Assembly (NCBI RefSeq): GCF_016887965.1
Contig: NZ_JAFDVD010000008.1
Location: 124,001 to 188,000 of the forward strand
Reading direction: 5' to 3'
From: Phycicoccus sonneratiae
GTDB taxonomy: Bacteria; Actinomycetota; Actinomycetes; Actinomycetales; Dermatophilaceae
DNA: 64,000 nucleotides
A program made the translations under genes and the position numbers. Under the pieces are notes generated by a model. It was not told where the DNA came from. It saw only the letters and a program-made list of their open reading frames with translations, and did no database searches. Shown piece by piece: positions 1 to 64,000 of this stretch (the stretch's first letter is position 1; every line of letters begins with the position of its first letter).

Positions 1-890
1 GTGCGCAGGAAGAGGGTGTCGAGGCTGGGTGGGTGGACGGTGAGGGTGTGGATGCCCGCCGCGTGCAGCCGGCCGACGACGGCGTCGAGGTGCTCGGCGT
101 CGACGGTGAGCCGGACGTCGGTGCGCCCCTCCCCCGCCGGCTCGGCCTCGACGCCCTCGACGCCGGGCGCGTCCCGCAGGTCCTCGGCCGTGCCGTCGAC
201 GACGGCGTGGACGACGGTGCGGGTGTGCCGGCGCAGCTCGGCGAGCGTGCCGGTCGTCACGGTCCGGCCGCGGCGGACGATGCTCACCCGGTCGGCGAGC
301 GCCTCGACCTCGCCGAGCAGGTGGCTCGAGAGCAGGACGGTCGCGCCCTCGGAGCGCCGCTCGCGCACGACGTCCTGGAAGGTCTGCTCCATCAGCGGGT
401 CGAGCCCGGAGGTCGGCTCGTCGAGGACGAGCAGCTCGGAGTCGGCGGCCAGGGCCGCGACGAGCGCGACCTTCTGGCGGTTGCCCTTGGAGTAGTCGCG
501 CGCCCGCTTCGTGGGGTCGAGGTCGAACCGCTCGACGAGGGCGTCGCGGCGCCGGTCGTCGAGACCGCCGCGGACGGCGCCGAGCACGTCGAGGCACTGG
601 CCGCCGGTCAGACCCGGCCAGAGCGAGACGTCGCCGGGGAGGTAGGCGACGCGGGCGTGCAGTCGGGCGGCGTCGCGCCAGGGGTCGCCGCCGAGGAGCC
701 GCACGCCACCGGCGTCGGCCCGGACCAGGCCGAGCAGCACGCGGATGGTCGTCGACTTCCCCGCCCCGTTCGGCCCGAGGAAGCCGTGCACCTCCCCCGG
801 ACGGACCGCGAGGTCGAGGCCGTCGAGGGCGCGGACTCCCCCGAAGTGCTTGACCAGGCCCTCGATCCGGATGACGTCGTCGGTACTCAC
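1..890 (-). CDS. ABC transporter ATP-binding protein (3' end outside window)
   Basis: This is the nucleotide-binding subunit of a probable exporter. The visible 296 codons show Walker [10 protein letters not shown] at residues 39-47, the signature-like SKGNRQKV, Walker B with [13 protein letters not shown], and an H-loop in LLSSHLLGE. The C-terminal part looks like the usual regulatory extension of DrrA/CcmA-type ATPases. The GTG start overlaps the TetR stop by four bases (GTGA) and follows a GGAGGAG ribosome site, so the two genes are co-transcribed. The permease is expected just beyond base 1. The substrate cannot be told. The reading frame is still open at the window edge, so the protein is incomplete here. 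Confidence 0.9.
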
Positions 891-1564
891 GTCGGGTCTC
901 CTCCCGGGCCGGCGGTGGGTGGGTCGGTGGCCTCCGGCGGTGCGAGGAACGCGCCGTGGAGGTAGACGTCGGTGGCCTCGGCCGTCCAGCGGGCCATCCC
1001 CGCGGGGGTCAGCGGGTTCTCGCCGAGGACGGCGCCGAGGTGCGGGGCGAGCAGCACGACCGCGAGGTCGCCGGCGAGGAGGAGGGCGGCGCGGGCCTCG
1101 CGGTCGCGGCTCGGGCGCCCGACCCCGGCCTCCTCGAGCCGTTCGACGAGGCCGAGGGTGAGGGTGTGCCAGCGGCGGACGAGCGCGGTCCCCGCGGGGT
1201 CGCCGGAGAGGAGCAGCCGGCGCAGGTAGAGCACGAGCGGGGAACCGGCGCGGAACTCGGCGGCGAAGGCCTCCGCGAGCGAGGCCGGCTCGCCGCCCCC
1301 GAGCACCTCGGCGAGGTCGCCGCCCTCGAGCCGCGCGAGCATCGCGTCGAAGGCCCCGGCGGCGTGGTCGTCGACCACGGCCCGCAGCCCGTCCTTGCTC
1401 CCGAAGTGGTGCAGGACCAGGGCGGGCGACACCCCAGCGGCGGCGGCGATCTCGCGGACGGTCACCGCGTCGGGACCCTTGTCGGCGAAGAGGGCGAGGG
1501 CGGTGTCGCGGATCGTCGCCCGGGCGGTGCGGTCCGGGTCCCTCGCCTCCGGTGCTGAACGCAT
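887..1564 (-). CDS. TetR family transcriptional regulator
   Basis: This 225-residue protein has an N-terminal TetR helix-turn-helix (about residues 15-60, with [20 protein letters not shown]) and a diverged ligand-binding C-terminus. I chose the ATG at 1564 over the in-frame ATG at 1630. A -10 box TAGCAT lies seven bases upstream of 1564 and a TGGACG -35 lies 17 bases before that, which implies a leaderless mRNA. An inverted repeat sits between the two boxes and is the likely operator. The gene precedes and overlaps the ABC ATPase gene, so it probably controls that transporter and itself. The effector is unknown. Confidence 0.88.
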
Positions 1565-1571
1565 GAACAGC

Positions 1572-1600
1572 ATGCTAAACGCTTGTTCAGTCTGCGTCCA
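1572..1600 (-). promoter_or_regulatory. Promoter and operator of the tetR-ABC operon
   Basis: Read on the minus strand there is a TGGACG -35, a 17-base spacer and a TAGCAT -10. The ATG at 1564 follows seven bases after the -10. The spacer and -10 carry a 16-base inverted repeat, CTGAACAAGCGTTTAG at 1575-1590, of the form CTNAAC-N4-GTTNAG. Its placement fits a TetR operator that blocks RNA polymerase. Confidence 0.55.
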
Positions 1601-1635
1601 GCCCCCGGTGTCGGGGGCGGGTGCTTCCATGGGGC

Positions 1636-2223
1636 ATGGCCACGCCGCAGTGGGAGACCCATCCCGTCACGCCCAGCCGGTTCGACGACTTCGCCGACGT
1701 CGTCAACCCCAACCGGCGCGCCACGCACTGCTGGTGCCTGTCGCACCGGCTGCGCGCCCAGGAGATCGAGGAGCTCGGGCAGGGCAGCCGCGAGGAGGCC
1801 GCCCGCCGGCTGTGCGCCCGCAGGAACCCGCCGGGGGTCGTCACCTACCTCGACGGCACGCCCGTCGGCTGGTGCAACGTCGGTGCGCGCTCGGACATCC
1901 CGCGGCTCGTCCACAGCACGAAGATCCACCCCGTCGACGACCTGCCGGTGTGGAGCATCATCTGCGTCGTCGTGCGCGGTGGGCACCGGAAGAAGGGGGT
2001 CACCCGGCCGCTCATCGAGGGGGCGGTCGAGTACGCCGCGTCACGAGGAGCGCCGGCCGTCGAGGCCTACCCCGTCGACCCCGGCGGGAAGCGGATGGAC
2101 CTGACGATGGCCTTCGTCGGCACCCGGGCGATGTTCGAGAAGGCGGGGTTCGAGGTCGTCGGGGAGACCGACGCGGTCGCCTCGAAGATGCCGCGGCTCG
2201 TCATGCGGCGCATGCTCGGCTGA
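1636..2223 (+). CDS. GNAT-like N-acetyltransferase
   Basis: This 195-residue protein resembles small actinobacterial acyl-CoA N-acetyltransferases. The segment IICVVVRGGHRKKGVTRPLI matches the GNAT acetyl-CoA loop (a hydrophobic strand, then R-G-x-x-[KR]-[KR]-G-[IV]). The later AMFEKAGFEVVGE is the usual GNAT C-terminal pattern. The ATG at 1636 is used because the in-frame ATG at 1621 leaves no room for a promoter against the divergent tetR. The substrate is unknown. It stands alone between the tetR operon and a convergent reductase gene. Confidence 0.75.
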   Translation: MATPQWETHPVTPSRFDDFADVVNPNRRATHCWCLSHRLRAQEIEELGQGSREEAARRLCARRNPPGVVTYLDGTPVGWCNVGARSDIPRLVHSTKIHPVDDLPVWSIICVVVRGGHRKKGVTRPLIEGAVEYAASRGAPAVEAYPVDPGGKRMDLTMAFVGTRAMFEKAGFEVVGETDAVASKMPRLVMRRMLG

Positions 2224-2248
2224 GTCGCGGGTGCGGTGTGTCGGGGGC

Positions 2249-3220
2249 TCAGTCGCCGCCGGCCAGCTCGAGGAGCACCGTGCCGACCTTCTGCCCCGAG
2301 CCGGCGTACCGGTACGCGTCGACGACGTCGTCGAGGACGTAGGTCCGGTCGAGCACCGGCCGGAAGGCGCCGCTCTCGAGGCGCGACCGGAGGTACTCGG
2401 TCATCTCGGCGTCCGCGAACGGCACGGGGAAGACGACGCGTCGGCCCTTCTGCGCGAGGCCGATCGCCGCGAGGGGGACGTTCTGCCCGAGCGGGCCTAG
2501 CTCGGAGGACGAGTAGACCCCGCCCGGGGCGAGCAGCGGGCGGCACTGCGCGAAGGTGCTCGTGCCGACCGTGTCGAGGACGGCGTCGAACGGGCCTCCG
2601 GCGGCGCTCAGGGGCTCGCGCTGCCAGTCGACGACGCGCTCGGGTCCCAGGCCGGCGACGAGGTCGAGGTGCGCCGTGGGGGCGGTCGCCGTGACGCGCA
2701 TCCCGGCGTCGACGAGCAGCTGCACGGCCGCCGAGCCGATGGCCCCGGTGGCGCCGTGCACGAGGACGGACTGCCCGGACCGAAGCCCGCAGCGCCGGAC
2801 GAAGGACCAGGCGTAGTGGCCGCCCTCGGTCGCCGCCGCGGCGCTCGCGAGGTCGACGCCGTCGGGCACCCGGGCGACCATCGCGGACGCCGCGACGAGG
2901 GCGAGCTCGGCGTGGGCCCCGAACCGCCCCTCCACGTACGCGAAGACCCGGTCGCCGGGGGCGAAGCGGCCGACGTCGGCGCCGACGGCCTCGACGACGC
3001 CGGCGAGCTCGGTGCCGCCGACCGGGTGCCGGGGCCCGCGCCAGCCGGCCACCGAGCGGATGAACCACGGGCTCGCGGTGCGGTAGGCGCAGTCGGTGCG
3101 GTTGACGGTGCTCCAGTGGACCCGGACGAGGAGGTCGGCCGGGCCCGGCACGGGGTCCGGGACCTCCTCGACCCGCACGACCTCCGGGGGTCCGTAGCGC
3201 GACGTGACGGCGGCCCTCAT
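2249..3220 (-). CDS. NAD(P)-dependent MDR-family alcohol dehydrogenase/quinone reductase-like protein
   Basis: This 323-residue medium-chain dehydrogenase/reductase has a GroES-like N-terminus (GTELAGVVEAVGADV, about residues 69-83) and a Rossmann domain with VLVHGATGAIGSAAVQL (about 150-166). No cysteine cluster for structural zinc and no clear catalytic zinc ligands are visible, so it is closer to zinc-free quinone oxidoreductases (QOR) than to true alcohol dehydrogenases. It is transcribed alone. An NAD(P)H-dependent reduction of quinones or enones is the family inference; the substrate is not determined. Confidence 0.82.
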   Translation of the reverse strand: MRAAVTSRYGPPEVVRVEEVPDPVPGPADLLVRVHWSTVNRTDCAYRTASPWFIRSVAGWRGPRHPVGGTELAGVVEAVGADVGRFAPGDRVFAYVEGRFGAHAELALVAASAMVARVPDGVDLASAAAATEGGHYAWSFVRRCGLRSGQSVLVHGATGAIGSAAVQLLVDAGMRVTATAPTAHLDLVAGLGPERVVDWQREPLSAAGGPFDAVLDTVGTSTFAQCRPLLAPGGVYSSSELGPLGQNVPLAAIGLAQKGRRVVFPVPFADAEMTEYLRSRLESGAFRPVLDRTYVLDDVVDAYRYAGSGQKVGTVLLELAGGD

Positions 3221-3282
3221 CCCGCTGAACTTAGTGGGACGAGGGCCGCCGTGGACAGGGCTCCCGGGTCAGGGGTCCGGCC

Positions 3283-3948
3283 TCAGAGCTCCGGGCCCTT
3301 GGCGCGCAGCTTGTCGACCTCGGTCATCGCCTCGCGCAGCTCCCCGAGCCAGGACTCGGCGTGGTCGCCGACGAGCCGGACGCACCAGGCGAGGGCGTCG
3401 CTGCGGGAGCGGGCCACACCGGCGTCGACGAGGGTGTCGAGGACCGTGCGCTCGGGCTGGCGCAGGCGGGTCATCACCGGGACGGCGAGGTGGGTGAACA
3501 GGGCGGTCGTGTCGCCGACCCGCGCACCCCACGAGACGGTGCGGCCGTAGCGGGCCTGGGCCTCGTCGGCGACGGCCATCCGCTGCTCGCGGGTCTCGGC
3601 ACGGAAGCGGGAGATCCGGCCCTCGGCCTCGGCGGCGTCGGTGCCGGCCTCGACGCCGGCGAGGGCGCCGACGACGGTGATCTCCTCGCGGTCGACGGTG
3701 ACGTCGACGTGGTCGAACCAGCCGTCGGGCAGGCGCCCGGCAAACCACTTCGCGGCGTCGTCGGCGTTCGGCAGGTCGCCCTGCTGCCAGCCGCCGGGGC
3801 GGCCGGGGCCACGGCCCCGGCGTCCGCCCGGGCCACCGCCGGGGCCGGGACGCATGCCGCGCGGGCCGCGGTGTGGGCCGAAGCCCGCGCGGGGACCGCG
3901 GCGTGGGGCGCCGGGGGTGAGGTCGGGGGTGTCGTGTCGCGTTCTCAT
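3283..3948 (-). CDS. Actinobacterial hypothetical protein with basic Gly/Pro/Arg-rich N-terminus
   Basis: This 221-residue protein has no family I can name. Residues 1-55 are a disordered stretch rich in Gly, Pro and Arg. The middle holds DGWFDHVDVTVDREEITVVG, and the C-terminal third (LVDAGVARSRSDALAWCVRL) reads like a helical ribbon-helix-helix type dimer domain. There is no signal peptide or membrane span. A GGAGAA ribosome site precedes the ATG. The promoter region carries a repeated ATTAC motif, so a DNA-binding, self-regulating role is possible, but that is inference only. Confidence 0.6.
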   Translation of the reverse strand: MRTRHDTPDLTPGAPRRGPRAGFGPHRGPRGMRPGPGGGPGGRRGRGPGRPGGWQQGDLPNADDAAKWFAGRLPDGWFDHVDVTVDREEITVVGALAGVEAGTDAAEAEGRISRFRAETREQRMAVADEAQARYGRTVSWGARVGDTTALFTHLAVPVMTRLRQPERTVLDTLVDAGVARSRSDALAWCVRLVGDHAESWLGELREAMTEVDKLRAKGPEL

Positions 3949-3963
3949 GGTGTTCTCCTTGCA

Positions 3964-3982
3964 GGTATTACGTGATTACACC
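3964..3982 (-). promoter_or_regulatory. AT-rich repeated motif upstream of the 221-residue hypothetical gene
   Basis: On the minus strand the sequence reads GTAAT-CAC-GTAAT-ACC, a direct repeat of GTAAT eight bases apart, inside otherwise GC-rich DNA. TAATAC within it can serve as a -10 box about 24 bases before the ATG. It looks like a regulator binding site overlapping the promoter. Confidence 0.4.
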
Positions 3983-3984
3983 AT

Positions 3985-4777
3985 TGCAGAACGCGGACGT
4001 CCAGTGCGCTGTTCCCGAGCCGTGCGGGCCGAGGTGACGGTGGGGGCGCGACGGCGGAGGCGGGGCTCGACGCCGGTCGAGAGAGCGGGGTGACGCGGGC
4101 CGGCGGAGCGGTGCTCGGACGCCGGCTGGTGACCAGAGCTGCGGCGCGGGGACCCAGGAAAGGTCGGCCGCCCTCACCCGCCGCGGTCGGAGAGCCACGG
4201 ATGAGGGCCGGCCTGCGACCCGTGCGACGCGGGACCGCTACCTCCCTGCCGGCGACGGTCCCGCGCCGACTGGCCCCGTCGGGCCCGCCGAAGCGGTCCG
4301 GACGGGGAGTGCGACCCGGGGACCCTCTGTGTATCCCCGGGCCGCACGCCTACTCCCCCGGACTGAGGCTCTGGTGCACGAGCGCCGCCGTGAAGGCTCC
4401 GTGCCAGCCACCGGAGGGTGCAAACCCGCGGGCGCCGCATCCGCACGACCAGAGCCACCGACCCTGGCCGCCGCACTGGACGACCGGGTGGTGGGTGGCG
4501 CGGTAGGAGCTCCGCCGACGGTTCCGCATGCCGGGAAGTCTCGTCGTGGCGCAGGGGCTCGGGAACCTCCCACGCCGCTCCCCGGTCCGGTCAGCGGCCG
4601 ATCGTGACAGGTCGGTGGATGGGTGCTCGTCCGTTCGGCCGAGGGTCGGCGACGGATGAGGTGCATGGGACGTCAAGGGTCGCCGAACCGCCCTCGGCGA
4701 CCGCCAGAAACCCACGCTCGGTGGGGCGTCCGACGTGACGGCACCCGCTCCGGGAGAGCCGGGGGTGGACAGCACAG
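3985..4777. other. Gene-poor stretch with strong hairpins, no gene recognised
   Basis: No frame here shows convincing coding character. The open frames are Pro/Arg/Gly-rich, lack domain motifs and overlap one another on both strands. The clearest structure is a hairpin at 4309-4347 with 14-base arms, one mismatch and an 11-base loop. I looked for tmRNA, RNase P RNA, 6S-like RNA and a cobalamin riboswitch, since nrdR/nrdJ often follow lexA in actinobacteria, and found no matching core sequence. An unrecognised structured RNA remains possible. Confidence 0.4.
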
Positions 4778-4813
4778 AGGGCGTCGCCTCTCCTGCACGG
4801 GAGACGACGCCCT
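4778..4813. terminator. Hairpin downstream of the LysM gene
   Basis: AGGGCGTCG at 4778-4786 pairs with CGACGCCCT at 4805-4813, and after one mismatch the stem extends inward. It is the second of two hairpins after the LysM gene and could be a back-up terminator. Confidence 0.4.
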
Positions 4814-4853
4814 CCGGCGTCCTGAGCCGGGTCGAGGGACTCGGACGGATGGT

Positions 4854-4880
4854 CCCGCGGCCGCCCTGCACGGCCGCGGG
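4854..4880 (-). terminator. Terminator hairpin after the LysM gene
   Basis: A perfect ten-base stem (CCCGCGGCCG and its complement) with a seven-base loop starts 12 bases after the LysM stop codon. There is no T tract, as is common in this GC range. Confidence 0.55.
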
Positions 4881-4891
4881 AAGCGTGGGGG

Positions 4892-5284
4892 TCAGCCCTG
4901 GGGGATGACGAGGTGCTGGCCGGCGCTGATGCGCGCGGTGCTCAGCTTGTTGGCGACCTGGATGGCGACGATGCCGTGGTCGACCGACATCCCCGGCAGC
5001 TCGGCGGCCGCGATCTCGGACAGCGTCTGCCCCGGCGTGACCGTGATGGTGTGCGCCGGCTCGCCGGCCCCGGCTGCACCCGTGACGCGGATCCCGAGGA
5101 CGCCGGCGAGGACGGCCGCGGCGAGGACGAGGAGGACGAGCCGCCCGCGGGCGGTGAGGCGCAGGCCGGCCTCGGGCTCAACGCCCTCGCCACCGCCCTC
5201 GAGGACGACGAGACGGGGTCGCCGCGGCGCCTCGGGCCGGACGGCGGGGTGCTCCCACGCGATCGCGCTCATCATGTCCTCCAT
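4892..5284 (-). CDS. LysM domain membrane protein, SOS-linked (ChiZ/DivS-type)
   Basis: This 130-residue protein has a cytoplasmic N-terminus of about 45 residues, one membrane segment (LVLLVLAAAVLAGVLGI) and an extracytoplasmic LysM domain (HTITVTPGQTLSEIAAAE to the end). The gene is divergent from lexA and shares its SOS boxes. The same arrangement holds for Rv2719c (ChiZ) of M. tuberculosis and divS of Corynebacterium, which restrain cell division after DNA damage. That role is inferred here from position and architecture. Starts at 5284 or 5275 are both possible. Two hairpins follow the gene. Confidence 0.82.
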   Translation of the reverse strand: MEDMMSAIAWEHPAVRPEAPRRPRLVVLEGGGEGVEPEAGLRLTARGRLVLLVLAAAVLAGVLGIRVTGAAGAGEPAHTITVTPGQTLSEIAAAELPGMSVDHGIVAIQVANKLSTARISAGQHLVIPQG

Positions 5285-5304
5285 CCCGGCCGCGAGGGCG
5301 GCCG

Positions 5305-5414
5305 TCGAACCGGTGTTCGATAGAACGTCTGTACGAGTTGTAGCACGGATGTTCGAGCCGGACAAGACACGCGTCGAAAGAATGTTTGAATTCTCTGTTC
5401 GACGCCCGTACGCT
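5305..5414. promoter_or_regulatory. Divergent lexA/LysM promoter region with clustered SOS boxes
   Basis: A consensus actinobacterial LexA site (TCGAAC-N4-GTTCGA) lies at 5305-5320. Three related 16-mers with two mismatches each lie at 5321-5336, 5341-5356 and 5374-5389. The lexA promoter is TTGAAT (5386-5391), 17 bases, TACGCT (5409-5414). The LysM promoter on the minus strand is TTGTCC (5365-5360), 17 bases, TACAAC (5342-5337). The box at 5374 covers the lexA -35, the box at 5341 lies in the LysM spacer and -10, and those at 5321 and 5305 cover its start and early transcript. LexA should therefore repress both directions. Confidence 0.82.
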
Positions 5415-5420
5415 GTCCTC

Positions 5421-5522
5421 ATGCAGGAAAGACTGCACGGCAGCACCGACAAGCCGTCTGACCTGCACAAACACCACCAGGCGGGCCCGCACCCGGGCCT
5501 GCCGGCACCGAAGGGGTCGTGA
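5421..5522 (+). CDS. Leaderless 33-residue upstream ORF coupled to lexA
   Basis: An ATG at 5421 starts six bases after the lexA -10 box TACGCT, exactly where transcription should begin, so the mRNA would open with this codon. The ORF encodes 33 residues (His/Pro-rich, with [11 protein letters not shown]) and ends in TGA at 5520-5522, overlapping the lexA ATG as TGATG. The geometry suggests translational coupling: reading the small ORF would deliver ribosomes to lexA. No family is known to me. The peptide itself may be irrelevant. Confidence 0.5.
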
Positions 5523-6235
5523 TGGCACGTCCGAGGAACGCCGACATCCACGAGATGCCCGACCGCGGCGACGGGGGCGAGCTGACGCACCGTCAGCGCA
5601 AGGTCCTCGAGGTCATCCGCAACGCCGTCGACCGGCACGGCTACCCCCCGAGCATGCGCGAGATCGGCGAGGCGGTCGGCCTCACCTCCCCCAGCTCGGT
5701 CGCCCACCAGCTCTCCGCGCTCGAGCGCAAGGGCTACCTGCGCCGCGACCCCAACCGCCCGCGCGCCATCGAGGTCGTCTCCCCCGACCGCGAGGGCAGC
5801 GGCTACCGGCGCCAGGAGCCGGACGACGTCGACGTCACGGGCATCGGCGACGAGCGCCCCGAGGCCTCCTACGTGCCGGTCCTCGGCCAGATCGCCGCCG
5901 GCGTGCCGATCACCGCCGAGGAGGTCGTCGAGGACGTCTTCCCGCTGCCGAAGCAGATCGTCGGCGAGGGCTCGCTCTTCCTCCTCAAGGTCGTCGGCGA
6001 CTCGATGGTCGACGCCGCCATCTGCGACGGCGACTGGGTCGTCGTGCGCCAGCAGCCGACCGCCGACAACGGCGACATCGTCGCGGCGATGCTCGACAAC
6101 GAGGCCACCGTCAAGACCTTCAAGCGCCGCGACGGCCACGTCTGGCTCATGCCGCACAACCCGGCCTTCGAGCCGATCGACGGCGACCACGCGACGATCC
6201 TCGGCAAGGTCACGGCCGTCCTGCGCCGCGTCTGA
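5522..6235 (+). CDS. lexA: SOS response repressor LexA
   Basis: LexA represses DNA-damage genes and cleaves itself when RecA filaments form. The 237-residue protein has the winged-helix N-terminus ([11 protein letters not shown], then [20 protein letters not shown] and [13 protein letters not shown]). The Ala126-Gly127 cleavage site lies in [10 protein letters not shown], and the catalytic dyad is Ser161 in GDSM and Lys198 in EATVKTF. The ATG at 5522 follows an AAGGGG ribosome site; a GTG one codon upstream is also possible. Clustered SOS boxes in front imply autorepression. It converges with the aspartoacylase-like gene 12 bases downstream. Confidence 0.97.
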
Positions 6236-6247
6236 CGCGGCGCGGCC

Positions 6248-7210
6248 TCAGTCCTCGACCTCGGCGATGTGCACCACCGCGTCGCCCGAGGTGACGACCG
6301 GCGCCTCGGTGCGTCCGACGACGATGCCCGCCCGGTTGGCGTGCACGAGCCGGACCCGCTTGCCGAAGGAGTCGAAGAGGCCGCCGAGCCGCTCCCCCTC
6401 GTGCACCCGCTGCCCCAGGGCCACCTCGAGGTGCAGCATCCCCGTGCCGCGCGCCCGCACCCACCCGCTGCGGAACGAGACCGCCGACGGCTCCGGCGGG
6501 TCCTCGGCAACCGGGTCGGTCATCCCGAGCGCGGCGAGCACCCTCCGCACCCCGAGGACGCCGGCGTCGACGGCCCAGCGATCCATCCGCCAGGCCTCCC
6601 CCGCCTCGTAGAGCAGCACGGTCGCCCCGCGCTCGCGGGCCGCGGCGCGCAGTGACCCGTCGCGCAACCGGGCGTTGAGCATCACCGGTGCGGCGAAGGC
6701 CTCGGCCAGCGACCGGGTGCGCGGGTCCTCGAGGTCGGCGCGCACCTGCGGGAGGTTGGTGCGGCGGTCCGAGCCGGTGTGCAGGTCGATGCCGACCTCG
6801 CACTGGTCGACGACCTGGGTCATGAAGAGGTGCGCGATGCGTCCGGCGAGCGAGCCGCGGGGCGCGCCGGGGAAGGAGCGGTTGAGGTCACGCCGGTCCG
6901 GAAGGTAGCGGTCGCCGTTCATGAACCCGAGGACGTTGACGATCGGCACGGCGATCACGGTGCCGCGCAACGTCTTCGGGTCCAGGCCGGCGAGCACCTG
7001 GCGCACCACCTCGACCCCCACCGCCTCGTCGCCGTGGATGGCGGCGTCGACCCAGACCGTCGGCCCCTCCTCGCGGCCGTGGACGACGCGGACCGGCAGG
7101 TCGACGTCGGCACCGGTGACGAGCCGCGTGATGGGCAGGGCCAGCGACTGCGAGCGACCCGCACGCACCCGCACGGCGCCGATCTCGAACGACGGCCGCA
7201 ACCGGGCCAT
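6248..7210 (-). CDS. Succinylglutamate desuccinylase/aspartoacylase family zinc hydrolase
   Basis: This 320-residue protein has the M14-like deacylase pattern. AAIHGDEAVG carries the His and Glu zinc ligands, NRSFPGAPRGS the substrate-binding segment, and IDLHTGSDRRTNLPQ the second His region. The C-terminal half looks like a biotinyl/barrel-type module (SGWVRARGTGMLHLEVALGQ). Its start overlaps the stop of the RimB-like gene by one base (TGATG), and that pair is divergent from a RimK-type ligase. Removal of amino-acid tags added by the ligase is an attractive inference, but the substrate is unknown. Confidence 0.85.
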   Translation of the reverse strand: MARLRPSFEIGAVRVRAGRSQSLALPITRLVTGADVDLPVRVVHGREEGPTVWVDAAIHGDEAVGVEVVRQVLAGLDPKTLRGTVIAVPIVNVLGFMNGDRYLPDRRDLNRSFPGAPRGSLAGRIAHLFMTQVVDQCEVGIDLHTGSDRRTNLPQVRADLEDPRTRSLAEAFAAPVMLNARLRDGSLRAAARERGATVLLYEAGEAWRMDRWAVDAGVLGVRRVLAALGMTDPVAEDPPEPSAVSFRSGWVRARGTGMLHLEVALGQRVHEGERLGGLFDSFGKRVRLVHANRAGIVVGRTEAPVVTSGDAVVHIAEVED

Positions 7211-7686
7211 CAGCCGGCGCCCCGGTTGCGGCGGCGCAGGCGCAGCGGCGGACGCCCGCCGAGGTAGCTCGCCCCGGGGTCGACGGCGTAGCCCTGGCGC
7301 AGGGCCTCGCGGCCGACGAGCATCCGGAAGCCCATCTCGTCGCGCCGGGCCAGGGTCACCTCGACCGGCAGCGTGCGGCCCATGAGGGTGAGGTCGAGGG
7401 CGACGACGTGGCGCTCCTCGGCGTGGCCGGAGGACGAGCGCACCTCGCGGGTGTCGAGGACGGGGCGCTCGACCTCGACGGCGTCCTCGTCGGACCTCTG
7501 CCACGGATGGACGCTGAAGCGCACCCACCGCTCGCCGTCGCGCTCGAGCTCCTCGAGGTCGAAGGCGTGGAGGGCCGACGAGCGGGCCCCGGTGTCGAGC
7601 TTGGCCTTGACCCACGGAACCCCGATGCCCGGGAGGCTCACCCACTCCCGCCATCCTGCGAGGGTGTAGGAATGGCTGTCCGTCAC
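7210..7686 (-). CDS. RimB-like ATP-dependent zinc protease family protein
   Basis: This 158-residue protein is an aspartyl-protease-fold protein of the RimB family. KLDTGARSSALHA is the hallmark D-T-G-A motif and FRMLVGREAL the second motif; a basic tail ends the protein. In Pseudomonas, rimB lies with rimK and acts on glutamylation of ribosomal protein S6. Here it is divergent from the rimK-type gene with only 26 bases between the starts, so expression is probably coordinated. It is translationally coupled to the deacylase gene downstream. Confidence 0.8.
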   Translation of the reverse strand: MTDSHSYTLAGWREWVSLPGIGVPWVKAKLDTGARSSALHAFDLEELERDGERWVRFSVHPWQRSDEDAVEVERPVLDTREVRSSSGHAEERHVVALDLTLMGRTLPVEVTLARRDEMGFRMLVGREALRQGYAVDPGASYLGGRPPLRLRRRNRGAG

Positions 7687-7712
7687 CGTCCGTCCTCTCC
7701 GACCGGGAAACC

Positions 7713-8912
7713 ATGAAGCTCGCGATCCTGTCCCGCGCGCCTCGCTCGTACAGTACGCAGCGCCTGCGCACCGCCGCCCTCGACCGGGGTCACGAGGTCA
7801 AGGTCCTCAACACGCTCCGGTTCGGCATCGACCTGTCCGGCGAGGAGCCCGACCTGCAGTTCCGTGGCCGTCCGCTGTCGACGTACGACGCCATCCTGCC
7901 GCGAATCGGCAACTCCATCACCTACTTCGGCACCGCCGTCGTGCGGCAGTTCGAGCAGATGGACGTGTACACGCCGAACACCTCGTGGGGCATCGCGAAC
8001 TCCCGGGACAAGCTGCGCGCCACGCAGATCCTGTCGCGGCACAACATCGGGATGCCGCCGACGACCTTCGTGCGCGACCGGGCCGACGTCATCCCGGCCA
8101 TCGAGCGGGTCGGCGGGGCGCCGGTCGTCATCAAGCTGCTCGAGGGCACGCAGGGCATCGGGGTGATCCTCGCGCCGACGATCAAGGTGGCCGAGGCAAT
8201 CATCGAGACGCTGCAGTCGACGAAGCAGAACGTGCTCATCCAGCGGTTCGTCAAGGAGAGCAAGGGCCGCGACATCCGGGCGCTCGTCGTCGGCGACCGG
8301 GTGGTCGCGGCGATGCGACGGGTGGCCAAGGGCGACGAGTTCCGGTCCAACGTGCACCGTGGCGGGTCGGTCGAGCCGGTCGAGCTCGACCCGGCCTTCG
8401 AGCGCGCCGCGGTGCGCTCCGCGCAGATCATGGGGCTGCGCTTCGCCGGGGTCGACATGCTCGAGGGGATCGACGGGCCGCAGGTGATGGAGGTCAACTC
8501 CTCCCCCGGCCTCGAGGGCATCGAGACGGCGACCAAGCTCGACGTCGCGGGCGCCATCATCGACTACGTCGACAACCAGGTCGCCTTCCCCGAGATCGAC
8601 GTGCGCCAGCGGCTGACGGTCTCGACCGGCTACGGCGTCGCCGAGATCGCCGTGCACGAGGCGTCCGAGCTCGTGGGGAAGTCGTTGGCCGACAGCGGTC
8701 TTCGCGAGCGAGACATCACCGCCCTGACCCTGCACCGGGGCACCACCGTCATCCCGAACCCGAACGGGAACCACCTGCTCGAGTCCGGCGACCGGCTGCT
8801 GTGCTTCGGCAAGCTCGAGGAGATGCGCTCGATGATCCCGAACCGCCGGCGCCGCTCGCGCAAGGTCAAGAGGCTGCCCAAGGAGCCGATCCACGACCCG
8901 CGTCCCGAGTGA
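7713..8912 (+). CDS. rimK: RimK-type ATP-grasp ligase with C-terminal TrkA_C domain
   Basis: The first 290 residues match RimK, which adds glutamate chains to ribosomal protein S6 or related targets. The ATP-grasp domain shows VVIKLLEGTQGIGVILA near residue 138 and the metal site VMEVNSSPGLEG near 258. Residues 305-375 (GYGVAEIAVHEASELVGKSL to LLCFGKLEEM) form an extra TrkA_C/RCK_C domain, a ligand-binding module normally found in potassium channels. A basic tail follows. At 399 residues it is about 100 longer than E. coli RimK. The fusion suggests nucleotide or ion control of ligation. It converges with the next gene, four bases away. Confidence 0.9.
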   Translation: MKLAILSRAPRSYSTQRLRTAALDRGHEVKVLNTLRFGIDLSGEEPDLQFRGRPLSTYDAILPRIGNSITYFGTAVVRQFEQMDVYTPNTSWGIANSRDKLRATQILSRHNIGMPPTTFVRDRADVIPAIERVGGAPVVIKLLEGTQGIGVILAPTIKVAEAIIETLQSTKQNVLIQRFVKESKGRDIRALVVGDRVVAAMRRVAKGDEFRSNVHRGGSVEPVELDPAFERAAVRSAQIMGLRFAGVDMLEGIDGPQVMEVNSSPGLEGIETATKLDVAGAIIDYVDNQVAFPEIDVRQRLTVSTGYGVAEIAVHEASELVGKSLADSGLRERDITALTLHRGTTVIPNPNGNHLLESGDRLLCFGKLEEMRSMIPNRRRRSRKVKRLPKEPIHDPRPE

Positions 8913-8915
8913 GGC

Positions 8916-9422
8916 TCAGGCGTCCGGGCGCATCCGCTGCCAGAACGCGGTGTCGACCCAGTGGCCGAACTTGTGGCCGACCTCGCGCAGCGTGCCGACC
9001 GGCTCGAAGCCCGTGGCCCGGTGCAGCGCCTCGCTGGCCGCGTTCGGCTGCGCGATGACGGCCAGGCAGGTGTGCACGCCGTCGGCGTCGACCCGGGCGA
9101 GCAGCTCGTCGTAGAGCCGTCGGCCGAGGCCCTGCCCCCGCGCGTCCTCGGCGAGGTACACCGACACCTCGCGGGTGCCGTCGTAGGCGGCGCGCGGGCG
9201 GTACGTGCCGCTGAACGCGTAGCCGTGCACCGCGCCCGCCGCGTCGACGGCGACGAGCACGTGGTCGCCGGGCCGGGTGGACCCGAGCCGCTCGGCGTAG
9301 TGGTCGTCGCCGCGGCGCTCGACGTCGAAGGTGGCGACGGTGTGGTCGACGGCGTCGTTGTAGATGCGCGTCATCCCGGGTAGGTCCTGCGGTGTGGCAG
9401 AACGGATCTCGAGGTGGTTCAC
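8916..9422 (-). CDS. GNAT N-acetyltransferase, phosphinothricin acetyltransferase-like
   Basis: This 168-residue protein carries the full pattern of the Pat/Bar/MnaT group: IRSATPQDLPGMTRIYNDAV at the N-terminus, VSVYLAEDARGQGLGRRLY as the acetyl-CoA loop, and ALHRATGFEPVGTLREVGHK near the end. Members acetylate phosphinothricin, methionine sulfoximine or related amino acids; the true substrate is unknown. Its ATG overlaps the stop of the sirtuin gene by four bases (ATGA), so the two are translated from one mRNA. Confidence 0.85.
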   Translation of the reverse strand: MNHLEIRSATPQDLPGMTRIYNDAVDHTVATFDVERRGDDHYAERLGSTRPGDHVLVAVDAAGAVHGYAFSGTYRPRAAYDGTREVSVYLAEDARGQGLGRRLYDELLARVDADGVHTCLAVIAQPNAASEALHRATGFEPVGTLREVGHKFGHWVDTAFWQRMRPDA

Positions 9423-10381
9423 GCGGCGTCCTCACCGGCGAGCAGCCGCTGCAGGGTGGGGGCGAGCGGGGCGTCGACGCGCAGGGTCATGTGCTCGTCG
9501 CCCCGGGTGGGTCCGCGGGTGACGGCGACGACGGGGATGCCGCGCCGGGCCGCGTGCCGGACGAAGCGCAGGCCGGACATCACCGCGAGCGAGGAGCCGA
9601 GGACGAGCAGCGCCGGTGCGGCGTCGGTGAGGGCGAAGCAGGCCTCGACCCGCTCGCGGGGCACCGAGCCGCCGAAGAAGACGACGTCGGGCTTGAGGGT
9701 GTCGGCGCCGCAGACGAGGCAGAGCGGCAGGCGGAAGCCGGCGACGGCGTCGTCGGGCAGGACGACGTCGCCGTCGGGGCGGATCTGGCTGCTCACCCGG
9801 GACCCGTCCGGGGCCGCGCCGCGAACCCGCTCCTCGAAGCCGGGGTTGGCCTGCACCATCCGGGCCTGGAGGAGCTCGCGGTCGGTGCGGTCGCCGCAGG
9901 TGAGGCAGACGACGTCGGCGAGCGTGCCGTGCAGCTCGGTGACCGAGGGGCTCCCGGCGGCCTGGTGGAGGCCGTCGACGTTCTGGGTGACGATCGGGCC
10001 GAGGGTTCCGGTGCGCTGGAGGGCCGCGACCGCCCGGTGCCCGGCGTTGGGCTCGGCGCGGCTGAACCGCTGCCAGCCGACGAACGAGCGCGCCCAGTAC
10101 GTCCGCCGGTTCTCGGTGGAGGCGCAGAACTCGCCGTGCTGCATGGGCATCACCCGGCGGGTGCCGTCGCGGCCGCGGTAGTCGGGGATGCCGGAGTCGG
10201 TGGACATCCCGGCACCGCTGAGGACGAGGGCGCCGGGGTGGTCGCGCAGGAGGGCGGCGAGCCGGCCGACGGCCGCGGGGTCGCGGGTCTCGGCGGGCAG
10301 CGTGCGGGTGGCCCACTCGGGGGTGACGCCCACCCGGTCGCGCGCGGCCGGCAGCGCGGGTGGGGTGGCGGCGTCCGGCAT
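9419..10381 (-). CDS. NAD-dependent protein deacylase, Sir2 family
   Basis: This 320-residue sirtuin has GAGMSTDSGIPDYRG for NAD binding, TQNVDGLHQAAG, the catalytic His in ELHGTL, and a zinc ribbon from CLTCG and CLVCG. VLGSSLAVMSG is the Rossmann motif. It removes acyl groups from lysine using NAD. The ATG at 10381 is the first of the open frame that leaves a free intergenic region toward the divergent LysR gene. It is the first gene of a two-gene unit with a GNAT acetyltransferase, pairing a protein deacylase with an acetyltransferase. Confidence 0.93.
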   Translation of the reverse strand: MPDAATPPALPAARDRVGVTPEWATRTLPAETRDPAAVGRLAALLRDHPGALVLSGAGMSTDSGIPDYRGRDGTRRVMPMQHGEFCASTENRRTYWARSFVGWQRFSRAEPNAGHRAVAALQRTGTLGPIVTQNVDGLHQAAGSPSVTELHGTLADVVCLTCGDRTDRELLQARMVQANPGFEERVRGAAPDGSRVSSQIRPDGDVVLPDDAVAGFRLPLCLVCGADTLKPDVVFFGGSVPRERVEACFALTDAAPALLVLGSSLAVMSGLRFVRHAARRGIPVVAVTRGPTRGDEHMTLRVDAPLAPTLQRLLAGEDAA

Positions 10382-10437
10382 GGAGCCAGTATCACCCGGC
10401 GCTCGGATGACGCGGTGTTGCGAGGTCGGCGGCGTCG

Positions 10438-10452
10438 ATAACACCGGCTTAT
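10438..10452. promoter_or_regulatory. Possible LysR-type binding site
   Basis: ATAACACCGGCTTAT contains the T-N11-A box with ATAA/TTAT arms typical of LysR regulators. It lies 12 bases before the lysR start in the divergent intergenic region with the sirtuin gene, so it could serve autoregulation and control of the neighbours. Confidence 0.4.
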
Positions 10453-10463
10453 AGGATGAGGTC

Positions 10464-11417
10464 ATGATCGACGCCGCCGGACTGCGCGTGATGCGCGCCA
10501 TCGCCGACGAGGGGAGCTTCACGGCCGCCGCCGCCTCCCTCGGCTACACCCAGCCCGCGATCTCGCAGATGGTCCGCCGGCTCGAGCAGCGCACGGGCAC
10601 GGTGCTCGTCGAGCGGATCGGGCGCAACGTGCGGCTCACCGAGGCCGGTCTCGTCCTCGCCCGCCACGCCGGGCCGGTGCTCGCCGCGCTCGACGCCGCC
10701 GAGGAGGAGGTCGCGGCGATCGCCGGCCTCCGCAGCGGGCGGGTGCGGCTCATGGCCTTCCCGTCGGCGTCGGCCACGCTCGTCCCGCGGGCGCTCTCGC
10801 TCGTCAAGCAGCGCTTCCCCGACGTGAGCATCACCTTCACCGAGGCCGAGCCGCCCGAGAGCCTCGCCGCGCTCAAGGCCGGCGAGTGCGACCTGGCGAT
10901 CGCCTTCGCCTACGAGGGCACCGACGTCGCCCGGGGCGAGGAGGACCTCGACGCGTTCGAGATCACCCCGCTGCTCGACGACGAGGTGCGGCTGGCGGTG
11001 CCGCGGCAGCACGCCGTCGCCGAGCAGGGCACGGTGCACCTCGGCGACCTCGCCGCCGACCCGTGGATCGCCGGCTGCCCGCGCTGCCGGGGCCACCTCG
11101 TGCAGCTCGCCGACGCTGCGGGGTTCCGGCCGGACGTCGCGTACGAGACCGAGGACTACGTCGCCGTCATGGGCCTGGTCTCCGAGGGGCTCGGCGTCGC
11201 GCTCATCCCCGACCTCATCCTGCGCACCGTGCACCACTCCGACGTCGTCGCCCTGCCGATGGAGCCCGCCTCGCGCCGCACCATCACGGCCGTGACGACG
11301 CCGGACCTCGGCCGGGTGCCGGCGGTCCGGGCCACGCTCGACGCCCTCATCGAGAGCGCGTCGTCGCAGTCGACGGCGCCGACGACCCGGCTGCCGGAGC
11401 CGACCTTCTCGATCTGA
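10464..11417 (+). CDS. LysR family transcriptional regulator
   Basis: This 317-residue regulator has the N-terminal winged helix-turn-helix (FTAAAASLGYTQPAISQMVRRL, residues 19-40). The periplasmic-binding-like effector domain has VRLMAFPSASATLVPRAL and later GLVSEGLGVALIPDLI. It is divergent from the sirtuin/GNAT unit, which is the usual geometry for a LysR target, and converges with comEC ten bases downstream. The effector is not predictable. A Cys pair in GCPRCRG sits in the effector domain and could be redox active; that is only a suggestion. Confidence 0.9.
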   Translation: MIDAAGLRVMRAIADEGSFTAAAASLGYTQPAISQMVRRLEQRTGTVLVERIGRNVRLTEAGLVLARHAGPVLAALDAAEEEVAAIAGLRSGRVRLMAFPSASATLVPRALSLVKQRFPDVSITFTEAEPPESLAALKAGECDLAIAFAYEGTDVARGEEDLDAFEITPLLDDEVRLAVPRQHAVAEQGTVHLGDLAADPWIAGCPRCRGHLVQLADAAGFRPDVAYETEDYVAVMGLVSEGLGVALIPDLILRTVHHSDVVALPMEPASRRTITAVTTPDLGRVPAVRATLDALIESASSQSTAPTTRLPEPTFSI

Positions 11418-11427
11418 GCCCGGGTGC

Positions 11428-13818
11428 TCACCGGGTGGTGACGACCCGCACCGCTCCCTCGTGCTCGACGAGCGCGACGTCGCCGCGCTGGTCGGTGCGG
11501 TAGACCGCGTACCCGAGCCCGCGGAGCAGGGCGAGGTGCTTCGGGGTGGGGTGGCCGTAGTCGTTGTCGCGCCCCACGCTGACCACCCCGACCGGGGCGC
11601 GCACCGCCGCCATGAGCCCCTCGTCGAGGTTCGCGCTGCCGTGGTGCGGGGTCTTGACCAGCTCGAAGCCGCGGGCGGCCGCCGAGAGCCCGGGGTCGCG
11701 GCGGATCCGGAGCAGGAGGTCGTGGGCGGCCTCGCGCTCGACGTCGCCGAGGAGCAGCGCGTCGACGTCGCCGGTGCGCACGGCGAGGACGACGCTGGCG
11801 TTGTTGGGCACCGACCCCTCCCCGATCCGCCGCCACGGGCTCCAGACGACGGCGTCGAGCTCGCCGACCGTCAGGCGGTCGCCGGCGTGCAGCGCGGCGA
11901 CGGGCACGCCGTGGGCGCGGGCCAGGCGGTCGACGGCCGCCGCGGCGACCTCCGGCTCGCGCACCGGGCAGACGAGGACCTGGCGCACCTCCCGGCCCGG
12001 GAAGGCACCGGCGAGGCCGTCGACGTGGTCGGCGTGGAAGTGGGTGAGGACGACGGCGTCGAGGACCTCGACCCCGAGCCGGTCGAGGCAGCCGTCGACG
12101 AGCGGCGGGTCGGGCCCGGTGTCGACGAGGACGGCGTGCCCCGGGCCGCTGCGCACGACGACGGCGTCGCCCTGCCCGACGTCGCAGACGACGACCCGCC
12201 AGCCGTCCGGCGGCCAGGTGAGCACCCGGGTGGGCAGGAGCAGCGCCCCGACGAGGGCCACCACCCCGAACGCGACGACCGGGTGCCGGCCGACCCCGGC
12301 GACGAGGGCCCGCCCGGTGAGGAGGACGGCCACGACGAGCCCGGCGAGCAGCAGCGCGCCGGGCGGGCCGTCGGGCCAGGGCAGCGTGCCGCCCGGCACC
12401 TCGGCGAAGACCCGGGCCACGCGCGCGATGACGGTGGTGGGCACCACGCCGACCCAGGCCACGAGCTCGGCGCCGCGCGCCCAGACGGGCGAGACGAGCG
12501 CGGCGGACACCCCGGCAACCGTCGCCACCGGCACGAGGGGTGCGGCGAGCAGGTTGGCGAGCACGCCGACGACGCTGACCGACCCCTGGAGCAGCACGAC
12601 GACCGGCGCCGTCATCGCCTGCGCCGCGACGGGGACGGCGAGCGCCGGCCCGAGCGGGGCGAGCCGCGGCGGCAGCCGGGCCCCGACCGCCTCGCCCCAC
12701 GGCCGGGTGAAGAGCAGCAGCCCGAGGGTGGCCAGCGTCGAGAGGGCGAAGCCGTACGAGCGGGCCAGCCAGGGGTCGAGGACGAGGACGAGCACGACGG
12801 CTCCCCCGAGCACGGGCAGGCCGGCGGACCGACGGGACCGGGAGAGGCCGAGCAGCCCGATGGCACCCATCGCCGCGGCCCGGACCACGCTCGGCTCCGG
12901 GCGGGCCAGGACGACGAACCCGGCGAGGGCGAGGCCGGCCAGCCACGGCCGGGCCCGCCGTGGAACGCCGAGCACCGCGCAGAGCCCGAGGACCATCCCG
13001 ACGACCACCGCCACGTTCGAACCGCTGACGGCCGTCAGGTGGGTCATCCCGGTCGCGAGCATCGCCTCGGTGAGGTCGGGCGGGGTGCGGCTGGTGTCGC
13101 CGATGACGAAGCCCGGCAGCAGGCCGCGGGCGTCGGCGGGGGCGTGGTCGACGGCCGCCCGCAGCCCGGCGCGCAGCCGCTCGGCCCCGCGGGCCACGAC
13201 CCCCGGCGGCGCGAGCACGCGGACCGGCCCGGTGACGGCGAGCGTGGCCACCCGGTCGTCGGCGGCCTCGAGCGGCCCGAGACGGCCGCGGACGACGACG
13301 GTCGAGCGCCACGACGGCCCCGCGAGGTCGGGGCCGCCGGTGAGCAGCACCGGCGCCGACGCCGCGCGCGTGCGGCCCCGACCGGTGAGGGCGTGGACGG
13401 TGCCCGTCCGCAGGACGCGGGGGTCGCCGTCGCGCGACGCGACGGCGATCGGGTCGCCGGTGAGGACGACCTCGGCGACGACGACGGCCCGACCGTCGGC
13501 GAGCTCGCGGACACCGCCGCGTTCGCGCACCATCCCGTGGGCGACGGCCGCCACCTCGAGCAGCGCGAGGAGCACGACGCACAGGGCCATCGGGCCGCGG
13601 AGCGCCGGCAACCACCGTGCGCCACGGCGTCCCGACCGCATCCCTGACCGGGCGGCGAGCCCCACCGCGAGCGTGAGCAGCGCGGCAGCGACCGTCACGA
13701 GAACCCTCGTGCCCCAACCGCACCCGAGCGTCGCCGCGGCGAACGCCCAGGCCACGACGGCCGGCGCGAGCAGCCGGAGGTCGCCGGCCTCGGCCGTCGA
13801 CGGTCCGACCCCCCTCAC
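11428..13818 (-). CDS. comEC: ComEC/Rec2 DNA uptake channel protein
   Basis: ComEC carries single-stranded DNA across the membrane during transformation. This 796-residue copy has an N-terminal DUF4131-like region with membrane spans, a central multi-helix competence domain (HLTAVSGSNVAVVVGMVLGL, then LLGLSRSRRSAGLPVLGG), and a C-terminal metallo-beta-lactamase-like domain with VCDVGQGDAVVV and LTHFHADHVDGL. It overlaps comEA by four bases (ATGA). holA, a frequent downstream neighbour in actinobacteria, is absent; a LysR gene converges instead. Natural transformation is unproven for most actinobacteria with these genes. Confidence 0.94.
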   Translation of the reverse strand: MRGVGPSTAEAGDLRLLAPAVVAWAFAAATLGCGWGTRVLVTVAAALLTLAVGLAARSGMRSGRRGARWLPALRGPMALCVVLLALLEVAAVAHGMVRERGGVRELADGRAVVVAEVVLTGDPIAVASRDGDPRVLRTGTVHALTGRGRTRAASAPVLLTGGPDLAGPSWRSTVVVRGRLGPLEAADDRVATLAVTGPVRVLAPPGVVARGAERLRAGLRAAVDHAPADARGLLPGFVIGDTSRTPPDLTEAMLATGMTHLTAVSGSNVAVVVGMVLGLCAVLGVPRRARPWLAGLALAGFVVLARPEPSVVRAAAMGAIGLLGLSRSRRSAGLPVLGGAVVLVLVLDPWLARSYGFALSTLATLGLLLFTRPWGEAVGARLPPRLAPLGPALAVPVAAQAMTAPVVVLLQGSVSVVGVLANLLAAPLVPVATVAGVSAALVSPVWARGAELVAWVGVVPTTVIARVARVFAEVPGGTLPWPDGPPGALLLAGLVVAVLLTGRALVAGVGRHPVVAFGVVALVGALLLPTRVLTWPPDGWRVVVCDVGQGDAVVVRSGPGHAVLVDTGPDPPLVDGCLDRLGVEVLDAVVLTHFHADHVDGLAGAFPGREVRQVLVCPVREPEVAAAAVDRLARAHGVPVAALHAGDRLTVGELDAVVWSPWRRIGEGSVPNNASVVLAVRTGDVDALLLGDVEREAAHDLLLRIRRDPGLSAAARGFELVKTPHHGSANLDEGLMAAVRAPVGVVSVGRDNDYGHPTPKHLALLRGLGYAVYRTDQRGDVALVEHEGAVRVVTTR

Positions 13819-14729
13819 GGCACGACGAGGGGTCGCAGCTGGGCGAGCACCTTCTCGCCGATGCCGGAGACCTCGGCGAGCTCGTCGACGCTGGTGAACC
13901 GCCCGTGCTCGGTGCGCCAGTCGACGATCCGCTGGGCGAGGACCGGCCCGATGCCGGGCAGCCCGTCGAGGGCGGTGACGTCGGCGGTGCTCAGCGACAC
14001 CGCGGCACCACCCGCCGATGCACCCCCGCCCGACCCTCCTCCCCCGGCGGCGCCCGCCCCACCCGTGACCACCTCGCCGGGCTTCGGGACCCTCACCTGC
14101 TCGCCGTCGACGAGCAACCGGGCGAGGTTGAGCGCCGACAGGTCGGCGGCCTTCGTGGCGCCGCCGGCCGCGTCCACGGCGTCGGACACCCGCGAGCCCG
14201 GCGGGAGGCGCTGCAGCCCGGGACGGCGGACCTGCCCGACGACGTGGACGACGAGCACGGTCACGGACCCGGCCGGGGTACCGGTCGACGACGAGGGTGA
14301 CGGCGACGCCGAGGGTCCGTCACCCGGCACCAGCGACGGCGCACCACCGGGCACCCCGACCCCCACGGCCCCCGCGGACACCCCGCTCGGACCGGCGCGT
14401 GCTCCGCCACCGGGGGCGACGACGTCGCCGTCGTCGGAGCCCGCCCACGCGACCCGCAGCCCGAGGACGAGCGCGGCGACGACCGCGACGAGCACCACGC
14501 CGAGCACCGCCGCCCGGCCGGGCTGCCACCGGGCCCCGGCCAGCGCCGACGGCAGGCGCACCCGCGGCGTCGACGTCCCGGCGTGGCGACTCGTCTCCGG
14601 GGCCTGCGGCACCCATCCGTCGGCCGCCCGCCGCGCGACCTCGGCGGGCACGTGGGCCTCGGGACGACCACCCCGCAGCCAGGCCAGGGCCCTCGGGGAG
14701 AGGGCGCCGGGGTCGGGTCGCTCGCGCAT
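13815..14729 (-). CDS. comEA: ComEA family helix-hairpin-helix DNA-binding protein
   Basis: This 304-residue protein has one membrane span near residue 80 (VLGVVLVAVVAALVLGLRV), a Gly/Ser/Pro-rich linker, an SLBB-like domain (VVHVVGQVRRPGLQRLPPGS) and a C-terminal double helix-hairpin-helix (LDGLPGIGPVLAQRIVDW and LAEVSGIGEKVLAQLRPLV). It binds incoming DNA and passes it to ComEC. The N-terminal cytoplasmic extension of about 75 residues is longer than in Bacillus ComEA and is typical of actinobacteria. Two TGTGGACGA motifs lie upstream, within 14780-14820. Confidence 0.93.
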   Translation of the reverse strand: MRERPDPGALSPRALAWLRGGRPEAHVPAEVARRAADGWVPQAPETSRHAGTSTPRVRLPSALAGARWQPGRAAVLGVVLVAVVAALVLGLRVAWAGSDDGDVVAPGGGARAGPSGVSAGAVGVGVPGGAPSLVPGDGPSASPSPSSSTGTPAGSVTVLVVHVVGQVRRPGLQRLPPGSRVSDAVDAAGGATKAADLSALNLARLLVDGEQVRVPKPGEVVTGGAGAAGGGGSGGGASAGGAAVSLSTADVTALDGLPGIGPVLAQRIVDWRTEHGRFTSVDELAEVSGIGEKVLAQLRPLVVP

Positions 14730-14846
14730 GGCCCGACGCTAGGCAGCGACCGTCCCGGCCGGACCGGCCCGCCGGCGATCTGTGGACGAGCACCCTCCGA
14801 CCCCGCCCCTGTGGACGACGCCCCGCCACCGGGCGCCGCCCCGACG

Positions 14847-15449
14847 TCAGGTCCGGCGCCGGGCCCACCAGGCGACGACGTTGCGCCGGTGCCGCGAGAG
14901 GACGAGCAGCGCGAGGACGACGAGCCACGCACCGACGAGCGGCTCGACCCACGGCAGCACCCCGACCAGCCCGAGCACCCCGATGACGACGAGGGCCAGC
15001 GTCACGACGACCGAGGCCTCCCCGATGTACCGCACGAGCGCGACCGCCACCCCGAACACGACCACCGCCACGAGCCCGACGAGCGGCACGACGGCGAGGA
15101 TGGCCCCGAGCGCGCAGGCGACCCCCTTGCCCCCGCGCCCGCGCAGGAACGGGCTGTAGACGTGCCCGAGCACGACGGCCAGCCCGGCGACGAGCGCCGC
15201 GAGGAGCCCGACCGAGCGCAGGACGAGCACCGTCGGCAGGTAGGCCTTGGCGACGTCGAGGAGCAGGACGAGGACCCCCCACCTGCGGCCCAGCACCCGG
15301 CCGGCGTTGGTCGCGCCGGGGTTGCCCGACCCGGACACCCGCAGGTCGCGGCCGAGCGCGCGGGCGACGAGGGTCGCCGGGTTCACCGCACCGACGAGGA
15401 ACGAGACGACCGCGACCGCGGCGACCTCGAGGGCCAGGACGAGGACCAT
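14847..15449 (-). CDS. Glycerol-3-phosphate acyltransferase PlsY-like membrane protein
   Basis: The 200-residue protein carries all PlsY hallmarks: SGNPGATNAGRVLG (phosphate loop), a GHVYSPFLRGRGGKGVA active-site loop, and five to six membrane helices. PlsY transfers an acyl group from acyl-phosphate to glycerol-3-phosphate in the first step of phospholipid synthesis. The ATG at 15449 lies four bases after the degV stop, so the two are co-transcribed. DegV proteins bind fatty acids, which makes the pairing biochemically sensible. Confidence 0.85.
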   Translation of the reverse strand: MVLVLALEVAAVAVVSFLVGAVNPATLVARALGRDLRVSGSGNPGATNAGRVLGRRWGVLVLLLDVAKAYLPTVLVLRSVGLLAALVAGLAVVLGHVYSPFLRGRGGKGVACALGAILAVVPLVGLVAVVVFGVAVALVRYIGEASVVVTLALVVIGVLGLVGVLPWVEPLVGAWLVVLALLVLSRHRRNVVAWWARRRT

Positions 15450-15453
15450 CGGC

Positions 15454-16317
15454 TCAGCCGGCCGGCCTCGGGACGACGGCGACGGCGAGGGTCCCCGGGC
15501 CGACGTGGGCACCGACGACGGCCCCGAGCTCGACGACGTCGACGCGCGACCCCGGCAGCCGGCTGCCGAGCCGTTCGGCGAGGCGGTCGGCCCGCTCGCG
15601 CGAGTCGAGGTGGTGCACCGCGACGTCGACCGCCGGCGACCCCGCGTCGAGCGCCGCCTCGGCCGCCTCGACGCCGATCTCCTCGATGCGGGCGATGGCC
15701 CGGCTCGAGGTGCGCACCCGCTCGAGGGGGACGATCTGCCCGTCCCGCAGCCCGAGGATCGGCTTGATGGCCAGCGCCGACCCGACGAGCGCCCCCGCCC
15801 GCCCGATCCGCCCGCCGCGGCGGAGGTACTCGAGGGTGTCGACGTAGAAGACGACCGTGGCGCCGGCGCAGGTCGCCCGCACGAGCTCGGCGACCTCCTC
15901 GGTCGACCCGCCGTCCCGCGCGCGCCGCGCGCCCGCGAGGACGGCGTGCCCCATGACCATCCCGAGCGCGCGGGAGTCGACGATGGTGACCGGCACCGGG
16001 GAGTCCGCGGCGGCGAGCTCGGCACCGCCGACGGTGCTCGAGAGCTCGCCGGAGATGTGCACCGACACGACCGCGTCGGCCCCCGCGCCGGCGGCCGCCC
16101 GGTACGCCTCGAGGAAGGCGGCGGGCGCCGGACGGGAGGTCGAGACGGGGGTGAACGCGTGGAGCGCCGAGGCCACCTCGTCGGCGCCGACGTCGAGTCC
16201 CTCGCGGTGCTCGCGCCCGCCGATGACGACGTGCAGCGGCACGACGTGGACCGGGAGCCCCTCGAGCGCGTCGGCCGGCAGGTAGGCGGTCGAGTCGGTG
16301 ACGAGGGCGGTGCTCAC
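15454..16317 (-). CDS. DegV family fatty-acid-binding protein
   Basis: This 287-residue protein shows the DegV pattern: an N-terminal VTDSTAYLP, then PLHVVIGG, FTPVSTSRPAPAAFLEAY (the TSxPS-like lipid-binding loop), VVSVHISGELSS, and a C-terminal DUF194-type end. FakB, the characterised member, presents fatty acids to FakA kinase to make acyl-phosphate, the PlsY substrate. Here plsY follows immediately on the same strand. No FakA homologue is in the window. Confidence 0.9.
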   Translation of the reverse strand: MSTALVTDSTAYLPADALEGLPVHVVPLHVVIGGREHREGLDVGADEVASALHAFTPVSTSRPAPAAFLEAYRAAAGAGADAVVSVHISGELSSTVGGAELAAADSPVPVTIVDSRALGMVMGHAVLAGARRARDGGSTEEVAELVRATCAGATVVFYVDTLEYLRRGGRIGRAGALVGSALAIKPILGLRDGQIVPLERVRTSSRAIARIEEIGVEAAEAALDAGSPAVDVAVHHLDSRERADRLAERLGSRLPGSRVDVVELGAVVGAHVGPGTLAVAVVPRPAG

Positions 16318-16355
16318 CCCCGCAGGCTAGTGGCCGCGTGCCCCGTCGACCCGCT

Positions 16356-16985
16356 CTAGTCGTCGCCGCGGGTCGGGACCCCGCCGGAGCAGACGAGCAC
16401 GATCTCGACCTCGCCCTCGTCCTCGGCGGTGGCGCCTTCGGTGGTCCCGCGCGTGACCGCCTCGTCCTCACGCTCGGAACCGCTGCGCGAGAAGTGGATC
16501 TCGACCTTGCGGGACTCGCGCTCGTCCTCGAAGCGCCAGCCGTCGCGCACGGTGATGGACTCGATGCCGATGCGCGAGCCGGTGCACGAGGCGACGACGG
16601 TGCCGCCCTCGGTCGTGAAGGACCGCGTGCGCGTCGTCGTGGCCGGAGCGGTGGTCGTCGGCGTCGTCGGACGGGAGGTGCCGCCCCCGGAGGGCGTCGA
16701 CGGGTCGCTCGGGCTGGTGGGACGGCCGGTGCGCGACGGCGCGGGGTCGTCCGAGGTCGGGGTGCCGGTGGGCGAGGGGTCGTCGTCGGGCTCGGACGGC
16801 GAGGCCGACGGGGCGGGCGCCGTCGAGGACGCCCGCGGCCCCGTGGCGACGGTGCGCAGGGCCGAGGCCTGGCCGACCTCGCTGCCGGCCCGGGAGACGA
16901 CCGCGAAGGTCAGCCCGCCGACGACGGCCACGACCGCGAGCCACCCCAGCACCAGGCCGAGGAGCGCGCCACGACTCCGGTTCAT
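16356..16985 (-). CDS. Membrane-anchored hypothetical protein with Ser/Thr/Pro-rich stalk
   Basis: This 209-residue protein begins with one membrane anchor (LLGLVLGWLAVVAVVGGLTFAVV). A low-complexity Pro/Ser/Thr stalk of about 80 residues follows, then a C-terminal domain of about 80 residues that looks like a small extracellular beta fold (GGTVVASCTGSRIGIESITV). Two cysteines (in ASCTG and VLVCSGG) could form a disulfide. I recognise no family. A GGGGAGAGG ribosome site precedes the ATG. It is divergent from the response regulator with only 35 bases between starts, so the two promoters interlock; a link to that signalling system is conceivable. Confidence 0.65.
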   Translation of the reverse strand: MNRSRGALLGLVLGWLAVVAVVGGLTFAVVSRAGSEVGQASALRTVATGPRASSTAPAPSASPSEPDDDPSPTGTPTSDDPAPSRTGRPTSPSDPSTPSGGGTSRPTTPTTTAPATTTRTRSFTTEGGTVVASCTGSRIGIESITVRDGWRFEDERESRKVEIHFSRSGSEREDEAVTRGTTEGATAEDEGEVEIVLVCSGGVPTRGDD

Positions 16986-17020
16986 GCGTCCTCTCCCCTG
17001 CCTGCTCTAGCGTGACCACT

Positions 17021-17728
17021 GTGGCACACGTGCTCGTCATCGAGGACGACCCGGCGATCCGGTCCTCCCTCATCCGCTCCCTCGGCGACCGGGGGCACGC
17101 CGTGACGAGTGCGCGCACCGGCCTCGACGGCCTCCAGCAGGCGCTCGACGGCGGTCCCGACCTCGTCCTGCTCGACCTCGGCCTGCCCGACGTCGACGGG
17201 CACAGCGTCCTCAGCATGCTCCGGGCGGTCCGCGCGACGCCGGTCATCGTCATCACCGCGCGCGACGACGACCCGTCGGTCGTCAAGGCCCTCGACGCCG
17301 GTGCCGACGACTACGTCGTCAAGCCCTTCGGCACCGCCCAGCTCGAGGCGCGGATGCGAGCGGTGTTGCGCCGCACCGGATCCGATGGCGCCCAGGAGCC
17401 GATGACCGTCGGCGACCTGGTCGTCGACCCGGCGTCGCGCGAGGCGACGCTGCGGGGCGAGGCCCTCGACCTCTCGCGGCGTGAGTTCGACCTGCTCGCC
17501 TACCTCGTGCAGCACGTCGGCGAGGTCGTCAGCAAGCGCGACGTGCTCGCGGACGTCTGGAACCAGCCCTACGGCGGCGGCGAGCGCACGGTCGACGTGC
17601 ACCTGTCCTGGCTGCGCCGCAAGCTCGGCGAGAGCGCTGCTCATCCCGTGTACCTCCACAGCGTCCGGGGGGTGGGAGTGCGGCTCGTCGCCCCGAGCGA
17701 GACCGCACCCGGAGCGGCCGACGGATGA
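17021..17728 (+). CDS. OmpR/PhoB family response regulator
   Basis: This 235-residue regulator has a receiver domain (VLVIEDDPAIRSSL, phosphorylated Asp in LVLLDLGLPD, Thr in VIVITARD, Lys in DDYVVKPFG) and a winged-helix output domain (LSRREFDLLAYLV to VYLHSVRGVGVRL). I favour the GTG at 17021 because TAGCGT lies seven bases before it as a -10 box, giving a leaderless mRNA and the usual short N-terminus. A GTG at 17012 is the alternative. The stop overlaps the kinase start by four bases. The nearby electron-transfer genes are possible targets. Confidence 0.92.
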   Translation: MAHVLVIEDDPAIRSSLIRSLGDRGHAVTSARTGLDGLQQALDGGPDLVLLDLGLPDVDGHSVLSMLRAVRATPVIVITARDDDPSVVKALDAGADDYVVKPFGTAQLEARMRAVLRRTGSDGAQEPMTVGDLVVDPASREATLRGEALDLSRREFDLLAYLVQHVGEVVSKRDVLADVWNQPYGGGERTVDVHLSWLRRKLGESAAHPVYLHSVRGVGVRLVAPSETAPGAADG

Positions 17729-19014
17729 CCCGGCGCATCGCCTGGCTCGTCGCGGCGACCACCTCGGCGGTCGTCCTGGCCTTCGTCGTGCCGCTGTGCT
17801 TCCTGCTGGCCAACCTCGCCTCCGACCGGGCGACGACCCGGGCCCGCGACCAGGCGCAGAGCGTCGCCCGGTTCGCCGCGACGCTCAGCGACCACGAGGT
17901 CCTCGAGCGCACCGTCGCCGAGCTGTCGTCGCAGGGGCCGGTCGTGGCGGTCGTCGAGCCGAACGGGTCGCTGCTCGGCGACGCGGCGCCGCTCGACGCC
18001 CACACGCTCGCCGCGGTCGAGCGGGCGCGCCGCGACCAGGCGGCCTTCACCGTGCGCCGCGAGGGCGGCCTGGACGCCCTCGTGCCGGTCTCGACGCCGG
18101 AGGGCCTCGAGGTGGTCGTCGCGAGCGTCACCGACGACGAGCTGCGGGCCGGGGTGCCGATGGCGTGGCTGACGGTGGGGCTGCTCGGGCTCGGACTCGT
18201 CGGGCTGTCGGTGGCCGCCGCCTTCAACCTGGGTCGCCGGGTCAGCGTGCCCGTCACCGCGGTCGCCGCGGTCGCGCACCGGCTGCGCGAGGGCGACGCC
18301 TCGGCGCGGGCCGTCCCCGGGGGTCCGCCCGAGACCGCCGAGCTGGGGCGCGCGCTCAACGCCCTCGCCGACCGCATCCACGGGCTCGTCGAGGCCGAGC
18401 GCGAGAACGTCGCCGACCTCGGGCACCGGCTGCGCACCCCGGTGACCGCGCTCCGGCTGGACACCGACCTCGTCACCGACGCCGAGGTCGCCGACCGGCT
18501 GCGCCAGCACGTCGACCACCTCCAGCGGAGCATCGACGACGTCGTGCGCGAGGCCCGGCGCTCGGTGGCCACCGAGCTGCCCGCCCTCACGGAGCCGGCC
18601 GAGGTCGTCACCGCGCGGGTGGACTTCTGGCGACCGCTCGCCGAGGACCAGGACCGCGCCCTCGCGCTCGACGTCGACCGCTCGACGGGACCGGTGGCCC
18701 TCACCGAGGACGTGCTCGGCGAGCTGGTCGACACGGTGCTGGACAACGTGTTCGCGCACACGCCCGAGGGCGCGGACATCCGCGTGGGCCTCTCGGCGGA
18801 GGACGGCCGGGCCGTGCTCGTCGTCGAGGACGCCGGGCCGGGCATGCCGCTGCCCTGGCGGGGGCGCGGTCACAGCGGTGCGGGGTCGACGGGCCTGGGC
18901 CTGGCGATCGTGCACCGGGTCACCGAGCAGGCCGGGGGCACCGTCGAGCTGGGTCGCTCCCCCCTCGGTGGCCTGTGCGTCCGGGTGGCCCTGCCCACCA
19001 CCGACGCGCGCTGA
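17725..19014 (+). CDS. Sensor histidine kinase
   Basis: This 429-residue kinase has two membrane segments (LVAATTSAVVLAFVVPLCFLL near the N-terminus and WLTVGLLGLGLVGLSVAAAF near residue 155) enclosing a sensor domain of about 120 residues. A HAMP-like segment follows, then the H-box ADLGHRLRTPVTAL. The ATPase domain has the N-box DNVFAHTPEG, G1 VEDAGPGMP and G2 TGLGLAIVHRV. It overlaps the response regulator gene by four bases and forms a two-component system with it. The signal is unknown; the sensor region has no cysteine or heme motif. Confidence 0.92.
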   Translation: MTRRIAWLVAATTSAVVLAFVVPLCFLLANLASDRATTRARDQAQSVARFAATLSDHEVLERTVAELSSQGPVVAVVEPNGSLLGDAAPLDAHTLAAVERARRDQAAFTVRREGGLDALVPVSTPEGLEVVVASVTDDELRAGVPMAWLTVGLLGLGLVGLSVAAAFNLGRRVSVPVTAVAAVAHRLREGDASARAVPGGPPETAELGRALNALADRIHGLVEAERENVADLGHRLRTPVTALRLDTDLVTDAEVADRLRQHVDHLQRSIDDVVREARRSVATELPALTEPAEVVTARVDFWRPLAEDQDRALALDVDRSTGPVALTEDVLGELVDTVLDNVFAHTPEGADIRVGLSAEDGRAVLVVEDAGPGMPLPWRGRGHSGAGSTGLGLAIVHRVTEQAGGTVELGRSPLGGLCVRVALPTTDAR

Positions 19015-19045
19015 CCGCCGCGGGGGTGCGGCGAACGGGACGACC

Positions 19046-19474
19046 TCAGTCGTCGTCGTGGTCCCCGCCGTGGTCCTCGTCCTCGTCGTGGTCGTCGTCG
19101 TCGCCGTGCTCGTCGTCGTCGCCGTGGTCGTCGTCGTCGGTCACCGGGCCGCTGGTCGGCCCCGTGGTCGGCGCGTGCGTGGAGGGCGGCGCGGTGCGAG
19201 CGTTCGAGGAGGTCGTGCGCGTCGTCGAGCCGGTCGAGGCCGGCAGCGTGACGGTCGGGCCCGGCTTGTGCGTGACGCAGATGCCGTGCTCGAGCTTGGC
19301 CGGCTTGAGGCAGTCGGCGAGCTTAGTCACGGTCGGCGTCGGCACGGGGGCGAACGTCGGCGCGACCGGGACCGTGGCGGACACCTGGTCCGAGGGAGCG
19401 GTCGCGGCGTAGACGCCGCCGGCGAGCACGGCGCCGAGCAGCGTGCCGGTCGCGATCGTCGTCGAGAGTGACAC
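19046..19474 (-). CDS. Secreted protein with Asp/His-rich C-terminal tail
   Basis: The 142-residue product has a signal-like N-terminus (TIATGTLLGAVLAGGVYAATA), a Pro/Thr/Val segment, a Cys pair (ADCLKPAK and HGICVTH) and a Thr/Pro/Ser stalk. About 30 residues made almost only of Asp, Glu, His and Gly end the protein (DDDDHGDDDEHGDDDDHDED). Such a tail can bind divalent metals such as iron, zinc or calcium at the cell surface. No family is recognised. It converges with the kinase gene and lies beside the redox gene cluster, which makes a metal-related role plausible but unproven. Confidence 0.7.
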   Translation of the reverse strand: MSLSTTIATGTLLGAVLAGGVYAATAPSDQVSATVPVAPTFAPVPTPTVTKLADCLKPAKLEHGICVTHKPGPTVTLPASTGSTTRTTSSNARTAPPSTHAPTTGPTSGPVTDDDDHGDDDEHGDDDDHDEDEDHGGDHDDD

Positions 19475-19556
19475 GGGAGGACCTCCGGGCGGGGAACGGG
19501 CAGGGAACCCTCATCGTCGGGTGCGGGACGTCAAGCGGGAGTCGTCGCTCCGATAA

Positions 19557-19610
19557 GCGTGGGTTAAGAACGGGCGCCCCGCGACGACCCATGAGGGTCC
19601 CTTAACACGC
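19557..19610. promoter_or_regulatory. Inverted repeat in front of the electron-transfer cluster
   Basis: GCGTGGGTTAAG at 19557-19568 and CTTAACACGC at 19601-19610 are inverted copies (GCGTG-TTAAG) about 32 bases apart. They sit in the 217-base gap between the divergent Asp/His-rich gene and the cluster, an AT-richer patch that probably holds both promoters. The site may bind the adjacent response regulator. Confidence 0.4.
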
Positions 19611-19691
19611 GGATGACCCCCCCTTGCGAGACCGCCGGTCAGGCTGGGACCCGCGAGTCATCCCTGCCCGCAACCCCACCTGGAGGCTTCG

Positions 19692-20156
19692 GTGAAACCC
19701 CTGCTCAGCCGAGGACAACGCGACCGGTCGCGCGTCCTCCTCACGGTGCTCAGCGGTGCGCTCGCGGCATCGGCGGTCGCGGCGACCGGTGCCGCGACCG
19801 CCGCCGTCGCCCGTGAGACCGCCGACGACAACGCCGCCAAGGCCCGCGACAAGGCCGCGCGCGAGGCGCAGACGGCCCGCGAGTACCACGACCAGCTCGT
19901 GGCCTGGGCCGCGGCGCACCCCGCCGTCGTCACGAAGGCCCGCAAGACCAAGACCGTCGTCGGACCCAAGGTCGTCGTGCGTGCCTCGGGCGGCGGCTCG
20001 GCGCGCGTGGGCGGTGGCTCCTCGTGGTCCTCGGGCGGTTCCTCGTCCGGCGGCTCCTCCTCCGGTGGCGGCTCCTCCTCCGGTGGTGGCGGCTCGAGCG
20101 TCCCGGCACCGGCTCCCCCGCCCCCGCCGCCGCCCCCGCCGAGCACCGGCTCATGA
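19692..20156 (+). CDS. Small exported protein with Ser/Gly and polyproline tail
   Basis: This 154-residue protein has an N-terminal membrane or signal segment (VLLTVLSGALAASAVAATGAAT), a charged helical stretch (about 45-75) and a Ser/Gly-rich region. It ends in a run of nine prolines followed by STGS. The GTG start follows a TGGAGG ribosome site. No FMN-binding domain or clear ApbE target motif is visible, so it is not obviously the flavinylated partner. It overlaps the apbE-like gene by four bases (ATGA), which ties it to the redox cluster. Function unknown. Confidence 0.72.
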   Translation: MKPLLSRGQRDRSRVLLTVLSGALAASAVAATGAATAAVARETADDNAAKARDKAAREAQTAREYHDQLVAWAAAHPAVVTKARKTKTVVGPKVVVRASGGGSARVGGGSSWSSGGSSSGGSSSGGGSSSGGGGSSVPAPAPPPPPPPPPSTGS

Positions 20157-21124
20157 CGACGGTGGCCGTCCCGGCCGGGGTCCGCCTCCACCCGGAGCAC
20201 GGTGCCGCGTCGTGGCGAGCCATCGGCACGTACGTCGAGCTGCGGACCTCCCCGGAGGAACTCGAGCGCGCGGTCGAGCTCGTCGCGGCCGTCATCGACG
20301 AGGTCGACGAGGGCTGCAGCCGGTTCCGCCTCGACAGCGACCTCTCGCTCGTCAACGCCTCCCTGGGCCGTCCCGTCCTCGTCTCCCCCGTGCTCGTCGG
20401 CGCGGTCCGCGTGGCCCTCGAGGCAGCGCACGAGACCGACGGCCTCGTCGACCCCACCCTCGGCACCGTCCTCACCGGCGCCGGCTACGACCGCACCTTC
20501 ACCCTCGTGCCGGGGGACGACCCGTCGCCCGCGGCCCTGCCGGTGCGGCGCGGGTCCTGGCGCGACGTCGCCGTCGACGACGCGACCGTCAGCGTGCCGG
20601 CCGGTGCCGCCCTCGACCTCGGCGCCACGGGCAAGGCCTTCGCCGCCGACCTCGCCGCCCTCACCGTCGTCGAGGAGCTCGGTGTCCCCGTCCTCGTGAG
20701 CATCGGCGGCGACGTGCGCGTCGCCGGTCCCGACGACGCCGCCGTGCCGCGCCGGCCGATCCGGCTGGGGCACAGCCTCGCCGACCTCGACGCCGGCGGC
20801 GACTCGCTGACGGTCAGCGTGGGGGCCGGCGGCGTCGCCACCTCGAGCGTCTCGGCGCGGCGCTGGCGCCGCGGGGGCCGCCAGTGGCACCACCTCGTCG
20901 ACCCGCGCACCGGCGGACCCGCGGACGGGCCCTGGCGCACCGTGACCGCGCTGGGCCGCACCGCGGTCGCCGCGAACACGGCGTCGACGGCCGCCGTCGT
21001 CCTCGGCGCCGACGCGGAGCGCTGGCTCGCCGACCGCGGGGTCGCGGCCCGGCTCGTCGGCCACGACGGACACGTCGCGACGACCCCCGCGTGGGACGCC
21101 GCCGAGACCGAGGAGACCTTGTGA
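20153..21124 (+). CDS. ApbE-like FAD:protein FMN transferase
   Basis: ApbE enzymes attach FMN covalently to Thr or Ser of electron-transfer proteins. This 323-residue protein shows the family signatures: DEGCSRFRLDSDLSLVN, ALDLGATGKAFAADL, VLVSIGGDVRVAGP (the flavin loop), HHLVDPRTGGPA and the final NTASTAAVVLG. No lipobox is present, so it is probably cytoplasmic. The ATG at 20153 overlaps the upstream stop and the GTG of the next gene overlaps its own stop, placing it inside a tightly coupled five-gene operon. Its flavin acceptor is not evident in the window. Confidence 0.9.
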   Translation: MTTVAVPAGVRLHPEHGAASWRAIGTYVELRTSPEELERAVELVAAVIDEVDEGCSRFRLDSDLSLVNASLGRPVLVSPVLVGAVRVALEAAHETDGLVDPTLGTVLTGAGYDRTFTLVPGDDPSPAALPVRRGSWRDVAVDDATVSVPAGAALDLGATGKAFAADLAALTVVEELGVPVLVSIGGDVRVAGPDDAAVPRRPIRLGHSLADLDAGGDSLTVSVGAGGVATSSVSARRWRRGGRQWHHLVDPRTGGPADGPWRTVTALGRTAVAANTASTAAVVLGADAERWLADRGVAARLVGHDGHVATTPAWDAAETEETL

Positions 21125-21729
21125 CCTCCCCCCTGCTCTGGTACCTCAACCGCGGGAGCGGCATCGTCCTCGTCGTCGTCTTCACGGTGACCGTGGTGAT
21201 CGGCGTCCTCGCCACCGGCCGGGCGGTCAGCCCGTGGTGGCCGCGGTTCATCACCCAGGGGCTGCACCGCGGCCTCTCGGCGGTCGCCGTCCTCATGCTC
21301 CTCGTCCACGCCGTCGTGGCCGTCGTCGACGAGTTCGTCGACATCCGGTGGTGGCAGACCGTCGTCCCCGTCGGCTCGGCGTACGAGCCGTTCTGGCTCG
21401 GCCTCGGCACGCTCTCGCTCGACCTCACCGTCGTCGTCGTCGCCACGTCGCTGGCGCGCACCCGGCTGCCGCACCGGCTGTGGTTCCTCGTGCACCTGAC
21501 GACCTACGCGGCCTGGGCCCTCGGGGTGGTCCACGGGCTCGGCATCGGCACCGACGCCGACCTCGGCTGGTCGCGGCTGATCACCGTCGTGTGCGTGGCC
21601 CTCGTCGTGCTCGCCGCCCTGGCCCGGGTCACCGCGGTCCTCCTCGGCCGGCGGCGCCGCGGCTCGAGCGGGCCTCCGGTCCCGGGCCGCGCCGACCGCG
21701 ACCTGCTCGCGGGCGGAGGTGCCCGGTGA
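21121..21729 (+). CDS. Ferric-reductase-like integral membrane protein
   Basis: This 202-residue protein has five to six membrane helices. His residues in the predicted helices (LHRGLSAVAVLMLLVHAVV, then RLWFLVHLTTYAAWALGVVHGLG) are spaced like the heme ligands of ferric reductase/NOX transmembrane domains. It probably moves electrons across the membrane through two b hemes. GTG start and GTGA overlap with the previous stop. The basic C-terminal tail (GRRRRGSSG) should face the cytoplasm, where the next two genes would supply electrons. Confidence 0.85.
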   Translation: MTSPLLWYLNRGSGIVLVVVFTVTVVIGVLATGRAVSPWWPRFITQGLHRGLSAVAVLMLLVHAVVAVVDEFVDIRWWQTVVPVGSAYEPFWLGLGTLSLDLTVVVVATSLARTRLPHRLWFLVHLTTYAAWALGVVHGLGIGTDADLGWSRLITVVCVALVVLAALARVTAVLLGRRRRGSSGPPVPGRADRDLLAGGGAR

Positions 21730-22988
21730 GGACCATCGCCCCGCCGGCCCGCCTCGAGGTGCGCCGCGGCCCGCTCCTGCTCTCCGGCGTCGACGACGGC
21801 CCGGGACTCGCCGCCCACCGCGCCCGTTTCGGCGACCTGGCCCGCCTCGACCTCGCCGCGGTGGTCGACCGGGTCGAGGCCGCCTCGGTGCGGGGCCGCG
21901 GGGGCGCCGGCTTCCCGCTCGCCCGCAAGCTGCGCACCGTCGCCCGCGGCCGCGGGATGCGCCCCTCGAAGCGACCCGTCGTCGTCGTCAACGCCGCCGA
22001 GGGCGAGCCGGCGAGCGCCAAGGACGAGGCGCTGCTCGCCGTCGCGCCGCACCTCGTCCTCGACGGTGCGGCCGTCGCCGCGCGGGCCCTCGGCGCGCGC
22101 ACGGTGCACGTCGTCACCTCGCTCGACCGCCCGCTCGTCGGGGAGTCGGTGGCGCGTGCCGTCGCCGAGCGCGACGACGGCCTGCGCTGGACCCAGCACG
22201 AGGCCGAGGGCCGGTTCGTCGCCGGGCAGGCCCGCGCGGTCCTCGAGCTGATGGCCGGGCGCCCGGGGCTGCCGGTCACCGCCTGGGCCCCCGAGGCCGT
22301 CGACGGCCACAAGGGCCGCCCGACCCTGCTCTCCAACGCCGAGTCCTGGGCGCACCTCGGCGCCCTGGCCCAGCGCGGCACCGAGCACTACGCCTCCTTC
22401 GGCACCGCGCAGGAGCCCGGGACGATGCTCCTCACCCTCACCCGCCCGCCCGGGCCGGACGGCCGCTTCGACCTCGCCCGCGTCGTCGAGGTCGAGCACG
22501 GCGACGGCGCGTGGAGCGTCCTCGACGCCGCCGCGCTCGCCGCCCCGCTGCTCGTCGGTGGCTTCCACGGCGCGTGGGTGCACCCCTCGGCGGTCGCCGG
22601 CCTCGTGTGGTCCCAGGACCACCTGCGCTCGGTCGGCGCCTCCCTCGGGGCCGGCGCCCTCGTCTCCCTCGGGGACGGGTCGTGCCCGGTCGCCCGCACC
22701 GCGGAGTGGACCGAGTACCTCGCCGCGGAGTCGGCCGGCCGCTGCGGTCCGTGCCGCAACGGCCTGCCCGCCCTCGCCGACGAGGTGCGCGCGCTCGCCC
22801 AGCGGGCCGACACCCGGCGGCGCATCGAGCAGCTGACCGGCCTGGTCACCGGGCGGGGCGCGTGCGCGCACCCCGACGGCACGTCGCGGCTGGTCCGCAC
22901 CCTCCTCACCGCGCTCGGCGACCACGTCGAGGCCCACCTCGACGGCGCCTGCGGGTGCTCGACCCAGCACCGGGTGAGGGTCGCGTGA
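21726..22988 (+). CDS. NuoF-like NADH dehydrogenase flavoprotein
   Basis: This 420-residue protein resembles the NADH-oxidising subunit NuoF/HoxF. VRGRGGAGFPLARKL is the FMN/NADH glycine loop, VVNAAEGEPASAKDEAL the second flavin motif, and ESAGRCGPCRNGLPAL the iron-sulfur cluster segment, with a further Cys in GRGACAHPDG. It is shorter than NuoF and stands outside any complex I operon. It is coupled by four-base overlaps to the membrane protein before it and the ferredoxin after it. It probably oxidises NAD(P)H or exchanges electrons with ferredoxin. Confidence 0.88.
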   Translation: MRTIAPPARLEVRRGPLLLSGVDDGPGLAAHRARFGDLARLDLAAVVDRVEAASVRGRGGAGFPLARKLRTVARGRGMRPSKRPVVVVNAAEGEPASAKDEALLAVAPHLVLDGAAVAARALGARTVHVVTSLDRPLVGESVARAVAERDDGLRWTQHEAEGRFVAGQARAVLELMAGRPGLPVTAWAPEAVDGHKGRPTLLSNAESWAHLGALAQRGTEHYASFGTAQEPGTMLLTLTRPPGPDGRFDLARVVEVEHGDGAWSVLDAAALAAPLLVGGFHGAWVHPSAVAGLVWSQDHLRSVGASLGAGALVSLGDGSCPVARTAEWTEYLAAESAGRCGPCRNGLPALADEVRALAQRADTRRRIEQLTGLVTGRGACAHPDGTSRLVRTLLTALGDHVEAHLDGACGCSTQHRVRVA

Positions 22989-23206
22989 GCGCCGCACCCC
23001 GCGAGGAGACCGGCACGGTCCTGCGCGTCGACTGGCCGGAGTGCCGCGCGCGCGGCCTGTGCGCCGAGCTGCTCCCGGAGCGGATCGTCCTCGACGAGTG
23101 GGGCTACCCCGTCGTCCTCGGCCCGGTGCCGGAGGACCAGCTGGCCCTGGCCCGCGAGGCGGTGGCCGCCTGCCCGCGGCGCGCGCTGCACCTCGTCCGC
23201 GGCTGA
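22985..23206 (+). CDS. Small ferredoxin
   Basis: This 73-residue protein has the spacing of actinobacterial 3Fe-4S/4Fe-4S ferredoxins: WPECRARGLCAELLPE gives two Cys five residues apart and AVAACPRRALHL gives the distal Cys-Pro. The GTG start overlaps the previous stop (GTGA). It is the last gene of the redox operon and should carry single electrons between the NuoF-like protein and the membrane cytochrome. A convergent gene ends 20 bases downstream. Confidence 0.85.
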   Translation: MSAAPREETGTVLRVDWPECRARGLCAELLPERIVLDEWGYPVVLGPVPEDQLALAREAVAACPRRALHLVRG

Positions 23207-23225
23207 CGCCCGCCCGGGGCGCCGC

Positions 23226-24578
23226 TCACCAGGGCAGCGCGACCTCCGCGACGCGGGCGTCGTCCTCCGGCACCCAGCCGGCGTCGGGGTCCTGCCGGTA
23301 GGCGACCCGCGGGCCGTGCGCGGCGAGGTCGGCGACCGCGGCGACGAGCCGGTCGACGTGCTCGCCGGTCGTCGCGAGCCCGGCGCTGGCGCGGACCGCG
23401 GTGCTGTGGCGACCGTCCCCGTCCCGGGCCAGGAGGGCGTCGACGAGCGGGTGGGCGCAGAACTTCCCGGCCCGCACCCCGATGCCGTGCTCGGCGCTCA
23501 GGGCCGCGGCGACGAGGTGGCTGTCCAGCCCCTCGACCGTGAAGGCGACGACCGGCACCCGGTCGTGGTCGTCGCCGAAGGTCGAGTGGGTGCGGACGCC
23601 GGGGACGGCCCGCAGCCCCTCGAGCAGGCGCGTCGTCAGGTGCGCCTCGTGGGCCTCGATGGCGCCCCGGTGCCGGCGGACCGCGGCGCAGGCGGCCGCG
23701 AGCGCGACCGCCCCGAGGACGTTGGGGCTGCCGCCCTCGTGGCGGGCCGCACCGGTGGCCCACGTCGTCACCGCCTCCGTCACCGCAGCGCTCGCGCCAC
23801 CGCCGGCGAGGTACGGGTCGGCGGCGTCGAGCCAGTCGCGGCGGCCGACGAGGGCGCCGGTGCCGAAGGGCGCGTGCAGCTTGTGCCCCGAGAAGGCGAC
23901 CCAGTCGACGTCGAGCGCCGCGAGGTCGACACGCCGGTGCGCGACGAGCTGCGCCGCGTCGAGGAGCACGCGCGCCCCGTGCCGCCGGGCCACCCGGGCG
24001 ACCCGCTCGACGGGCCACAGCTCGCCGGTGACGTTCGAGGCGCCGGTGACGACGACGAGGGGCGCAGGGCCGCCGGCCAGGGCGACGAGCGCCGACTCCA
24101 GCCGCCCGAGCACCTCCTCCGGCGAGGACGGGACGGGCAGCCGGTGGGTCCGCTCGGCCGGCCAGGGCAGGAGCGACGCGTGGTGCTCGGCGGCGAAGAC
24201 GACGACCGGCGTCCCGGCCGGCAGGGCGCGGGCGAGGAGGTTCGTCGCGTCGGTCGTCGCGCGCGTGAACACGACGACGTCGTCCGCCCGGGCACCGACG
24301 AAGCGCGCCACCTCCTCGCGGGCGGCCTCGTAGTGGGCGCTCGTGACCCGGCTGAGCCATCCCGTGCCGCGGTGCACCGACGAGTAGGTGCGGGTCGCGG
24401 TCGCGACCGCCCGCACCACCGACTCGAGCGCCGGCGTCGAGGCGGCGTGGTCGAGCTGGGCGTACTCGACGAAACGGCCGGTGACGAGCGGGACGGGGTC
24501 GGGGCGCACGACGTCCGGCAGGCGAGGCGCCAGGGACGGCGGGGCGGGGTGCGTGGTCGTGGCGTGGTGGGTGGACAT
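23226..24578 (-). CDS. Class V aminotransferase-fold PLP enzyme (cysteine desulfurase-like)
   Basis: This 450-residue PLP enzyme resembles the NifS/CsdA branch of class V aminotransferases. LDHAASTPALESV is the start motif, VFAAEHHASLLPW the cofactor-stacking His region, VLLDAAQLVAHRRVD the Asp, and FSGHKLHAPFG the PLP lysine. A late FCAHPL contains a Cys that could be the persulfide-forming residue, but I cannot align it. A SAM-IV riboswitch lies in its leader, so the enzyme belongs to the methionine/SAM regulon, perhaps supplying or recycling sulfur. It converges with the ferredoxin operon. Confidence 0.85.
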   Translation of the reverse strand: MSTHHATTTHPAPPSLAPRLPDVVRPDPVPLVTGRFVEYAQLDHAASTPALESVVRAVATATRTYSSVHRGTGWLSRVTSAHYEAAREEVARFVGARADDVVVFTRATTDATNLLARALPAGTPVVVFAAEHHASLLPWPAERTHRLPVPSSPEEVLGRLESALVALAGGPAPLVVVTGASNVTGELWPVERVARVARRHGARVLLDAAQLVAHRRVDLAALDVDWVAFSGHKLHAPFGTGALVGRRDWLDAADPYLAGGGASAAVTEAVTTWATGAARHEGGSPNVLGAVALAAACAAVRRHRGAIEAHEAHLTTRLLEGLRAVPGVRTHSTFGDDHDRVPVVAFTVEGLDSHLVAAALSAEHGIGVRAGKFCAHPLVDALLARDGDGRHSTAVRASAGLATTGEHVDRLVAAVADLAAHGPRVAYRQDPDAGWVPEDDARVAEVALPW

Positions 24579-24649
24579 CGGGGCTCCCGAGGGCCGGAGG
24601 ACCCTCGGCGTGCACCGGGATCCCGCGCTTGCCGACGTCGCTGCGACGC

Positions 24650-24736
24650 CGACCAGGTCGTCACCCGGGGCACCCCACCGCGGAGGAGGGTTGCCGGCCA
24701 GCGAGCCGGGGCTTGTCACTGGCACTCATGACCTAC
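24650..24736 (-). ncRNA. SAM-IV riboswitch
   Basis: Read on the minus strand the leader has the SAM-IV core: TCATGAGTGCCAG, then GCCCCGGCTCGCTGGCCGG, CAACCCTCC, a CGGTGGGGTGCCCCGGGTGA block and GACCTGG, closed by AGGTC/GACCT as the basal helix. I match this to the family from memory of the consensus. A ten-base hairpin with a CAG loop follows directly, and the start codon lies about 70 bases further. No T tract is present, so SAM probably represses translation by hiding the ribosome site. Confidence 0.85.
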
Positions 24737-24803
24737 GCCGACGAGTGTGCGGGCGGCGTCGGGCGGCGCGCACCCCGGGTCCACCACCCGAGACGGCGCC
24801 CGC

Positions 24804-26456
24804 TCAGGCGTCGTCGGCGGCGAAGACCCGGCGGCCGTCGACGAAGGTCTGCAGCACCCGCGTCGCCCCGATCTCCTGCGTCGGCCCGGCGAACGGGTCG
24901 CGGTCGAGGACGGCCAGGTCGGCGAGCATCCCCTCGCGGATCGTGCCCGTCTCGTCGAGCCGGTTCACGTACGCCGACCCGGCCGTGTAGGCGGTGAGCG
25001 CCGTCCCGAGGTCGATCCGCTGCTCGGGGAGGAACACCGGGTGCTCCGGCTCCCCCTCGCGGTGCGCCTCGGGGATCTGCCGGTTGACGGCCACATGGAT
25101 CGCCGCGACCGGGTCGGCGGTCGAGACCGCCCAGTCCGAGCCCATCGCGAGGGTCGCGCCCGAGCGGTGGAGGTCGCCGAAGGGGTACTGCCACGACGTG
25201 CGCGGCTCACCGAGGAAGGGGATGGTCAGCTCGACCATCTGCGCCTCGAGCGCGGCCCAGAAGGCCTGCATGTTGGCGACGACCCCGAGCTCGCGGAACC
25301 GGTGGACGTCGTCGGGGTGGATGACCTGGAGGTGGGCGACGTGGTGGCGCGCGTCGCGCCGGCCGTTAGCGCGCAGCGCCCCCTCGACGGCGTCGAGGCA
25401 CTCGCGCACCGCCCGGTCGCCGATGGCGTGGAAGTGCAGCTGGAAGCCGGCGGCGTCGAGCTGCACGGCGGCCGGCACCAGCGTCTCGACGGGGACGAAC
25501 GAGATGCCCGAGTTGTCGGTGTAGCGGCCGTGCCCGTCGCAGTAGGGGTCGAGCATCGCGGCGGTGAAGTTCTCGGGCACGCCGTCCTGCATGATCTTGA
25601 CGCTCGTGGCCCGGAACCGGTTCGTGGACAGCACCTCCCGGCGCTCGACGATGTCGGGCACCTGCTCGAGGCCGGTGTTGCGGTCCCACCACAGCGCGCC
25701 GACCACCCGGGCCGTGAGCCGCCCGGACTCGTCGGCCATCCGGTAGGCCGTCGCCGGGTTCCCGCCGTCGCCGTAGTCGCCGATGATGGCGTCCTGCCAG
25801 GCCGTGATGCCGAGCGAGTGCAGGTGCGCCTGCGCGCGCAGCAGCCCCTCGAGCCGCTCCTCGTCGGTCGTCTCCGGCGCGATGGACCCCACGAGCGCCA
25901 TCGCCCCCTCGTGGAGCGTGCCGGAGGGGTGGCCGTCGGCGTCGCGCTCGATCCGGCCGTCGCGCGGGTCGAGGGTGTCCCGGTCGATGCCCGCGAGCCG
26001 CAGGGCCGCGGACGACACCCAGGCGCCGTGCCCGTCGCGGTTCGGCAGGAACGCCGGCCGGTCTCCCACGACCGCGTCGATCGCCGCGGCGGTCGGGGTG
26101 CCGCCGGGGAAGGCGGCCATCGACCATCCGGCCCCGAGCACCCACTCCTCGTCGGGGTGCTCGCGCACGTACCGCGCGATCCGCTCGAGGTAGGCGTCGG
26201 CGGTCGAGAGCTCGGTGAGGTCGCAGCGCAGCATGTCGACCCCGGCCCACACCGGGTGCACGTGCGCGTCCTGGAAGCCGGGCACGAGCATCCGCCCGGC
26301 GAGGTCGACCCGCTCGGTGCGGGAGGTCGCGAGGTCGAGCACCTCGTCGTGCCCGACGGCGACGATGCGCCCGCCGTCGACCGCGACGGCGGTCGGCCGG
26401 GCCCGGACCGCCCGGGACGTGAAGACCGGTCCGCCGGAGAAGATGACGTCGACCAC
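24804..26456 (-). CDS. YtcJ-type amidohydrolase
   Basis: This 550-residue metal-dependent hydrolase has the amidohydrolase-3 architecture: a short beta sandwich at both ends and a central TIM barrel. Key points are PGFQDAHVHPVW (the two His of the metal site), the Lys in VKIMQDGVPENF, FQLHFHAIGDRAVRE, VAHLQVIHPDD and the terminal AMGSDWAVS Asp. The GTG start overlaps the permease stop by one base (TAGTG). It is the last gene of the polyamine-type ABC operon, so it may cleave an imported N-acylated amine. The substrate is not known. Confidence 0.9.
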   Translation of the reverse strand: MVDVIFSGGPVFTSRAVRARPTAVAVDGGRIVAVGHDEVLDLATSRTERVDLAGRMLVPGFQDAHVHPVWAGVDMLRCDLTELSTADAYLERIARYVREHPDEEWVLGAGWSMAAFPGGTPTAAAIDAVVGDRPAFLPNRDGHGAWVSSAALRLAGIDRDTLDPRDGRIERDADGHPSGTLHEGAMALVGSIAPETTDEERLEGLLRAQAHLHSLGITAWQDAIIGDYGDGGNPATAYRMADESGRLTARVVGALWWDRNTGLEQVPDIVERREVLSTNRFRATSVKIMQDGVPENFTAAMLDPYCDGHGRYTDNSGISFVPVETLVPAAVQLDAAGFQLHFHAIGDRAVRECLDAVEGALRANGRRDARHHVAHLQVIHPDDVHRFRELGVVANMQAFWAALEAQMVELTIPFLGEPRTSWQYPFGDLHRSGATLAMGSDWAVSTADPVAAIHVAVNRQIPEAHREGEPEHPVFLPEQRIDLGTALTAYTAGSAYVNRLDETGTIREGMLADLAVLDRDPFAGPTQEIGATRVLQTFVDGRRVFAADDA

Positions 26457-27367
26457 TAGCCGCCTCCCATGGTGCGTGCGATGTCGGTGGCCGAGTCGCC
26501 GGAGCGCCGGAGCACCCAGGCGACGAGGCCGAGGGCGAGCAGGGTGAGCACGAGCATCACGGTCGAGACGGCGGCGATCTCGGGGCGCAGGCCGGAGCGC
26601 AGCGCCGAGAGGACGTAGACCGGCCACGGCGTCGTGCCGGAGACCTGGACGAACGCCGAGACGATCGTGTTGTCGAGACTGAGGGTGAACGACAGCAGGA
26701 AGCCGGCGAGCACGGCGGGCATCGCGAGCGGCACGGTGATGCGCCGGAAGGTGCGGCCGGGCGGTGCGTAGAGGTCGCCGGAGGCCTCCTCGAGCGACTC
26801 GTCGAGCCCGACGAGCCGGGCGCGCACGATGTAGCTGACGACCGCGGTCGAGAAGAGCGAGTGCCCGACGACGAGCCGGACGATGCCGCCGTTGAACACC
26901 GACAGGCCGGCGTCGTTGCCGAGGTAGACCAGCCACGGCAGGAGCGAGACGGCGTCGACGATCTCGGGCGTCACCGACACGAGCAGCAGCAGCCCGATGA
27001 ACCACCACGTCCAGCGCCCCGGGCGACGGGCCAGGGCGACCCCGGCCATCGTCCCGAGCAGGGTCGCGACGAGCGAGGACAGCACCGCCACCTGGAGCGA
27101 GACGACGACGGCGCTGCGGATGGCCGGCCGCTCGGTGAGGGCCCGGAAGGACCCGAAGCCGAAGTGGTCCCAGGCGATGAGCAGCCGGCCCTCGTTGAAC
27201 GAGTAGACGATGACGACGACGATCGGCGCGAAGAGGAAGGCGAGCACCAGCACGCCGACGACGGTGAGGAGCCGGTCGGTCCACGGCCGCGGCACCCGGT
27301 TGCGCGGTGGCGGTCCGTCGGCCCGCACCGGTGCGCCGGCGGGGCGACGCTCGTCGACGGTGCTCAC
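26456..27367 (-). CDS. ABC transporter permease, PotC type
   Basis: This 303-residue inner-membrane protein has six helices and the EAA loop typical of binding-protein-dependent importers (LDESLEEASGDLYAPPGRTF). It pairs with the PotB-type permease upstream, whose stop codon it overlaps by four bases (GTGA). Its start is GTG. The order ATPase, binding protein, two permeases, hydrolase places it in a spermidine/putrescine-family importer. Confidence 0.9.
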   Translation of the reverse strand: MSTVDERRPAGAPVRADGPPPRNRVPRPWTDRLLTVVGVLVLAFLFAPIVVVIVYSFNEGRLLIAWDHFGFGSFRALTERPAIRSAVVVSLQVAVLSSLVATLLGTMAGVALARRPGRWTWWFIGLLLLVSVTPEIVDAVSLLPWLVYLGNDAGLSVFNGGIVRLVVGHSLFSTAVVSYIVRARLVGLDESLEEASGDLYAPPGRTFRRITVPLAMPAVLAGFLLSFTLSLDNTIVSAFVQVSGTTPWPVYVLSALRSGLRPEIAAVSTVMLVLTLLALGLVAWVLRRSGDSATDIARTMGGG

Positions 27368-28284
27368 GGGACCTCCTCGAGGACCAGCCGGTGCCGGGCC
27401 CGCAGCGGCCGCCCGACGAGCCAGGCCAGCGCGGCGAAGACGCCCACGGTGACGGCGATGACGAGGATGAGCACGACCGCCATCGCCGACCCGAGCGCCC
27501 AGTTCTGCGCGGTCTGGAACTGGCTCGCGACGAGCTGGCCGACCATGTTGCCGCGGGCCCCGCCGAGGACCGTGGCCGTCACGTAGTCGCCCATGAGCGG
27601 GATGAAGACGAGCACGGTCCCGGCGACGATGCCCGGCCGGGCGAGCGGCAGGGTGACCCGGGTGAAGGTGCGCCAGCGGGTCGCGCCGAGGTCCTTGCTC
27701 GCCTCGCGCAGCGGCTCCCCCACCCGGTCGAAGGCGACGAAGAGCGGCAGGATCATCAGCGGCAGGTAGTTGTAGACGACGCCGATGAGCACCGCCGTGC
27801 GCGTGTAGAGGATGTCGAGCGGCCCGCTCGTGAGGTGCAGCGACTGGAGCAGCCCGGAGAGCCAGCCCTGCGGCGCGAGGATCACCTGCCAGCCGATCGT
27901 CCGCACGAGGAAGTTCGTCCAGTACGGCACCATGACGAGCGCGATGAGCAGGCCGCGCCGCCGCGCCGGGGCCTTGACCGCCATCCAGTAGGCGGCCGGC
28001 ATCCCGACGAGCAGGCAGAGAGCGGTGCCGGCCACCCCCACCCACAGCGTGTTCCGGAAGGTCGCGAAGAACGTCGAGGAGAAGGTCTCGCGGTAGCGCT
28101 CGAGCGAGAGCACGTCGTTGGCGTGCGTGCCGAACAGCCCGGGCTTGTAGCCGAAGCTGAACCACACGATCGTCGCGATCGGGACGACGAAGAACACGAC
28201 GAGCCACAGCCCGGCCGGCAGGGCCAGCGCGAAGCGCGGGAGGCGCAGCCGCGAGGGCGGCGCCGCGGGGGCGGCCTCAGGCAC
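27364..28284 (-). CDS. ABC transporter permease, PotB type
   Basis: This 306-residue permease has six membrane helices, a long periplasmic loop after the first helix (FGYKPGLFGTHANDVLSLERY) and the EAA motif LREASKDLGATRWRTF that contacts the ATPase. It overlaps the binding-protein gene by eight bases upstream and the PotC gene by four downstream, so the importer subunits are made together. Confidence 0.9.
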   Translation of the reverse strand: MPEAAPAAPPSRLRLPRFALALPAGLWLVVFFVVPIATIVWFSFGYKPGLFGTHANDVLSLERYRETFSSTFFATFRNTLWVGVAGTALCLLVGMPAAYWMAVKAPARRRGLLIALVMVPYWTNFLVRTIGWQVILAPQGWLSGLLQSLHLTSGPLDILYTRTAVLIGVVYNYLPLMILPLFVAFDRVGEPLREASKDLGATRWRTFTRVTLPLARPGIVAGTVLVFIPLMGDYVTATVLGGARGNMVGQLVASQFQTAQNWALGSAMAVVLILVIAVTVGVFAALAWLVGRPLRARHRLVLEEVP

Positions 28285-29497
28285 CCGCCGCCGCCTTGGC
28301 CTTGTTCCAGATGTCGACGGTGCGCTGCTGGGCGTCGTTGACCTCGCCGGTCTTCATCGTCGCGATCTGCTCGGGGGTGAAGAAGACCATGTCGAGCATG
28401 TCGAGGCCGGCCTTCTTCGCGGCGTCCTCGATGTCCTTGGCGCCGGTGTGGTAGCCGATGTAGTCGACGTTGGCCAGCTGGTTCTCGGGGGTGAGGACGT
28501 AGTCGATGAACGCGTGCGCGGCCTCGGGGTGCGGGGCGCCGGCGGCGATCGCCCAGTTGTCCATCCACAGCTCGGTCGTCGGCGAGCCGAGCACCCACTG
28601 CCACCGCTCGGGGTCCTTGCTGTTCTGGATGCCGATGCGGGCGTCGCCGTTCCACACCTGCATCAGCCAGTGCGTCCCCTGGGGGATGGCCTGCCCGCCG
28701 GGGTAGGAGTCGAAGGCGGCGACGTGCGGGGCGAGCGTCTCGACGACGAACTTCTCGGCGGCGTCGATCTGCGCGGAGTCGGTGGTGTTCCAGTCGATCC
28801 CGTTGGCCCAGTAGTAGATCCCGGTGATCTCGGCCGGGTCGTCGAGCACCGAGACCTTGCCGCTCGCCTCCTTCGTCGCGGCGTCGGCGAAGTCGCTCCA
28901 GGTCTTCAGCTCGCGGGTGATCTTGGTCTTGTCGTAGACGAACCCGGTGGTGCCCCACGCCTTGCAGATCGAGTAGTTGTTCTCCGGGTCCCACGCCTGC
29001 CCGAGGAACTGCGGGTCCATGTGCTGGAGGTTGGTGATGAGCTCCTTGTTGATCGGCGCGAGCAGCCCGTTCTGCACCATCTGCGGGATGAACGCGCCGG
29101 TGGGGACGACGATGTCGTAGCCGCCGGTGCCCTTGCCGGCGACGAGCTTGGAGATGAGCTCCTCGTTCGAGCCGAACGAGTCGGTGGTGATCTTCGGCCC
29201 CTTGTCCTTCGTGAACGCCTCGAGCACCTCCGGGGCGTCGTAGTCGCCCCACGAGTACATCGAGATCGAGCCCTCGAGCGGCCCGCCGGTCGCGACCTGG
29301 CTCGGCGGCGCACCGGTGGGCACGGCGGTGGGGTTGGACGCCCCCGACCCGCTGCCCCCACCGCCGCACGCCGAGAGCACGCCCGCCCCGCCCACGGCCG
29401 CGAGGCCGAGGAGGGAGCGGCGGGAGAGCTCGCGGCGGATGCGCGGCACGGCGGAGGTGTGGGCGAGGATGCGCAGCGGCTGCTCGGGGCTGGTCAT
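28277..29497 (-). CDS. Polyamine-type extracellular substrate-binding lipoprotein, PotD/F family
   Basis: This 406-residue protein has a twin-arginine motif (SRRSLLGLA near residue 26), a lipobox LSAC with the lipidated Cys44, and a mature domain of the PotD fold. The start of the fold, ISMYSWGDYDAPEVLEAF, is a family hallmark. Asp and Trp residues typical of polyamine sites are present (YYWANGID, MDNWAI), but the exact ligand cannot be assigned; opines or other amines are also possible. It lies between the ATPase gene and the permeases. Confidence 0.9.
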   Translation of the reverse strand: MTSPEQPLRILAHTSAVPRIRRELSRRSLLGLAAVGGAGVLSACGGGGSGSGASNPTAVPTGAPPSQVATGGPLEGSISMYSWGDYDAPEVLEAFTKDKGPKITTDSFGSNEELISKLVAGKGTGGYDIVVPTGAFIPQMVQNGLLAPINKELITNLQHMDPQFLGQAWDPENNYSICKAWGTTGFVYDKTKITRELKTWSDFADAATKEASGKVSVLDDPAEITGIYYWANGIDWNTTDSAQIDAAEKFVVETLAPHVAAFDSYPGGQAIPQGTHWLMQVWNGDARIGIQNSKDPERWQWVLGSPTTELWMDNWAIAAGAPHPEAAHAFIDYVLTPENQLANVDYIGYHTGAKDIEDAAKKAGLDMLDMVFFTPEQIATMKTGEVNDAQQRTVDIWNKAKAAAGA

Positions 29498-29519
29498 CGG
29501 GGGTCCTCTCCGGAAGGGG

Positions 29520-30677
29520 TCAGCCGGCCCGCTGGTCGGGGACGGAGGTCGGTGGGGGCGCCGAGTGGGCGCCGTCGTGGGGGAAGACGTGCACGTCGTC
29601 GGCGCGCCAGCGGCACCAGCCGGTGTCGCCGACCGCGAGCCGTGGGGACGCCGGGGTGGGCCGGCGCACGAGGAGGGTGTGCCCGTGCCCGGCGTCGACG
29701 AGGAACTGCCGGGTCTCGCCCTGGTGGGCGACGCCGATGACGGTGCCGCGCACCGTGTTCTCGCTCGTCCCCGGGGGTTGCTCGGCCACGAGGTCGACGA
29801 ACTCGGGGCGCACGGCGACCCGGACGCGCTGGCCGGGCCGCACGTCGCTCGGACGGGTGGAGCGCAGCGGCCCGAGGTCGGTGTCGACGGCGCCGTCGTC
29901 GCCGGCGCGTCCGTCGAGGAAGTTCTGCTGGCCGACGAAGCCGGCGACGTAGGCCGAGGCCGGGCTGGAGTAGATGGTGTCGGCGTCGCCGAGCTGCTCG
30001 ACCCGTCCCTCGCGCATGATGGCGATCCGGTCGCTCATCGAGAGCGCCTCGCCCTGGTCGTGCGTGACGAAGACGAAGCTGATGCCGAGCCGGGTCTGGA
30101 GCAGCTTGAGCTCGACCTGCATCTCCTCGCGGAGCTGGCGGTCGAGGGCGCCGAGCGGCTCGTCGAGGAGCAGCACGCTCGGGCGGTTGACGAGGGCGCG
30201 GGCCAGGGCGACGCGCTGCTGCTGACCACCGGACAGCTGGGCCGGCCGGCGCCCGGCATACCCGCGCATCTGCACCATGTCGAGGGCCTCGGCCACCTTG
30301 GTGCGGATGTCGGCCTTCGGCGTGCGCTTCTGCTCGAGGCCGTACGCGACGTTCTCGGCGACCGACATGTGCGGGAAGAGGGCGTAGGCCTGGAAGACGG
30401 TGTTGACGTTGCGGCGGTGCGGCGGCACCCCGAGCACGCTCTGCCCGTCGACGAGGACGTCACCGGTGTCGGGGTGCTCGAAGCCGGCGACCATCCGCAG
30501 CGTCGTCGTCTTGCCGCAGCCGGACGGCCCGAGGAGGCTGAGGAACTCGCCGCGGCGCACCGTGAGCGTCAGGTCGTCGACGGCGGCGACGTCACCGTAG
30601 AACTTGCTGACCCGGGTCAGCACGACGGCATCGGCACCCCCGGCCTGCGGTGCGGCGGTCTCGTCCGGTGTCGTCAC
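29520..30677 (-). CDS. ABC transporter ATP-binding protein, PotA type
   Basis: This 385-residue ATPase has Walker A GPSGCGKTT, Q-loop VFQAYALFPHM, signature QLSGGQQQRVALARAL, Walker B VLLLDEPLGALD and H-loop VTHDQGEALSMSD. A C-terminal TOBE domain (residues about 280-355) follows. It is the first gene of the import operon and lies 140 bases downstream of leuS, beyond that gene's terminator hairpin. A short inverted repeat GATCG-N5-CGATC sits in the likely promoter. Confidence 0.93.
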   Translation of the reverse strand: MTTPDETAAPQAGGADAVVLTRVSKFYGDVAAVDDLTLTVRRGEFLSLLGPSGCGKTTTLRMVAGFEHPDTGDVLVDGQSVLGVPPHRRNVNTVFQAYALFPHMSVAENVAYGLEQKRTPKADIRTKVAEALDMVQMRGYAGRRPAQLSGGQQQRVALARALVNRPSVLLLDEPLGALDRQLREEMQVELKLLQTRLGISFVFVTHDQGEALSMSDRIAIMREGRVEQLGDADTIYSSPASAYVAGFVGQQNFLDGRAGDDGAVDTDLGPLRSTRPSDVRPGQRVRVAVRPEFVDLVAEQPPGTSENTVRGTVIGVAHQGETRQFLVDAGHGHTLLVRRPTPASPRLAVGDTGWCRWRADDVHVFPHDGAHSAPPPTSVPDQRAG

Positions 30678-30775
30678 GCGTCGGCTCCTCGTGCGGGTTC
30701 CGGCGATTCAACCCGACGGAACCACCGGTTCGCAACGGTTGTCCGTGACGATCGTGTTTCGATCCGTGCCAGGGG

Positions 30776-30809
30776 CCGTGTCGGGCGACGGAATCCGCAC
30801 CCGACACGG
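30776..30809 (-). terminator. Terminator of leuS
   Basis: A perfect ten-base stem (CCGTGTCGGG and complement) with a 14-base loop lies eight bases after the leuS stop. It separates leuS from the polyamine import operon. Confidence 0.55.
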
Positions 30810-30817
30810 GCCCGTCG

Positions 30818-33745
30818 TCAGGCCGGGACGACGTTGACGAGCTTCGGCGCGCGGACGATGACCGTGCGCACCCCGTTCTCGAGGCTCGCCTGCACCTTGG
30901 GGCTGGCCAGCGCGAGCTCGCGCAGCGCGTCCTCGGTGATGTCGCTCGGCACCTCGAGGCGGTCCTTGACCTTGCCGCGCACCTGGACGACGCACGTGAC
31001 CGTGTCGTCCACCAGCAGGGCGGGGTCGGCCACCGGGAACGCCTCGTGGGCGAGGGACTCGTTGTGCCCCAACCGCATCCAGAGCTCCTCGGCGATGTGC
31101 GGGGCCAGCGGGGCGACCATGAGGACCAGCGCCTCGGCGGCCTCGCGGGGCACGCCGCCCTCGAGCTTGGTCAGCGCGTTGTTCAGCTCGGTGATGCGGG
31201 CGATCGCGGTGTTGAAGCCCAGCGCCCCGAAGTCGGTGCGCACGGCGTCGACGGTGCGGTGCAGCACCTTGGCGACCTCGGCGTCCGGAGCGGCGTCGAC
31301 GACGCGCAGCGCACCGGTCTCCTCGTCGACGACGTTGCGCCACAGCCGCTGGAGGAAGCGCTGCGGCCCGACGACGGCCCGGGTGTCCCACGGCTTGCTC
31401 TGCTCCAGCGGGCCGAGGCCCATCTCGTAGAGCCGGAAGGTGTCGGCCCCGTAGGCGGCGTACATGTCGTCCGGGCTGACCATGTTCTTCAGCGACTTGC
31501 CGATCTTGCCGAACTCGCGCGCGACCGGCTCGCCCTCGTGGCTGAACGTCGGGTGCCCGTCGTCACCGACGCCCTCGACGACCTCGGAGGCCTCGACGTA
31601 CTGGCCCCGCGCGTCGGTGTACGCCGGCGCCTGGATGTAGCCCTGGGCGAAGTACGTGCGGAACGGCTCGTCGGAGCTGAGGTGCCCCAGGTCGTGGAGC
31701 ACCTTGTGCCAGAACCGGGCGTAGAGCAGGTGCAGCACGGCGTGCTCGACGCCGCCGACGTAGAGGTCGACACCGCCCGGGTCGCGGGTGCCGGCGGGGG
31801 CGACGGCGACCGGCTCGTCGCGCGGGCCCATCCAGTAGCGCTCGTTGTCGGGGTCGACGACGGCGGCCTCGTTGGCCGGGTCGAGGTAGCGCAGGTAGTA
31901 CCAGCAGGATCCGGCCCACTGCGGCATGACGTTGGTGTCGCGGCGGAACCGGCGCACGCCCCGGCCGTCGCCGAGGTCGGTCTCGACCTGCACCCAGTCG
32001 GCGTCGCGGGCCAGCGGCGGCTCGGGCTCGCTGTCGGCGTCGTCCGGGTCGTACACCTTCGGCGAGTAGTCCGGCACGTCCGGCAGCTCGACGGGCAGCT
32101 GGTCCTCCGGAACCCCGTACGCGATGCCGTCCTCGTCGAAGAGGACGGGGAACGGCTCGCCCCAGTAGCGCTGGCGGGCGAAGAGCCAGTCGCGCAGCTT
32201 GTAGGTGACCGTCGCCTCGCCGAGGCCCTTGGCCTCGAGCCATGCCGTGATCCGCTCCTTGGCCTCCGCGACGCCCAGACCGTCGAGGTCGACCTCGTCG
32301 TTGTGCGAGTTGACCGCCGGGCCGTCGCCGGTGAAGGCGGTCGACTCGTCGTGGTCGGCCGGCGGCTGGACGGTGCGGACGATGGGCAGCTCGAAGGCGG
32401 TGGCGAAGTCCCAGTCGCGCTCGTCCTGCGCGGGCACGGCCATGATCGCGCCGGTGCCGTAGCCCATGAGCACGTAGTCGGCGACGAAGACCGGCACGCG
32501 GGCGCCGTTGACCGGGTTCGTCGCCCAGCCGCCGGTGAACACGCCGGTCTTGTCCTTGCCCTCGCTCTGCCGCTCGAGGTCGGTCTTCGCGGCGGCCTGC
32601 GCGCGGTAGGCCTCGACCGCCTCGCGGGGGGTCTCCGCGCCACCGGTCCAGGCGTCGCGGGTGCCCTCGGGCCAGCCGCCGGCGGGGACGAGAGTGTCGA
32701 CGAGCGGGTGCTCGGGGGCGAGGACCATGAAGGTCGCGCCGAAGAGGGTGTCGGGCCGGGTCGTGAAGACCTCGATGCCGGCCCCGGGGGTGGCGGCGGT
32801 GGCGGCGTCGGCCACCGGGAAGGTCACCCGGGCGCCCTGGCTGCGACCGATCCAGTTGCGCTGCATCGTCTTGACCTTCTCGGGCCAGTCGACGCGGTCG
32901 AGGTCGTCGGCCAGCCGGTCGGCGTACTCGGTGATGCGCATGACCCACTGGCGCAGGTTGCGCTTGAACACCGGGAAGTTGCCGCGGTCGGAGCGTCCCT
33001 CGTTGGTGACCTCCTCGTTGGCCAGCACCGTGCCGAGGCCCGGGCACCAGTTGACGGTGGCCTCGACGCTCTGCACGAGCCGCTGCGCGTCGAGGATCTC
33101 GGCGCGCTCGGTGTGCGACAGGTCGTCCCAGCCGCGGCCGTCGTCGGCGGGCAGGGGTCGGGTGCCGTCGCGGTACTCGGAGACGAGCTCGTCGATGGGG
33201 CGGGCGCGACCGGTGCCGCCGTCCTCGCGGGGGGCGTCGGCGTCGTACCAGGAGTTGAAGATCTGGAGGAAGATCCACTGGGTCCAGCGGTAGTACTCCG
33301 GGTCGATGGTGCGGATGGCGCGGCGGTCGTCGTGGCCGAGGCCGAGGCGGCGCAGCTGGCGCGCCATGATCGCGATGTTCTCCTCGGTCGTCTTGCGCGG
33401 GTGCTGCCCGGTCTGCACGGCGTACTGCTCCGCGGGCAGGCCGAAGGCGTCGTAGCCGAGGCAGTGCAGGACGTTCTTGCCGAGCATCCGCTGGTAGCGC
33501 GCGAAGACGTCGGTGGCGATGTAGCCGAGCGGGTGGCCGACGTGGAGGCCGGCGCCGCTCGGGTACGGGAACATGTCGAGGACGAGGAGGTGCCCGCCGG
33601 TGTAGCCGGCGACGGCGTCCGGCTCGGCCCAGGGGCCGGCGGGGTTCGGCGCGTGGAAGGTGCCACGCTCCTGCCAACGGTCCTGCCAGGCGACCTCGAT
33701 CGTCCCGGCCAGCTCGGCGGTGTAGCGGTGCGGGGTCTCGCTCAT
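30818..33745 (-). CDS. leuS: Leucyl-tRNA synthetase
   Basis: LeuS charges tRNA-Leu. The protein (975 residues from the ATG at 33745) has the HIGH-type motif [15 protein letters not shown], a large editing domain with [19 protein letters not shown], and a KMSKS-type loop [14 protein letters not shown], then an anticodon-binding end. An in-frame ATG at 33778 touches the T tract of an intrinsic terminator. I therefore prefer 33745, where [11 protein letters not shown] begins as in relatives. A leucine-rich leader peptide and terminator precede the gene, implying attenuation by charged tRNA-Leu. Confidence 0.96.
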
Positions 33746-33785
33746 CTCGTCCTCGTCGTCGTGTTGTCCTGCGGCCATGAAAAAA

Positions 33786-33803
33786 CCCCTCGCACAGGAG
33801 GGG
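33786..33803 (-). terminator. Intrinsic attenuator terminator before leuS
   Basis: On the minus strand CCCCTC and GAGGGG form a stem with a six-base CTGTGC loop, followed at once by six T residues. It is a textbook intrinsic terminator, rare in this GC-rich window, and it stands between the leucine leader peptide and leuS. Confidence 0.88.
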
Positions 33804-33832
33804 TCGCCGCGCGGGCCGGGTGGCCGGCGCGG

Positions 33833-33859
33833 CTACGCAAGGAGCAGGAGCCTCGGCAC
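33833..33859 (-). CDS. Leucine leader peptide of leuS (MPRLLLLA)
   Basis: Eight codons starting GTG encode MPRLLLLA with four successive leucine codons (CTC CTG CTC CTT), then TAG. The -10 box TACCCT at 33871-33866 ends six bases before the GTG, so the mRNA is probably leaderless. Between its stop and the leuS terminator lies a GC-rich stem (about 33807-33832) that could compete with the terminator. When charged tRNA-Leu is scarce the ribosome should stall here and allow leuS to be read, as in classical amino-acid attenuation. Confidence 0.75.
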   Translation of the reverse strand: MPRLLLLA

Positions 33860-33905
33860 GCGCTCAGGGTACCGCAGCGGGCGTGTCGGGCGCCGGGGCG
33901 CCCGG

Positions 33906-34370
33906 TCAGTGCAGCGCGTGGACGACGGCGTGGCCGCGGCCCCGGCCCATCAGCCACCGGTTGACCGGGACGGTGAGGACGAAGGCGAGCGCGAGCGACC
34001 CGGCGAGCGAGACCCAGAACAGGACGGTGCCGAGGCCGGCGGTCATCGCTCCGGGGACGAGGACGATCGTCGCGTTGTCGACGACCTCCATGACGAGGAT
34101 CGACACGGTGTCGGCGGCGAACGCCACGCCGAGGGCCGCCCCGAGGGCGAGGCCGGCGGCACGGACCGAACGGACGGTCAGCGCGTACCCGGTGACGAAG
34201 GCGAGCACGACCGAGAGGAGGACGACCGCGCCGATGTCGAGGCCGGCGGCGCTCCCGATGACCATGCCGGCGACCTCGCCGATCGCACAGCCGGTGAGGC
34301 AGTGCAGGGTGGCCGACGCGGCGTCGCCCCAGCTCGTCGATCCGTGGGTCCCGTGCTGGTGGGTGGTCAT
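33906..34370 (-). CDS. DUF4396 family membrane protein
   Basis: This 154-residue protein has four membrane segments and matches the DUF4396 pattern, with SATLHCLTGCAIGEVAGMVIG, AADTVSILVMEVVDN and AGLGTVLFWVSL. Both ends are His-rich (HQHGTHG and HAVVHALH), and a Cys pair lies in LHCLTGC, which suggests metal handling. That is inference; the family has no assigned function that I know of. It lies upstream of the leuS promoter on the same strand. Confidence 0.72.
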   Translation of the reverse strand: MTTHQHGTHGSTSWGDAASATLHCLTGCAIGEVAGMVIGSAAGLDIGAVVLLSVVLAFVTGYALTVRSVRAAGLALGAALGVAFAADTVSILVMEVVDNATIVLVPGAMTAGLGTVLFWVSLAGSLALAFVLTVPVNRWLMGRGRGHAVVHALH

Positions 34371-34413
34371 GTGCGGGCCAACGAGATACCCCGGGAGGGT
34401 ATTCCGGCGAGTG

Positions 34414-35055
34414 TCAGACGAGCATCCCCGCGACGAGGAGGGCCTGCGCGAGGTGGTAGGTGACGATGACGACCGGTGCCGTCCACGCGCGCTGCTCGAC
34501 GAAGCGGCCGAGGGCGAGGGCGGTGTCGCTGACCACGAAGAGGCTCGCGCCGAGCCCGACGAGGAGGTGGCCGGTCGCCCACCCGGTGACGGCCATCGCG
34601 GCGATGACGGCCATGTAGAAGGCCACCGGCACGGCGAGCGCGGTGCCTCCGTCGGCGTGCGACGCCGGGAGGATCCTCCGCCCCGCGGCGAGTGCAGCGG
34701 CGACGACGGCGACCCCGAGCCAGCCGAGCACCGGCCGGTCGAGGCCGAGGGTGACGAAGGCGGCGACCCAGGCGAGGTGCCCGACGAGGAAGGCGGCCAG
34801 GCCGCCGAGGAAGCGGGTCTGGCCGTCGTCGAGGAGGACGACGTCACCGACGAGCCCGAGTGCGAGCGAGGCGAGGACGAGCACCCCGGGGGTGGAGGCC
34901 GTGGCCCCGAGGGCGACGGCCAGCGCCGCGAGGCCGACCATGACGGCCGGTTTCGCCCACCGCTCGACCGCCGGGCGGCGGGTGACGACGGCCCACCAGT
35001 CCGCGCCGGCGATCAGCGTGGTGAGGGCGGCGGCGAGGACCACGGCGGCGGGCAC
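34414..35055 (-). CDS. YhhN-type lysoplasmalogenase-like membrane protein
   Basis: This 213-residue protein has about eight short hydrophobic helices and YhhN-family features: ERWAKPAVMVGLAALAV, LALGLVGDVVLLDDGQTRFL (the conserved G-D-x-x-L segment) and LFVVSDTALALGRF near the end. Characterised members (TMEM86) hydrolyse the vinyl-ether bond of lysoplasmalogens. Bacterial substrates are uncertain. It lies on the same strand as the DUF4396 gene, 43 bases upstream of it. Confidence 0.8.
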   Translation of the reverse strand: MPAAVVLAAALTTLIAGADWWAVVTRRPAVERWAKPAVMVGLAALAVALGATASTPGVLVLASLALGLVGDVVLLDDGQTRFLGGLAAFLVGHLAWVAAFVTLGLDRPVLGWLGVAVVAAALAAGRRILPASHADGGTALAVPVAFYMAVIAAMAVTGWATGHLLVGLGASLFVVSDTALALGRFVEQRAWTAPVVIVTYHLAQALLVAGMLV

Positions 35056-35390
35056 GCGCGCATCCTGCCAGCCGGGCGCCCAGGCCGTCGGCCGACCCGA
35101 GGACGAGTAGTGGTGCTCCAGAACTCCATGCCACCCGCAAGCGATCCCGTGCCACCCGCAAGCGATCGCTTGCGACCGACCAGCAATCCCTTGTCGCGAG
35201 CAAGGGATTGCTTGTCACCGGCAAGGGCTCGCTTGCCGGGTGCATGGAGTTCTGGAGGACGAGGGTGTGTTGCCGGCTCTCAGGAACGGCCCGGGCACGG
35301 TGCCCTGTGGATGACGCCAGCGGAGGTCGCGCACGCCGGGGCACCATCGTCTCGACGCCGGCGGTCCGTCGGCACGCGAAGGGAGGCCCC
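35056..35390. repeat. Intergenic region with nested palindromic element (35116-35257)
   Basis: The 335-base gap between divergent genes holds a compound inverted repeat. Outer arms of 16 identical bases, CTCCAGAACTCCATGC (35116-35131) and its complement (35242-35257), extend imperfectly to about 28. Inside are the 16-base palindrome GCAAGCGATCGCTTGC (35158-35173) and a 12-base perfect stem, AGCAATCCCTTG, with a seven-base loop (35182-35212). A further imperfect palindrome lies at 35221-35237. There are also two tandem copies of GCCACCCGCAAGCGATC. No ORF is credible. It looks like a small non-coding mobile or regulatory repeat. Confidence 0.75.
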
Positions 35391-36125
35391 ATGCGCACCG
35401 AGAACCCGATGCCGCCGGGTCGCCGGTCGCCCACGTGGCTGCGACGGCGCGGCATCCCCGCCGACGAGGCGGCCGACCACTCCCCGTGGCTCAGGCTGCA
35501 CGAGCACCTGGCCGTGCGCCACGGCATCCGGGCCGACCTCCCCCGCCGATGGGAGCGTCCGGAGGCACACGACCCGCTCAACCTGCCGGCCCTGCTCCGC
35601 CAGGCCAGCGCCCAGGTCGACCGGGACGTGGCCCGCACCGTCGCGCCGCTCGCCCCGGGGCTCACCCCCGAGGGAGTGGATGCCCTGCGCCGCCTCCGCG
35701 ACAAGCCCTCGGCCGGGGTGCACCTCGCGGAGTACCTCAACCGCTCGGAACCCCAGGTCAGCCGCCTCCTCTCCCGGCTGACCGGGCTCGGGCTGGTCCA
35801 GCGTGAACCGGGCTGGCGCGACCTCCGGACGCGCCGGACCGAGCTGACGGAGACCGGCCGCCGGGTGCTCGCCACGGTCGAGGCCGCCCTCGCGGACCGC
35901 GCGGGCGAGTGGCGTGAGGGGCTGGACGTCGCCGAGGTCGACGCGCTCGGCCGGCTCCTGCACACCTTCGCCGATGCACCGTTGCGCCGACCCCGCCGCG
36001 CCCCGCGGTACGCCCCGCCTCGCCGGTGGTCACCGCAGCTCGAGCACCCCGTCGTCGAGGCGGCCGAAGCGGGTGACGGCCAGGTCGTACGCATAGCTCT
36101 GGACGACCCGCCACGGTCGGCGTGA
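35391..36125 (+). CDS. MarR family transcriptional regulator
   Basis: This 244-residue protein has a winged helix at about residues 95-165 (LAEYLNRSEPQVSRLLSRLTGLGLVQREPG, with the wing RDLRTRRTELTETGRRVL), flanked by helical dimerisation segments. The ATG at 35391 follows GGGAGG. It is longer than most MarR proteins at both ends. The last 32 codons run across the 3' end of the convergent monooxygenase gene, and that tail (RRPRRAPRYAPPRRW) looks like low-complexity read-through. The control target is unknown; the palindromic repeat lies upstream. Confidence 0.8.
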   Translation: MRTENPMPPGRRSPTWLRRRGIPADEAADHSPWLRLHEHLAVRHGIRADLPRRWERPEAHDPLNLPALLRQASAQVDRDVARTVAPLAPGLTPEGVDALRRLRDKPSAGVHLAEYLNRSEPQVSRLLSRLTGLGLVQREPGWRDLRTRRTELTETGRRVLATVEAALADRAGEWREGLDVAEVDALGRLLHTFADAPLRRPRRAPRYAPPRRWSPQLEHPVVEAAEAGDGQVVRIALDDPPRSA

Positions 36126-37508
36126 CCCTTGACGCGGCAGCAGGTGCTCACCGCGCCGCACGTACCCGGACGTCAGGTCGAGCAGCGGCCGGTCCTCCCC
36201 GCCCGAACCGTCCCAGCGCGGCGTCGCCACGGACAGCCCTCGTCGGTCCAGGTGCCGCAACAGGTGGCAGACCCACCGGGCGGTCAGGTCCGCGCGCAAC
36301 GTCCAGCTGGCGTTCGTGTACCCCACCGAGAGCGCCAGATTGGGAACCCCCGAGAGCATGCACCCCTTGTAGACGTGAGTGGCGGCCAGGTCGACCAGCG
36401 ACCCGTCGACGACGACCTCCGCTCCCCCGCCGACCTCCAGCCGCAGCCCGGTGGCCGTGACGACGACGTCGGCGGGCAGCACCTCGCCGCCGGACACCCG
36501 CACCCCGGACGGCTCGAACCCCTCGACCGTGGCGGTGACCACCGAGGCCGAGCCGTCGGCGAGCACGTCGAGCAGGTCGCCGTCCGGGGCGACGCAGACC
36601 CGCTGGTCCCACGGGTCGTACCGGGGGTTGAAGTGCGTGTCCACGGGATACCCCTCGGGCAGCCGCTCCGCGAGCCGTCGCCGGAGCAGGCGCCGCCCGC
36701 CCTCCGGCCACCGTCGCAGCGCCCGGTACGAGACCGTCGACAGCGCGACGTTCTTGGCCCGCACGAGCGAGTGCGCCGCCCGCCCCGGCAGCACCCGCCG
36801 CAGCCCGTCGGCCACGAGGTCCCGGTTCGGCAGCGCCGCGACGTAGCTCGGCGAGCGCTGGAGCATCGTCACGTGCGCCGCCCCCGCGTCGACCAGCGCC
36901 GGCACCAGCGTGATGGCCGTCGCCCCGCTGCCGATGACGACGAACCGCCGCCCGGCGACCTCGAGGTCCTCGGGCCAGTGCTGCGGGTGCACCACCTCGC
37001 CGTCGAACGCCTCCTGGCCGGGGAAGTCCACGACGTGACCCGACTCGTACGCGTAGTAGCCGGTCGCCACGTGGACGAAGCGGGCCCGGTGCTCGAGGAC
37101 CTCCCCCGACTCCGTCCGCGCCGTCACCGTCCAGCGCCGCTCTTCCGACGACCACGCGAGCCGGGTGACCCGCTGCCCGAGGTGCGTGCGCTCGGTGACG
37201 CCGTGCTCGTCGGCGGTCTCGCGCACGTAACGCAGGATCTCCTCCGCCGGCGCGATGGAGGTCCGGCCGCGCCACGGACGGAACGGGAACCCGAGCGTGT
37301 ACATGTCGGAGTCCGACCGGATGCCCGGGTAGCGGAACAGGTCCCACGTGCCTCCGGTCGCCGAGCGCGCCTCGAGGACCGCCCAGGTCAGCTCGGGGCA
37401 GTGCATCGCCAGCCGGCAGGCCAGGTCGATGCCCGAGATGCCGGCCCCGACGACGAGCACGTCGACGTCGAGCGGCGGCGGGGCCATCGGGTCGCGGGGC
37501 ACCGCCAC
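36030..37508 (-). CDS. Flavin-containing (Baeyer-Villiger-type) monooxygenase
   Basis: This 492-residue flavoprotein has an N-terminal FAD site ([17 protein letters not shown], residues 16-32), the Baeyer-Villiger fingerprint F-x-G-x3-H-x3-W-P as [12 protein letters not shown], and an NADPH Rossmann motif [16 protein letters not shown]. The [16 protein letters not shown] segment is typical of the EthA-like branch. It would insert oxygen into ketones or sulfides using NADPH. The gene overlaps the convergent MarR gene by 96 bases. Confidence 0.9.
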
Positions 37509-37580
37509 AGGCTATGCCGCGCGCGTCGAGGGTCGCCGCCGAGGGCCGGCCGCGTCAGGAGGCCGTGCGACGATGACGCC

Positions 37581-38081
37581 ATGACCACCCTCTCCGACTT
37601 CTCCGCCACCACCCTCACCGGCCAGGAGCGCGACCTCTCCGAGTACGCCGGCGAGGTCGTGCTCGTCGTCAACACCGCGAGCAAGTGCGGCTTCACCCCG
37701 CAGCTCGAGGGCCTGGAGTCCCTCTACGAGGAGCTCAAGGACGAGGGCTTCACCGTCCTCGGCTTCCCCTGCAACCAGTTCGGCGGTCAGGAGCCCGGCA
37801 CCGAGGAGGAGATCGGCGAGTTCTGCCAGATGAACTACGGCGTCACCTTCCCGATGTTCGCCAAGGTCGACGTCAACGGCGACGACGCCCACCCGCTCTT
37901 CGAGTGGCTGAAGTCCGAGAAGAAGGGCCTGCTCGGCGGGCGCATCAAGTGGAACTTCACGAAGTTCCTCGTCGGGCGCGACGGGCAGGTCATCGACCGC
38001 TACGCCCCGAACACCGAGCCCAAGGACATCACCGACGACGCCCGCGCCGCCCTGGCCGCCGGGGGCACCGACGCCGGATGA
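37581..38081 (+). CDS. Glutathione peroxidase family thiol peroxidase
   Basis: This 166-residue protein has the Gpx signatures. [11 protein letters not shown] carries the peroxidatic Cys (Cys, not selenocysteine), [13 protein letters not shown] the resolving Cys region with Gln, and KWNFTKFLV the Trp/Asn. Actinobacteria lack glutathione, so it probably works with thioredoxin or mycothiol; that is inference. Its stop overlaps the metallophosphoesterase start by four bases (ATGA), giving a two-gene operon. Confidence 0.94.
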
Positions 38082-39223
38082 GCGCCCTCGCGGCCCTCGT
38101 GCCGATCGGCGTCTTCGCCCTCTTCCTCCTCTTCGTCTGGCACCGGCTGGCCGTCGCCCCCCGGTGGGGCCGGCGCTGGGTGCCGTGGACGCTCGCCGTC
38201 CTCCTCCTCGCGCTGCTCGCCGCCGCCCTCGAGGGCTTCGACGTCTGGGGCGGTGCGTGGTCCCCCGAGACGATGCGACCCGTCGCGTGGACCGGGCAGG
38301 CCTTCCTCGCCACCTGCCTCTACCTCTTCCTCGGGCTCGTGCCGGTGGCCGTGGTCAGCGGCCTCGTCGCCCTCGTGCGCTGGTGGCACGAGCGCGGTCG
38401 CGAGGGTCGCCGCCGGTTCAACCGGGTGGCGGCCCCGCTCGTCGCGCTGCTCGCCGTCGGGACCACCGGGTACGGCGCGTGGGAGGCCTCCCACCCGTCG
38501 GTCACCCGGTTCGAGGTCTCCTCCCCCGAGCTGCCGGCCGCCTTCGACGGCGCCCGCGTCGCGCTCGTCACCGACATCCACGCCGGCGCCGTGCGCAGCG
38601 CCGCCTTCACCCGCGGCGTGGTCGACCTCGTCAACGCCCAGCGACCCGACCTCGTCGTCATCGCCGGCGACCTCGAGGACGGCACCGCCGCCCGCTACGG
38701 CCCCGAGCTCGCCCCGCTGCGCGACCTGCGCGCCCCGCTCGGGGTCTTCGCGACGACCGGCAACCACGAGATGTTCCGCGACACCGCCAACTGGGTGCGG
38801 GCCTTCGAGGACCTCGGCATCACCGTCCTGAAGAACGAGTCGGTCCCCCTCGGGCGCGGGGGCGAGACGATCACGCTCGCCGGCGTCCACGACATCTCCG
38901 GCGACGGCGTCTTCGCCCCCGACCCGGACGCCGCCCTCGCGGGGGTCGACCCCGCCGGGTTCACGCTCTACGCGGCGCACCAGCCACGGCAGGCGCGCGA
39001 CGTCGAGGGCCGCGGGGTCGACCTCCAGCTCTCCGGGCACACCCACGGCGGCCAGATGTGGCCGCTGAGGTACCTCGTCCCGCTCCAGCAGCCGGTCGTC
39101 GACGGGCTGCACGACGTCGGCGACGTCCCGGTGCTCACCTCGCGCGGCATCGGCGCGTGGGGCCCGGCGATCCGGGTGGCCGCACCCCCGGAGCTGCCCG
39201 TCGTCACGCTCCGGCGGGGCTGA
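38078..39223 (+). CDS. Membrane-anchored metallophosphoesterase
   Basis: This 381-residue protein has about four N-terminal membrane helices (residues 1-135) followed by a calcineurin-like phosphoesterase domain. Its metal-binding motifs are [23 protein letters not shown] and [13 protein letters not shown]. The family (YkuE/YaeI-like) includes phosphodiesterases acting on UDP-sugar lipids and other membrane substrates. The substrate here is unknown. The start overlaps the peroxidase stop by four bases. Confidence 0.9.
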
Positions 39224-39230
39224 GCGGGCC

Positions 39231-39836
39231 GTGGACGAGAGCGGACTCGTCGTCGGCGGCGACGGCCTCGCGCGCCCGGCCTGGGCGGCCACCGACCCGC
39301 TGCTGCGCGACTACTACGACACCGAGTGGGGGATGCCCGTCCGCGACGAGCGCGGGGTCTTCGAGCGGCTCTCGCTCGAGGCCTTCCAGTCCGGGCTGTC
39401 GTGGGCGACGATCCTCCGCAAGCGGCCGGCGTTCCGGGTGGCGTTCGACGGCTTCGACCCCGAGGCCGTCGCCCGCTACGGCGACACCGACGTCGCGCGC
39501 CTGCTCGCCGACGCCGGCATCGTCCGCAACCGGGCCAAGGTGCTCGCGACGGTCACGAACGCCCGCGCCACGCTCGCCCTGCGCGAGGACCCCGACGGCG
39601 ACCTCGCCGCGTTCGTCTGGTCGTTCCGCCCGGCCGACACCCCGAGGCCCCGCACGCCGGCCGAGGTGCCGACGACCTCGCCTGAGTCGGTCGCCCTGTC
39701 GAAGGCGCTGAAGCGCAAGGGGTTCGCCTTCGTCGGGCCCACGACGATGCACGCGCTGATGGAGGCGCTGGGCATCGTCGACACGCACCTGCTCGGTAGC
39801 CACCGGCGGGGTACCAGCGGCATCTGGCCCCGCTGA
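39231..39836 (+). CDS. tag: DNA-3-methyladenine glycosylase I, zinc ligands substituted
   Basis: Tag removes 3-methyladenine from alkylated DNA. This 201-residue protein matches E. coli Tag along its length: TDPLLRDYYDTEWGMPV, SLEAFQSGLSW (catalytic Glu), GIVRNRAKVLATVTNA, FVWSFRP and KRKGFAFVGPTTMHALMEALG. By comparison with E. coli Tag as I recall it, the zinc ligands Cys4, His17 and Cys179 are replaced (no Cys, Tyr, Ser), leaving only the His in VDTHLLGS. The fold must be stabilised without the zinc snap. The GTG start lies seven bases after the phosphoesterase stop. A strong hairpin follows. Confidence 0.93.
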   Translation: MDESGLVVGGDGLARPAWAATDPLLRDYYDTEWGMPVRDERGVFERLSLEAFQSGLSWATILRKRPAFRVAFDGFDPEAVARYGDTDVARLLADAGIVRNRAKVLATVTNARATLALREDPDGDLAAFVWSFRPADTPRPRTPAEVPTTSPESVALSKALKRKGFAFVGPTTMHALMEALGIVDTHLLGSHRRGTSGIWPR

Positions 39837-39855
39837 GACCCGCCGTCACGCACGA

Positions 39856-39890
39856 CCGCGGCCCGGTCCCCACAGGGGACCGGGCCGCGG
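39856..39890. terminator. Bidirectional terminator between tag and katG
   Basis: A perfect 16-base stem (CCGCGGCCCGGTCCCC and complement) with an ACA loop lies 19 bases after each of the two convergent stop codons. Confidence 0.85.
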
Positions 39891-39909
39891 TGCGTCGGAG
39901 GTCATGACC

Positions 39910-42108
39910 TCACTGGTGCAGGTCGAACCGGTCGTTCTCCATGACCTTGACCCACGCGGCGACGAAGTCGTCGACGAACCGCTGCTCACCGTCGGCGCTG
40001 CCGTACACCTCGGCGATGGCGCGCAGCTGGGCGTGCGAGCCGAGCACGAGCTCGACGGCCGTGGCCTGCCAGCCGCCCTCGCTGCTGTCGTAGACGTTCG
40101 CCGTGTCGCGCGACGTCGACCAGGTGACACCCGGCCGCAGGACGTTGGCAAGGACGTCGTTGGTCAGCTGCCCGGGACGCTCGGTGAGCACGCCGACCGA
40201 GGTGCCGCCGTGCGTCACCCCGACGGCCCGCAGGCCGCCCACGAGCGCCACGAGCTGCGGGGCGGTGACTCCCAGCATGAAGGCGCGGTCGAGGAGAAGG
40301 CCCTCGGGAGCGATCTTCTCGTCCTCGCGTAGGTAGCCGCGGAAACCATCGGCACGGGGCTCGAGGTACGAGAAGGACTCGACGTCGGTCAGCTCCTGGG
40401 TCGCGTCGGTGCGGCCCGGCGTGAAGGGGACGGTCAGCTCGCGACCCGCGGCACGGGCGGCCTGCTCAATGCCCGCCGACCCGCCGAGGACGATGAGGTC
40501 CGCGAGCGAGACGGTGCGCCCGCCCCGGCCGTCGAAGTCGGCCTTGACGCGCCCGAGCACCTCGAGGACCGAGGCCAGCTCGGCGGGCTCGTTGGCCTCC
40601 CAGGAGCGCTGGGGCTCGAGCGCGATGCGGGCGCCGTTGGCCCCGCCACGCATGTCGGTCCTCCGGAAGCTCGCCGCCGACGACCACGCCGTGCGGACGA
40701 GCTGCTGGACCGTGAGGCCGGAGTCGAGGAGCGCCTGCTTGAGCGCGGTGACGTCCTCGTCGGTGAGCTGCTCACCCGACCGCGCCGGCACGGGGTCCTG
40801 CCACGGCTGGGCCTCGGGCACCCACGGGCCGAGGAAGCGCTCGACCGGACCCATGTCGCGGTGCAGGAGCTTGTACCAGGCCTTGGCGAAGGCCAGCCGG
40901 AACTCCTCGGGGTTCTCGTGGAAGCGCCGCGAGATCTTCTCGTACTCCGGGTCCATCCGCAGCGAGAGGTCGGTCGTCAGCATCGTCGGCGGGCGGCTGA
41001 GCGAGCCGTCCTCGGGGTCGGGCACGGTGTTCGCGCCGCCGCCGTCCTTCGGCTGCCACTGGTGGGCGCCGGCCGGGCTCTTGGTCAGCTCCCACTCGAA
41101 GCCGAAGAGGTTGTCGAAGAACTTGTTCGACCACTGCGTGGGCGTCTGGGTCCAGGTGACCTCGAGGCCGGAGGTGATGGCGTCGCGGCCCTTGCCGGAG
41201 CCGAACTCGCTCTTCCAGCCCAGGCCCATCGAGTGCACCGGGCAGCCCTCGGGCTCGGTGCCGACGAGGTCGGCGTCGCCGGCCCCGTGGGTCTTGCCGA
41301 AGGTGTGGCCGCCGGCGATGAGGGCGACGGTCTCCTCGTCGTTCATCGCCATCCGCTTGAAGGTCTCGCGGATGTCGCGCGCCGCCTTGAGCGGGTCGGG
41401 CTCGCCGTTGGGGCCCTCGGGGTTGACGTAGATCAGACCCATCTGGACCGCACCGAGCGGGTTCGAGAGCTCGCGCTCGCCGCTGTAGCGCTCGTCGCCG
41501 AGCCAGGTGTCCTCGGCGCCCCAGTTGACCTCCTCCGGCTCCCAGACGTCCGGGCGGCCGAAGGCGAACCCGAAGGTCTCGAAGCCCATGTCCTCGAGCG
41601 CGACGTTGCCGGCGAGGACGAGCAGGTCGGCCCAGGAGACGGCCTGGCCGTACTTCTGCTTGACCGGCCAGAGCAGGCGGCGGGCCTTGTCGAGGTTGGC
41701 GTTGTCCGGCCAGCTGTTGAGCGGGGCGAAGCGCTGCTGCCCACGGCCGCCACCGCCGCGGCCGTCCTCGACCCGGTAGGTGCCGGCGGCGTGCCAGCTC
41801 ATCCGGATGAAGAGCGGGCCGTAGTGGCCGAAGTCGGCGGGCCACCAGTCCTGGGAGGTGCGCATCACCTGGACGAGGTCGGCCTTGAGGGCGTCGACGT
41901 CGAGGCCGGCGAAGGCCTGCGCGTAGTCGAAGGAGCCGCCGAGCGGGTCGGCCTTCTCACTGTTCGTGTGCAGGACCGAGAGGTCGAGCTGGTTGGGCCA
42001 CCAGTCCTGGTTGGTCCGGGGGCGCGTGCCCTTCGGGGTCGGGGAGTCGATCGCCGGGTTCTCGCTCTCGCTGCCCTCGGCGGTCACTCCGTGCTGCTGG
42101 TCGGTCAC
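39910..42108 (-). CDS. katG: Catalase-peroxidase KatG
   Basis: KatG is a heme enzyme that removes hydrogen peroxide. This 732-residue protein has the distal site [12 protein letters not shown], the proximal His in [12 protein letters not shown], and the duplicated C-terminal half ([18 protein letters not shown]). Both family halves are complete. The GTG at 42108 follows AAGGAG and lies 50 bases after the furA stop, giving the furA-katG operon known from mycobacteria and streptomycetes. Loss of repression by peroxide-oxidised FurA is the expected control. Confidence 0.97.
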
Positions 42109-42158
42109 GTCGGTCCATCTCCTTGTCGGTGCTGCGGTGGGTCGGTGGGCTGGGAGGG

Positions 42159-42590
42159 TCAGGCGGTGGTGGCCGCGCGGCACTGCGGGCAGCGGCCCCA
42201 GTAGACGACCTCGGCCTCGTCGAGCTCGAAGTCGTGGTCGGCGGACGGGTGGAGGCAGGGGGTCTCGCCGACGGCGCAGTCGACGTCGGCCATCGTGCCG
42301 CAGCCGCGGCAGACGACGTGGTGGTGGTTGTCGCCGACGCGGGCCTCATAGCGGGTGACCGACCCCGCGGGCTGGATGGCGCGTACGAGCCCGGCGCCGG
42401 TGAGGGTGTGCAGCGAGTCGTAGACGGCCTGGTGCGAGACCGACGGCAGGTGGGCGCGGACGGCACGCAGCAGGGTGCCGGTGTCGGCGTGCGGGTGGGC
42501 GTGCACCGCCGAGAGGACCTCGAGCCGGGGCCGCGTCACGCGAAGCCCGACGGCGCGCAGCAGCTGCGCGGGGTCCTCGTCTCGAACCAT
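42159..42590 (-). CDS. furA: Fur family regulator FurA (peroxide-responsive type)
   Basis: This 143-residue regulator has the winged helix ([17 protein letters not shown], then [20 protein letters not shown]), the metal site [16 protein letters not shown] and a final Cys pair CPQC. It resembles FurA/CatR regulators encoded with katG. The ATG at 42590 lies six bases after a -10 box, so the mRNA is probably leaderless. An inverted repeat in the promoter is the likely operator for self-repression and repression of katG. Confidence 0.92.
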
Positions 42591-42596
42591 GCCCCC

Positions 42597-42630
42597 ACCC
42601 TGTCGTCTTGTCTTGAATCCGTCAAGACAA
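42597..42630 (-). promoter_or_regulatory. furA-katG promoter and operator
   Basis: On the minus strand TTGACG (42625-42620), 17 bases and CAGGGT (42602-42597) form a promoter, with the furA ATG six bases later. A perfect inverted repeat TTGTCTTGA-N5-TCAAGACAA at 42608-42630 overlaps the -35 and spacer and fits a Fur/PerR-type box. Confidence 0.75.
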
Positions 42631-42704
42631 CACCGTTCCGCACCGAGGAACGTCCGAACACGACAAAGGGCCCGGCGAAAAGCGTGCCGAGCGCTGAGTC
42701 GTGC

Positions 42705-42720
42705 GGTGGAGCTGAGGGGA
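42705..42720. repeat. 16-base copy of the tRNA-Ala 3' end
   Basis: GGTGGAGCTGAGGGGA here repeats exactly the bases at 42804-42819, which cover the acceptor and T-arm end of tRNA-Ala. The following CGAATCCCCTGAGC also resembles the T-arm. It could be a relic of an integration site or a chance partial duplication. Confidence 0.45.
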
Positions 42721-42753
42721 CCCGCTTCGCTCCCGAATCCCCTGAGCGGCGCC

Positions 42754-42799
42754 GGAACGACGGATGGGACCGGCTGCCGCCGGTCCCATCCGTCGTTCC
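42754..42799 (-). terminator. 20-base-pair hairpin after tRNA-Ala
   Basis: A perfect 20-base stem (42754-42773 with 42780-42799) and six-base loop lies seven bases beyond the tRNA 3' end. It probably terminates the nadD-rsfS-phosphatase-tRNA transcript. Confidence 0.75.
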
Positions 42800-42803
42800 A
42801 CTG

Positions 42804-42878
<75 letters not shown>

Positions 42879-42944
42879 GAGTGGGTGTCCCCCGAAGGGG
42901 CGACGGCGAGTCTACAGACGGCCTGCCGCTCCCCCAAATCGACC

Positions 42945-43601
42945 TCAGGGCGGCATCGTGGGGTCCGGGGCGGTCAGCCCGGCGGAGGTGTTCCACGTCC
43001 GCAGCCGCCACCCCTCGCGCCCCTCGACGAGCTCGCCCCAGCAGCAGTTGCCGAGCGCCCCGAGCACCCGCCACGCCGTCGGCTGGTCGAGCCCCAGCAG
43101 CCATCCGACGGCCGCCCGGCCCGCGGCCCCGTGCGTCGAGAGCACGAGGCACTCCCCCGCCCCGAGGTCCTCGAGGTGCTCGGCGACGGCCTCGGCGACG
43201 CGCGCGACGACGTCGGCCATCGTCTCGCCGTCACCGCCGCGCGGGACGTCCTCTCCGCGCAGGACGGCGGCCCGCTCCTCCGGCCACCCGGCGAGCACCT
43301 CGTCGTTGGTCAGCCCCTGCCATCCCCCGGCGTGGATCTCGCGCAGCCGGGCGTCCTCGACGAGCGGCACGCCCGCGGCCGAGGCCACCGCCTCGCCGGT
43401 GCGCCGCGCCCGCTGGAGGTCGGAGGTGACGACCCGCACCGGCCCGAGGGCGGCCACGGCCGGCCCGGCCGCCGCGGCCTGTCGCTCCCCGAGCGCGGAG
43501 AGCGGGCTGTCGAGCTGGCCCTGCCAGATGCCGGCGGCGTTGTGGGTGGTCTCGCCGTGGCGCAGGACGACGACGCGGCGCGGGCCGGAGCCCCCGCTCA
43601 C
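42945..43601 (-). CDS. Histidine phosphatase family protein
   Basis: This 218-residue protein has the phosphoglycerate-mutase-like catalytic motif VVLRHGETTHNAAG with the phospho-accepting His, SDLQRARRTGEAVA, the Glu region IHAGGWQGLTNDEV, and LVLSTHGAAGRAAVGW with the second His. Members dephosphorylate small metabolites or proteins. It overlaps rsfS by four bases (ATGA) and is commonly found after nadD-rsfS in actinobacteria. The substrate is unknown. Confidence 0.92.
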   Translation of the reverse strand: MSGGSGPRRVVVLRHGETTHNAAGIWQGQLDSPLSALGERQAAAAGPAVAALGPVRVVTSDLQRARRTGEAVASAAGVPLVEDARLREIHAGGWQGLTNDEVLAGWPEERAAVLRGEDVPRGGDGETMADVVARVAEAVAEHLEDLGAGECLVLSTHGAAGRAAVGWLLGLDQPTAWRVLGALGNCCWGELVEGREGWRLRTWNTSAGLTAPDPTMPP

Positions 43602-43978
43602 CGCCCGCCCTGCTCGGTGCCGACGACCCCGAGGTCGACCGCGGGGCAGTCCTTCCAGAGCCGCTCGAGCTCGTAGAACTCGCGCTCCTCGTCGTGCTGG
43701 ACGTGGACGACGATGTCGCCGAAGTCGATGAGCACCCAGCGCCCCTCGCGCTGGCCCTCGCGGCGCACCGGCTTGGAGCCGAGCGCGCGCAGGACGTCCT
43801 CGACCTCGTCGACGATCGAGCCCACCTGGCGCTCGGACTCGGCCGAGACGATGACGAAGACGTCGGTCAGCGCGAGCTGGTCGGAGACGTCGATGCCGCT
43901 GATGGTGGTCGCGAGCTTGTCGGACGCGGCGGTGGCCGCGGCCCGGGCGAGCTCGAGGGAACGGTCGGTCGCTGTCAC
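43598..43978 (-). CDS. rsfS: Ribosome silencing factor RsfS
   Basis: RsfS binds ribosomal protein L14 and blocks 30S/50S joining when nutrients are scarce. This 126-residue protein has the family motifs [22 protein letters not shown] and the C-terminal [31 protein letters not shown] start, four-base overlap with the nadD stop (GTGA), and four-base overlap with the downstream phosphatase gene: the three genes form one tightly coupled operon. Confidence 0.95.
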
Positions 43979-44559
43979 GGTGCTCCTCGGTAGAGGTGGT
44001 GCTTGGAGATGTACTGGACGACGCCGTCGGGCACGAGGTACCAGACCGGTTCCCCGGCCCGGACCCGCTCGCGGCAGTCGGTGGACGAGATGGCCATCGC
44101 CGGGACCTCCTGGAGGGTGACCCGGTCGGCCGGCAGCCCGAGCTCGCTCAGCTCGTACCCGGGACGGGTGACCCCGACGAAGCGGGCGAGGCCGAACAGC
44201 TCGTCGGCGTCCTTCCACGACAGGATCTGGGCCAGGGCGTCGGCGCCGGTGATGAAGAACAGCTCGGCGCCTGGGCGCTGGGCCCGCAGGTCGCGCAGGG
44301 TGTCGACGGTGTAGGTGAGGCCCGCGCGGTCGATGTCGACGCGCGAGACGGTGAAGCGCGGGTTGGACGCGGTCGCGACGACGGTCATGAGGTACCGGTG
44401 CTCGGCCGGCGAGACCTCGCGCTCCTCCTTCTGCCACGGCTGGCCGGTGGGGACGAAGACGACCTCGTCGAGCCCGAGCAGCGCCTGGACCTCGGAGGCG
44501 GCGACGAGGTGGCCGTGGTGGACGGGGTCGAAGGTCCCGCCCATCACCCCTAGGCGCAC
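43975..44559 (-). CDS. nadD: Nicotinate-nucleotide adenylyltransferase NadD
   Basis: NadD makes deamido-NAD from nicotinate mononucleotide and ATP. The 194-residue protein begins [21 protein letters not shown], with the H-x-G-H nucleotidyltransferase motif, and ends with [20 protein letters not shown] and [11 protein letters not shown], the family C-terminal signature. I use the GTG at 44559; the ATG at 44544 would cut into the first beta strand. It starts 11 bases after a small membrane protein gene. Confidence 0.94.
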
Positions 44560-44570
44560 CGGCCGGTCGC

Positions 44571-44795
44571 TCAGTGGTGCCCCGGGTGCTCGGGCCAGTG
44601 CGCGTCGGCGTGCGGCGCGCCGTCGTCGTGGGGGGCCGGCGGCGGGGCGTACTTGTGGTGGGTCCCGCGGAAGGACCACGTGACGCCGAGCAGGAAGGCG
44701 AAGGCCAGCAGCGCGATCACGAGGATGAGCCACGGCGGGATCGGCAGCTCGTGCGCGGCTTCCTCGGCGGCGAGCAGGGTGGCGGTCGTCGACAT
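44571..44795 (-). CDS. Small single-span membrane protein upstream of nadD
   Basis: This 74-residue protein has one membrane segment ([19 protein letters not shown]) and a C-terminal tail rich in His, Pro and Asp ([19 protein letters not shown]) that could bind metal. I recognise no family. It sits 11 bases before nadD and is probably co-transcribed. Three or four DnaA-box-like sequences lie just upstream of its ATG. Confidence 0.7.
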
Positions 44796-44817
44796 GTCGC
44801 CCAGCGTACCGTCCCCG

Positions 44818-44884
44818 TTGTCCACGGATTTCGTCCACAGGGCTGTGCACGGAGGGGGTGTCGAGCACCGGCGGCTGTGGACAT
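44818..44884. promoter_or_regulatory. Cluster of DnaA-box-like sequences
   Basis: TTGTCCACG (44818-44826), TCGTCCACA (44831-44839) and inverted TGTGGACAT (44876-44884) each differ from the consensus TTGTCCACA at one or two bases. A looser copy lies near 44844. Three sites in 67 bases in front of the nadD operon may be a DnaA binding region. Isolated copies of this word are common in such genomes, so the call is tentative. Confidence 0.35.
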
Positions 44885-44927
44885 CCGGGCGCCCCCGCGA
44901 GACGTCCGAGGAACTTCGCGGAACCGC

Positions 44928-44956
44928 TTGTGCCACGCCGTCGGGAGCACTAGAAC
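44928..44956 (+). promoter_or_regulatory. Promoter of the candidate ncRNA
   Basis: TTGTGC at 44928-44933, a 17-base spacer and TAGAAC at 44951-44956 resemble a housekeeping promoter. Transcription would begin near the A at 44964. Confidence 0.5.
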
Positions 44957-44963
44957 AGACCCC

Positions 44964-45280
44964 ACGCCCCCTCGGCGGTCGGAGTCCGAAAGGCCTTCTG
45001 ACGCGGGCCGTCCCGGGGGTGGGTCGTTCGGATAACGGCACTTCGCCCCCTTCCCGGTCCGCCGGGGAGAGGCCGTTCGAACCCTCACGGGGGAGGACGC
45101 CGCGCGCGACGGCGCGGGTGCTGCGGCCGACGGCCCGAGTCGAAGCCCGTCCCCCCGGGGGCGGCGCCACCGTCGCGTGGCAGACCTCTGTGCGGCTCGC
45201 CGCAGGGACCGACCGGCTCGATCTCGACTGGTGGCCGTGCCGCCGGTGGGGGCCCCCGAATCTCATACTCGGGGGCCCTC
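44964..45280 (+). ncRNA. Candidate structured non-coding RNA of about 315 bases
   Basis: The stretch between a promoter-like sequence and a strong hairpin at 45250-45278 has no credible ORF. Its two ends can pair: GCCCCC-T-CGGCGG at 44966-44978 with CCGCCG-GT-GGGGGC at 45240-45253, a closing helix of the kind seen in long-hairpin RNAs such as 6S. The closing helix and the terminator stem share four bases, so they would be alternatives. The glycosyltransferase downstream has its own leaderless promoter, so this is unlikely to be a mere leader. I found no tmRNA, RNase P or SRP RNA core. Confidence 0.4.
45250..45278 (+). terminator. Hairpin ending the candidate ncRNA
   Basis: GGGCCCCCGA and TCGGGGGCCC form a perfect ten-base stem with a nine-base loop. 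It lies in a non-coding region 90 bases before the glycosyltransferase start. Confidence 0.55.
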
Positions 45281-45367
45281 CGTCGTTCGGCGCCCGGATC
45301 CTCGTCCTCACAGCCGGTCCACGGCCGGTTCACGGCGCAGCACAGGCGCCCGCTCTACCCTTGGGCC

Positions 45368-46381
45368 ATGCCCGCCGCGCCCGTCGACCTCAGCGTCGTC
45401 GTCCCCATGTACAACGAGCAGGAGGTCCTCCCCCTGTTCGTCGAGCGGCTGCGCCCGGTCGCCGAGGCCTGGGGGGTCACCTACGAGGTCCTCTGCGTCG
45501 ACGACGGCTCCACCGACGCCACCCCCGTGCTGCTCCAGCGGCTGCGCCGCGAGTGGGACGCCGTGCGCGTCGTGCGGCTGCGGGCCAACGCCGGGCACCA
45601 GGCGGCGATCTCGGCCGGGCTCGCGCGGGCCCGAGGCGCCTACGTCGTCACCATCGACGCCGACCTCCAGGACCCGCCGGAGACCATCGGCGAGATGCTG
45701 CACGTCGCGCGCGAGCAGCACGTCGACGTCGTCTACGGCGTCCGCGAGGACCGCTCCAGCGACACCGCCTTCAAGCGGGTCACCGCGCGCGCCTTCTACC
45801 GCTCGATCCGCGCCCTGTCCGACGTCGACGCCCACGTCGACGCCGGCGACTTCCGGATGATGTCGCGCGCCACCGTCGACGCCGTCAACTCCCTCCCCGA
45901 GTCCAACCGGGTGCTGCGCCTCGTCGTCCCCGCGCTCGGCTTCCCGAGCGCGTCGGCCGGCTACCGCCGGGCACCGCGGGCCGCGGGCGACTCCAAGTAC
46001 CCGCTCGGCAAGATGCTGCGCCTGTCCATCGACGGCGTCACCGGCTTCTCCATCGCCCCGCTGCGCTTCGCGACGTGGCTCGGCCTGCTCGGTGGCGTCG
46101 CCGCCCTCGTCGTGCTCCTCTACGCCGTCGTCGCGATGCTCCTCGGCAACACCCTCCCCGGCTGGACCTCGACCGTCGTCATCGTCTCCGCCGTCGGGGC
46201 CGTCCAGCTGCTGGCGCTCGGCATCCTCGGGGAGTACGTCGGGCGCACCTACTCGGCGCTCCAGGCCCGGCCCGCGTACTTCGTGGCGCACGACAGCCTC
46301 GAGCTCGAGATGCCCACGCCCGTCACCGACGACGACGCCGACGCGGCGTTCGACCGCGTCGTCTCTCAGACCCGGACCTGA
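45368..46381 (+). CDS. Family 2 glycosyltransferase, polyprenyl-phosphate sugar transferase type
   Basis: This 337-residue protein has the GT2 domain ([19 protein letters not shown], then [19 protein letters not shown] as the D-x-D region, and GDFRMMSR) and two C-terminal membrane helices ([21 protein letters not shown] and [20 protein letters not shown]). This is the layout of GtrB/DPM1-like enzymes that make polyprenyl-phosphate sugars. A TACCCT box seven bases before the ATG suggests a leaderless mRNA. Its last 16 bases overlap the end of proA on the other strand. Confidence 0.9.
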
Positions 46382-47658
46382 CCGTCCCCCTCGACGACCC
46401 ACTTGGTCGTCGTCAGCTCGGGCAGGGCCATCGGCCCGCGCGCGTGCAGCTTCTGGGTCGAGATGCCGATCTCGGCGCCGAACCCGAACTCGCCGCCGTC
46501 GGTGAAGCGCGTGCTCGCGTTGACCATGACGGCCGCCGCGTCGACCTCGGCGGTGAACCGCCGGGCCGCGGCGCGGTCCTCGGTGACGATGGCCTCGGTG
46601 TGCCCGGAGCCGAAGCGGCGGATGTGCGCGAGCGCGGCGTCGAGGTCGTCGACGACACCGACCGACATCTCGAGGCCGTGGAACTCGGTGGCGAAGTGCT
46701 CGTCGGTGGCGGTGTCGTGCCGGACGCCGGCGGCGTCGGCGCGGGTGCCCGAGGCGGCGTCGGTGTGCAGGGCGACCCCCTCGGCCGACAGGGCGGCGAG
46801 GGCCTTGGGGAGGAAGGCGTCGGCGACGTCCCGGTGCACGAGGAGGGACTCGGCGGCGTTGCAGACGCTCGGCCGGTGGGTCTTGGCGTTGACGGCGATG
46901 GCGAGGGCCTTGTCGAGGTCCGCGCGGGCGTCGACGTAGACGTGGCAGTTGCCGACGCCGGTCTCGATGACGGGGACGGTCGACCCCGTGACGACGGCCT
47001 CGATGAGGTCGGCTCCCCCGCGCGGGATGAGCAGGTCGACGAGGCCGCGGGCGGTCATCAGGGCGTGGACGGCGCCGTGGCCGCCCTCGAGCAGGCCGAC
47101 GGCGTCGGCGGGAAGGCCGTGCGCCTCGAGAGCACGGCGCAGGACACCGACGAGGGCGCGGTTGGTGTCGGCGGCCGCACTCCCCCCGCGCAGCAGGACG
47201 GCGTTGCCGGACTTCAGGCCGAGCGCGGCGGCGTCGACGGTGACGTTGGGCCGGGCCTCGTAGATCATCCCGACGACGCCCATCGGCACCCGGACCTGGC
47301 GGATCTGGAGGCCGTTGGCGAGGGTCGAGCCCCGGACCACCTCGCCGACGGGGTCCGGCAGGGCGGCGATGTCGCGGACGGCCGAGGCGACGGCGGCGAC
47401 GCGCGCGGCGTCGAGGCGCAGGCGGTCCTGGAGGCTCTCGGGCATCCCGTGCTCGCGGCCCCGGGCGAGGTCGCGGGCGTTGGCCTCGACGACCTCGTCC
47501 GTGGCGGCGTCGAGGGCGTCGGCGAGGGCGAGCAGGGCGGCGTCCTTCTCGGCCCGGCTGAGCAGGGCGAGCCGGCGGGAGGCGGTGCGGGCGGCCTCGG
47601 CGAGGACGCGGACCTGCTCGACGTCGGCGGCGTCGGCGGTGGTGGTGCGCTCGGACAT
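46366..47658 (-). CDS. proA: Glutamate-5-semialdehyde dehydrogenase ProA
   Basis: ProA reduces gamma-glutamyl phosphate to the semialdehyde in proline synthesis. This 430-residue protein has the family motifs [35 protein letters not shown], the catalytic Cys in [15 protein letters not shown], and [20 protein letters not shown] near the end. proB lies upstream on the same strand, separated only by the divergently placed pyridoxal kinase gene and a palindromic repeat. The neighbours suggest insertion into an ancestral proB-proA pair. Confidence 0.96.
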
Positions 47659-47732
47659 GGGTCAAGGGTAGGCCGGGCCTGCGGGGTCGGCCGCGGGGCT
47701 CTCGGCGCGCGGGACGGTGACAGGATGGACCG

Positions 47733-48587
47733 GTGACGACGATCCTCTCCATCCAGTCCTCCGTCGCGTACGGCCACGTCGGCAACTCCGCGGCGGTCTT
47801 CCCGCTCCAGCGACTCGGCGTCGAGGTCTGGCCGGTGCACACCGTCCACTTCTCGAACCACACCGGGTACGGCGCGTGGCGGGGGCCGCTCATGGCGCCG
47901 GAGGACGTGCGCGAGGTGGTCACCGGCATCGAGGAGCGCGAGGCCCTCGGCGAGGTCGACGCCGTGCTGTCCGGCTACCAGGGCGGTGAGCAGATCGGCG
48001 AGGTGATCCTCGACGCGGTCGCCCGCACCAAGGCCGCGAACCCGTCGGCGATCTACGCCTGCGACCCGGTGATGGGGAACGCGAAGTCCGGATGCTTCGT
48101 GCACCCGGCCATCCCGGTCCTGTTGCGCGAGAAGGTCGTTCCGCAGGCCGACCTCATCACGCCCAATCAGTTCGAGCTGGGGTTCCTCACCGGGACCGAG
48201 CCGGGTGACCTCGACTCGACGCTGGCCTCCGTCGAGGCGGCGCGGGCGATGGGTCCGTCGACGGTGCTCGTGACGTCGGTGCTGCGCCCGGACCGGCCGG
48301 CGGACACCATCGAGATGCTCGCGGCCCACGACGACGGCGCGTGGATGGTCCGGACCCCGCAGCTGCCGCTCAAGGCCAACGGGTCGGGGGACGTGACGGC
48401 GGCGCTCTTCACGGCGCACCTGCTCGAGACCGGTGACGCCGGGGTCGCGCTCGGGCGCACGGTGTCGTCGGTGTTCGACCTGCTGCAGACCACGCTCGAC
48501 TCCGGGCGGCGCGAGCTCCAGCTCGTGCAGAGCCAGACGGCCATCGCCGAGCCGCGGATGCAGTTCGAGGTCGAGCGCCTCCACTGA
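47733..48587 (+). CDS. pdxY: Pyridoxal kinase, PdxY type
   Basis: This 284-residue ribokinase-fold enzyme phosphorylates pyridoxal to pyridoxal 5'-phosphate. It shows ILSIQSSVAYGHVGNSAAVF at the N-terminus, SGYQGG and YACDPVMGN in the middle, ITPNQFELGFLTG, and the ATP anion-hole motif KANGSGDVTAALF. It lies on the opposite strand between proB and proA. Its start is 74 bases from the proA start (divergent) and its 3' end faces the proB 3' end across a palindromic repeat. Confidence 0.93.
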   Translation: MTTILSIQSSVAYGHVGNSAAVFPLQRLGVEVWPVHTVHFSNHTGYGAWRGPLMAPEDVREVVTGIEEREALGEVDAVLSGYQGGEQIGEVILDAVARTKAANPSAIYACDPVMGNAKSGCFVHPAIPVLLREKVVPQADLITPNQFELGFLTGTEPGDLDSTLASVEAARAMGPSTVLVTSVLRPDRPADTIEMLAAHDDGAWMVRTPQLPLKANGSGDVTAALFTAHLLETGDAGVALGRTVSSVFDLLQTTLDSGRRELQLVQSQTAIAEPRMQFEVERLH

Positions 48588-48609
48588 CGCGCCCCGCGCA
48601 GCCGGACCT

Positions 48610-48700
48610 CACGCGTATCGGGTGACCCGATAAGGCTGCGCTGACCCCGGGAACGGTTCCGGGGCACAGCACGGTCGTATCGGGTGACCCGATACGCGTG
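48610..48700. repeat. Nested palindromic element between pdxY and proB
   Basis: Two 23-base arms (48610-48632 and 48678-48700) are inverted copies with one mismatch, and each contains the palindrome TATCGGGTGACCCGATA. Between them, CCCCGG/CCGGGG at 48645-48664 forms an inner hairpin. The element separates convergent genes and could act as a two-way terminator. Its build (palindrome, central stem, palindrome) parallels the unrelated element at 35116-35257. Confidence 0.8.
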
Positions 48701-48712
48701 TGACTCGTGGGG

Positions 48713-49855
48713 TCAGAGGATGACGAGGTCGTCGCGGTGCACGACCTCGCGCTCGTACTCCGGGCCGAGCTCGCGGGCCAGGTCGCGGGTCGAGCGGCCG
48801 AGCAGCCGGGGCAGCACGCCCGAGGAGTAGTTGACGAGCCCGCGCCCGATGACCCGCCCGTCGGCGGCGCAGACGTCGACCGGCTCGCCCGGCCCGAAGG
48901 TGCCCTCGACCTCGACGATGCCCGCCGGCAGCAGCGACTTCCGGCGCTCGGTGACGGCCGCGACCGCGCCGTCGTCGATGACCAGCCGGCCGCGCGCGGT
49001 CGTCGCGTGCGCCAGCCAGCGCTTGCGCGAGGCCCGCGTGGCCGCCGCGGGCGCGAAGACCGTGCCGACGTCCGCTCCGGCCAGCGCCGCACCGACGTCG
49101 GGCAGCCGGGTGAGCAGCGTCGGCACCCCGGCCGCTCCGGCGATGCCCGCGGCCTCGACCTTGGTGACCATCCCGCCGCTGCCGACCGCCGAGCCGGTGC
49201 CGCCGATGGTCACCGACTCGAGGTCCTCGGTCGTCGCGACGAACGGCACCCGCCGGGAGCCCGCCTGCGACGGCGGACCGTCGTGGAGCGCGTCGACGTC
49301 GGTGAGCAGGACGAGCCCGTCGGCCCCGACGAGGTCGGCGACGAGCGCCGCGAGCCGGTCGTTGTCGCCGAAGCGGATCTCGTGCGTCGCCACGGTGTCG
49401 TTCTCGTTGACGATCGGGACGATGCCGAGCTCGAGGAGCCGCTCGAGGGTGCGCCGCGCGTTCGTGTAGTGCGAGCGACGCGTCGTGTCGTCGGCGGTGA
49501 GCAGCACCTGCCCGACGGTGAGCCCGTGCCGCGAGAACGCCGCCTGATAGGCCGCGACGAGCGCTCCCTGCCCCACCGAGGCCGCGGCCTGCTGGGTGGC
49601 GAGGTCGGTGGGACGGCGCGACAGCCCGAGCGGGCCGATGCCCGCCGCGATGGCGCCCGACGAGACGAGGACGACCTGCCGGCCGGCGACCCGGCGAGCG
49701 GCCAGCGCGTCGACGAGCGCGCCCAGCGCACCGACGTCGAGGTGGCCGCCGTCCGCGCTCGTCAGCGACGACGACCCGACCTTGACGACGAGGCGGCGGG
49801 CCTCCCCCACGGCATGCCGCAGCGCGGCGGCGGAGGCGGTGGGAGCGGTCGTCAT
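48713..49855 (-). CDS. proB: Glutamate 5-kinase ProB
   Basis: ProB phosphorylates glutamate in the first step of proline synthesis. This 380-residue protein has the amino-acid-kinase domain (RLVVKVGSSSLTS, VLVSSGAIAAGIGPL, IVNENDTVATHEI, GTGSAVGSGGMVTKVEAA) and a C-terminal PUA domain (about 290-370). The start is five bases from the obgE stop, so it is the last gene of the rplU-rpmA-obgE-proB series. Feedback inhibition by proline is typical of the family. Confidence 0.96.
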   Translation of the reverse strand: MTTAPTASAAALRHAVGEARRLVVKVGSSSLTSADGGHLDVGALGALVDALAARRVAGRQVVLVSSGAIAAGIGPLGLSRRPTDLATQQAAASVGQGALVAAYQAAFSRHGLTVGQVLLTADDTTRRSHYTNARRTLERLLELGIVPIVNENDTVATHEIRFGDNDRLAALVADLVGADGLVLLTDVDALHDGPPSQAGSRRVPFVATTEDLESVTIGGTGSAVGSGGMVTKVEAAGIAGAAGVPTLLTRLPDVGAALAGADVGTVFAPAAATRASRKRWLAHATTARGRLVIDDGAVAAVTERRKSLLPAGIVEVEGTFGPGEPVDVCAADGRVIGRGLVNYSSGVLPRLLGRSTRDLARELGPEYEREVVHRDDLVIL

Positions 49856-49860
49856 CGGGC

Positions 49861-51384
49861 TCAGTCCTCGGACTCGGTGTTCGCCCAGTGCCCGGCCCGC
49901 CGCTCGGCGGCGAGCTCGTCGCGCGCGGCGGTCTGGGCGTCCTTGCGGGCGTGGAACTCCTCGCGCTTCTCCGAGCGGGTCTTGCGCCCGGACTCCTCGA
50001 AGCGCACGTCGCTGCCCCGCGGCCCGGAGAGCAGCTCGGCGCCGGCGGCCATCGTCGGCTCCCAGTCGAAGACGACGGCGTTGTCCTCGGGCCCGATGAG
50101 CACGGTCGACCCGGCGACCGCCCCGGCCTTGAGCAGCTCGTCCTCGACCCCGAGGCGGTTGAGCCGGTCGGCGAGGTAGCCGACGGCCTCGTCGTTCGAG
50201 AAGTCGGTCTGGCGGACCCAGCGGGTGGGCCGCTCGCCGAGGACGCGGAACAGCTCGCCGTCGGAGGTCCGCTCGCGGCGCACGTGGAAACCGCTGTCGT
50301 CGACGGCCTTCGGGCGGATGACGACGCGCGGGCGCTCGACGACCGCGGCCTCGAGCTCGGCCCGGGCCTCGGCGACGTGGCGCGCGAGGGCGAAGGTCAG
50401 CTCCTTGAGCCCGAGGTGCGCCACGGCGGAGACCGTGAAGACCTCGAGCCCGCGCTCCTGCAGCATCGGGGTGACCATCTCGGCGAGCTCGCGGGCCTCG
50501 GGCACGTCGGCCTTGTTGAGGACGACGATGCGCGTGCGCTCGGACAGCGGGCGGCCGCCGAGGCTGTCGTCGGTGACGTAGGCGGCGAGCTCGGCCTCGA
50601 TGACGTCGAGGTCGGTCAGCGGGTCGCGGCCGGGCTCGAGGGTGGCGCAGTCGACGACGTGGACGAGCACCGAGCAGCGCTCGACGTGCCGGAGGAACTC
50701 CAGGCCCAGGCCCTTGCCCTCGCTGGCACCGGGGATGAGCCCGGGCACGTCGGCGATCGTGAAGCGCGCGCTGCCGGCCGTCACGACCCCGAGGTTCGGG
50801 ACGAGGGTGGTGAACGGGTAGTCGGCGATCTTCGGCTTGGCCGCCGAGAGCACCGAGACGAGCGAGGACTTGCCGGCCGACGGGAACCCGATGAGCGCGA
50901 CGTCGGCGAGCGACTTCAGCTCGAGGACGACGTCGAGGTCCTCCCCCGGCTCGCCGAGCAGGGCGAACCCGGGTGCCTTGCGCCGCGCGCTCGCCAGGGC
51001 CTTGTTGCCGAGACCGCCGCGGCCGCCGCGGGCGAGCACGACGGAGGCGTCGTGCCCGACGAGGTCGGCGACGACCTCGCCGGTGCCGTCCTTGACGACC
51101 GTGCCCTCGGGGACGGGCAGGACGAGGTCGGCACCGTCGGCGCCGTTGCGCTCGTCACCGGCGCCCGGGCGGCCGTTCTCGGCGCGCCGGTGCGGCGTGT
51201 GGTGGTAGTCGAGGAGCGTCGTGGCCTGCGGGTCGACGGCGAGGACGACCGAGCCGCCCCGGCCGCCGTTGCCGCCGTCCGGCCCGCCCAGCGGCTTGAA
51301 CTTCTCGCGCTTGACCGACGCCACGCCGTGCCCGCCGTTGCCGGCGGAGACGTGGAGGACGACGCGGTCGACGAAGGTCGCCAT
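49861..51384 (-). CDS. obgE: GTPase Obg/CgtA
   Basis: Obg is a ribosome-assembly and stress GTPase. This 507-residue protein has the glycine-rich Obg fold ([15 protein letters not shown] through [14 protein letters not shown]), the G domain with G1 [13 protein letters not shown], switch [12 protein letters not shown]3 DVPGLI and G4 NKAD, then an OCT domain and a charged tail. The ATG at 51384 is chosen because the longer frame starts inside a perfect palindrome. It follows rplU and rpmA in the conserved order. Confidence 0.97.
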
Positions 51385-51417
51385 CGAGGGGGGTGCTCCT
51401 GACTGGGAGGGGGAACG

Positions 51418-51451
51418 CGTGAGGGGCGGGCCGGCCGGCCCGCCCCTCACG
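51418..51451. terminator. 34-base perfect palindrome between rpmA and obgE
   Basis: The 34 bases at 51418-51451 are exactly self-complementary, with GGGGCGGGCC in the arm, and would form a 15-base stem with a four-base loop. It lies 40 bases after rpmA and 34 before obgE. It is probably a partial terminator that lowers obgE-proB expression relative to the ribosomal protein genes. Confidence 0.65.
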
Positions 51452-51490
51452 ACGTGGTGCGTGGTGCCGGGCGCGGGCCCGGCGACGTCG

Positions 51491-51757
51491 TCACTCGGCG
51501 GCGACGGCCACCGGGAGGACGTTGACGGTCTTGCGACCGCGCTTGGTGCCGAAGGTCACCGCACCGGGGACGAGCGCGAACAGCGTGTCGTCGCCGCCGC
51601 GGCCGACGCCGTCACCGGGGTGGAAGTGGGTACCGCGCTGGCGGACGATGATCTCGCCGGCCTTGACGACCTGGCCGCCGTAGCGCTTGACGCCGAGGTA
51701 CTGGGCGTTGCTGTCACGACCGTTGCGGGTCGAGGACGCACCCTTCTTGTGTGCCAT
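51491..51757 (-). CDS. rpmA: Ribosomal protein bL27
   Basis: This is a complete 88-residue L27. The N-terminus [16 protein letters not shown] reaches toward the peptidyl-transferase centre, and [22 protein letters not shown] and [16 protein letters not shown] are family signatures. It starts 33 bases after the rplU stop and is co-transcribed with it. Confidence 0.98.
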
Positions 51758-51790
51758 GTCTGTAGTCCTTAGTCCGTGAGGATCGCGCGG

Positions 51791-52099
51791 TCAGGCGTCG
51801 ATCGCGGTGATCTTGACCTGGGTGAGCGGCTGGCGGTGGCCCTGGCGCTTCCGGTAGCCGGTCTTGTTCTTGTACTTGAGGATCGTGATCTTCGGACCCT
51901 TGGCGGCCTTGACGACCTCGGCCGTGACCGTGACCTTCGCGAGCTTGCCGGCGTCGCTGGTGACGGTGGCGCCGTCGACGACGAGGAGGGGCTGCAGCTG
52001 GATCTTGTCGCCGGCCTCGCCGGACGTCTTGTCGATGAGCAGGACGTCGCCGACGGAGACCTTCTCCTGGCGACCACCCGCGCGCACAATCGCGTACAC
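51791..52099 (-). CDS. rplU: Ribosomal protein bL21
   Basis: This is a complete 102-residue L21: [20 protein letters not shown] at the start and [20 protein letters not shown] near the end, the 23S rRNA-binding segment. The GTG at 52099 is the only start that gives the standard N-terminus. A promoter near 52200-52229 and a leader of about 95 bases precede it. Confidence 0.98.
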
Positions 52100-52199
52100 G
52101 TTCGATCTCACTTCCTGTTCGGGCGCGCTCTCTGTGACCGGCCGGTCGCGACCCCGTGGACGACACGGGACACCGACGCGGTGGGCGCACCGACTCACC

Positions 52200-52229
52200 A
52201 GAGTACCGGCGGGCGGGGCGGCCCTCCAA
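52200..52229 (-). promoter_or_regulatory. rplU promoter
   Basis: On the minus strand TTGGAG (52229-52224), an 18-base spacer and TACTCT (52205-52200) form a likely promoter that overlaps the terminator hairpin of the upstream RNase gene. Confidence 0.5.
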
Positions 52230-52250
52230 ATCCTGGAGGCCGCCCCGCCC
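52211..52250 (-). terminator. Terminator of the RNase E/G gene
   Basis: GGGCGGGGCGGCC and TCCA pair with TGGA and GGCCGCCCCGCCC in a 17-base stem with one bulged C and a short AT-rich loop. It begins seven bases after the stop codon. Confidence 0.75.
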
Positions 52251-52256
52251 CGGCGC

Positions 52257-55094
52257 TCACTCGCCCGTGGTCGGCTCGGCCGGGGCGCTGCTCGTGGCGG
52301 TGGACGACGGCGGTCCGGCCGGGGCGACGACGCGGCCGCGCTTGCGGCGCGAGCGGCGGGCCGGGGCCGGCTCCTCGGCGGGCTCGGGCTCGGCGGCGAC
52401 GGGCGGGGCGGCCACGGGCTCCTCGACGGGCTCGGGGACGGTCGGCGCGACCGCGACGGGCTCGACCGGCTCGACCGGCTCGCCGGGCGCCACCTCGGCG
52501 ACGACCTCGGCGGCCACCTCCTCGGCGACCTCCGGGCTCTCGCTGTGCTTGAGCGCGGCGGCGTGCGCGGCCGCGGCGATCTGGGCGGCGCTCGGACCGT
52601 TGCCCCCGCCCTTGGGGGCCTCGTCGGCCGCGGCGGACGAACCGCCCGAGCCTGCGGACCCGCCGGACGACCCGCGCCCGCGGCCCCGACCGGAGCGGGA
52701 GGAGCCGCCGCCGTCACCGGACCCGGAGCCGCCGCCCCGCTCGACCGGCTCGGACTGGACGACGATGCCGCGCCCGCCGCAGTGCTCGCACGGCTCGGAG
52801 AAGACCTCGATGAGGCCGGAGCCGACCCGCTTGCGGGTCATCTGCACGAGGCCGAGCGAGGTGACCTCGGCAACCTGGTGCTTCGTGCGGTCGCGCCCGA
52901 GGCACTCGAGCAGCCGGCGCACGACGAGGTCGCGGTTGGATTCCAGGACCATGTCGATGAAGTCGATGACGATGATGCCGCCGATGTCGCGCAGCCGGAG
53001 CTGGCGGACGATCTCCTCGGCGGCCTCGAGGTTGTTCTTGGTGACCGTCTCCTCGAGGTTGCCCCCGGAGCCGACGAACTTGCCGGTGTTGACGTCGACG
53101 ACGGTCATCGCCTCGGTGCGGTCGATGACGAGCGAGCCGCCCGAGGGCAGCCAGACCTTGCGGTCCATCGCCTTGCTGATCTGCTCGTCGATGCGGTGGG
53201 CCGCGAAGACGTCGTCCTCGGAAGTCCACTTCGTGACGCGGGCGGCGAGGTCGGGGGCGACGTCCTCGACGTACTCGCTGACCTCGCCCCAGGCCTTCTC
53301 GCCGGAGACGACGAGCGAGGCGAAGTCCTCGGTGAAGACGTCGCGGATGACGCGGATGGTGAGGTCGGGCTCGCCGTGGAGCAGCGCCGGGGCGCCCCCG
53401 CTGCCGGACTTCTTGGCCTTCGCGGAGTCGGCCTTCTTGACGATCCGCTCCCACTGCTTCGTGAGGCGCTCGACGTCGGCCTTGAGCTCGGCCTCCGAGG
53501 CCCCCTCGGCGGCGGTGCGCACGATGACGCCGGCGCCGTCGGGCACGACCTCCTTGAGGATGGCCTTGAGGCGGGCGCGCTCGGTGTCGGGGAGCTTGCG
53601 CGAGATGCCGGTCATCGAGCCCTCGGGCACGTAGACGACGTACCGGCCGGGCAGGCTGATCTGCGAGGTGAGCCGGGCGCCCTTGTGGCCGATCGGGTCC
53701 TTGGTGACCTGGACGAGGACGGTGTCGCCGGACTTCAGCGCGTTCTCGATGCGCTTGGCCTGGTTGACCTCGAGGCCGGCGGCGTCCCAGTTGACCTCGC
53801 CGGCGTAGAGCACGGCGTTGCGGCCCTTGCCGATGTCGACGAACGCGGCCTCCATCGAGGGCAGGACGTTCTGGACCCGGCCGAGGTAGACGTTGCCGGC
53901 CATCGAGGCGGTGGTCTCGCGCGAGACGTAGTGCTCGACGAGGACGCCGTCCTCGAGGACGCCGATCTGGGTGCGGCCGTCGCGGCCGCGAACGACCATG
54001 CTGCGCTCGACGCTCTCGCGGCGGGCGAGGAACTCGGCCTCGGTGATGATCGTGCGGCGCCGGCCGGCCTCGCGGCCCTCGCGGCGGCGCTGCTTCTTGG
54101 CCTCGAGGCGGGTCGAGCCCTTGACCGCGGTCGGCTCGTCGCGCTCCGAGCGCGGCTCGCGGACCTTCGTGACGGTGCCGGGCGGGTCGTCGCCCTCGGC
54201 GGCACCGGACCCGCTGCGCCGGCGGCGGCGACGGCGGCGGCTCGAGGCCGACTCGCCGTCGGAGTCCTCGTCGTTCTCGGCCGCGCGACCACCGCGGCGA
54301 CCGCCCGTGGGCTGCTGGTCGCCGGAGTCGTCGGCGGCGTCGCCGTCGGAGCCCTCGGCGCCGCCCTGCTCGTCCTCGCCCTTGCCGCGGCCGCGGCGTC
54401 CGCGACCGCCCCGGCGGCGACGGCGGGAGCCGCCGTCGCCCTCGGCGGGCTCGGCCTCGGGGGCGTCGGGGACGGTGGCCTCGGCGGGCGCGTCCTCTGC
54501 GGTCTCCTCGACGGCGGGCTCGGCGGCCGGCTCCGGGGTGGCCGGCACCTCGGCGGGGGCCTGGGCCGGCGAGGTCGCGCGCCGGCGGCGCGGGGCGACG
54601 GTGGTCTCGGGGGCCTGGAAGAGCAGTCCGAAGGCGGGGCCGGACGCCGGCTGCTCGGCCGTCTCCTCGGACTCCTCCTCCTCGGGGGTCTCGTCCTCGG
54701 CGGGCGCGGGGGCCTCCTCGGCGGGGGCCGGGGCGACCGCGGCCTTGGCGGTCTTGCGGCCACCCTTCTTCGCCGGGCGGCGAGGGGCGACCGGCGGCGC
54801 GTCGTCGTCGGTGTCGGTGGTGGCCTCGGCCGCGGCGGGCGCCTCGACCGGGGCGTCGGCCTTCTTCTTCGCCGCGCGCTTGCGGGGGGTCTTCGCCGCG
54901 GGCGTCGCGTCGTCGGCGGCGCCCTCCTCGGCGGAGGCGGCCACGGCCTTCTTCTTCGTGGCGCGCTTGCGGGTGGACTTCTTCGTGGCGCCGCCCGCGC
55001 TCGAGGCGTCGTCACCGGCGGAGGGCGCGGTGTCGACCGGCAGGGTCGGGGCCTCGGCGGCCTGGGGGGTGGTCGGGTCGTTCTCGGAAGCCAT
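52257..55094 (-). CDS. rne: Ribonuclease E/G family endoribonuclease
   Basis: This main RNA-processing and decay nuclease is 945 residues long. Residues 1-280 are an Ala/Pro/acidic and basic disordered region. The catalytic core follows: an S1 domain with [21 protein letters not shown], a 5' sensor/RNase H-like region, and the DNase-I-like active site with Asp in [12 protein letters not shown] and [12 protein letters not shown]. The zinc-link is CEHCGGRG. The C-terminus is again low complexity. The long tails on both sides are typical of actinobacterial RNase E. The start MASENDPTT follows AAAGGGG. Confidence 0.95.
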
Positions 55095-55248
55095 GACGGC
55101 CCCTTTCGTCACCCGGTGGTCGACGACCACACCGGCGACGCCCGGAGGCGGCTCCTCGCCGACCGCACGGTGTGCGATCGCATCGTGCGGGCGGGTGGCC
55201 CACACGGAAGTCAGCTGCTGCCCCGGTGCGGCTCGCGCGGACGGCGCG

Positions 55249-56007
55249 TCACCGAGCGGGGCCGACGGCCTCCCGGTCGGCGGCCAGTGGATCGGCCACC
55301 CCGGCACCTGCCTCGAGCAGCGGGCCCTGCGCGAGCCGGGTCACCAGTGGTGGCTCCGGCGCCGCGAACCCCGTGACTGCGTGGAGGGCGGTCAGGATGT
55401 CGTCGGGGCGTACGGCCGGTGTGGTGTGCCGTACGACCATCCGCAGTATCGCACACCCCTCCTGCGGGTCCTCCTCGACGCGCATGGCGAGCACCGGCTC
55501 CCGCGTGTCGAAGGTGCGCGGCCCGGACTTGAAGGTGCGGGTGGCCTCGGCCCGCTCGACCGCGAGGAAGGCGGCGACGACCGGCTCGACCTCGGCCGGG
55601 GCGCTCCGGCGCAGCCGCAGCTCCCAGTCGCTGCCCTCGAGGCGGTCGGCGAGCGAGCCGGGCCCGGCCTCGACGACCTCGACGACGTCGAGGTCGGTGG
55701 GCAGCGCCTCGTCGAGGGCCTCGCGCAGCGCGTCGGGGTCGACCCGCTCGGTGACCCGGATCTCGAAGTACTCGGCCTCGCTCGCCGTGCCCGTGGGAGC
55801 GGCGTTCGCGTAGGAGATCAGGGGGTGCGGGTGGAAGCCGGCCGAGAAGGCCATCGGCACGCCGGCCCGGCGCAGCGCCCGCTCGAGCGCGCGCGAGAAG
55901 TCCCGGGTCGAGGAGAAGCGCAGCCGGCCGCGCTTGGCGTACCGGATGCGCAGCTTCTGGACCGCGGGGGGCGGCGGGGGTCCCTCGGGGGTGCGCTGGC
56001 GGGCCAT
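55249..56007 (-). CDS. TIGR03936 family radical-SAM-associated protein (DUF2344)
   Basis: This 252-residue protein matches the DUF2344/TIGR03936 family: VQKLRIRYAKRGRLRFSSTRDFSRALERAL and MAFSAGFHPHPLISYANAAP are its signatures. In most actinobacteria the gene lies between a TIGR03960 radical SAM gene and rne. Here it precedes rne as expected, but the radical SAM gene is missing upstream. Its function, thought to concern rRNA or tRNA modification, is not established. Confidence 0.9.
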   Translation of the reverse strand: MARQRTPEGPPPPPAVQKLRIRYAKRGRLRFSSTRDFSRALERALRRAGVPMAFSAGFHPHPLISYANAAPTGTASEAEYFEIRVTERVDPDALREALDEALPTDLDVVEVVEAGPGSLADRLEGSDWELRLRRSAPAEVEPVVAAFLAVERAEATRTFKSGPRTFDTREPVLAMRVEEDPQEGCAILRMVVRHTTPAVRPDDILTALHAVTGFAAPEPPLVTRLAQGPLLEAGAGVADPLAADREAVGPAR

Positions 56008-56083
56008 GACGCACCAGCCTAGGAGGCACCGCGGCCGCGACCGAATCGCGGCGGCGGAGCCGGCCGGCCTCCCGCCGGCCGGG

Positions 56084-56947
56084 TCAGGCGACGGTGCCGG
56101 GCACCGGCCAGGTCCCGAAGCGCTGGGCGATCGTGATCCGGCCGTAGTCGCCGTCGAGCTGGGGTCCCGGGCGGCGGGGGGCGGGCTCGCTGAAGGCGTT
56201 CGTCACCGCGGTGCGCAGCGTGTCGTCGGCCGTCGTGAGCGCCGTCTCGGCGGTCTCGCGGGGGGTGACGAACCGCGACTCGACCTCGGTGGCCGACACG
56301 TGGAGGGTTCCCAGGACGCACTGGGTCCCGGTCACCTCCGACTCCTGGACGGGCGACTCGGGACCCATGACCGGCGGCGGCGTGAGGAGGGAGTACTGGC
56401 TCCCCGGGCCGGTGGAGAGGAAGCCGGGGCTGGTGTGGAACTGGTACGTCAGGTGCTGGGTCAGGGTCGTCGCCAGGGTGCTGACGGACTCGAAGTGCGC
56501 CTCACCGGCGGTCTCGAGGGAGGTGCACCCGCGCTTCATGTCGAGGCAGGCCTCGTGCACCGTCGACAGGGCGGTGCGCTGGGGCGGCGCGGCGGCCCGG
56601 TACCGCGGCGAGGCGCCGCGGCGCCACGACCCGATGGCGCGCAGGGCCGGCTCGGCCACCGCCGCCTGGGCGTCCGACACGTGGCTCGCCGCCTGGTTCC
56701 ACTCGCGGGTGCGGTCGCCGACCGTGCCCACCCACCCGCTGTCGTCGAGTCGCCGCTCGATGGTCGTCGCCAGCCCGCGCACGGCGTCGCGCGCCGCGAC
56801 CACCTCCGAGCGCAGGTCGACGAAGCCGTCGCACCCGTGGTGGTCACCGGCGTACACGTCCCAGTTCGTCACGACGTGGTCGGCCCACAGCCGCAGGTAG
56901 GCCACCCGGTCCCTGGCCACCGACACGCTCGCCTGCACCCCGGTCAT
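56084..56947 (-). CDS. Hypothetical protein paired with the Asp-repeat protein
   Basis: This 287-residue protein is mostly helical. Its first 100 residues (VARDRVAYLRLWADHVVTNW and VVAARDAVRGLATTIERRLDDSGW) read like a helical bundle such as those of type VII secretion-associated proteins, but no W-x-G turn is present. The middle carries Cys residues in HEACLDMKRGCTSLE. No signal peptide or membrane span is visible. Its ATG overlaps the stop of the Asp-repeat gene by four bases (ATGA), so the two are made together and may interact. No family is recognised. Confidence 0.65.
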   Translation of the reverse strand: MTGVQASVSVARDRVAYLRLWADHVVTNWDVYAGDHHGCDGFVDLRSEVVAARDAVRGLATTIERRLDDSGWVGTVGDRTREWNQAASHVSDAQAAVAEPALRAIGSWRRGASPRYRAAAPPQRTALSTVHEACLDMKRGCTSLETAGEAHFESVSTLATTLTQHLTYQFHTSPGFLSTGPGSQYSLLTPPPVMGPESPVQESEVTGTQCVLGTLHVSATEVESRFVTPRETAETALTTADDTLRTAVTNAFSEPAPRRPGPQLDGDYGRITIAQRFGTWPVPGTVA

Positions 56948-57876
56948 GCCCACTCCTCCGCGTCCACCCGGCGCGCGGCCGGCTCCCACTCGGCGCCCGT
57001 CGGCACGCCCTCGCCCGAGCCGGCAGCCGGGACGGGCCCGGGGACCTCCTCCTCCTGGAGCAGGTCGGGGACGCCGTCCTCGTCCTCGTCCTCGGCGAGG
57101 TCGACGACGCCGTCGCCGTCGGTGTCCTCCCAGAGGTCCGGCACGCCGTCCCGGTCGGCGTCCGGCACGGTGGCCGGCGCGCCCTCGACGTCCTGCCAGA
57201 CGTCGTAGCGGCCGTCGCCGTCGCGGTCCTCGAGCAGGTCGGGGGTGCCGTTGCCGTCGGCGTCCTGGAGGATGTCGGGCGCGCCGTCACCGTCGCGGTC
57301 CGCGAAGAGGTCGGGGACGCCGTCGTAGTCACGGTCGCGCCAGATCCGGGGCGTGCCGTCGCGCCCGGTCTCCCAGACGTCGAGCACGCCGTCGCCGTCC
57401 TCGTCCTCGAGGACGTCGGGTCGGCCGTCGCCGTCGCGGTCCCGCAGGTAGAGCGGGTCCCGGTCGGGTGCCGGAACGGGCTCGCCGACGAACGTCGGGT
57501 TCCCGGCACCGCCTCCTCCTCCGCCACCGCCCGCGGGCTGTTCGGACCCCCCGCCGCCCCCGCTGCCGGCGGAGGTGACCCGGCCGCCGGCGTCGACGTC
57601 GGTGCGCGTCGTCCGCACCGTGTTCGCGTCGATGAGGTCGGCGACCGTCCCCGTGGCCGCCGCCGCGTCGCGCAGGAAGTCGCGGACGGCCTCGGCCTGC
57701 GTCACGTAGACCGGCTTGACGATCTCCGCGTACACGCCGAAGACCGGGTGCCCGCTGACCTCCCCCGCCGCCAGCGTCCGGGCCTCGCCGAGCCGGGTCT
57801 GCGCGCTGCGCCACTGCGCCGCGTCGTGCTCCATGTCCGCGAAGACGATCTCCACGCCGTCCGGCCCACCGCCCAC
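56944..57876 (-). CDS. EspC/WXG-like N-terminus fused to thrombospondin-3-like Asp repeats
   Basis: In this 310-residue protein, residues 1-95 form a helical domain (FADMEHDAAQWRSAQTRLGE to LRDAAAATGTVADLIDANT) resembling EspC/WXG100-type secretion substrates. Residues about 96-140 are a Gly/Ser linker. Residues 146-273 contain ten repeats of about 12 residues with the D-x-D-x-D-G pattern (for example DRDGDGAPDILQ) of calcium-binding thrombospondin type 3 modules. There is no Sec signal peptide. Type VII export and calcium binding outside the cell are inferences. The GTG start at 57876 follows a GGGAAGG site. Confidence 0.7.
   Translation of the reverse strand: MGGGPDGVEIVFADMEHDAAQWRSAQTRLGEARTLAAGEVSGHPVFGVYAEIVKPVYVTQAEAVRDFLRDAAAATGTVADLIDANTVRTTRTDVDAGGRVTSAGSGGGGGSEQPAGGGGGGGGAGNPTFVGEPVPAPDRDPLYLRDRDGDGRPDVLEDEDGDGVLDVWETGRDGTPRIWRDRDYDGVPDLFADRDGDGAPDILQDADGNGTPDLLEDRDGDGRYDVWQDVEGAPATVPDADRDGVPDLWEDTDGDGVVDLAEDEDEDGVPDLLQEEEVPGPVPAAGSGEGVPTGAEWEPAARRVDAEEWA
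57058..57441 (-). repeat. Tandem 36-base repeats coding for D-x-D-x-D-G units
   Basis: About ten consecutive copies of a 36-base unit encode the Asp-rich repeats of the gene above. The codons have diverged while the Asp and Gly positions are kept, which points to selection on the protein rather than recent DNA amplification. One unit (GRDGTPRIWR) is degenerate and one is followed by a ten-residue insertion. Confidence 0.8.
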
Positions 57877-58072
57877 GGTCCCCCGCCCTTCCCTCGATGT
57901 CCCGCGCCGACGGTAACCAGCCGGCCGCGGGCGCGACAATGGGGAGCACTGCCCGCACCGTCGCACGAGGGACCCCGTCCCGACCGATCCGACGGCGAGA
58001 ACGCCGTCCGGAGACGGATCGAGCGGCGAACGGGACTGTCGGCCACGTCATCCGCAGCACTATCGTGCAGCC

Positions 58073-59440
58073 ATGCCTGCGACCGACCGCGCCCGACTCG
58101 CCCGACTCCTCGCCGCCGAGCAGGAGCGGTACACCGCCGACCACCCCCGCAGCCGCGAGCTGTTCGAGGCCGGCGGCAACCTCTTCGGCCGGGTCCCGAT
58201 GACGTGGATGAACAAGTGGAGCGGGGGCTTCCCGCTCTACCTCGACCACGCCCGCGGCAACCGGATCACCGACGTCGACGGCCACACCTACGTCGACTTC
58301 GCCCTCGGCGACACCGGCGCGATGGCCGGGCACTCCCCCGTGCCGACGACGACCGCGGTCGCCCGGCGGATGGGCGAGCTCGGCGGTATCACGACGATGC
58401 TCCCGAGCGAGGACGCGCAGTGGGTCGGCGAGGAGCTGACCCGGCGCTTCGGGATGCCGCTGTGGAGCTTCACCCTCTCGGCCACCGACGCCAACCGGTG
58501 GGCGGTGCGCCTGGCCCGGCTCGCGACCGGCCGCTCGAAGATCCTCGTCTTCGCGTACTGCTATCACGGCTCGGTCGACGAGACCTTCGCGATCCCCGGA
58601 CCCGACGGCACCACGGTCTCGCGCCCCGGCAACGTCGCGCCGCCGGTGCCCCTCGACCTCACGACCCGCGCCGCGACGTGGAACGACCTGGCCTCGGTCG
58701 AGCGCGAGCTGGCGCACGGCGACGTCGCGGCGATCCTCACCGAGCCGGCCCTGACCAACATCGGCATCGTCCTGCCCGAGCCCGGGTTCCTGGAGGGCCT
58801 GCGCGAGCTCGCGACCCGCTACGGCGCCCTCCTGATGATCGACGAGACGCACACCTTCTCGGCCGGCTGGGGCGGGGCCACGCGCGAGTGGGCCCTGCAG
58901 CCCGACATCTTCGTCATCGGCAAGTCGATCGGCGGCGGCATCCCCTGCGGCGCGTACGGCATCTCGGCCGACGTGGCGGCGGCGGTCACCCGCCACACCG
59001 ACGCCGGTGACGCCGACATCGTCGACGTCGGCGGGGTCGGCGGCACGCTCGCCGGCAACGCGCTCTCGACCGCGGCGATGCGCGCCACCCTCGACGAGGT
59101 GCTCACCGAGGACGCGTTCGCGCACATGACCTCGCTCGCCGAGGCCTTCACCGACGGCGTCCGGGAGACCCTCGAGGCGTTCGACGTGCCGTGGTCGGTC
59201 AGCCGGCTCGGGGCGCGCTCGGAGTACCGCTTCGCCCGGCCGGCGCCGCGCACCGGTGAGGAGTCGGCGGCTGCGCACGACGACGACATCGACGCCTGGA
59301 TGCACCTGGCGATGGTCAACCGCGGCATCCTCATGACGCCGTTCCACAACATGGCGCTCATGTGCCCCGAGACGACCCGCGAGGACGTCGACCGGCACAC
59401 CGAGGCCTTCCGCGAGGTCGTCGGCGAGCTGTACGGCTGA
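58073..59440 (+). CDS. Class III aminotransferase, glutamate-1-semialdehyde aminomutase-like
   Basis: This 455-residue PLP enzyme has class III features: ITDVDGHTYVDFALGDTGAM near residue 65, FAYCYHGSVDETFA, LLMIDETHTFSAGWGG with the cofactor Asp, and VIGKSIGGGIPCGAYG with the PLP lysine. It resembles HemL-like aspartate aminotransferase family proteins but is not HemL itself, since HemL genes carry a different N-terminus. It is transcribed alone and followed by a strong terminator. The substrate is unknown. Confidence 0.88.
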   Translation: MPATDRARLARLLAAEQERYTADHPRSRELFEAGGNLFGRVPMTWMNKWSGGFPLYLDHARGNRITDVDGHTYVDFALGDTGAMAGHSPVPTTTAVARRMGELGGITTMLPSEDAQWVGEELTRRFGMPLWSFTLSATDANRWAVRLARLATGRSKILVFAYCYHGSVDETFAIPGPDGTTVSRPGNVAPPVPLDLTTRAATWNDLASVERELAHGDVAAILTEPALTNIGIVLPEPGFLEGLRELATRYGALLMIDETHTFSAGWGGATREWALQPDIFVIGKSIGGGIPCGAYGISADVAAAVTRHTDAGDADIVDVGGVGGTLAGNALSTAAMRATLDEVLTEDAFAHMTSLAEAFTDGVRETLEAFDVPWSVSRLGARSEYRFARPAPRTGEESAAAHDDDIDAWMHLAMVNRGILMTPFHNMALMCPETTREDVDRHTEAFREVVGELYG

Positions 59441-59456
59441 CCCGCGCGCGACGCAC

Positions 59457-59488
59457 GAGGGCCCGGCCGCGGGTGCGGCCGGGCCCTC
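59457..59488. terminator. Bidirectional terminator between aminotransferase and peptidase genes
   Basis: A perfect 14-base stem (GAGGGCCCGGCCGC and complement) with a four-base loop lies between the two convergent stop codons. Confidence 0.8.
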
Positions 59489-59514
59489 GCTCTGCCCGGA
59501 GGACAGGCCGGACG

Positions 59515-61506
59515 TCAGTGCCGCCCGGAGGCGGTCGTCAGGTAGCGCGCGGTGGGCGCGCCGACGCCGGTGACGTCGTCCCAGCCACGACCGGTGGTCA
59601 GGCTCGAGTCGTCGTCGAAGGTGCGGACGCTGGAGACGAGCCCGTCGTCGGCGTTGAGGCCGTTGACGTAGTCGACCCGGACGTTGCCCCGGTCACCCTC
59701 GGGGCGGACGTCGTGGAAGACGCCGCTCGTCCGGCCGAGGCGGTACAGCAGCGGGTTGGCGAACCCGATGCGGCCGCGCGTCTGCTGCACGTCGGCCTGC
59801 AGGCCGGCCATGAGCGGCGCCGCGAGGCTCGTCCCGCCGATGCGGTACTCGCCGTAGCGGACTCCCTGACCGAAGCGGGTCGGCGCGTCGAAGACCTGCG
59901 TCTCACCGACGAGCATGCCGGTCGTGGGGTCGGCGTCCATCCCGACGTCGGGGACCCCGCGCATCGCACAGCCCGTCCGGGTGCCCTGCTGGTAGAAGGG
60001 CTTGGTGAACAGGTCGCTGCACCCGCCGCCGGCCCCGTAGAGGTAGCCGACCGAGGTCCACCGGCCCTTGTCGAGCGTGTACTTGTCCGTGCCCCAGCCG
60101 GTCTCGAACGTCCGGCGTCCCGCCTTGTCGATCGCGAGCGCGGTGCCGCCGACGGCGGTCACGTACGGGTCGGCTGCCGGCCAGTCGGGCGAGACGACAC
60201 CCGTGTTCGCGCCCTCGTCGCCGTCGTCACCCGAGGAGAAGTAGGTGCCGATGCCCTGCACGGCACCCTGGAGGATGACCGACTCGTAGGCCTGGACGAG
60301 CGCGTCGTCGATGGTCGGGGTCTTCACGCCGTCGACCACGACGTAGGTGGGCTCGCCCCAGGAGTTGGAGATGACCGAGGCCTTGTTGTCGTGCACGACG
60401 CGGGCGATCGAGTTGAGCAGGTCGTCGTCGTAGCAGGAGGCGGCGCCGTAGTAGGCGACCGTGGCGTCGGGAGCCATGCCGTGCACGGCCTCGACGTCGA
60501 GGGTCTCCTCACCGAACCAGCCGTTGCCGCCGCACTCCTCGACCTTGGCCGGGTCGTAGGTCGTGTCGTTGGCCTGGGTCAGCTGGCCGCGGCGGAACGC
60601 CTTGTCCCCGTGCCGCTTCGCGTAGGTGTTCGCGTCCTCCTGGATGGTCGGGGCGGCGAAGGCGTCGGTGATGGCGACCGTCTCACCCTTGCCCGTGCGG
60701 TGCGTGGCGGTGACGCCGTACGCCGAGCGCAGCTGCTTCGGCACGTACCCGCACACCGAGTACGGCAGGTGCTTGCCCTGGAAGGCCGGGTCGGTGCGGT
60801 CGACCTTCTGCCCGTAGTAGGCGCCGCAGGTCGTCGAGTTGACGAAGCCGGGCGGCGGGCCGAGGTCGCTCGGCGCGGACGTCGTCGTCGCGGTGGTCCC
60901 CCGGTCGCCCTCCTGCTGCGGCCGGGTCCAGTGCGTCACGGTGTCGAGGCCGGTGACGGCCAGCACGTCGGAGGCGAGGGCGTCGGGGACGGTGACGGGG
61001 GTCGTCGGCGCCGTGCCGGTGTGGCCGTCGAGGGTGAAGGTCTGCAGCCCGGCGGTGAAGGCCGAGGACAGCGCGGCCGGGCTGCCGGACAGCTGGACAA
61101 AGTGGCGGTCGGTCCCCACGGCGTCGACGTGCAGGCCGGCCCCGCGGGCCCAGCTGCCGACGGCCGAGACGGTGGCCGAGGTCGGCGCGAACCGCGCGGC
61201 GTACTGCGCGGTGTCGAGGTAGTGCCCGTAGGCGGAGGAGCCGGGGTCCGAGACGGACCGCGCGAGCCGCTCGAGCGCGGCGCCGTCGCGGGGTGCGAGC
61301 CACACCTTGACGTGGGCCGTCGCGGTGGCGGCGGCGGAGCGCTGGGACCGGACCTTGGTGGTCCAGGCCGGGGCCCGGCTCACCTCGTGCCGTCCGGTGC
61401 CGTGGGGTGCTGCGGCGGCCGCACCGGCGCCGACGGCTCCGGCTCCGGTCGCCGCGAGGACGGCTGCGCCGATGAGCGCCACCGTTCCGCGAGTGGTTCC
61501 TGTCAC
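59515..61506 (-). CDS. Secreted S53 family peptidase (sedolisin)
   Basis: This 663-residue protein has a signal peptide (TVALIGAAVLAATGAGAVGAGAAAAA), a pro-kumamolisin activation domain (about 45-200, HVKVWLAPRDGAALERLARS) and a peptidase S53 domain. Its catalytic residues lie in GEETLDVEAVHGMAP (Glu and Asp), FSSGDDGDEG (oxyanion Asp) and GGTSLAAPL (Ser). Such enzymes digest proteins at acidic pH. The GTG at 61506 follows AGGAGGT; the longer frame has no ribosome site. A possible calcium site lies near the C-terminus (DVTGVGAP). Confidence 0.92.
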   Translation of the reverse strand: MTGTTRGTVALIGAAVLAATGAGAVGAGAAAAAPHGTGRHEVSRAPAWTTKVRSQRSAAATATAHVKVWLAPRDGAALERLARSVSDPGSSAYGHYLDTAQYAARFAPTSATVSAVGSWARGAGLHVDAVGTDRHFVQLSGSPAALSSAFTAGLQTFTLDGHTGTAPTTPVTVPDALASDVLAVTGLDTVTHWTRPQQEGDRGTTATTTSAPSDLGPPPGFVNSTTCGAYYGQKVDRTDPAFQGKHLPYSVCGYVPKQLRSAYGVTATHRTGKGETVAITDAFAAPTIQEDANTYAKRHGDKAFRRGQLTQANDTTYDPAKVEECGGNGWFGEETLDVEAVHGMAPDATVAYYGAASCYDDDLLNSIARVVHDNKASVISNSWGEPTYVVVDGVKTPTIDDALVQAYESVILQGAVQGIGTYFSSGDDGDEGANTGVVSPDWPAADPYVTAVGGTALAIDKAGRRTFETGWGTDKYTLDKGRWTSVGYLYGAGGGCSDLFTKPFYQQGTRTGCAMRGVPDVGMDADPTTGMLVGETQVFDAPTRFGQGVRYGEYRIGGTSLAAPLMAGLQADVQQTRGRIGFANPLLYRLGRTSGVFHDVRPEGDRGNVRVDYVNGLNADDGLVSSVRTFDDDSSLTTGRGWDDVTGVGAPTARYLTTASGRH

Positions 61507-61659
61507 GGGGTACCTCCTGGGGAGACCTGTCGCGGAGCGGTGGCTCCGCGTGCGCAGCCTCACCCCGGGACGGGGCTTCGCACCCTGACGGATGTCACGG
61601 GTCGCCCTCCGGCGCAGCGTCGTCCGGCACTTGGTCCTCAGGAGGCCCTCAGCCGGCGG

Positions 61660-62622
61660 TCACCGGGCGCGCAGCCGACGGGCCGTCTCGACCTGGTCCC
61701 ACACGGTGACGACGACGACGCCGACCGTCATCGAGACGCGCAGGTCGCGGGCGGCCGTGGTCCAGCCCCCCTCGACGAGGGCCCGCAGGAACCCGTCGTC
61801 GAAGAGCCGGTCGGTCTGCAGCAGCCAGAGGAGCAGGCCGCCGACCGCGAGGTCGAGGACCACGCCGACCGCCGCCGTGCGCCACGTCCACCGCCGGGCC
61901 CGGTAGGCCACGACGACGAGGACGGCCTGGGCGGCGAAGAGCGCGAGGAGCGTCGGCAGCCACCCCGACCAGAGGTCCGGGTCGAGGACGGGGACGGCCT
62001 CCCCGTCGAGGCGCACCGGCGAGCTCGTCTGCTGCCAGACGATCGCCAGCGCGAAGACGACGAGGCTGACGAGCGAGAACACCGTCTCCCCGCGGGAGAC
62101 CGCGTGGCGCCCACCGGGCGACTCCGGCAGCTGGTCCGGCGTCCAGCCGAGGACGCCCCGCCCCGGCTGGGTGCGCTCGAGGACGGCGAAGACGAGCGTC
62201 GTCCAGAAGACGACGTGGACGGCGGTCGTCAGCGCGGCGAGGGCGGAGCCACCGAACGCCGGGCCGACCCCGCTCGTCGCGATGTCGTCGGTGAAGAGGC
62301 GCACGACGAGGGTGACGACCCAGACGAGCGGGACGACGACGGCGACGAGCACGGTGACGAGCCGGCGCCACTCGGGGTAGAGCGCCGGGCCGACGAGGTG
62401 CAGCGGTCGCCCCGTGTAGCCGGCCGCGAGGCGGATGGGGTCGCCGAGCTCGACGAGCACCTCGCGCTCGGCGTCCTCGCGGCTGGCGGTGGCCCCGGCG
62501 TCGAGGCGGGCCTCCACCATGTCCTCGATGGTGCCGCGCAGCTCTCGGTCGACGTCCTCGCGCTGGTCGTCCGCGAGTTCACGGACGGTGGCGGCGACAT
62601 AGCGGTCGGTGAGGGAGGTCAT
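61660..62622 (-). CDS. Membrane protein with permease prefix domain 1
   Basis: This 320-residue protein has an N-terminal permease-prefix-1 domain (YVAATVRELADDQREDVDRELRG with the REDAEREVLVELGDP segment) and about six membrane helices. Such proteins are regularly encoded after PadR regulators and resemble the HAAS/YhfC-like partners of antibiotic-response systems. It lies 22 bases after the padR stop and is probably controlled by it. The transported or sensed compound is unknown. Confidence 0.82.
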   Translation of the reverse strand: MTSLTDRYVAATVRELADDQREDVDRELRGTIEDMVEARLDAGATASREDAEREVLVELGDPIRLAAGYTGRPLHLVGPALYPEWRRLVTVLVAVVVPLVWVVTLVVRLFTDDIATSGVGPAFGGSALAALTTAVHVVFWTTLVFAVLERTQPGRGVLGWTPDQLPESPGGRHAVSRGETVFSLVSLVVFALAIVWQQTSSPVRLDGEAVPVLDPDLWSGWLPTLLALFAAQAVLVVVAYRARRWTWRTAAVGVVLDLAVGGLLLWLLQTDRLFDDGFLRALVEGGWTTAARDLRVSMTVGVVVVTVWDQVETARRLRAR

Positions 62623-62644
62623 GGTGTCGTCCTCTCGGTCGTGG

Positions 62645-62974
62645 TCAGGCGAGGTCGGTGATGGAGGCGTCGAGGGCGCGCCAGTCGGCGCGCAGCGCGG
62701 CGAGCACGTCCTCGCCGGCGGTGCTCGTCCGGTAGAACTTGCGCGGGCGCGACTCCTCGGTGTTCCACTCGGCGGTGAGCAGGCCCTGCTTCTCGAGGCG
62801 GCGCAGCAGCGGGTAGAGCGTGTTGGCGTCGACCTCGAACCCGGTGCGCGCCAACGACTCCAGCAGTGCGTAGCCGTACCCGGGCGTCCGCAGGCTGGCG
62901 AGCGCCGCGACGACGACGGTCCCCCGCCGCAGCTCCTGGAGGTGACCGGCCAGCACGCCGTCGTCGTCCGTCAT
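62645..62974 (-). CDS. PadR family transcriptional regulator
   Basis: This 109-residue regulator has the PadR winged helix (LRRGTVVVAALASLRTPGYGYALLESL, then VDANTLYPLLRRLEKQGLLTAEW and RKFYRTSTAGEDVLAAL) with a short C-terminal helix. The ATG at 62974 lies seven bases after a TATCGT -10 box, so the mRNA is probably leaderless; the longer frame begins inside the operator. A palindrome in the promoter implies autoregulation of the padR-membrane protein operon. Confidence 0.92.
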   Translation of the reverse strand: MTDDDGVLAGHLQELRRGTVVVAALASLRTPGYGYALLESLARTGFEVDANTLYPLLRRLEKQGLLTAEWNTEESRPRKFYRTSTAGEDVLAALRADWRALDASITDLA

Positions 62975-62981
62975 GACTGAC

Positions 62982-63011
62982 ACGATAGTGTGCGTCACAC
63001 ACTATCGTCAA
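62982..63011 (-). promoter_or_regulatory. padR promoter and palindromic operator
   Basis: On the minus strand TTGACG (63011-63006), 18 bases and TATCGT (62987-62982) form the promoter. The palindrome ACGATAGTGTG-N5-CACACTATCGT at 62982-63008 fills the space between the two boxes, a natural site for PadR. Confidence 0.75.
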
Positions 63012-63056
63012 CCACACAGGCTCCGGCCGGTGCGACCGGGGACGGGAGGTGGGCGG

Positions 63057-64000
63057 TCAGTCGCCGTGGCGGGCGCGGATGGCGACGAGCTCGAGGGCGT
63101 GGGCGTCGAGGGCGAGGTCCTCGTCGCTCACCGGGGTCCAGGGCGGGGTGGGCACGGCCCGCCGCCGGTCGTCGAGGCCGACGAACACGGTGCGGCAGTA
63201 GGTGGTCAGCTCGAGGGCGTCCTCGGCCGAGGTCGGGTCGCCGGAGCGGACGTGCACGCCGACGTGCATCGAGGTGCGGCCGGTGTGCAGCAGCCGGGCC
63301 TCGACCTCGACGAGGTGCCCGATGCGCAGCGGCCGGTAGAACCGCACTCCCCCGGTGAAGATCGCGACGTTGCCCGCGCTGCCGGTCCACTGCGTCGCGA
63401 GGACGTGGGCGGCCTCGTCGATCCAGCGCATGACGATGCCGCCGTGCACCTTGCCGCCCCAGTTGACGTCGGTGGGCGCGGCGAGGAAGCGCAGCGTGAC
63501 CCGGGGCGCCGTGCCGGCGTCGGAGTACACCTGCCCGGCCATCGCCGCCTCGACCTCGGCGCGCACGTCGGCCCGGCGCAGCGCCCAGGCCCGGGCGAGC
63601 TCATCGGCGGTCGTGCGCGGCACCAGCTCGGGCACGGGGGTGGAGCGGCCCGCGTCGTCGACGGCGACGAAGACGATGAGGCAGCGGGTGGCCGGTTCGA
63701 GGGTGCGGGTGCGCGGGCCCCCTGACGCGACGTCGACGCTGATGTGCATCGAGCTCCGGCCGGTGTGGACGACCCGGGCGGTGACCTCGACGAGGTCGCC
63801 CACCTCGACCGGACGGGTGAACCGGACGTTGCCGACGTAGGCGGTGACGCAGTACGTGCCGCTCCACCCGGCGGCGGCCGCGTAACCGGCCTTGTCGATC
63901 CACTCGAGCACCCGGCCCGCGGACACCGAGCCCGAGTGCCCCGCGTCGGTGGGCGCGGCGAGGAAGCGCAGGGTGATCTCGGCCGGAGGGTGCGCGCGCT
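63057..64000 (-). CDS. Acyl-CoA thioesterase with two hotdog domains (5' end outside window)
   Basis: The open frame continues past the window edge, so the N-terminus is missing. The visible 314 codons contain two tandem hotdog domains: ITLRFLAAPTDAGHSGSVSA with VLEWIDKAGYAAAAGW, and VTLRFLAAPTDVNWGGKVHG with IVMRWIDEAAHVLATQW. Each ends in HTGRSSMHISVDV or HTGRTSMHVGVHV. The second domain keeps the Asn/His pattern of active BACH/YciA-type acyl-CoA thioesterases, while the first has Ser in that place and may be structural. It hydrolyses acyl-CoA; chain length is unknown. Confidence 0.9.
   Translation of the reverse strand, partial: RAHPPAEITLRFLAAPTDAGHSGSVSAGRVLEWIDKAGYAAAAGWSGTYCVTAYVGNVRFTRPVEVGDLVEVTARVVHTGRSSMHISVDVASGGPRTRTLEPATRCLIVFVAVDDAGRSTPVPELVPRTTADELARAWALRRADVRAEVEAAMAGQVYSDAGTAPRVTLRFLAAPTDVNWGGKVHGGIVMRWIDEAAHVLATQWTGSAGNVAIFTGGVRFYRPLRIGHLVEVEARLLHTGRTSMHVGVHVRSGDPTSAEDALELTTYCRTVFVGLDDRRRAVPTPPWTPVSDEDLALDAHALELVAIRARHGD

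Follow-up and report, generated by a model that had tools for sequence, protein, structure and literature searches.

A predicted leaderless leucine attenuator precedes leuS in Phycicoccus sonneratiae and in many other actinobacteria

Leaders of leuS, the gene for leucyl-tRNA synthetase, have been described in Streptomyces. Classical attenuators were predicted in 2005 before leuS of S. avermitilis and S. coelicolor (PMC1262725), and in 2021, RNA-seq of S. lividans TK24 placed a leader peptide, LeuL2 (MRAVRLLLSEPR), before leuS as a leaderless ORF, along with a hairpin and a uridine stretch (PMC8079986). Attenuators of actinobacterial ilvB genes are also known, and they combine a short ORF that is rich in branched-chain codons, a hairpin, and a terminator (PMC1262725; PMC10272879 for the ilvB-II motif of Corynebacterium; PMC13236596 for the ilvB1 leader of M. 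tuberculosis). Actinobacterial leuA, also a leucine gene, likewise has a Leu-codon run ahead of it, in the LEU element, but this element is described as a pseudoknot, and the leuA leader of S. lividans is reported to have no typical terminator, whereas the leuS element that we discuss has one (PMC1262725, PMC8079986). Finally, mycobacteria have leaderless uORFs in which the codons correspond to the amino acid that the downstream gene deals with (PMC4633059), but that amino acid is cysteine, not leucine, and according to PMC1262725 these polycysteine uORFs are not followed by a conserved terminator hairpin.

The window that we analysed is a 64-kb stretch of DNA from Phycicoccus sonneratiae, and leuS and all parts of the element lie on its minus strand. 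Six nucleotides (GAGCGC) separate a -10 element, TACCCT (33866..33871), from the start codon of a putative leader ORF (leuL-like; 33833..33859), which begins with GTG at 33859-33857, reads GTG CCG AGG CTC CTG CTC CTT GCG TAG, and would encode MPRLLLLA, with four consecutive Leu codons. Next, in the fold of the window sequence, comes hairpin 1 (33806..33833), our proposed sensor hairpin, with arms GCCGCGC (33833-33827) and GCGCGGC (33812-33806) and an inner GGCC/GGCC pairing. The intrinsic terminator (33780..33804; 33805-33784 in a terminator scan) has arms ACCCCTC (33804-33798) and GAGGGGT (33791-33785), the loop CTGTGC, and six T (33785-33780). A single base, C 33779, separates the six T from an ATG (33776..33778) that lies 7 nt beyond the 3' arm and is in frame with leuS. 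The minus-strand sequence thus bears out the arrangement that the first-pass annotation had drawn, both for the -10 box, the six-base gap, GTG, and the four Leu codons and for the GC stem, CCCCTC/GAGGGG, the T run, and the in-frame ATG one base further on.

The identity of the downstream gene is clear: its protein (986 amino acids) scores 862 bits against TIGR00396 (leuS_bact), whose cut-off is 548. The in-phase open frame extends to ATG 33778, but the true start of leuS (30818..33745) is more likely to be ATG 33745 (MSETPHRY...), because relatives vary in length and frame between the site of ATG 33778 and the conserved leuS start. As to the transcript, we infer from the sequence that it is probably leaderless, with its 5' end at or near GTG 33859. 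We consider it likely that the element as a whole is a transcription attenuator of leuS, and that it senses charged tRNA-Leu through translation of the leaderless Leu-rich peptide.

The element is conserved. Each of the 12 genomes from the window's genus carries it ahead of leuS, with 3-4 consecutive Leu codons every time; the first-pass annotation had named a loss of the Leu run in close relatives as a reason to drop its reading, and the run is kept. A covariance model (R1), for which we used 39 loci from the window's family and order, has matches in 144 of 186 genomes of the family and 90 of 297 genomes of the order at E <= 1e-6, and 166 of 394 genomes of the class at E <= 1e-5. These are counts of model matches, and the position before leuS was checked for part of the strong ones. 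At E <= 0.01, the tallies rise to 169 of 186 for the family and 148 of 297 for the order, but they take in other leaders and should not be read as numbers of leuS leaders: an ilvB leader (genome G096) is among the weak matches, and so is a genome that has leuS without the element (G125, locus L040). We count it against the attenuator reading that 42 of the 186 family genomes have no R1 match at E <= 1e-6 and that 15 of the 16 genomes of one genus of the family (g50) match weakly.

Among 80 named leuS loci, which we picked by protein and not by R1, 52 match R1, including loci from Jiangella, Streptomyces, Kitasatospora, Micromonospora, Saccharopolyspora, Geodermatophilus, and Blastococcus. R1 has no match in the listed leuS loci of Isoptericola, Mycolicibacterium, Rhodococcus, Gordonia, Brevibacterium, Cellulomonas, and Actinotalea. 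In a first comparison of 57 loci, the leader was present in 43 and absent from 13, and the remaining one (L026) had no anchor. In Rfam 15, the window matches only SAM-IV and a tRNA at gathering scores, both away from the leuS leader, and three of our loci (L001, L148, and L229) match no family up to E 0.1, whether T-box or any other.

How close is the element to the leaders of Streptomyces? R1 matches L229 at 69.9 bits, L222 at 69.7, and L219 at 74.3. We take these three to be leuS leaders of Streptomycetaceae (family names such as this are our assignments from genus names), so one covariance model covers both groups. The leader peptide of L229 is MRAVSLLLSEPR. In its published form, the Streptomyces leader (leuL2) also has leuS downstream, a peptide with a Leu run, a hairpin at the leader stop, and a terminator with a run of U. 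There are differences in detail: the leader stop is at the start of hairpin 1 in the window's genus (peptides ending in LLLLA) but inside the hairpin in Streptomyces (ending in PR), and the T run is followed by ATG in the window's element but by NTT in the Streptomyces type. The window's element can be placed with the Streptomyces-type leuS leaders on three grounds: the sequence model, the layout, and the position.

Because leuS attenuators of Streptomyces were predicted in 2005 and a leaderless LeuL2 was reported in 2021, the element is not novel in kind. The first-pass annotation had called the control of a tRNA synthetase by a leaderless leader peptide unusual, and this does not stand, given the prediction for Streptomyces leuS (PMC1262725) and the wide distribution of R1 matches. 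What our analysis adds is the breadth, the 8-nt spacing between Leu codon and stem, the CTT bias, the gap of 0-1 nt between the hairpins, the failure to find an antiterminator, a TG-containing site past the terminator, and a set of ilvB look-alikes. Given the breadth, the leuS leader of Streptomyces would seem to be a regulator that many actinobacteria share. In the literature that we searched, which covered few subscription papers, we found no report of a leuS leader from the window's group. A 2010 study by Lopatovskaya et al. is said to deal with attenuation of amino acid and aminoacyl-tRNA operons and may already include further leuS leaders. A 2020 study by Canestrari reportedly concerns the polycysteine leaderless uORFs of mycobacteria.

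The strongest evidence that the element exceeds chance is its conservation together with its covariation. In alignment A2, which leans towards the model structure because it was fitted to it, covariation is seen in both hairpins, with double-sided changes in 17 of 18 pairs and pairing in 92.4% of cells (10 of 11 pairs and 90.5% for hairpin 1; 7 of 7 pairs and 95.4% for the terminator). None of 500 shuffles was as high on any measure, and slid controls were 46-59% paired, versus 92.4%. A MAFFT alignment of fewer sequences (A1) gives the same picture, with 90.7% of cells paired and double-sided changes in 10 of 18 pairs.

The spacings are conserved too. We measured 152 elements, namely a 100-locus set plus the 52 named loci; four pairs are identical, which leaves 148 distinct elements. 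(The 100-locus set contains 5 of the 12 genus members, with some near-duplicates dropped, and mostly one match per genus.) Our script required at least 2 Leu codons to call a leader, and it called one in 146 elements (142 distinct) and none in the other 6 (L088, L094, L106, L127, L138, and L211). In some leaders the Leu run appears to be weak or absent, which we again count against the attenuator reading. In 140 of the 146 leaders, 6 or 7 nt separate the end of TANNNT from the leader start, with each other distance from 0 to 20 nt seen once or never. In terms of distinct leaders, the distance is 6 nt in 94 and 7 nt in 42, or 136 of 142; together with the covarying RNA structure, this upholds the original view of the leucine leader peptide and the terminator as a conserved unit before leuS. 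The leader starts with ATG in 94 of the 142 distinct leaders and with GTG in 48. Upstream of the -10 element, TTGAC is absent (positions 26-14 nt upstream, 140 of 140 leuS leaders) and TGCG is present in 78 of 140.

Of the 142 distinct leaders, 123 have CTT as their last Leu codon (at the 80 leuS loci, 3.3% of the Leu codons in long open frames are CTT), and the first base of the last Leu codon lies 8 nt from the stem of hairpin 1 in 129 of the 139 distinct leaders whose stem the script could match (3 of 142 had no stem match); kinship among the loci inflates these and the other spacing and codon counts, but the pattern nonetheless spans families. The gap between hairpin 1 and the terminator is 0 nt in 80 distinct leaders and 1 nt in 43 (123 of 142). 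The leader stop falls mostly in two places, either on the first base of the stem or 7 nt inside it, so it is the last Leu codon and not the stop that keeps its distance to hairpin 1. With so many natural variants that share fixed spacings, the mechanism of the leuS leader should be testable.

Could this be an unrelated terminator of the upstream gene that happens to lie beside a random short ORF? The element does sit between open frames of one strand, where such a terminator might be found. But the conservation in 12 of 12 genus members, the fixed spacings, the codon bias, and the covariation refute this explanation, and we give it practically no credence. The parts are also rare. In the window (74.6% GC), the leader is the sole ORF of at most 20 codons that has at least 3 consecutive Leu codons and begins with RTG 6 or 7 nt after TANNNT, and 40 first-order Markov resamples of the window contained no such ORF. 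The 4.11-Mb genome has a single site with the pattern CCCC-N4-14-GGGG-Y-T5, and this is the leuS terminator. Across 59 genomes of the family, two other patterns for U-run terminators had 8 and 7 hits, fewer than the 17 and 14 of their reversed controls, which suggests that U-run terminators are uncommon in these genomes. As these patterns gave fewer sites than the reversed controls, there was no control set of ordinary terminators for the comparison of tail sites.

If the element is an attenuator, then we infer that it works roughly as follows. RNA polymerase would begin at or beside GTG 33859, and a ribosome would load on the leaderless 5' end and decode the Leu run, which ends in the rare CTT, 8 nt (first base to first base) upstream of the stem of hairpin 1. 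Hairpin 1 would stay closed while the ribosome was held at the first Leu codon and would open when the ribosome came to the last Leu codon or to the stop. The terminator begins 0-1 nt further on, and the state of hairpin 1 would be relayed to it. Ample charged tRNA-Leu would lead to termination, and a shortage would lead to read-through into leuS. The relay to the terminator is the least certain of these steps; our best guess, and no more, is that the abutting hairpin would act sterically or through pausing. For the S10 operon, Zengel and Lindahl (1996; cited in PMC8269248) reportedly found that attenuation can require a hairpin upstream of a terminator.

Folding calculations fit the first half of this scheme. 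We masked the ribosome with an assumed footprint of 12 nt beyond the first base of the A-site codon. The mean pairing probability of the 3' strand of hairpin 1 fell from 0.88 for a ribosome at the first Leu codon to 0.31 at the last Leu codon and 0.22 at the stop, with values above 0.5 in 18 (last Leu) and 26 (stop) of the 146 leaders. These predictions make it plausible that hairpin 1 is a sensor of ribosome position. The terminator, on the other hand, is predicted in every ribosome state: its mean probability was 0.96 with no ribosome, 0.98 at the last Leu codon, and 0.98 at the stop (n = 146), and it was below 0.5 in 4, 2, and 1 of the 146 sequences, respectively.

In a classical attenuator of the trp type, a ribosome that stalls at the Leu codons would allow a third, mutually exclusive antiterminator helix to form. 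The window's element does have a leader ORF with regulatory codons as well as an intrinsic terminator; moreover, PMC1262725 terms the leuS elements of Streptomyces classical and reports antiterminator as well as terminator hairpins, and PMC10272879 gives an antiterminator between a terminator arm and the hairpin-1 loop for the ilvB-II motif of Corynebacterium. For the window's element, we found no antiterminator by ribosome-masked folding, by folding of truncated transcripts, or by comparing duplex energies to those of shuffled partners, all of which are static thermodynamic calculations. Before its 3' arm exists, the 5' arm of the terminator is predicted to be mostly unsequestered (mean probability of sequestration 0.14-0.31, depending on the ribosome state; above 0.5 in 10 to 26 of 146 sequences). 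For the terminator arms, complementarity to the hairpin-1 loop, the 3' strand of hairpin 1, or the leader is not in excess (mean z from -0.26 to +0.42); the most negative mean was for the terminator 3' arm with the leader, where z was below -1.5 in 10%. And the consensus fold has two helices only, with no mutually exclusive third. A textbook antiterminator is not supported by these predictions, and we consider the trp-type mechanism unlikely. Nor do they explain the step from a stalled ribosome to read-through, because the terminator is predicted in every ribosome state and its arms lack excess complementarity. If no antiterminator exists, then attenuation by leader peptides would need a second physical mechanism besides the textbook's alternative helix.

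The minimum-energy fold of the window contains both hairpins and also pairs the Leu codons with the Shine-Dalgarno region of leuS, much as the LEU element does for leuA (PMC1262725). This pairing is not enriched in the relatives (mean z 0.06, n = 138).

The ATG past the T run has counterparts in relatives. In the 100-locus set, the site 7 nt past the terminator 3' arm is ATG in 50, GTG in 29, TTG in 15, CTG in 4, and something else in 2. In the 52 named loci, it is ATG, GTG, or TTG in 28, CTG in 2, NTT in 19, and something else in 3, and NTT is found chiefly in Streptomycetaceae and Pseudonocardiaceae. This raises the issue of translational control, with the terminator 3' arm (GAGGGG) as the Shine-Dalgarno sequence of a start codon 7 nt downstream that the hairpin would mask. 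The 3' arm is almost wholly G and A, and a potential start codon occupies the site in 94 of the 100 loci from the order, including loci whose T run is broken (this set is slightly biased towards the TG-containing site because R1 itself includes it). Against this, the frame that follows the site looks no different from the two shifted frames. A stop within 12 nt of the leuS start is present in 36 of 96 loci, versus 36 and 34 in the shifted frames; early stops occur in 15, versus 13 and 15; a start is followed at once by a stop in 4 of 100 loci; NTT is at the site in those 19 of 52 named loci; and the leuS start is 18-154 nt downstream of the site (96 loci; the start was unassigned in 4 of 100). 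In our view, translational control is quite improbable. A translated uORF2 that starts at the TG-containing site was another candidate, and we rejected it for lack of a signal in the frame tests, for the immediate stops, and for the NTT loci.

Alternatively, the leader might chiefly supply ribosomes to leuS through reinitiation, with the terminator being incidental. Reinitiation has been proposed at actinobacterial leader genes (PMC4833913). But the distances from leader to gene in that report peak at 10-11 bp. Here the leader stop is 87 nt away from ATG 33745, with two covarying hairpins in the gap. We find this explanation very hard to credit.

Similar elements precede another gene. Of seven secondary matches to R1 that we examined, six, all at loci of the window's family, precede genes for the large subunit of acetolactate synthase, and the seventh (L153) is another leuS leader. 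The six ilvB look-alikes have branched-chain codons (for example, MARILVLP and then a stop), with a final CTT in 6 of 6 and a similar layout of two hairpins, and in all six, ATG or GTG lies 7 nt after the terminator arm, as translational control would also have it. They differ from the leuS leader, which reads Leu, in that they read Ile, Leu, and Val, except that L152 reads just Leu and Val, and they have TTGAC upstream, which the leuS leaders do not. One caution comes from the ilvB leader of S. coelicolor, where replacing the candidate codons is reported to have left regulation unchanged (PMC1262725); this counts against the attenuator reading as well. R1 has one match in genome G000, and with one pattern, which a diverged copy could escape, we did not find an ilvB look-alike in the 12 genomes of the window's genus.

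These observations lead us to a tentative and rather doubtful proposal, that of a two-hairpin attenuator that does without an antiterminator. The sensor hairpin, opened as the ribosome decodes the rare CUU 8 nt upstream, would abut the terminator at 0-1 nt and would alter termination through stacking, crowding of the exit channel, or pausing. In many lineages, the TG step 7 nt beyond the stem would set the point at which the polymerase pauses or is released, and the same module would serve leuS and ilvB across the actinobacteria. The consensus for pausing by RNA polymerase is G-10 Y-1 G+1, and the TG-containing site of the order set fits this consensus, but the NTT loci do not.

In the leader of leuS, a site of the form [AGT]TG lies 7 nt past the terminator arm (window 33776-33778, minus strand). 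Such a site lies at exactly this spacing in 94 of 100 leader elements from the taxonomic order, and comparing frames in 96 of these loci showed no constraint on the reading frame behind the site. Among the 52 leuS loci that were picked by protein and match R1, our covariance model of the leader, 19 have NTT at this position instead.

In the lowest-energy fold, the Leu codons (33835-33847, minus strand) pair with the Shine-Dalgarno region of leuS (33746-33759). The LEU element of leuA has the same pairing. Across 138 relatives, this pairing is not enriched.

Six secondary matches to R1, from several genera of the family, precede acetolactate synthase genes (ilvB; L148, L149, L150, L151, L152, and L154). 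They encode MARILVLP and a stop codon, or similar peptides, their two-hairpin layout resembles that of the leuS leader, and every one has a final CTT codon. All six have TTGAC upstream, whereas none of the 140 leuS leaders that we examined have it 26-14 nt 5' of the -10 box; TGCG is directly 5' of the -10 box in 78 of those 140.

Two leuS loci without the leader (L031 and L038) have TANNNT 6-7 nt 5' of the start codon of leuS itself, which suggests that their leuS mRNA is leaderless, the attenuator having been lost or being absent.

The genes downstream of leuS (28277-30677, minus strand) are similar to parts of a spermidine/putrescine ABC transporter: a PotA-like ATPase (29520-30677) and a PotD-like binding protein (28277-29497). 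Elsewhere in the window, a SAM-IV riboswitch (24620-24733, minus strand; Rfam match, 115 bits) is at the beginning of an open frame (24725-23226). In S. clavuligerus, a SAM-IV riboswitch precedes a class V aminotransferase gene (PMC8269248).
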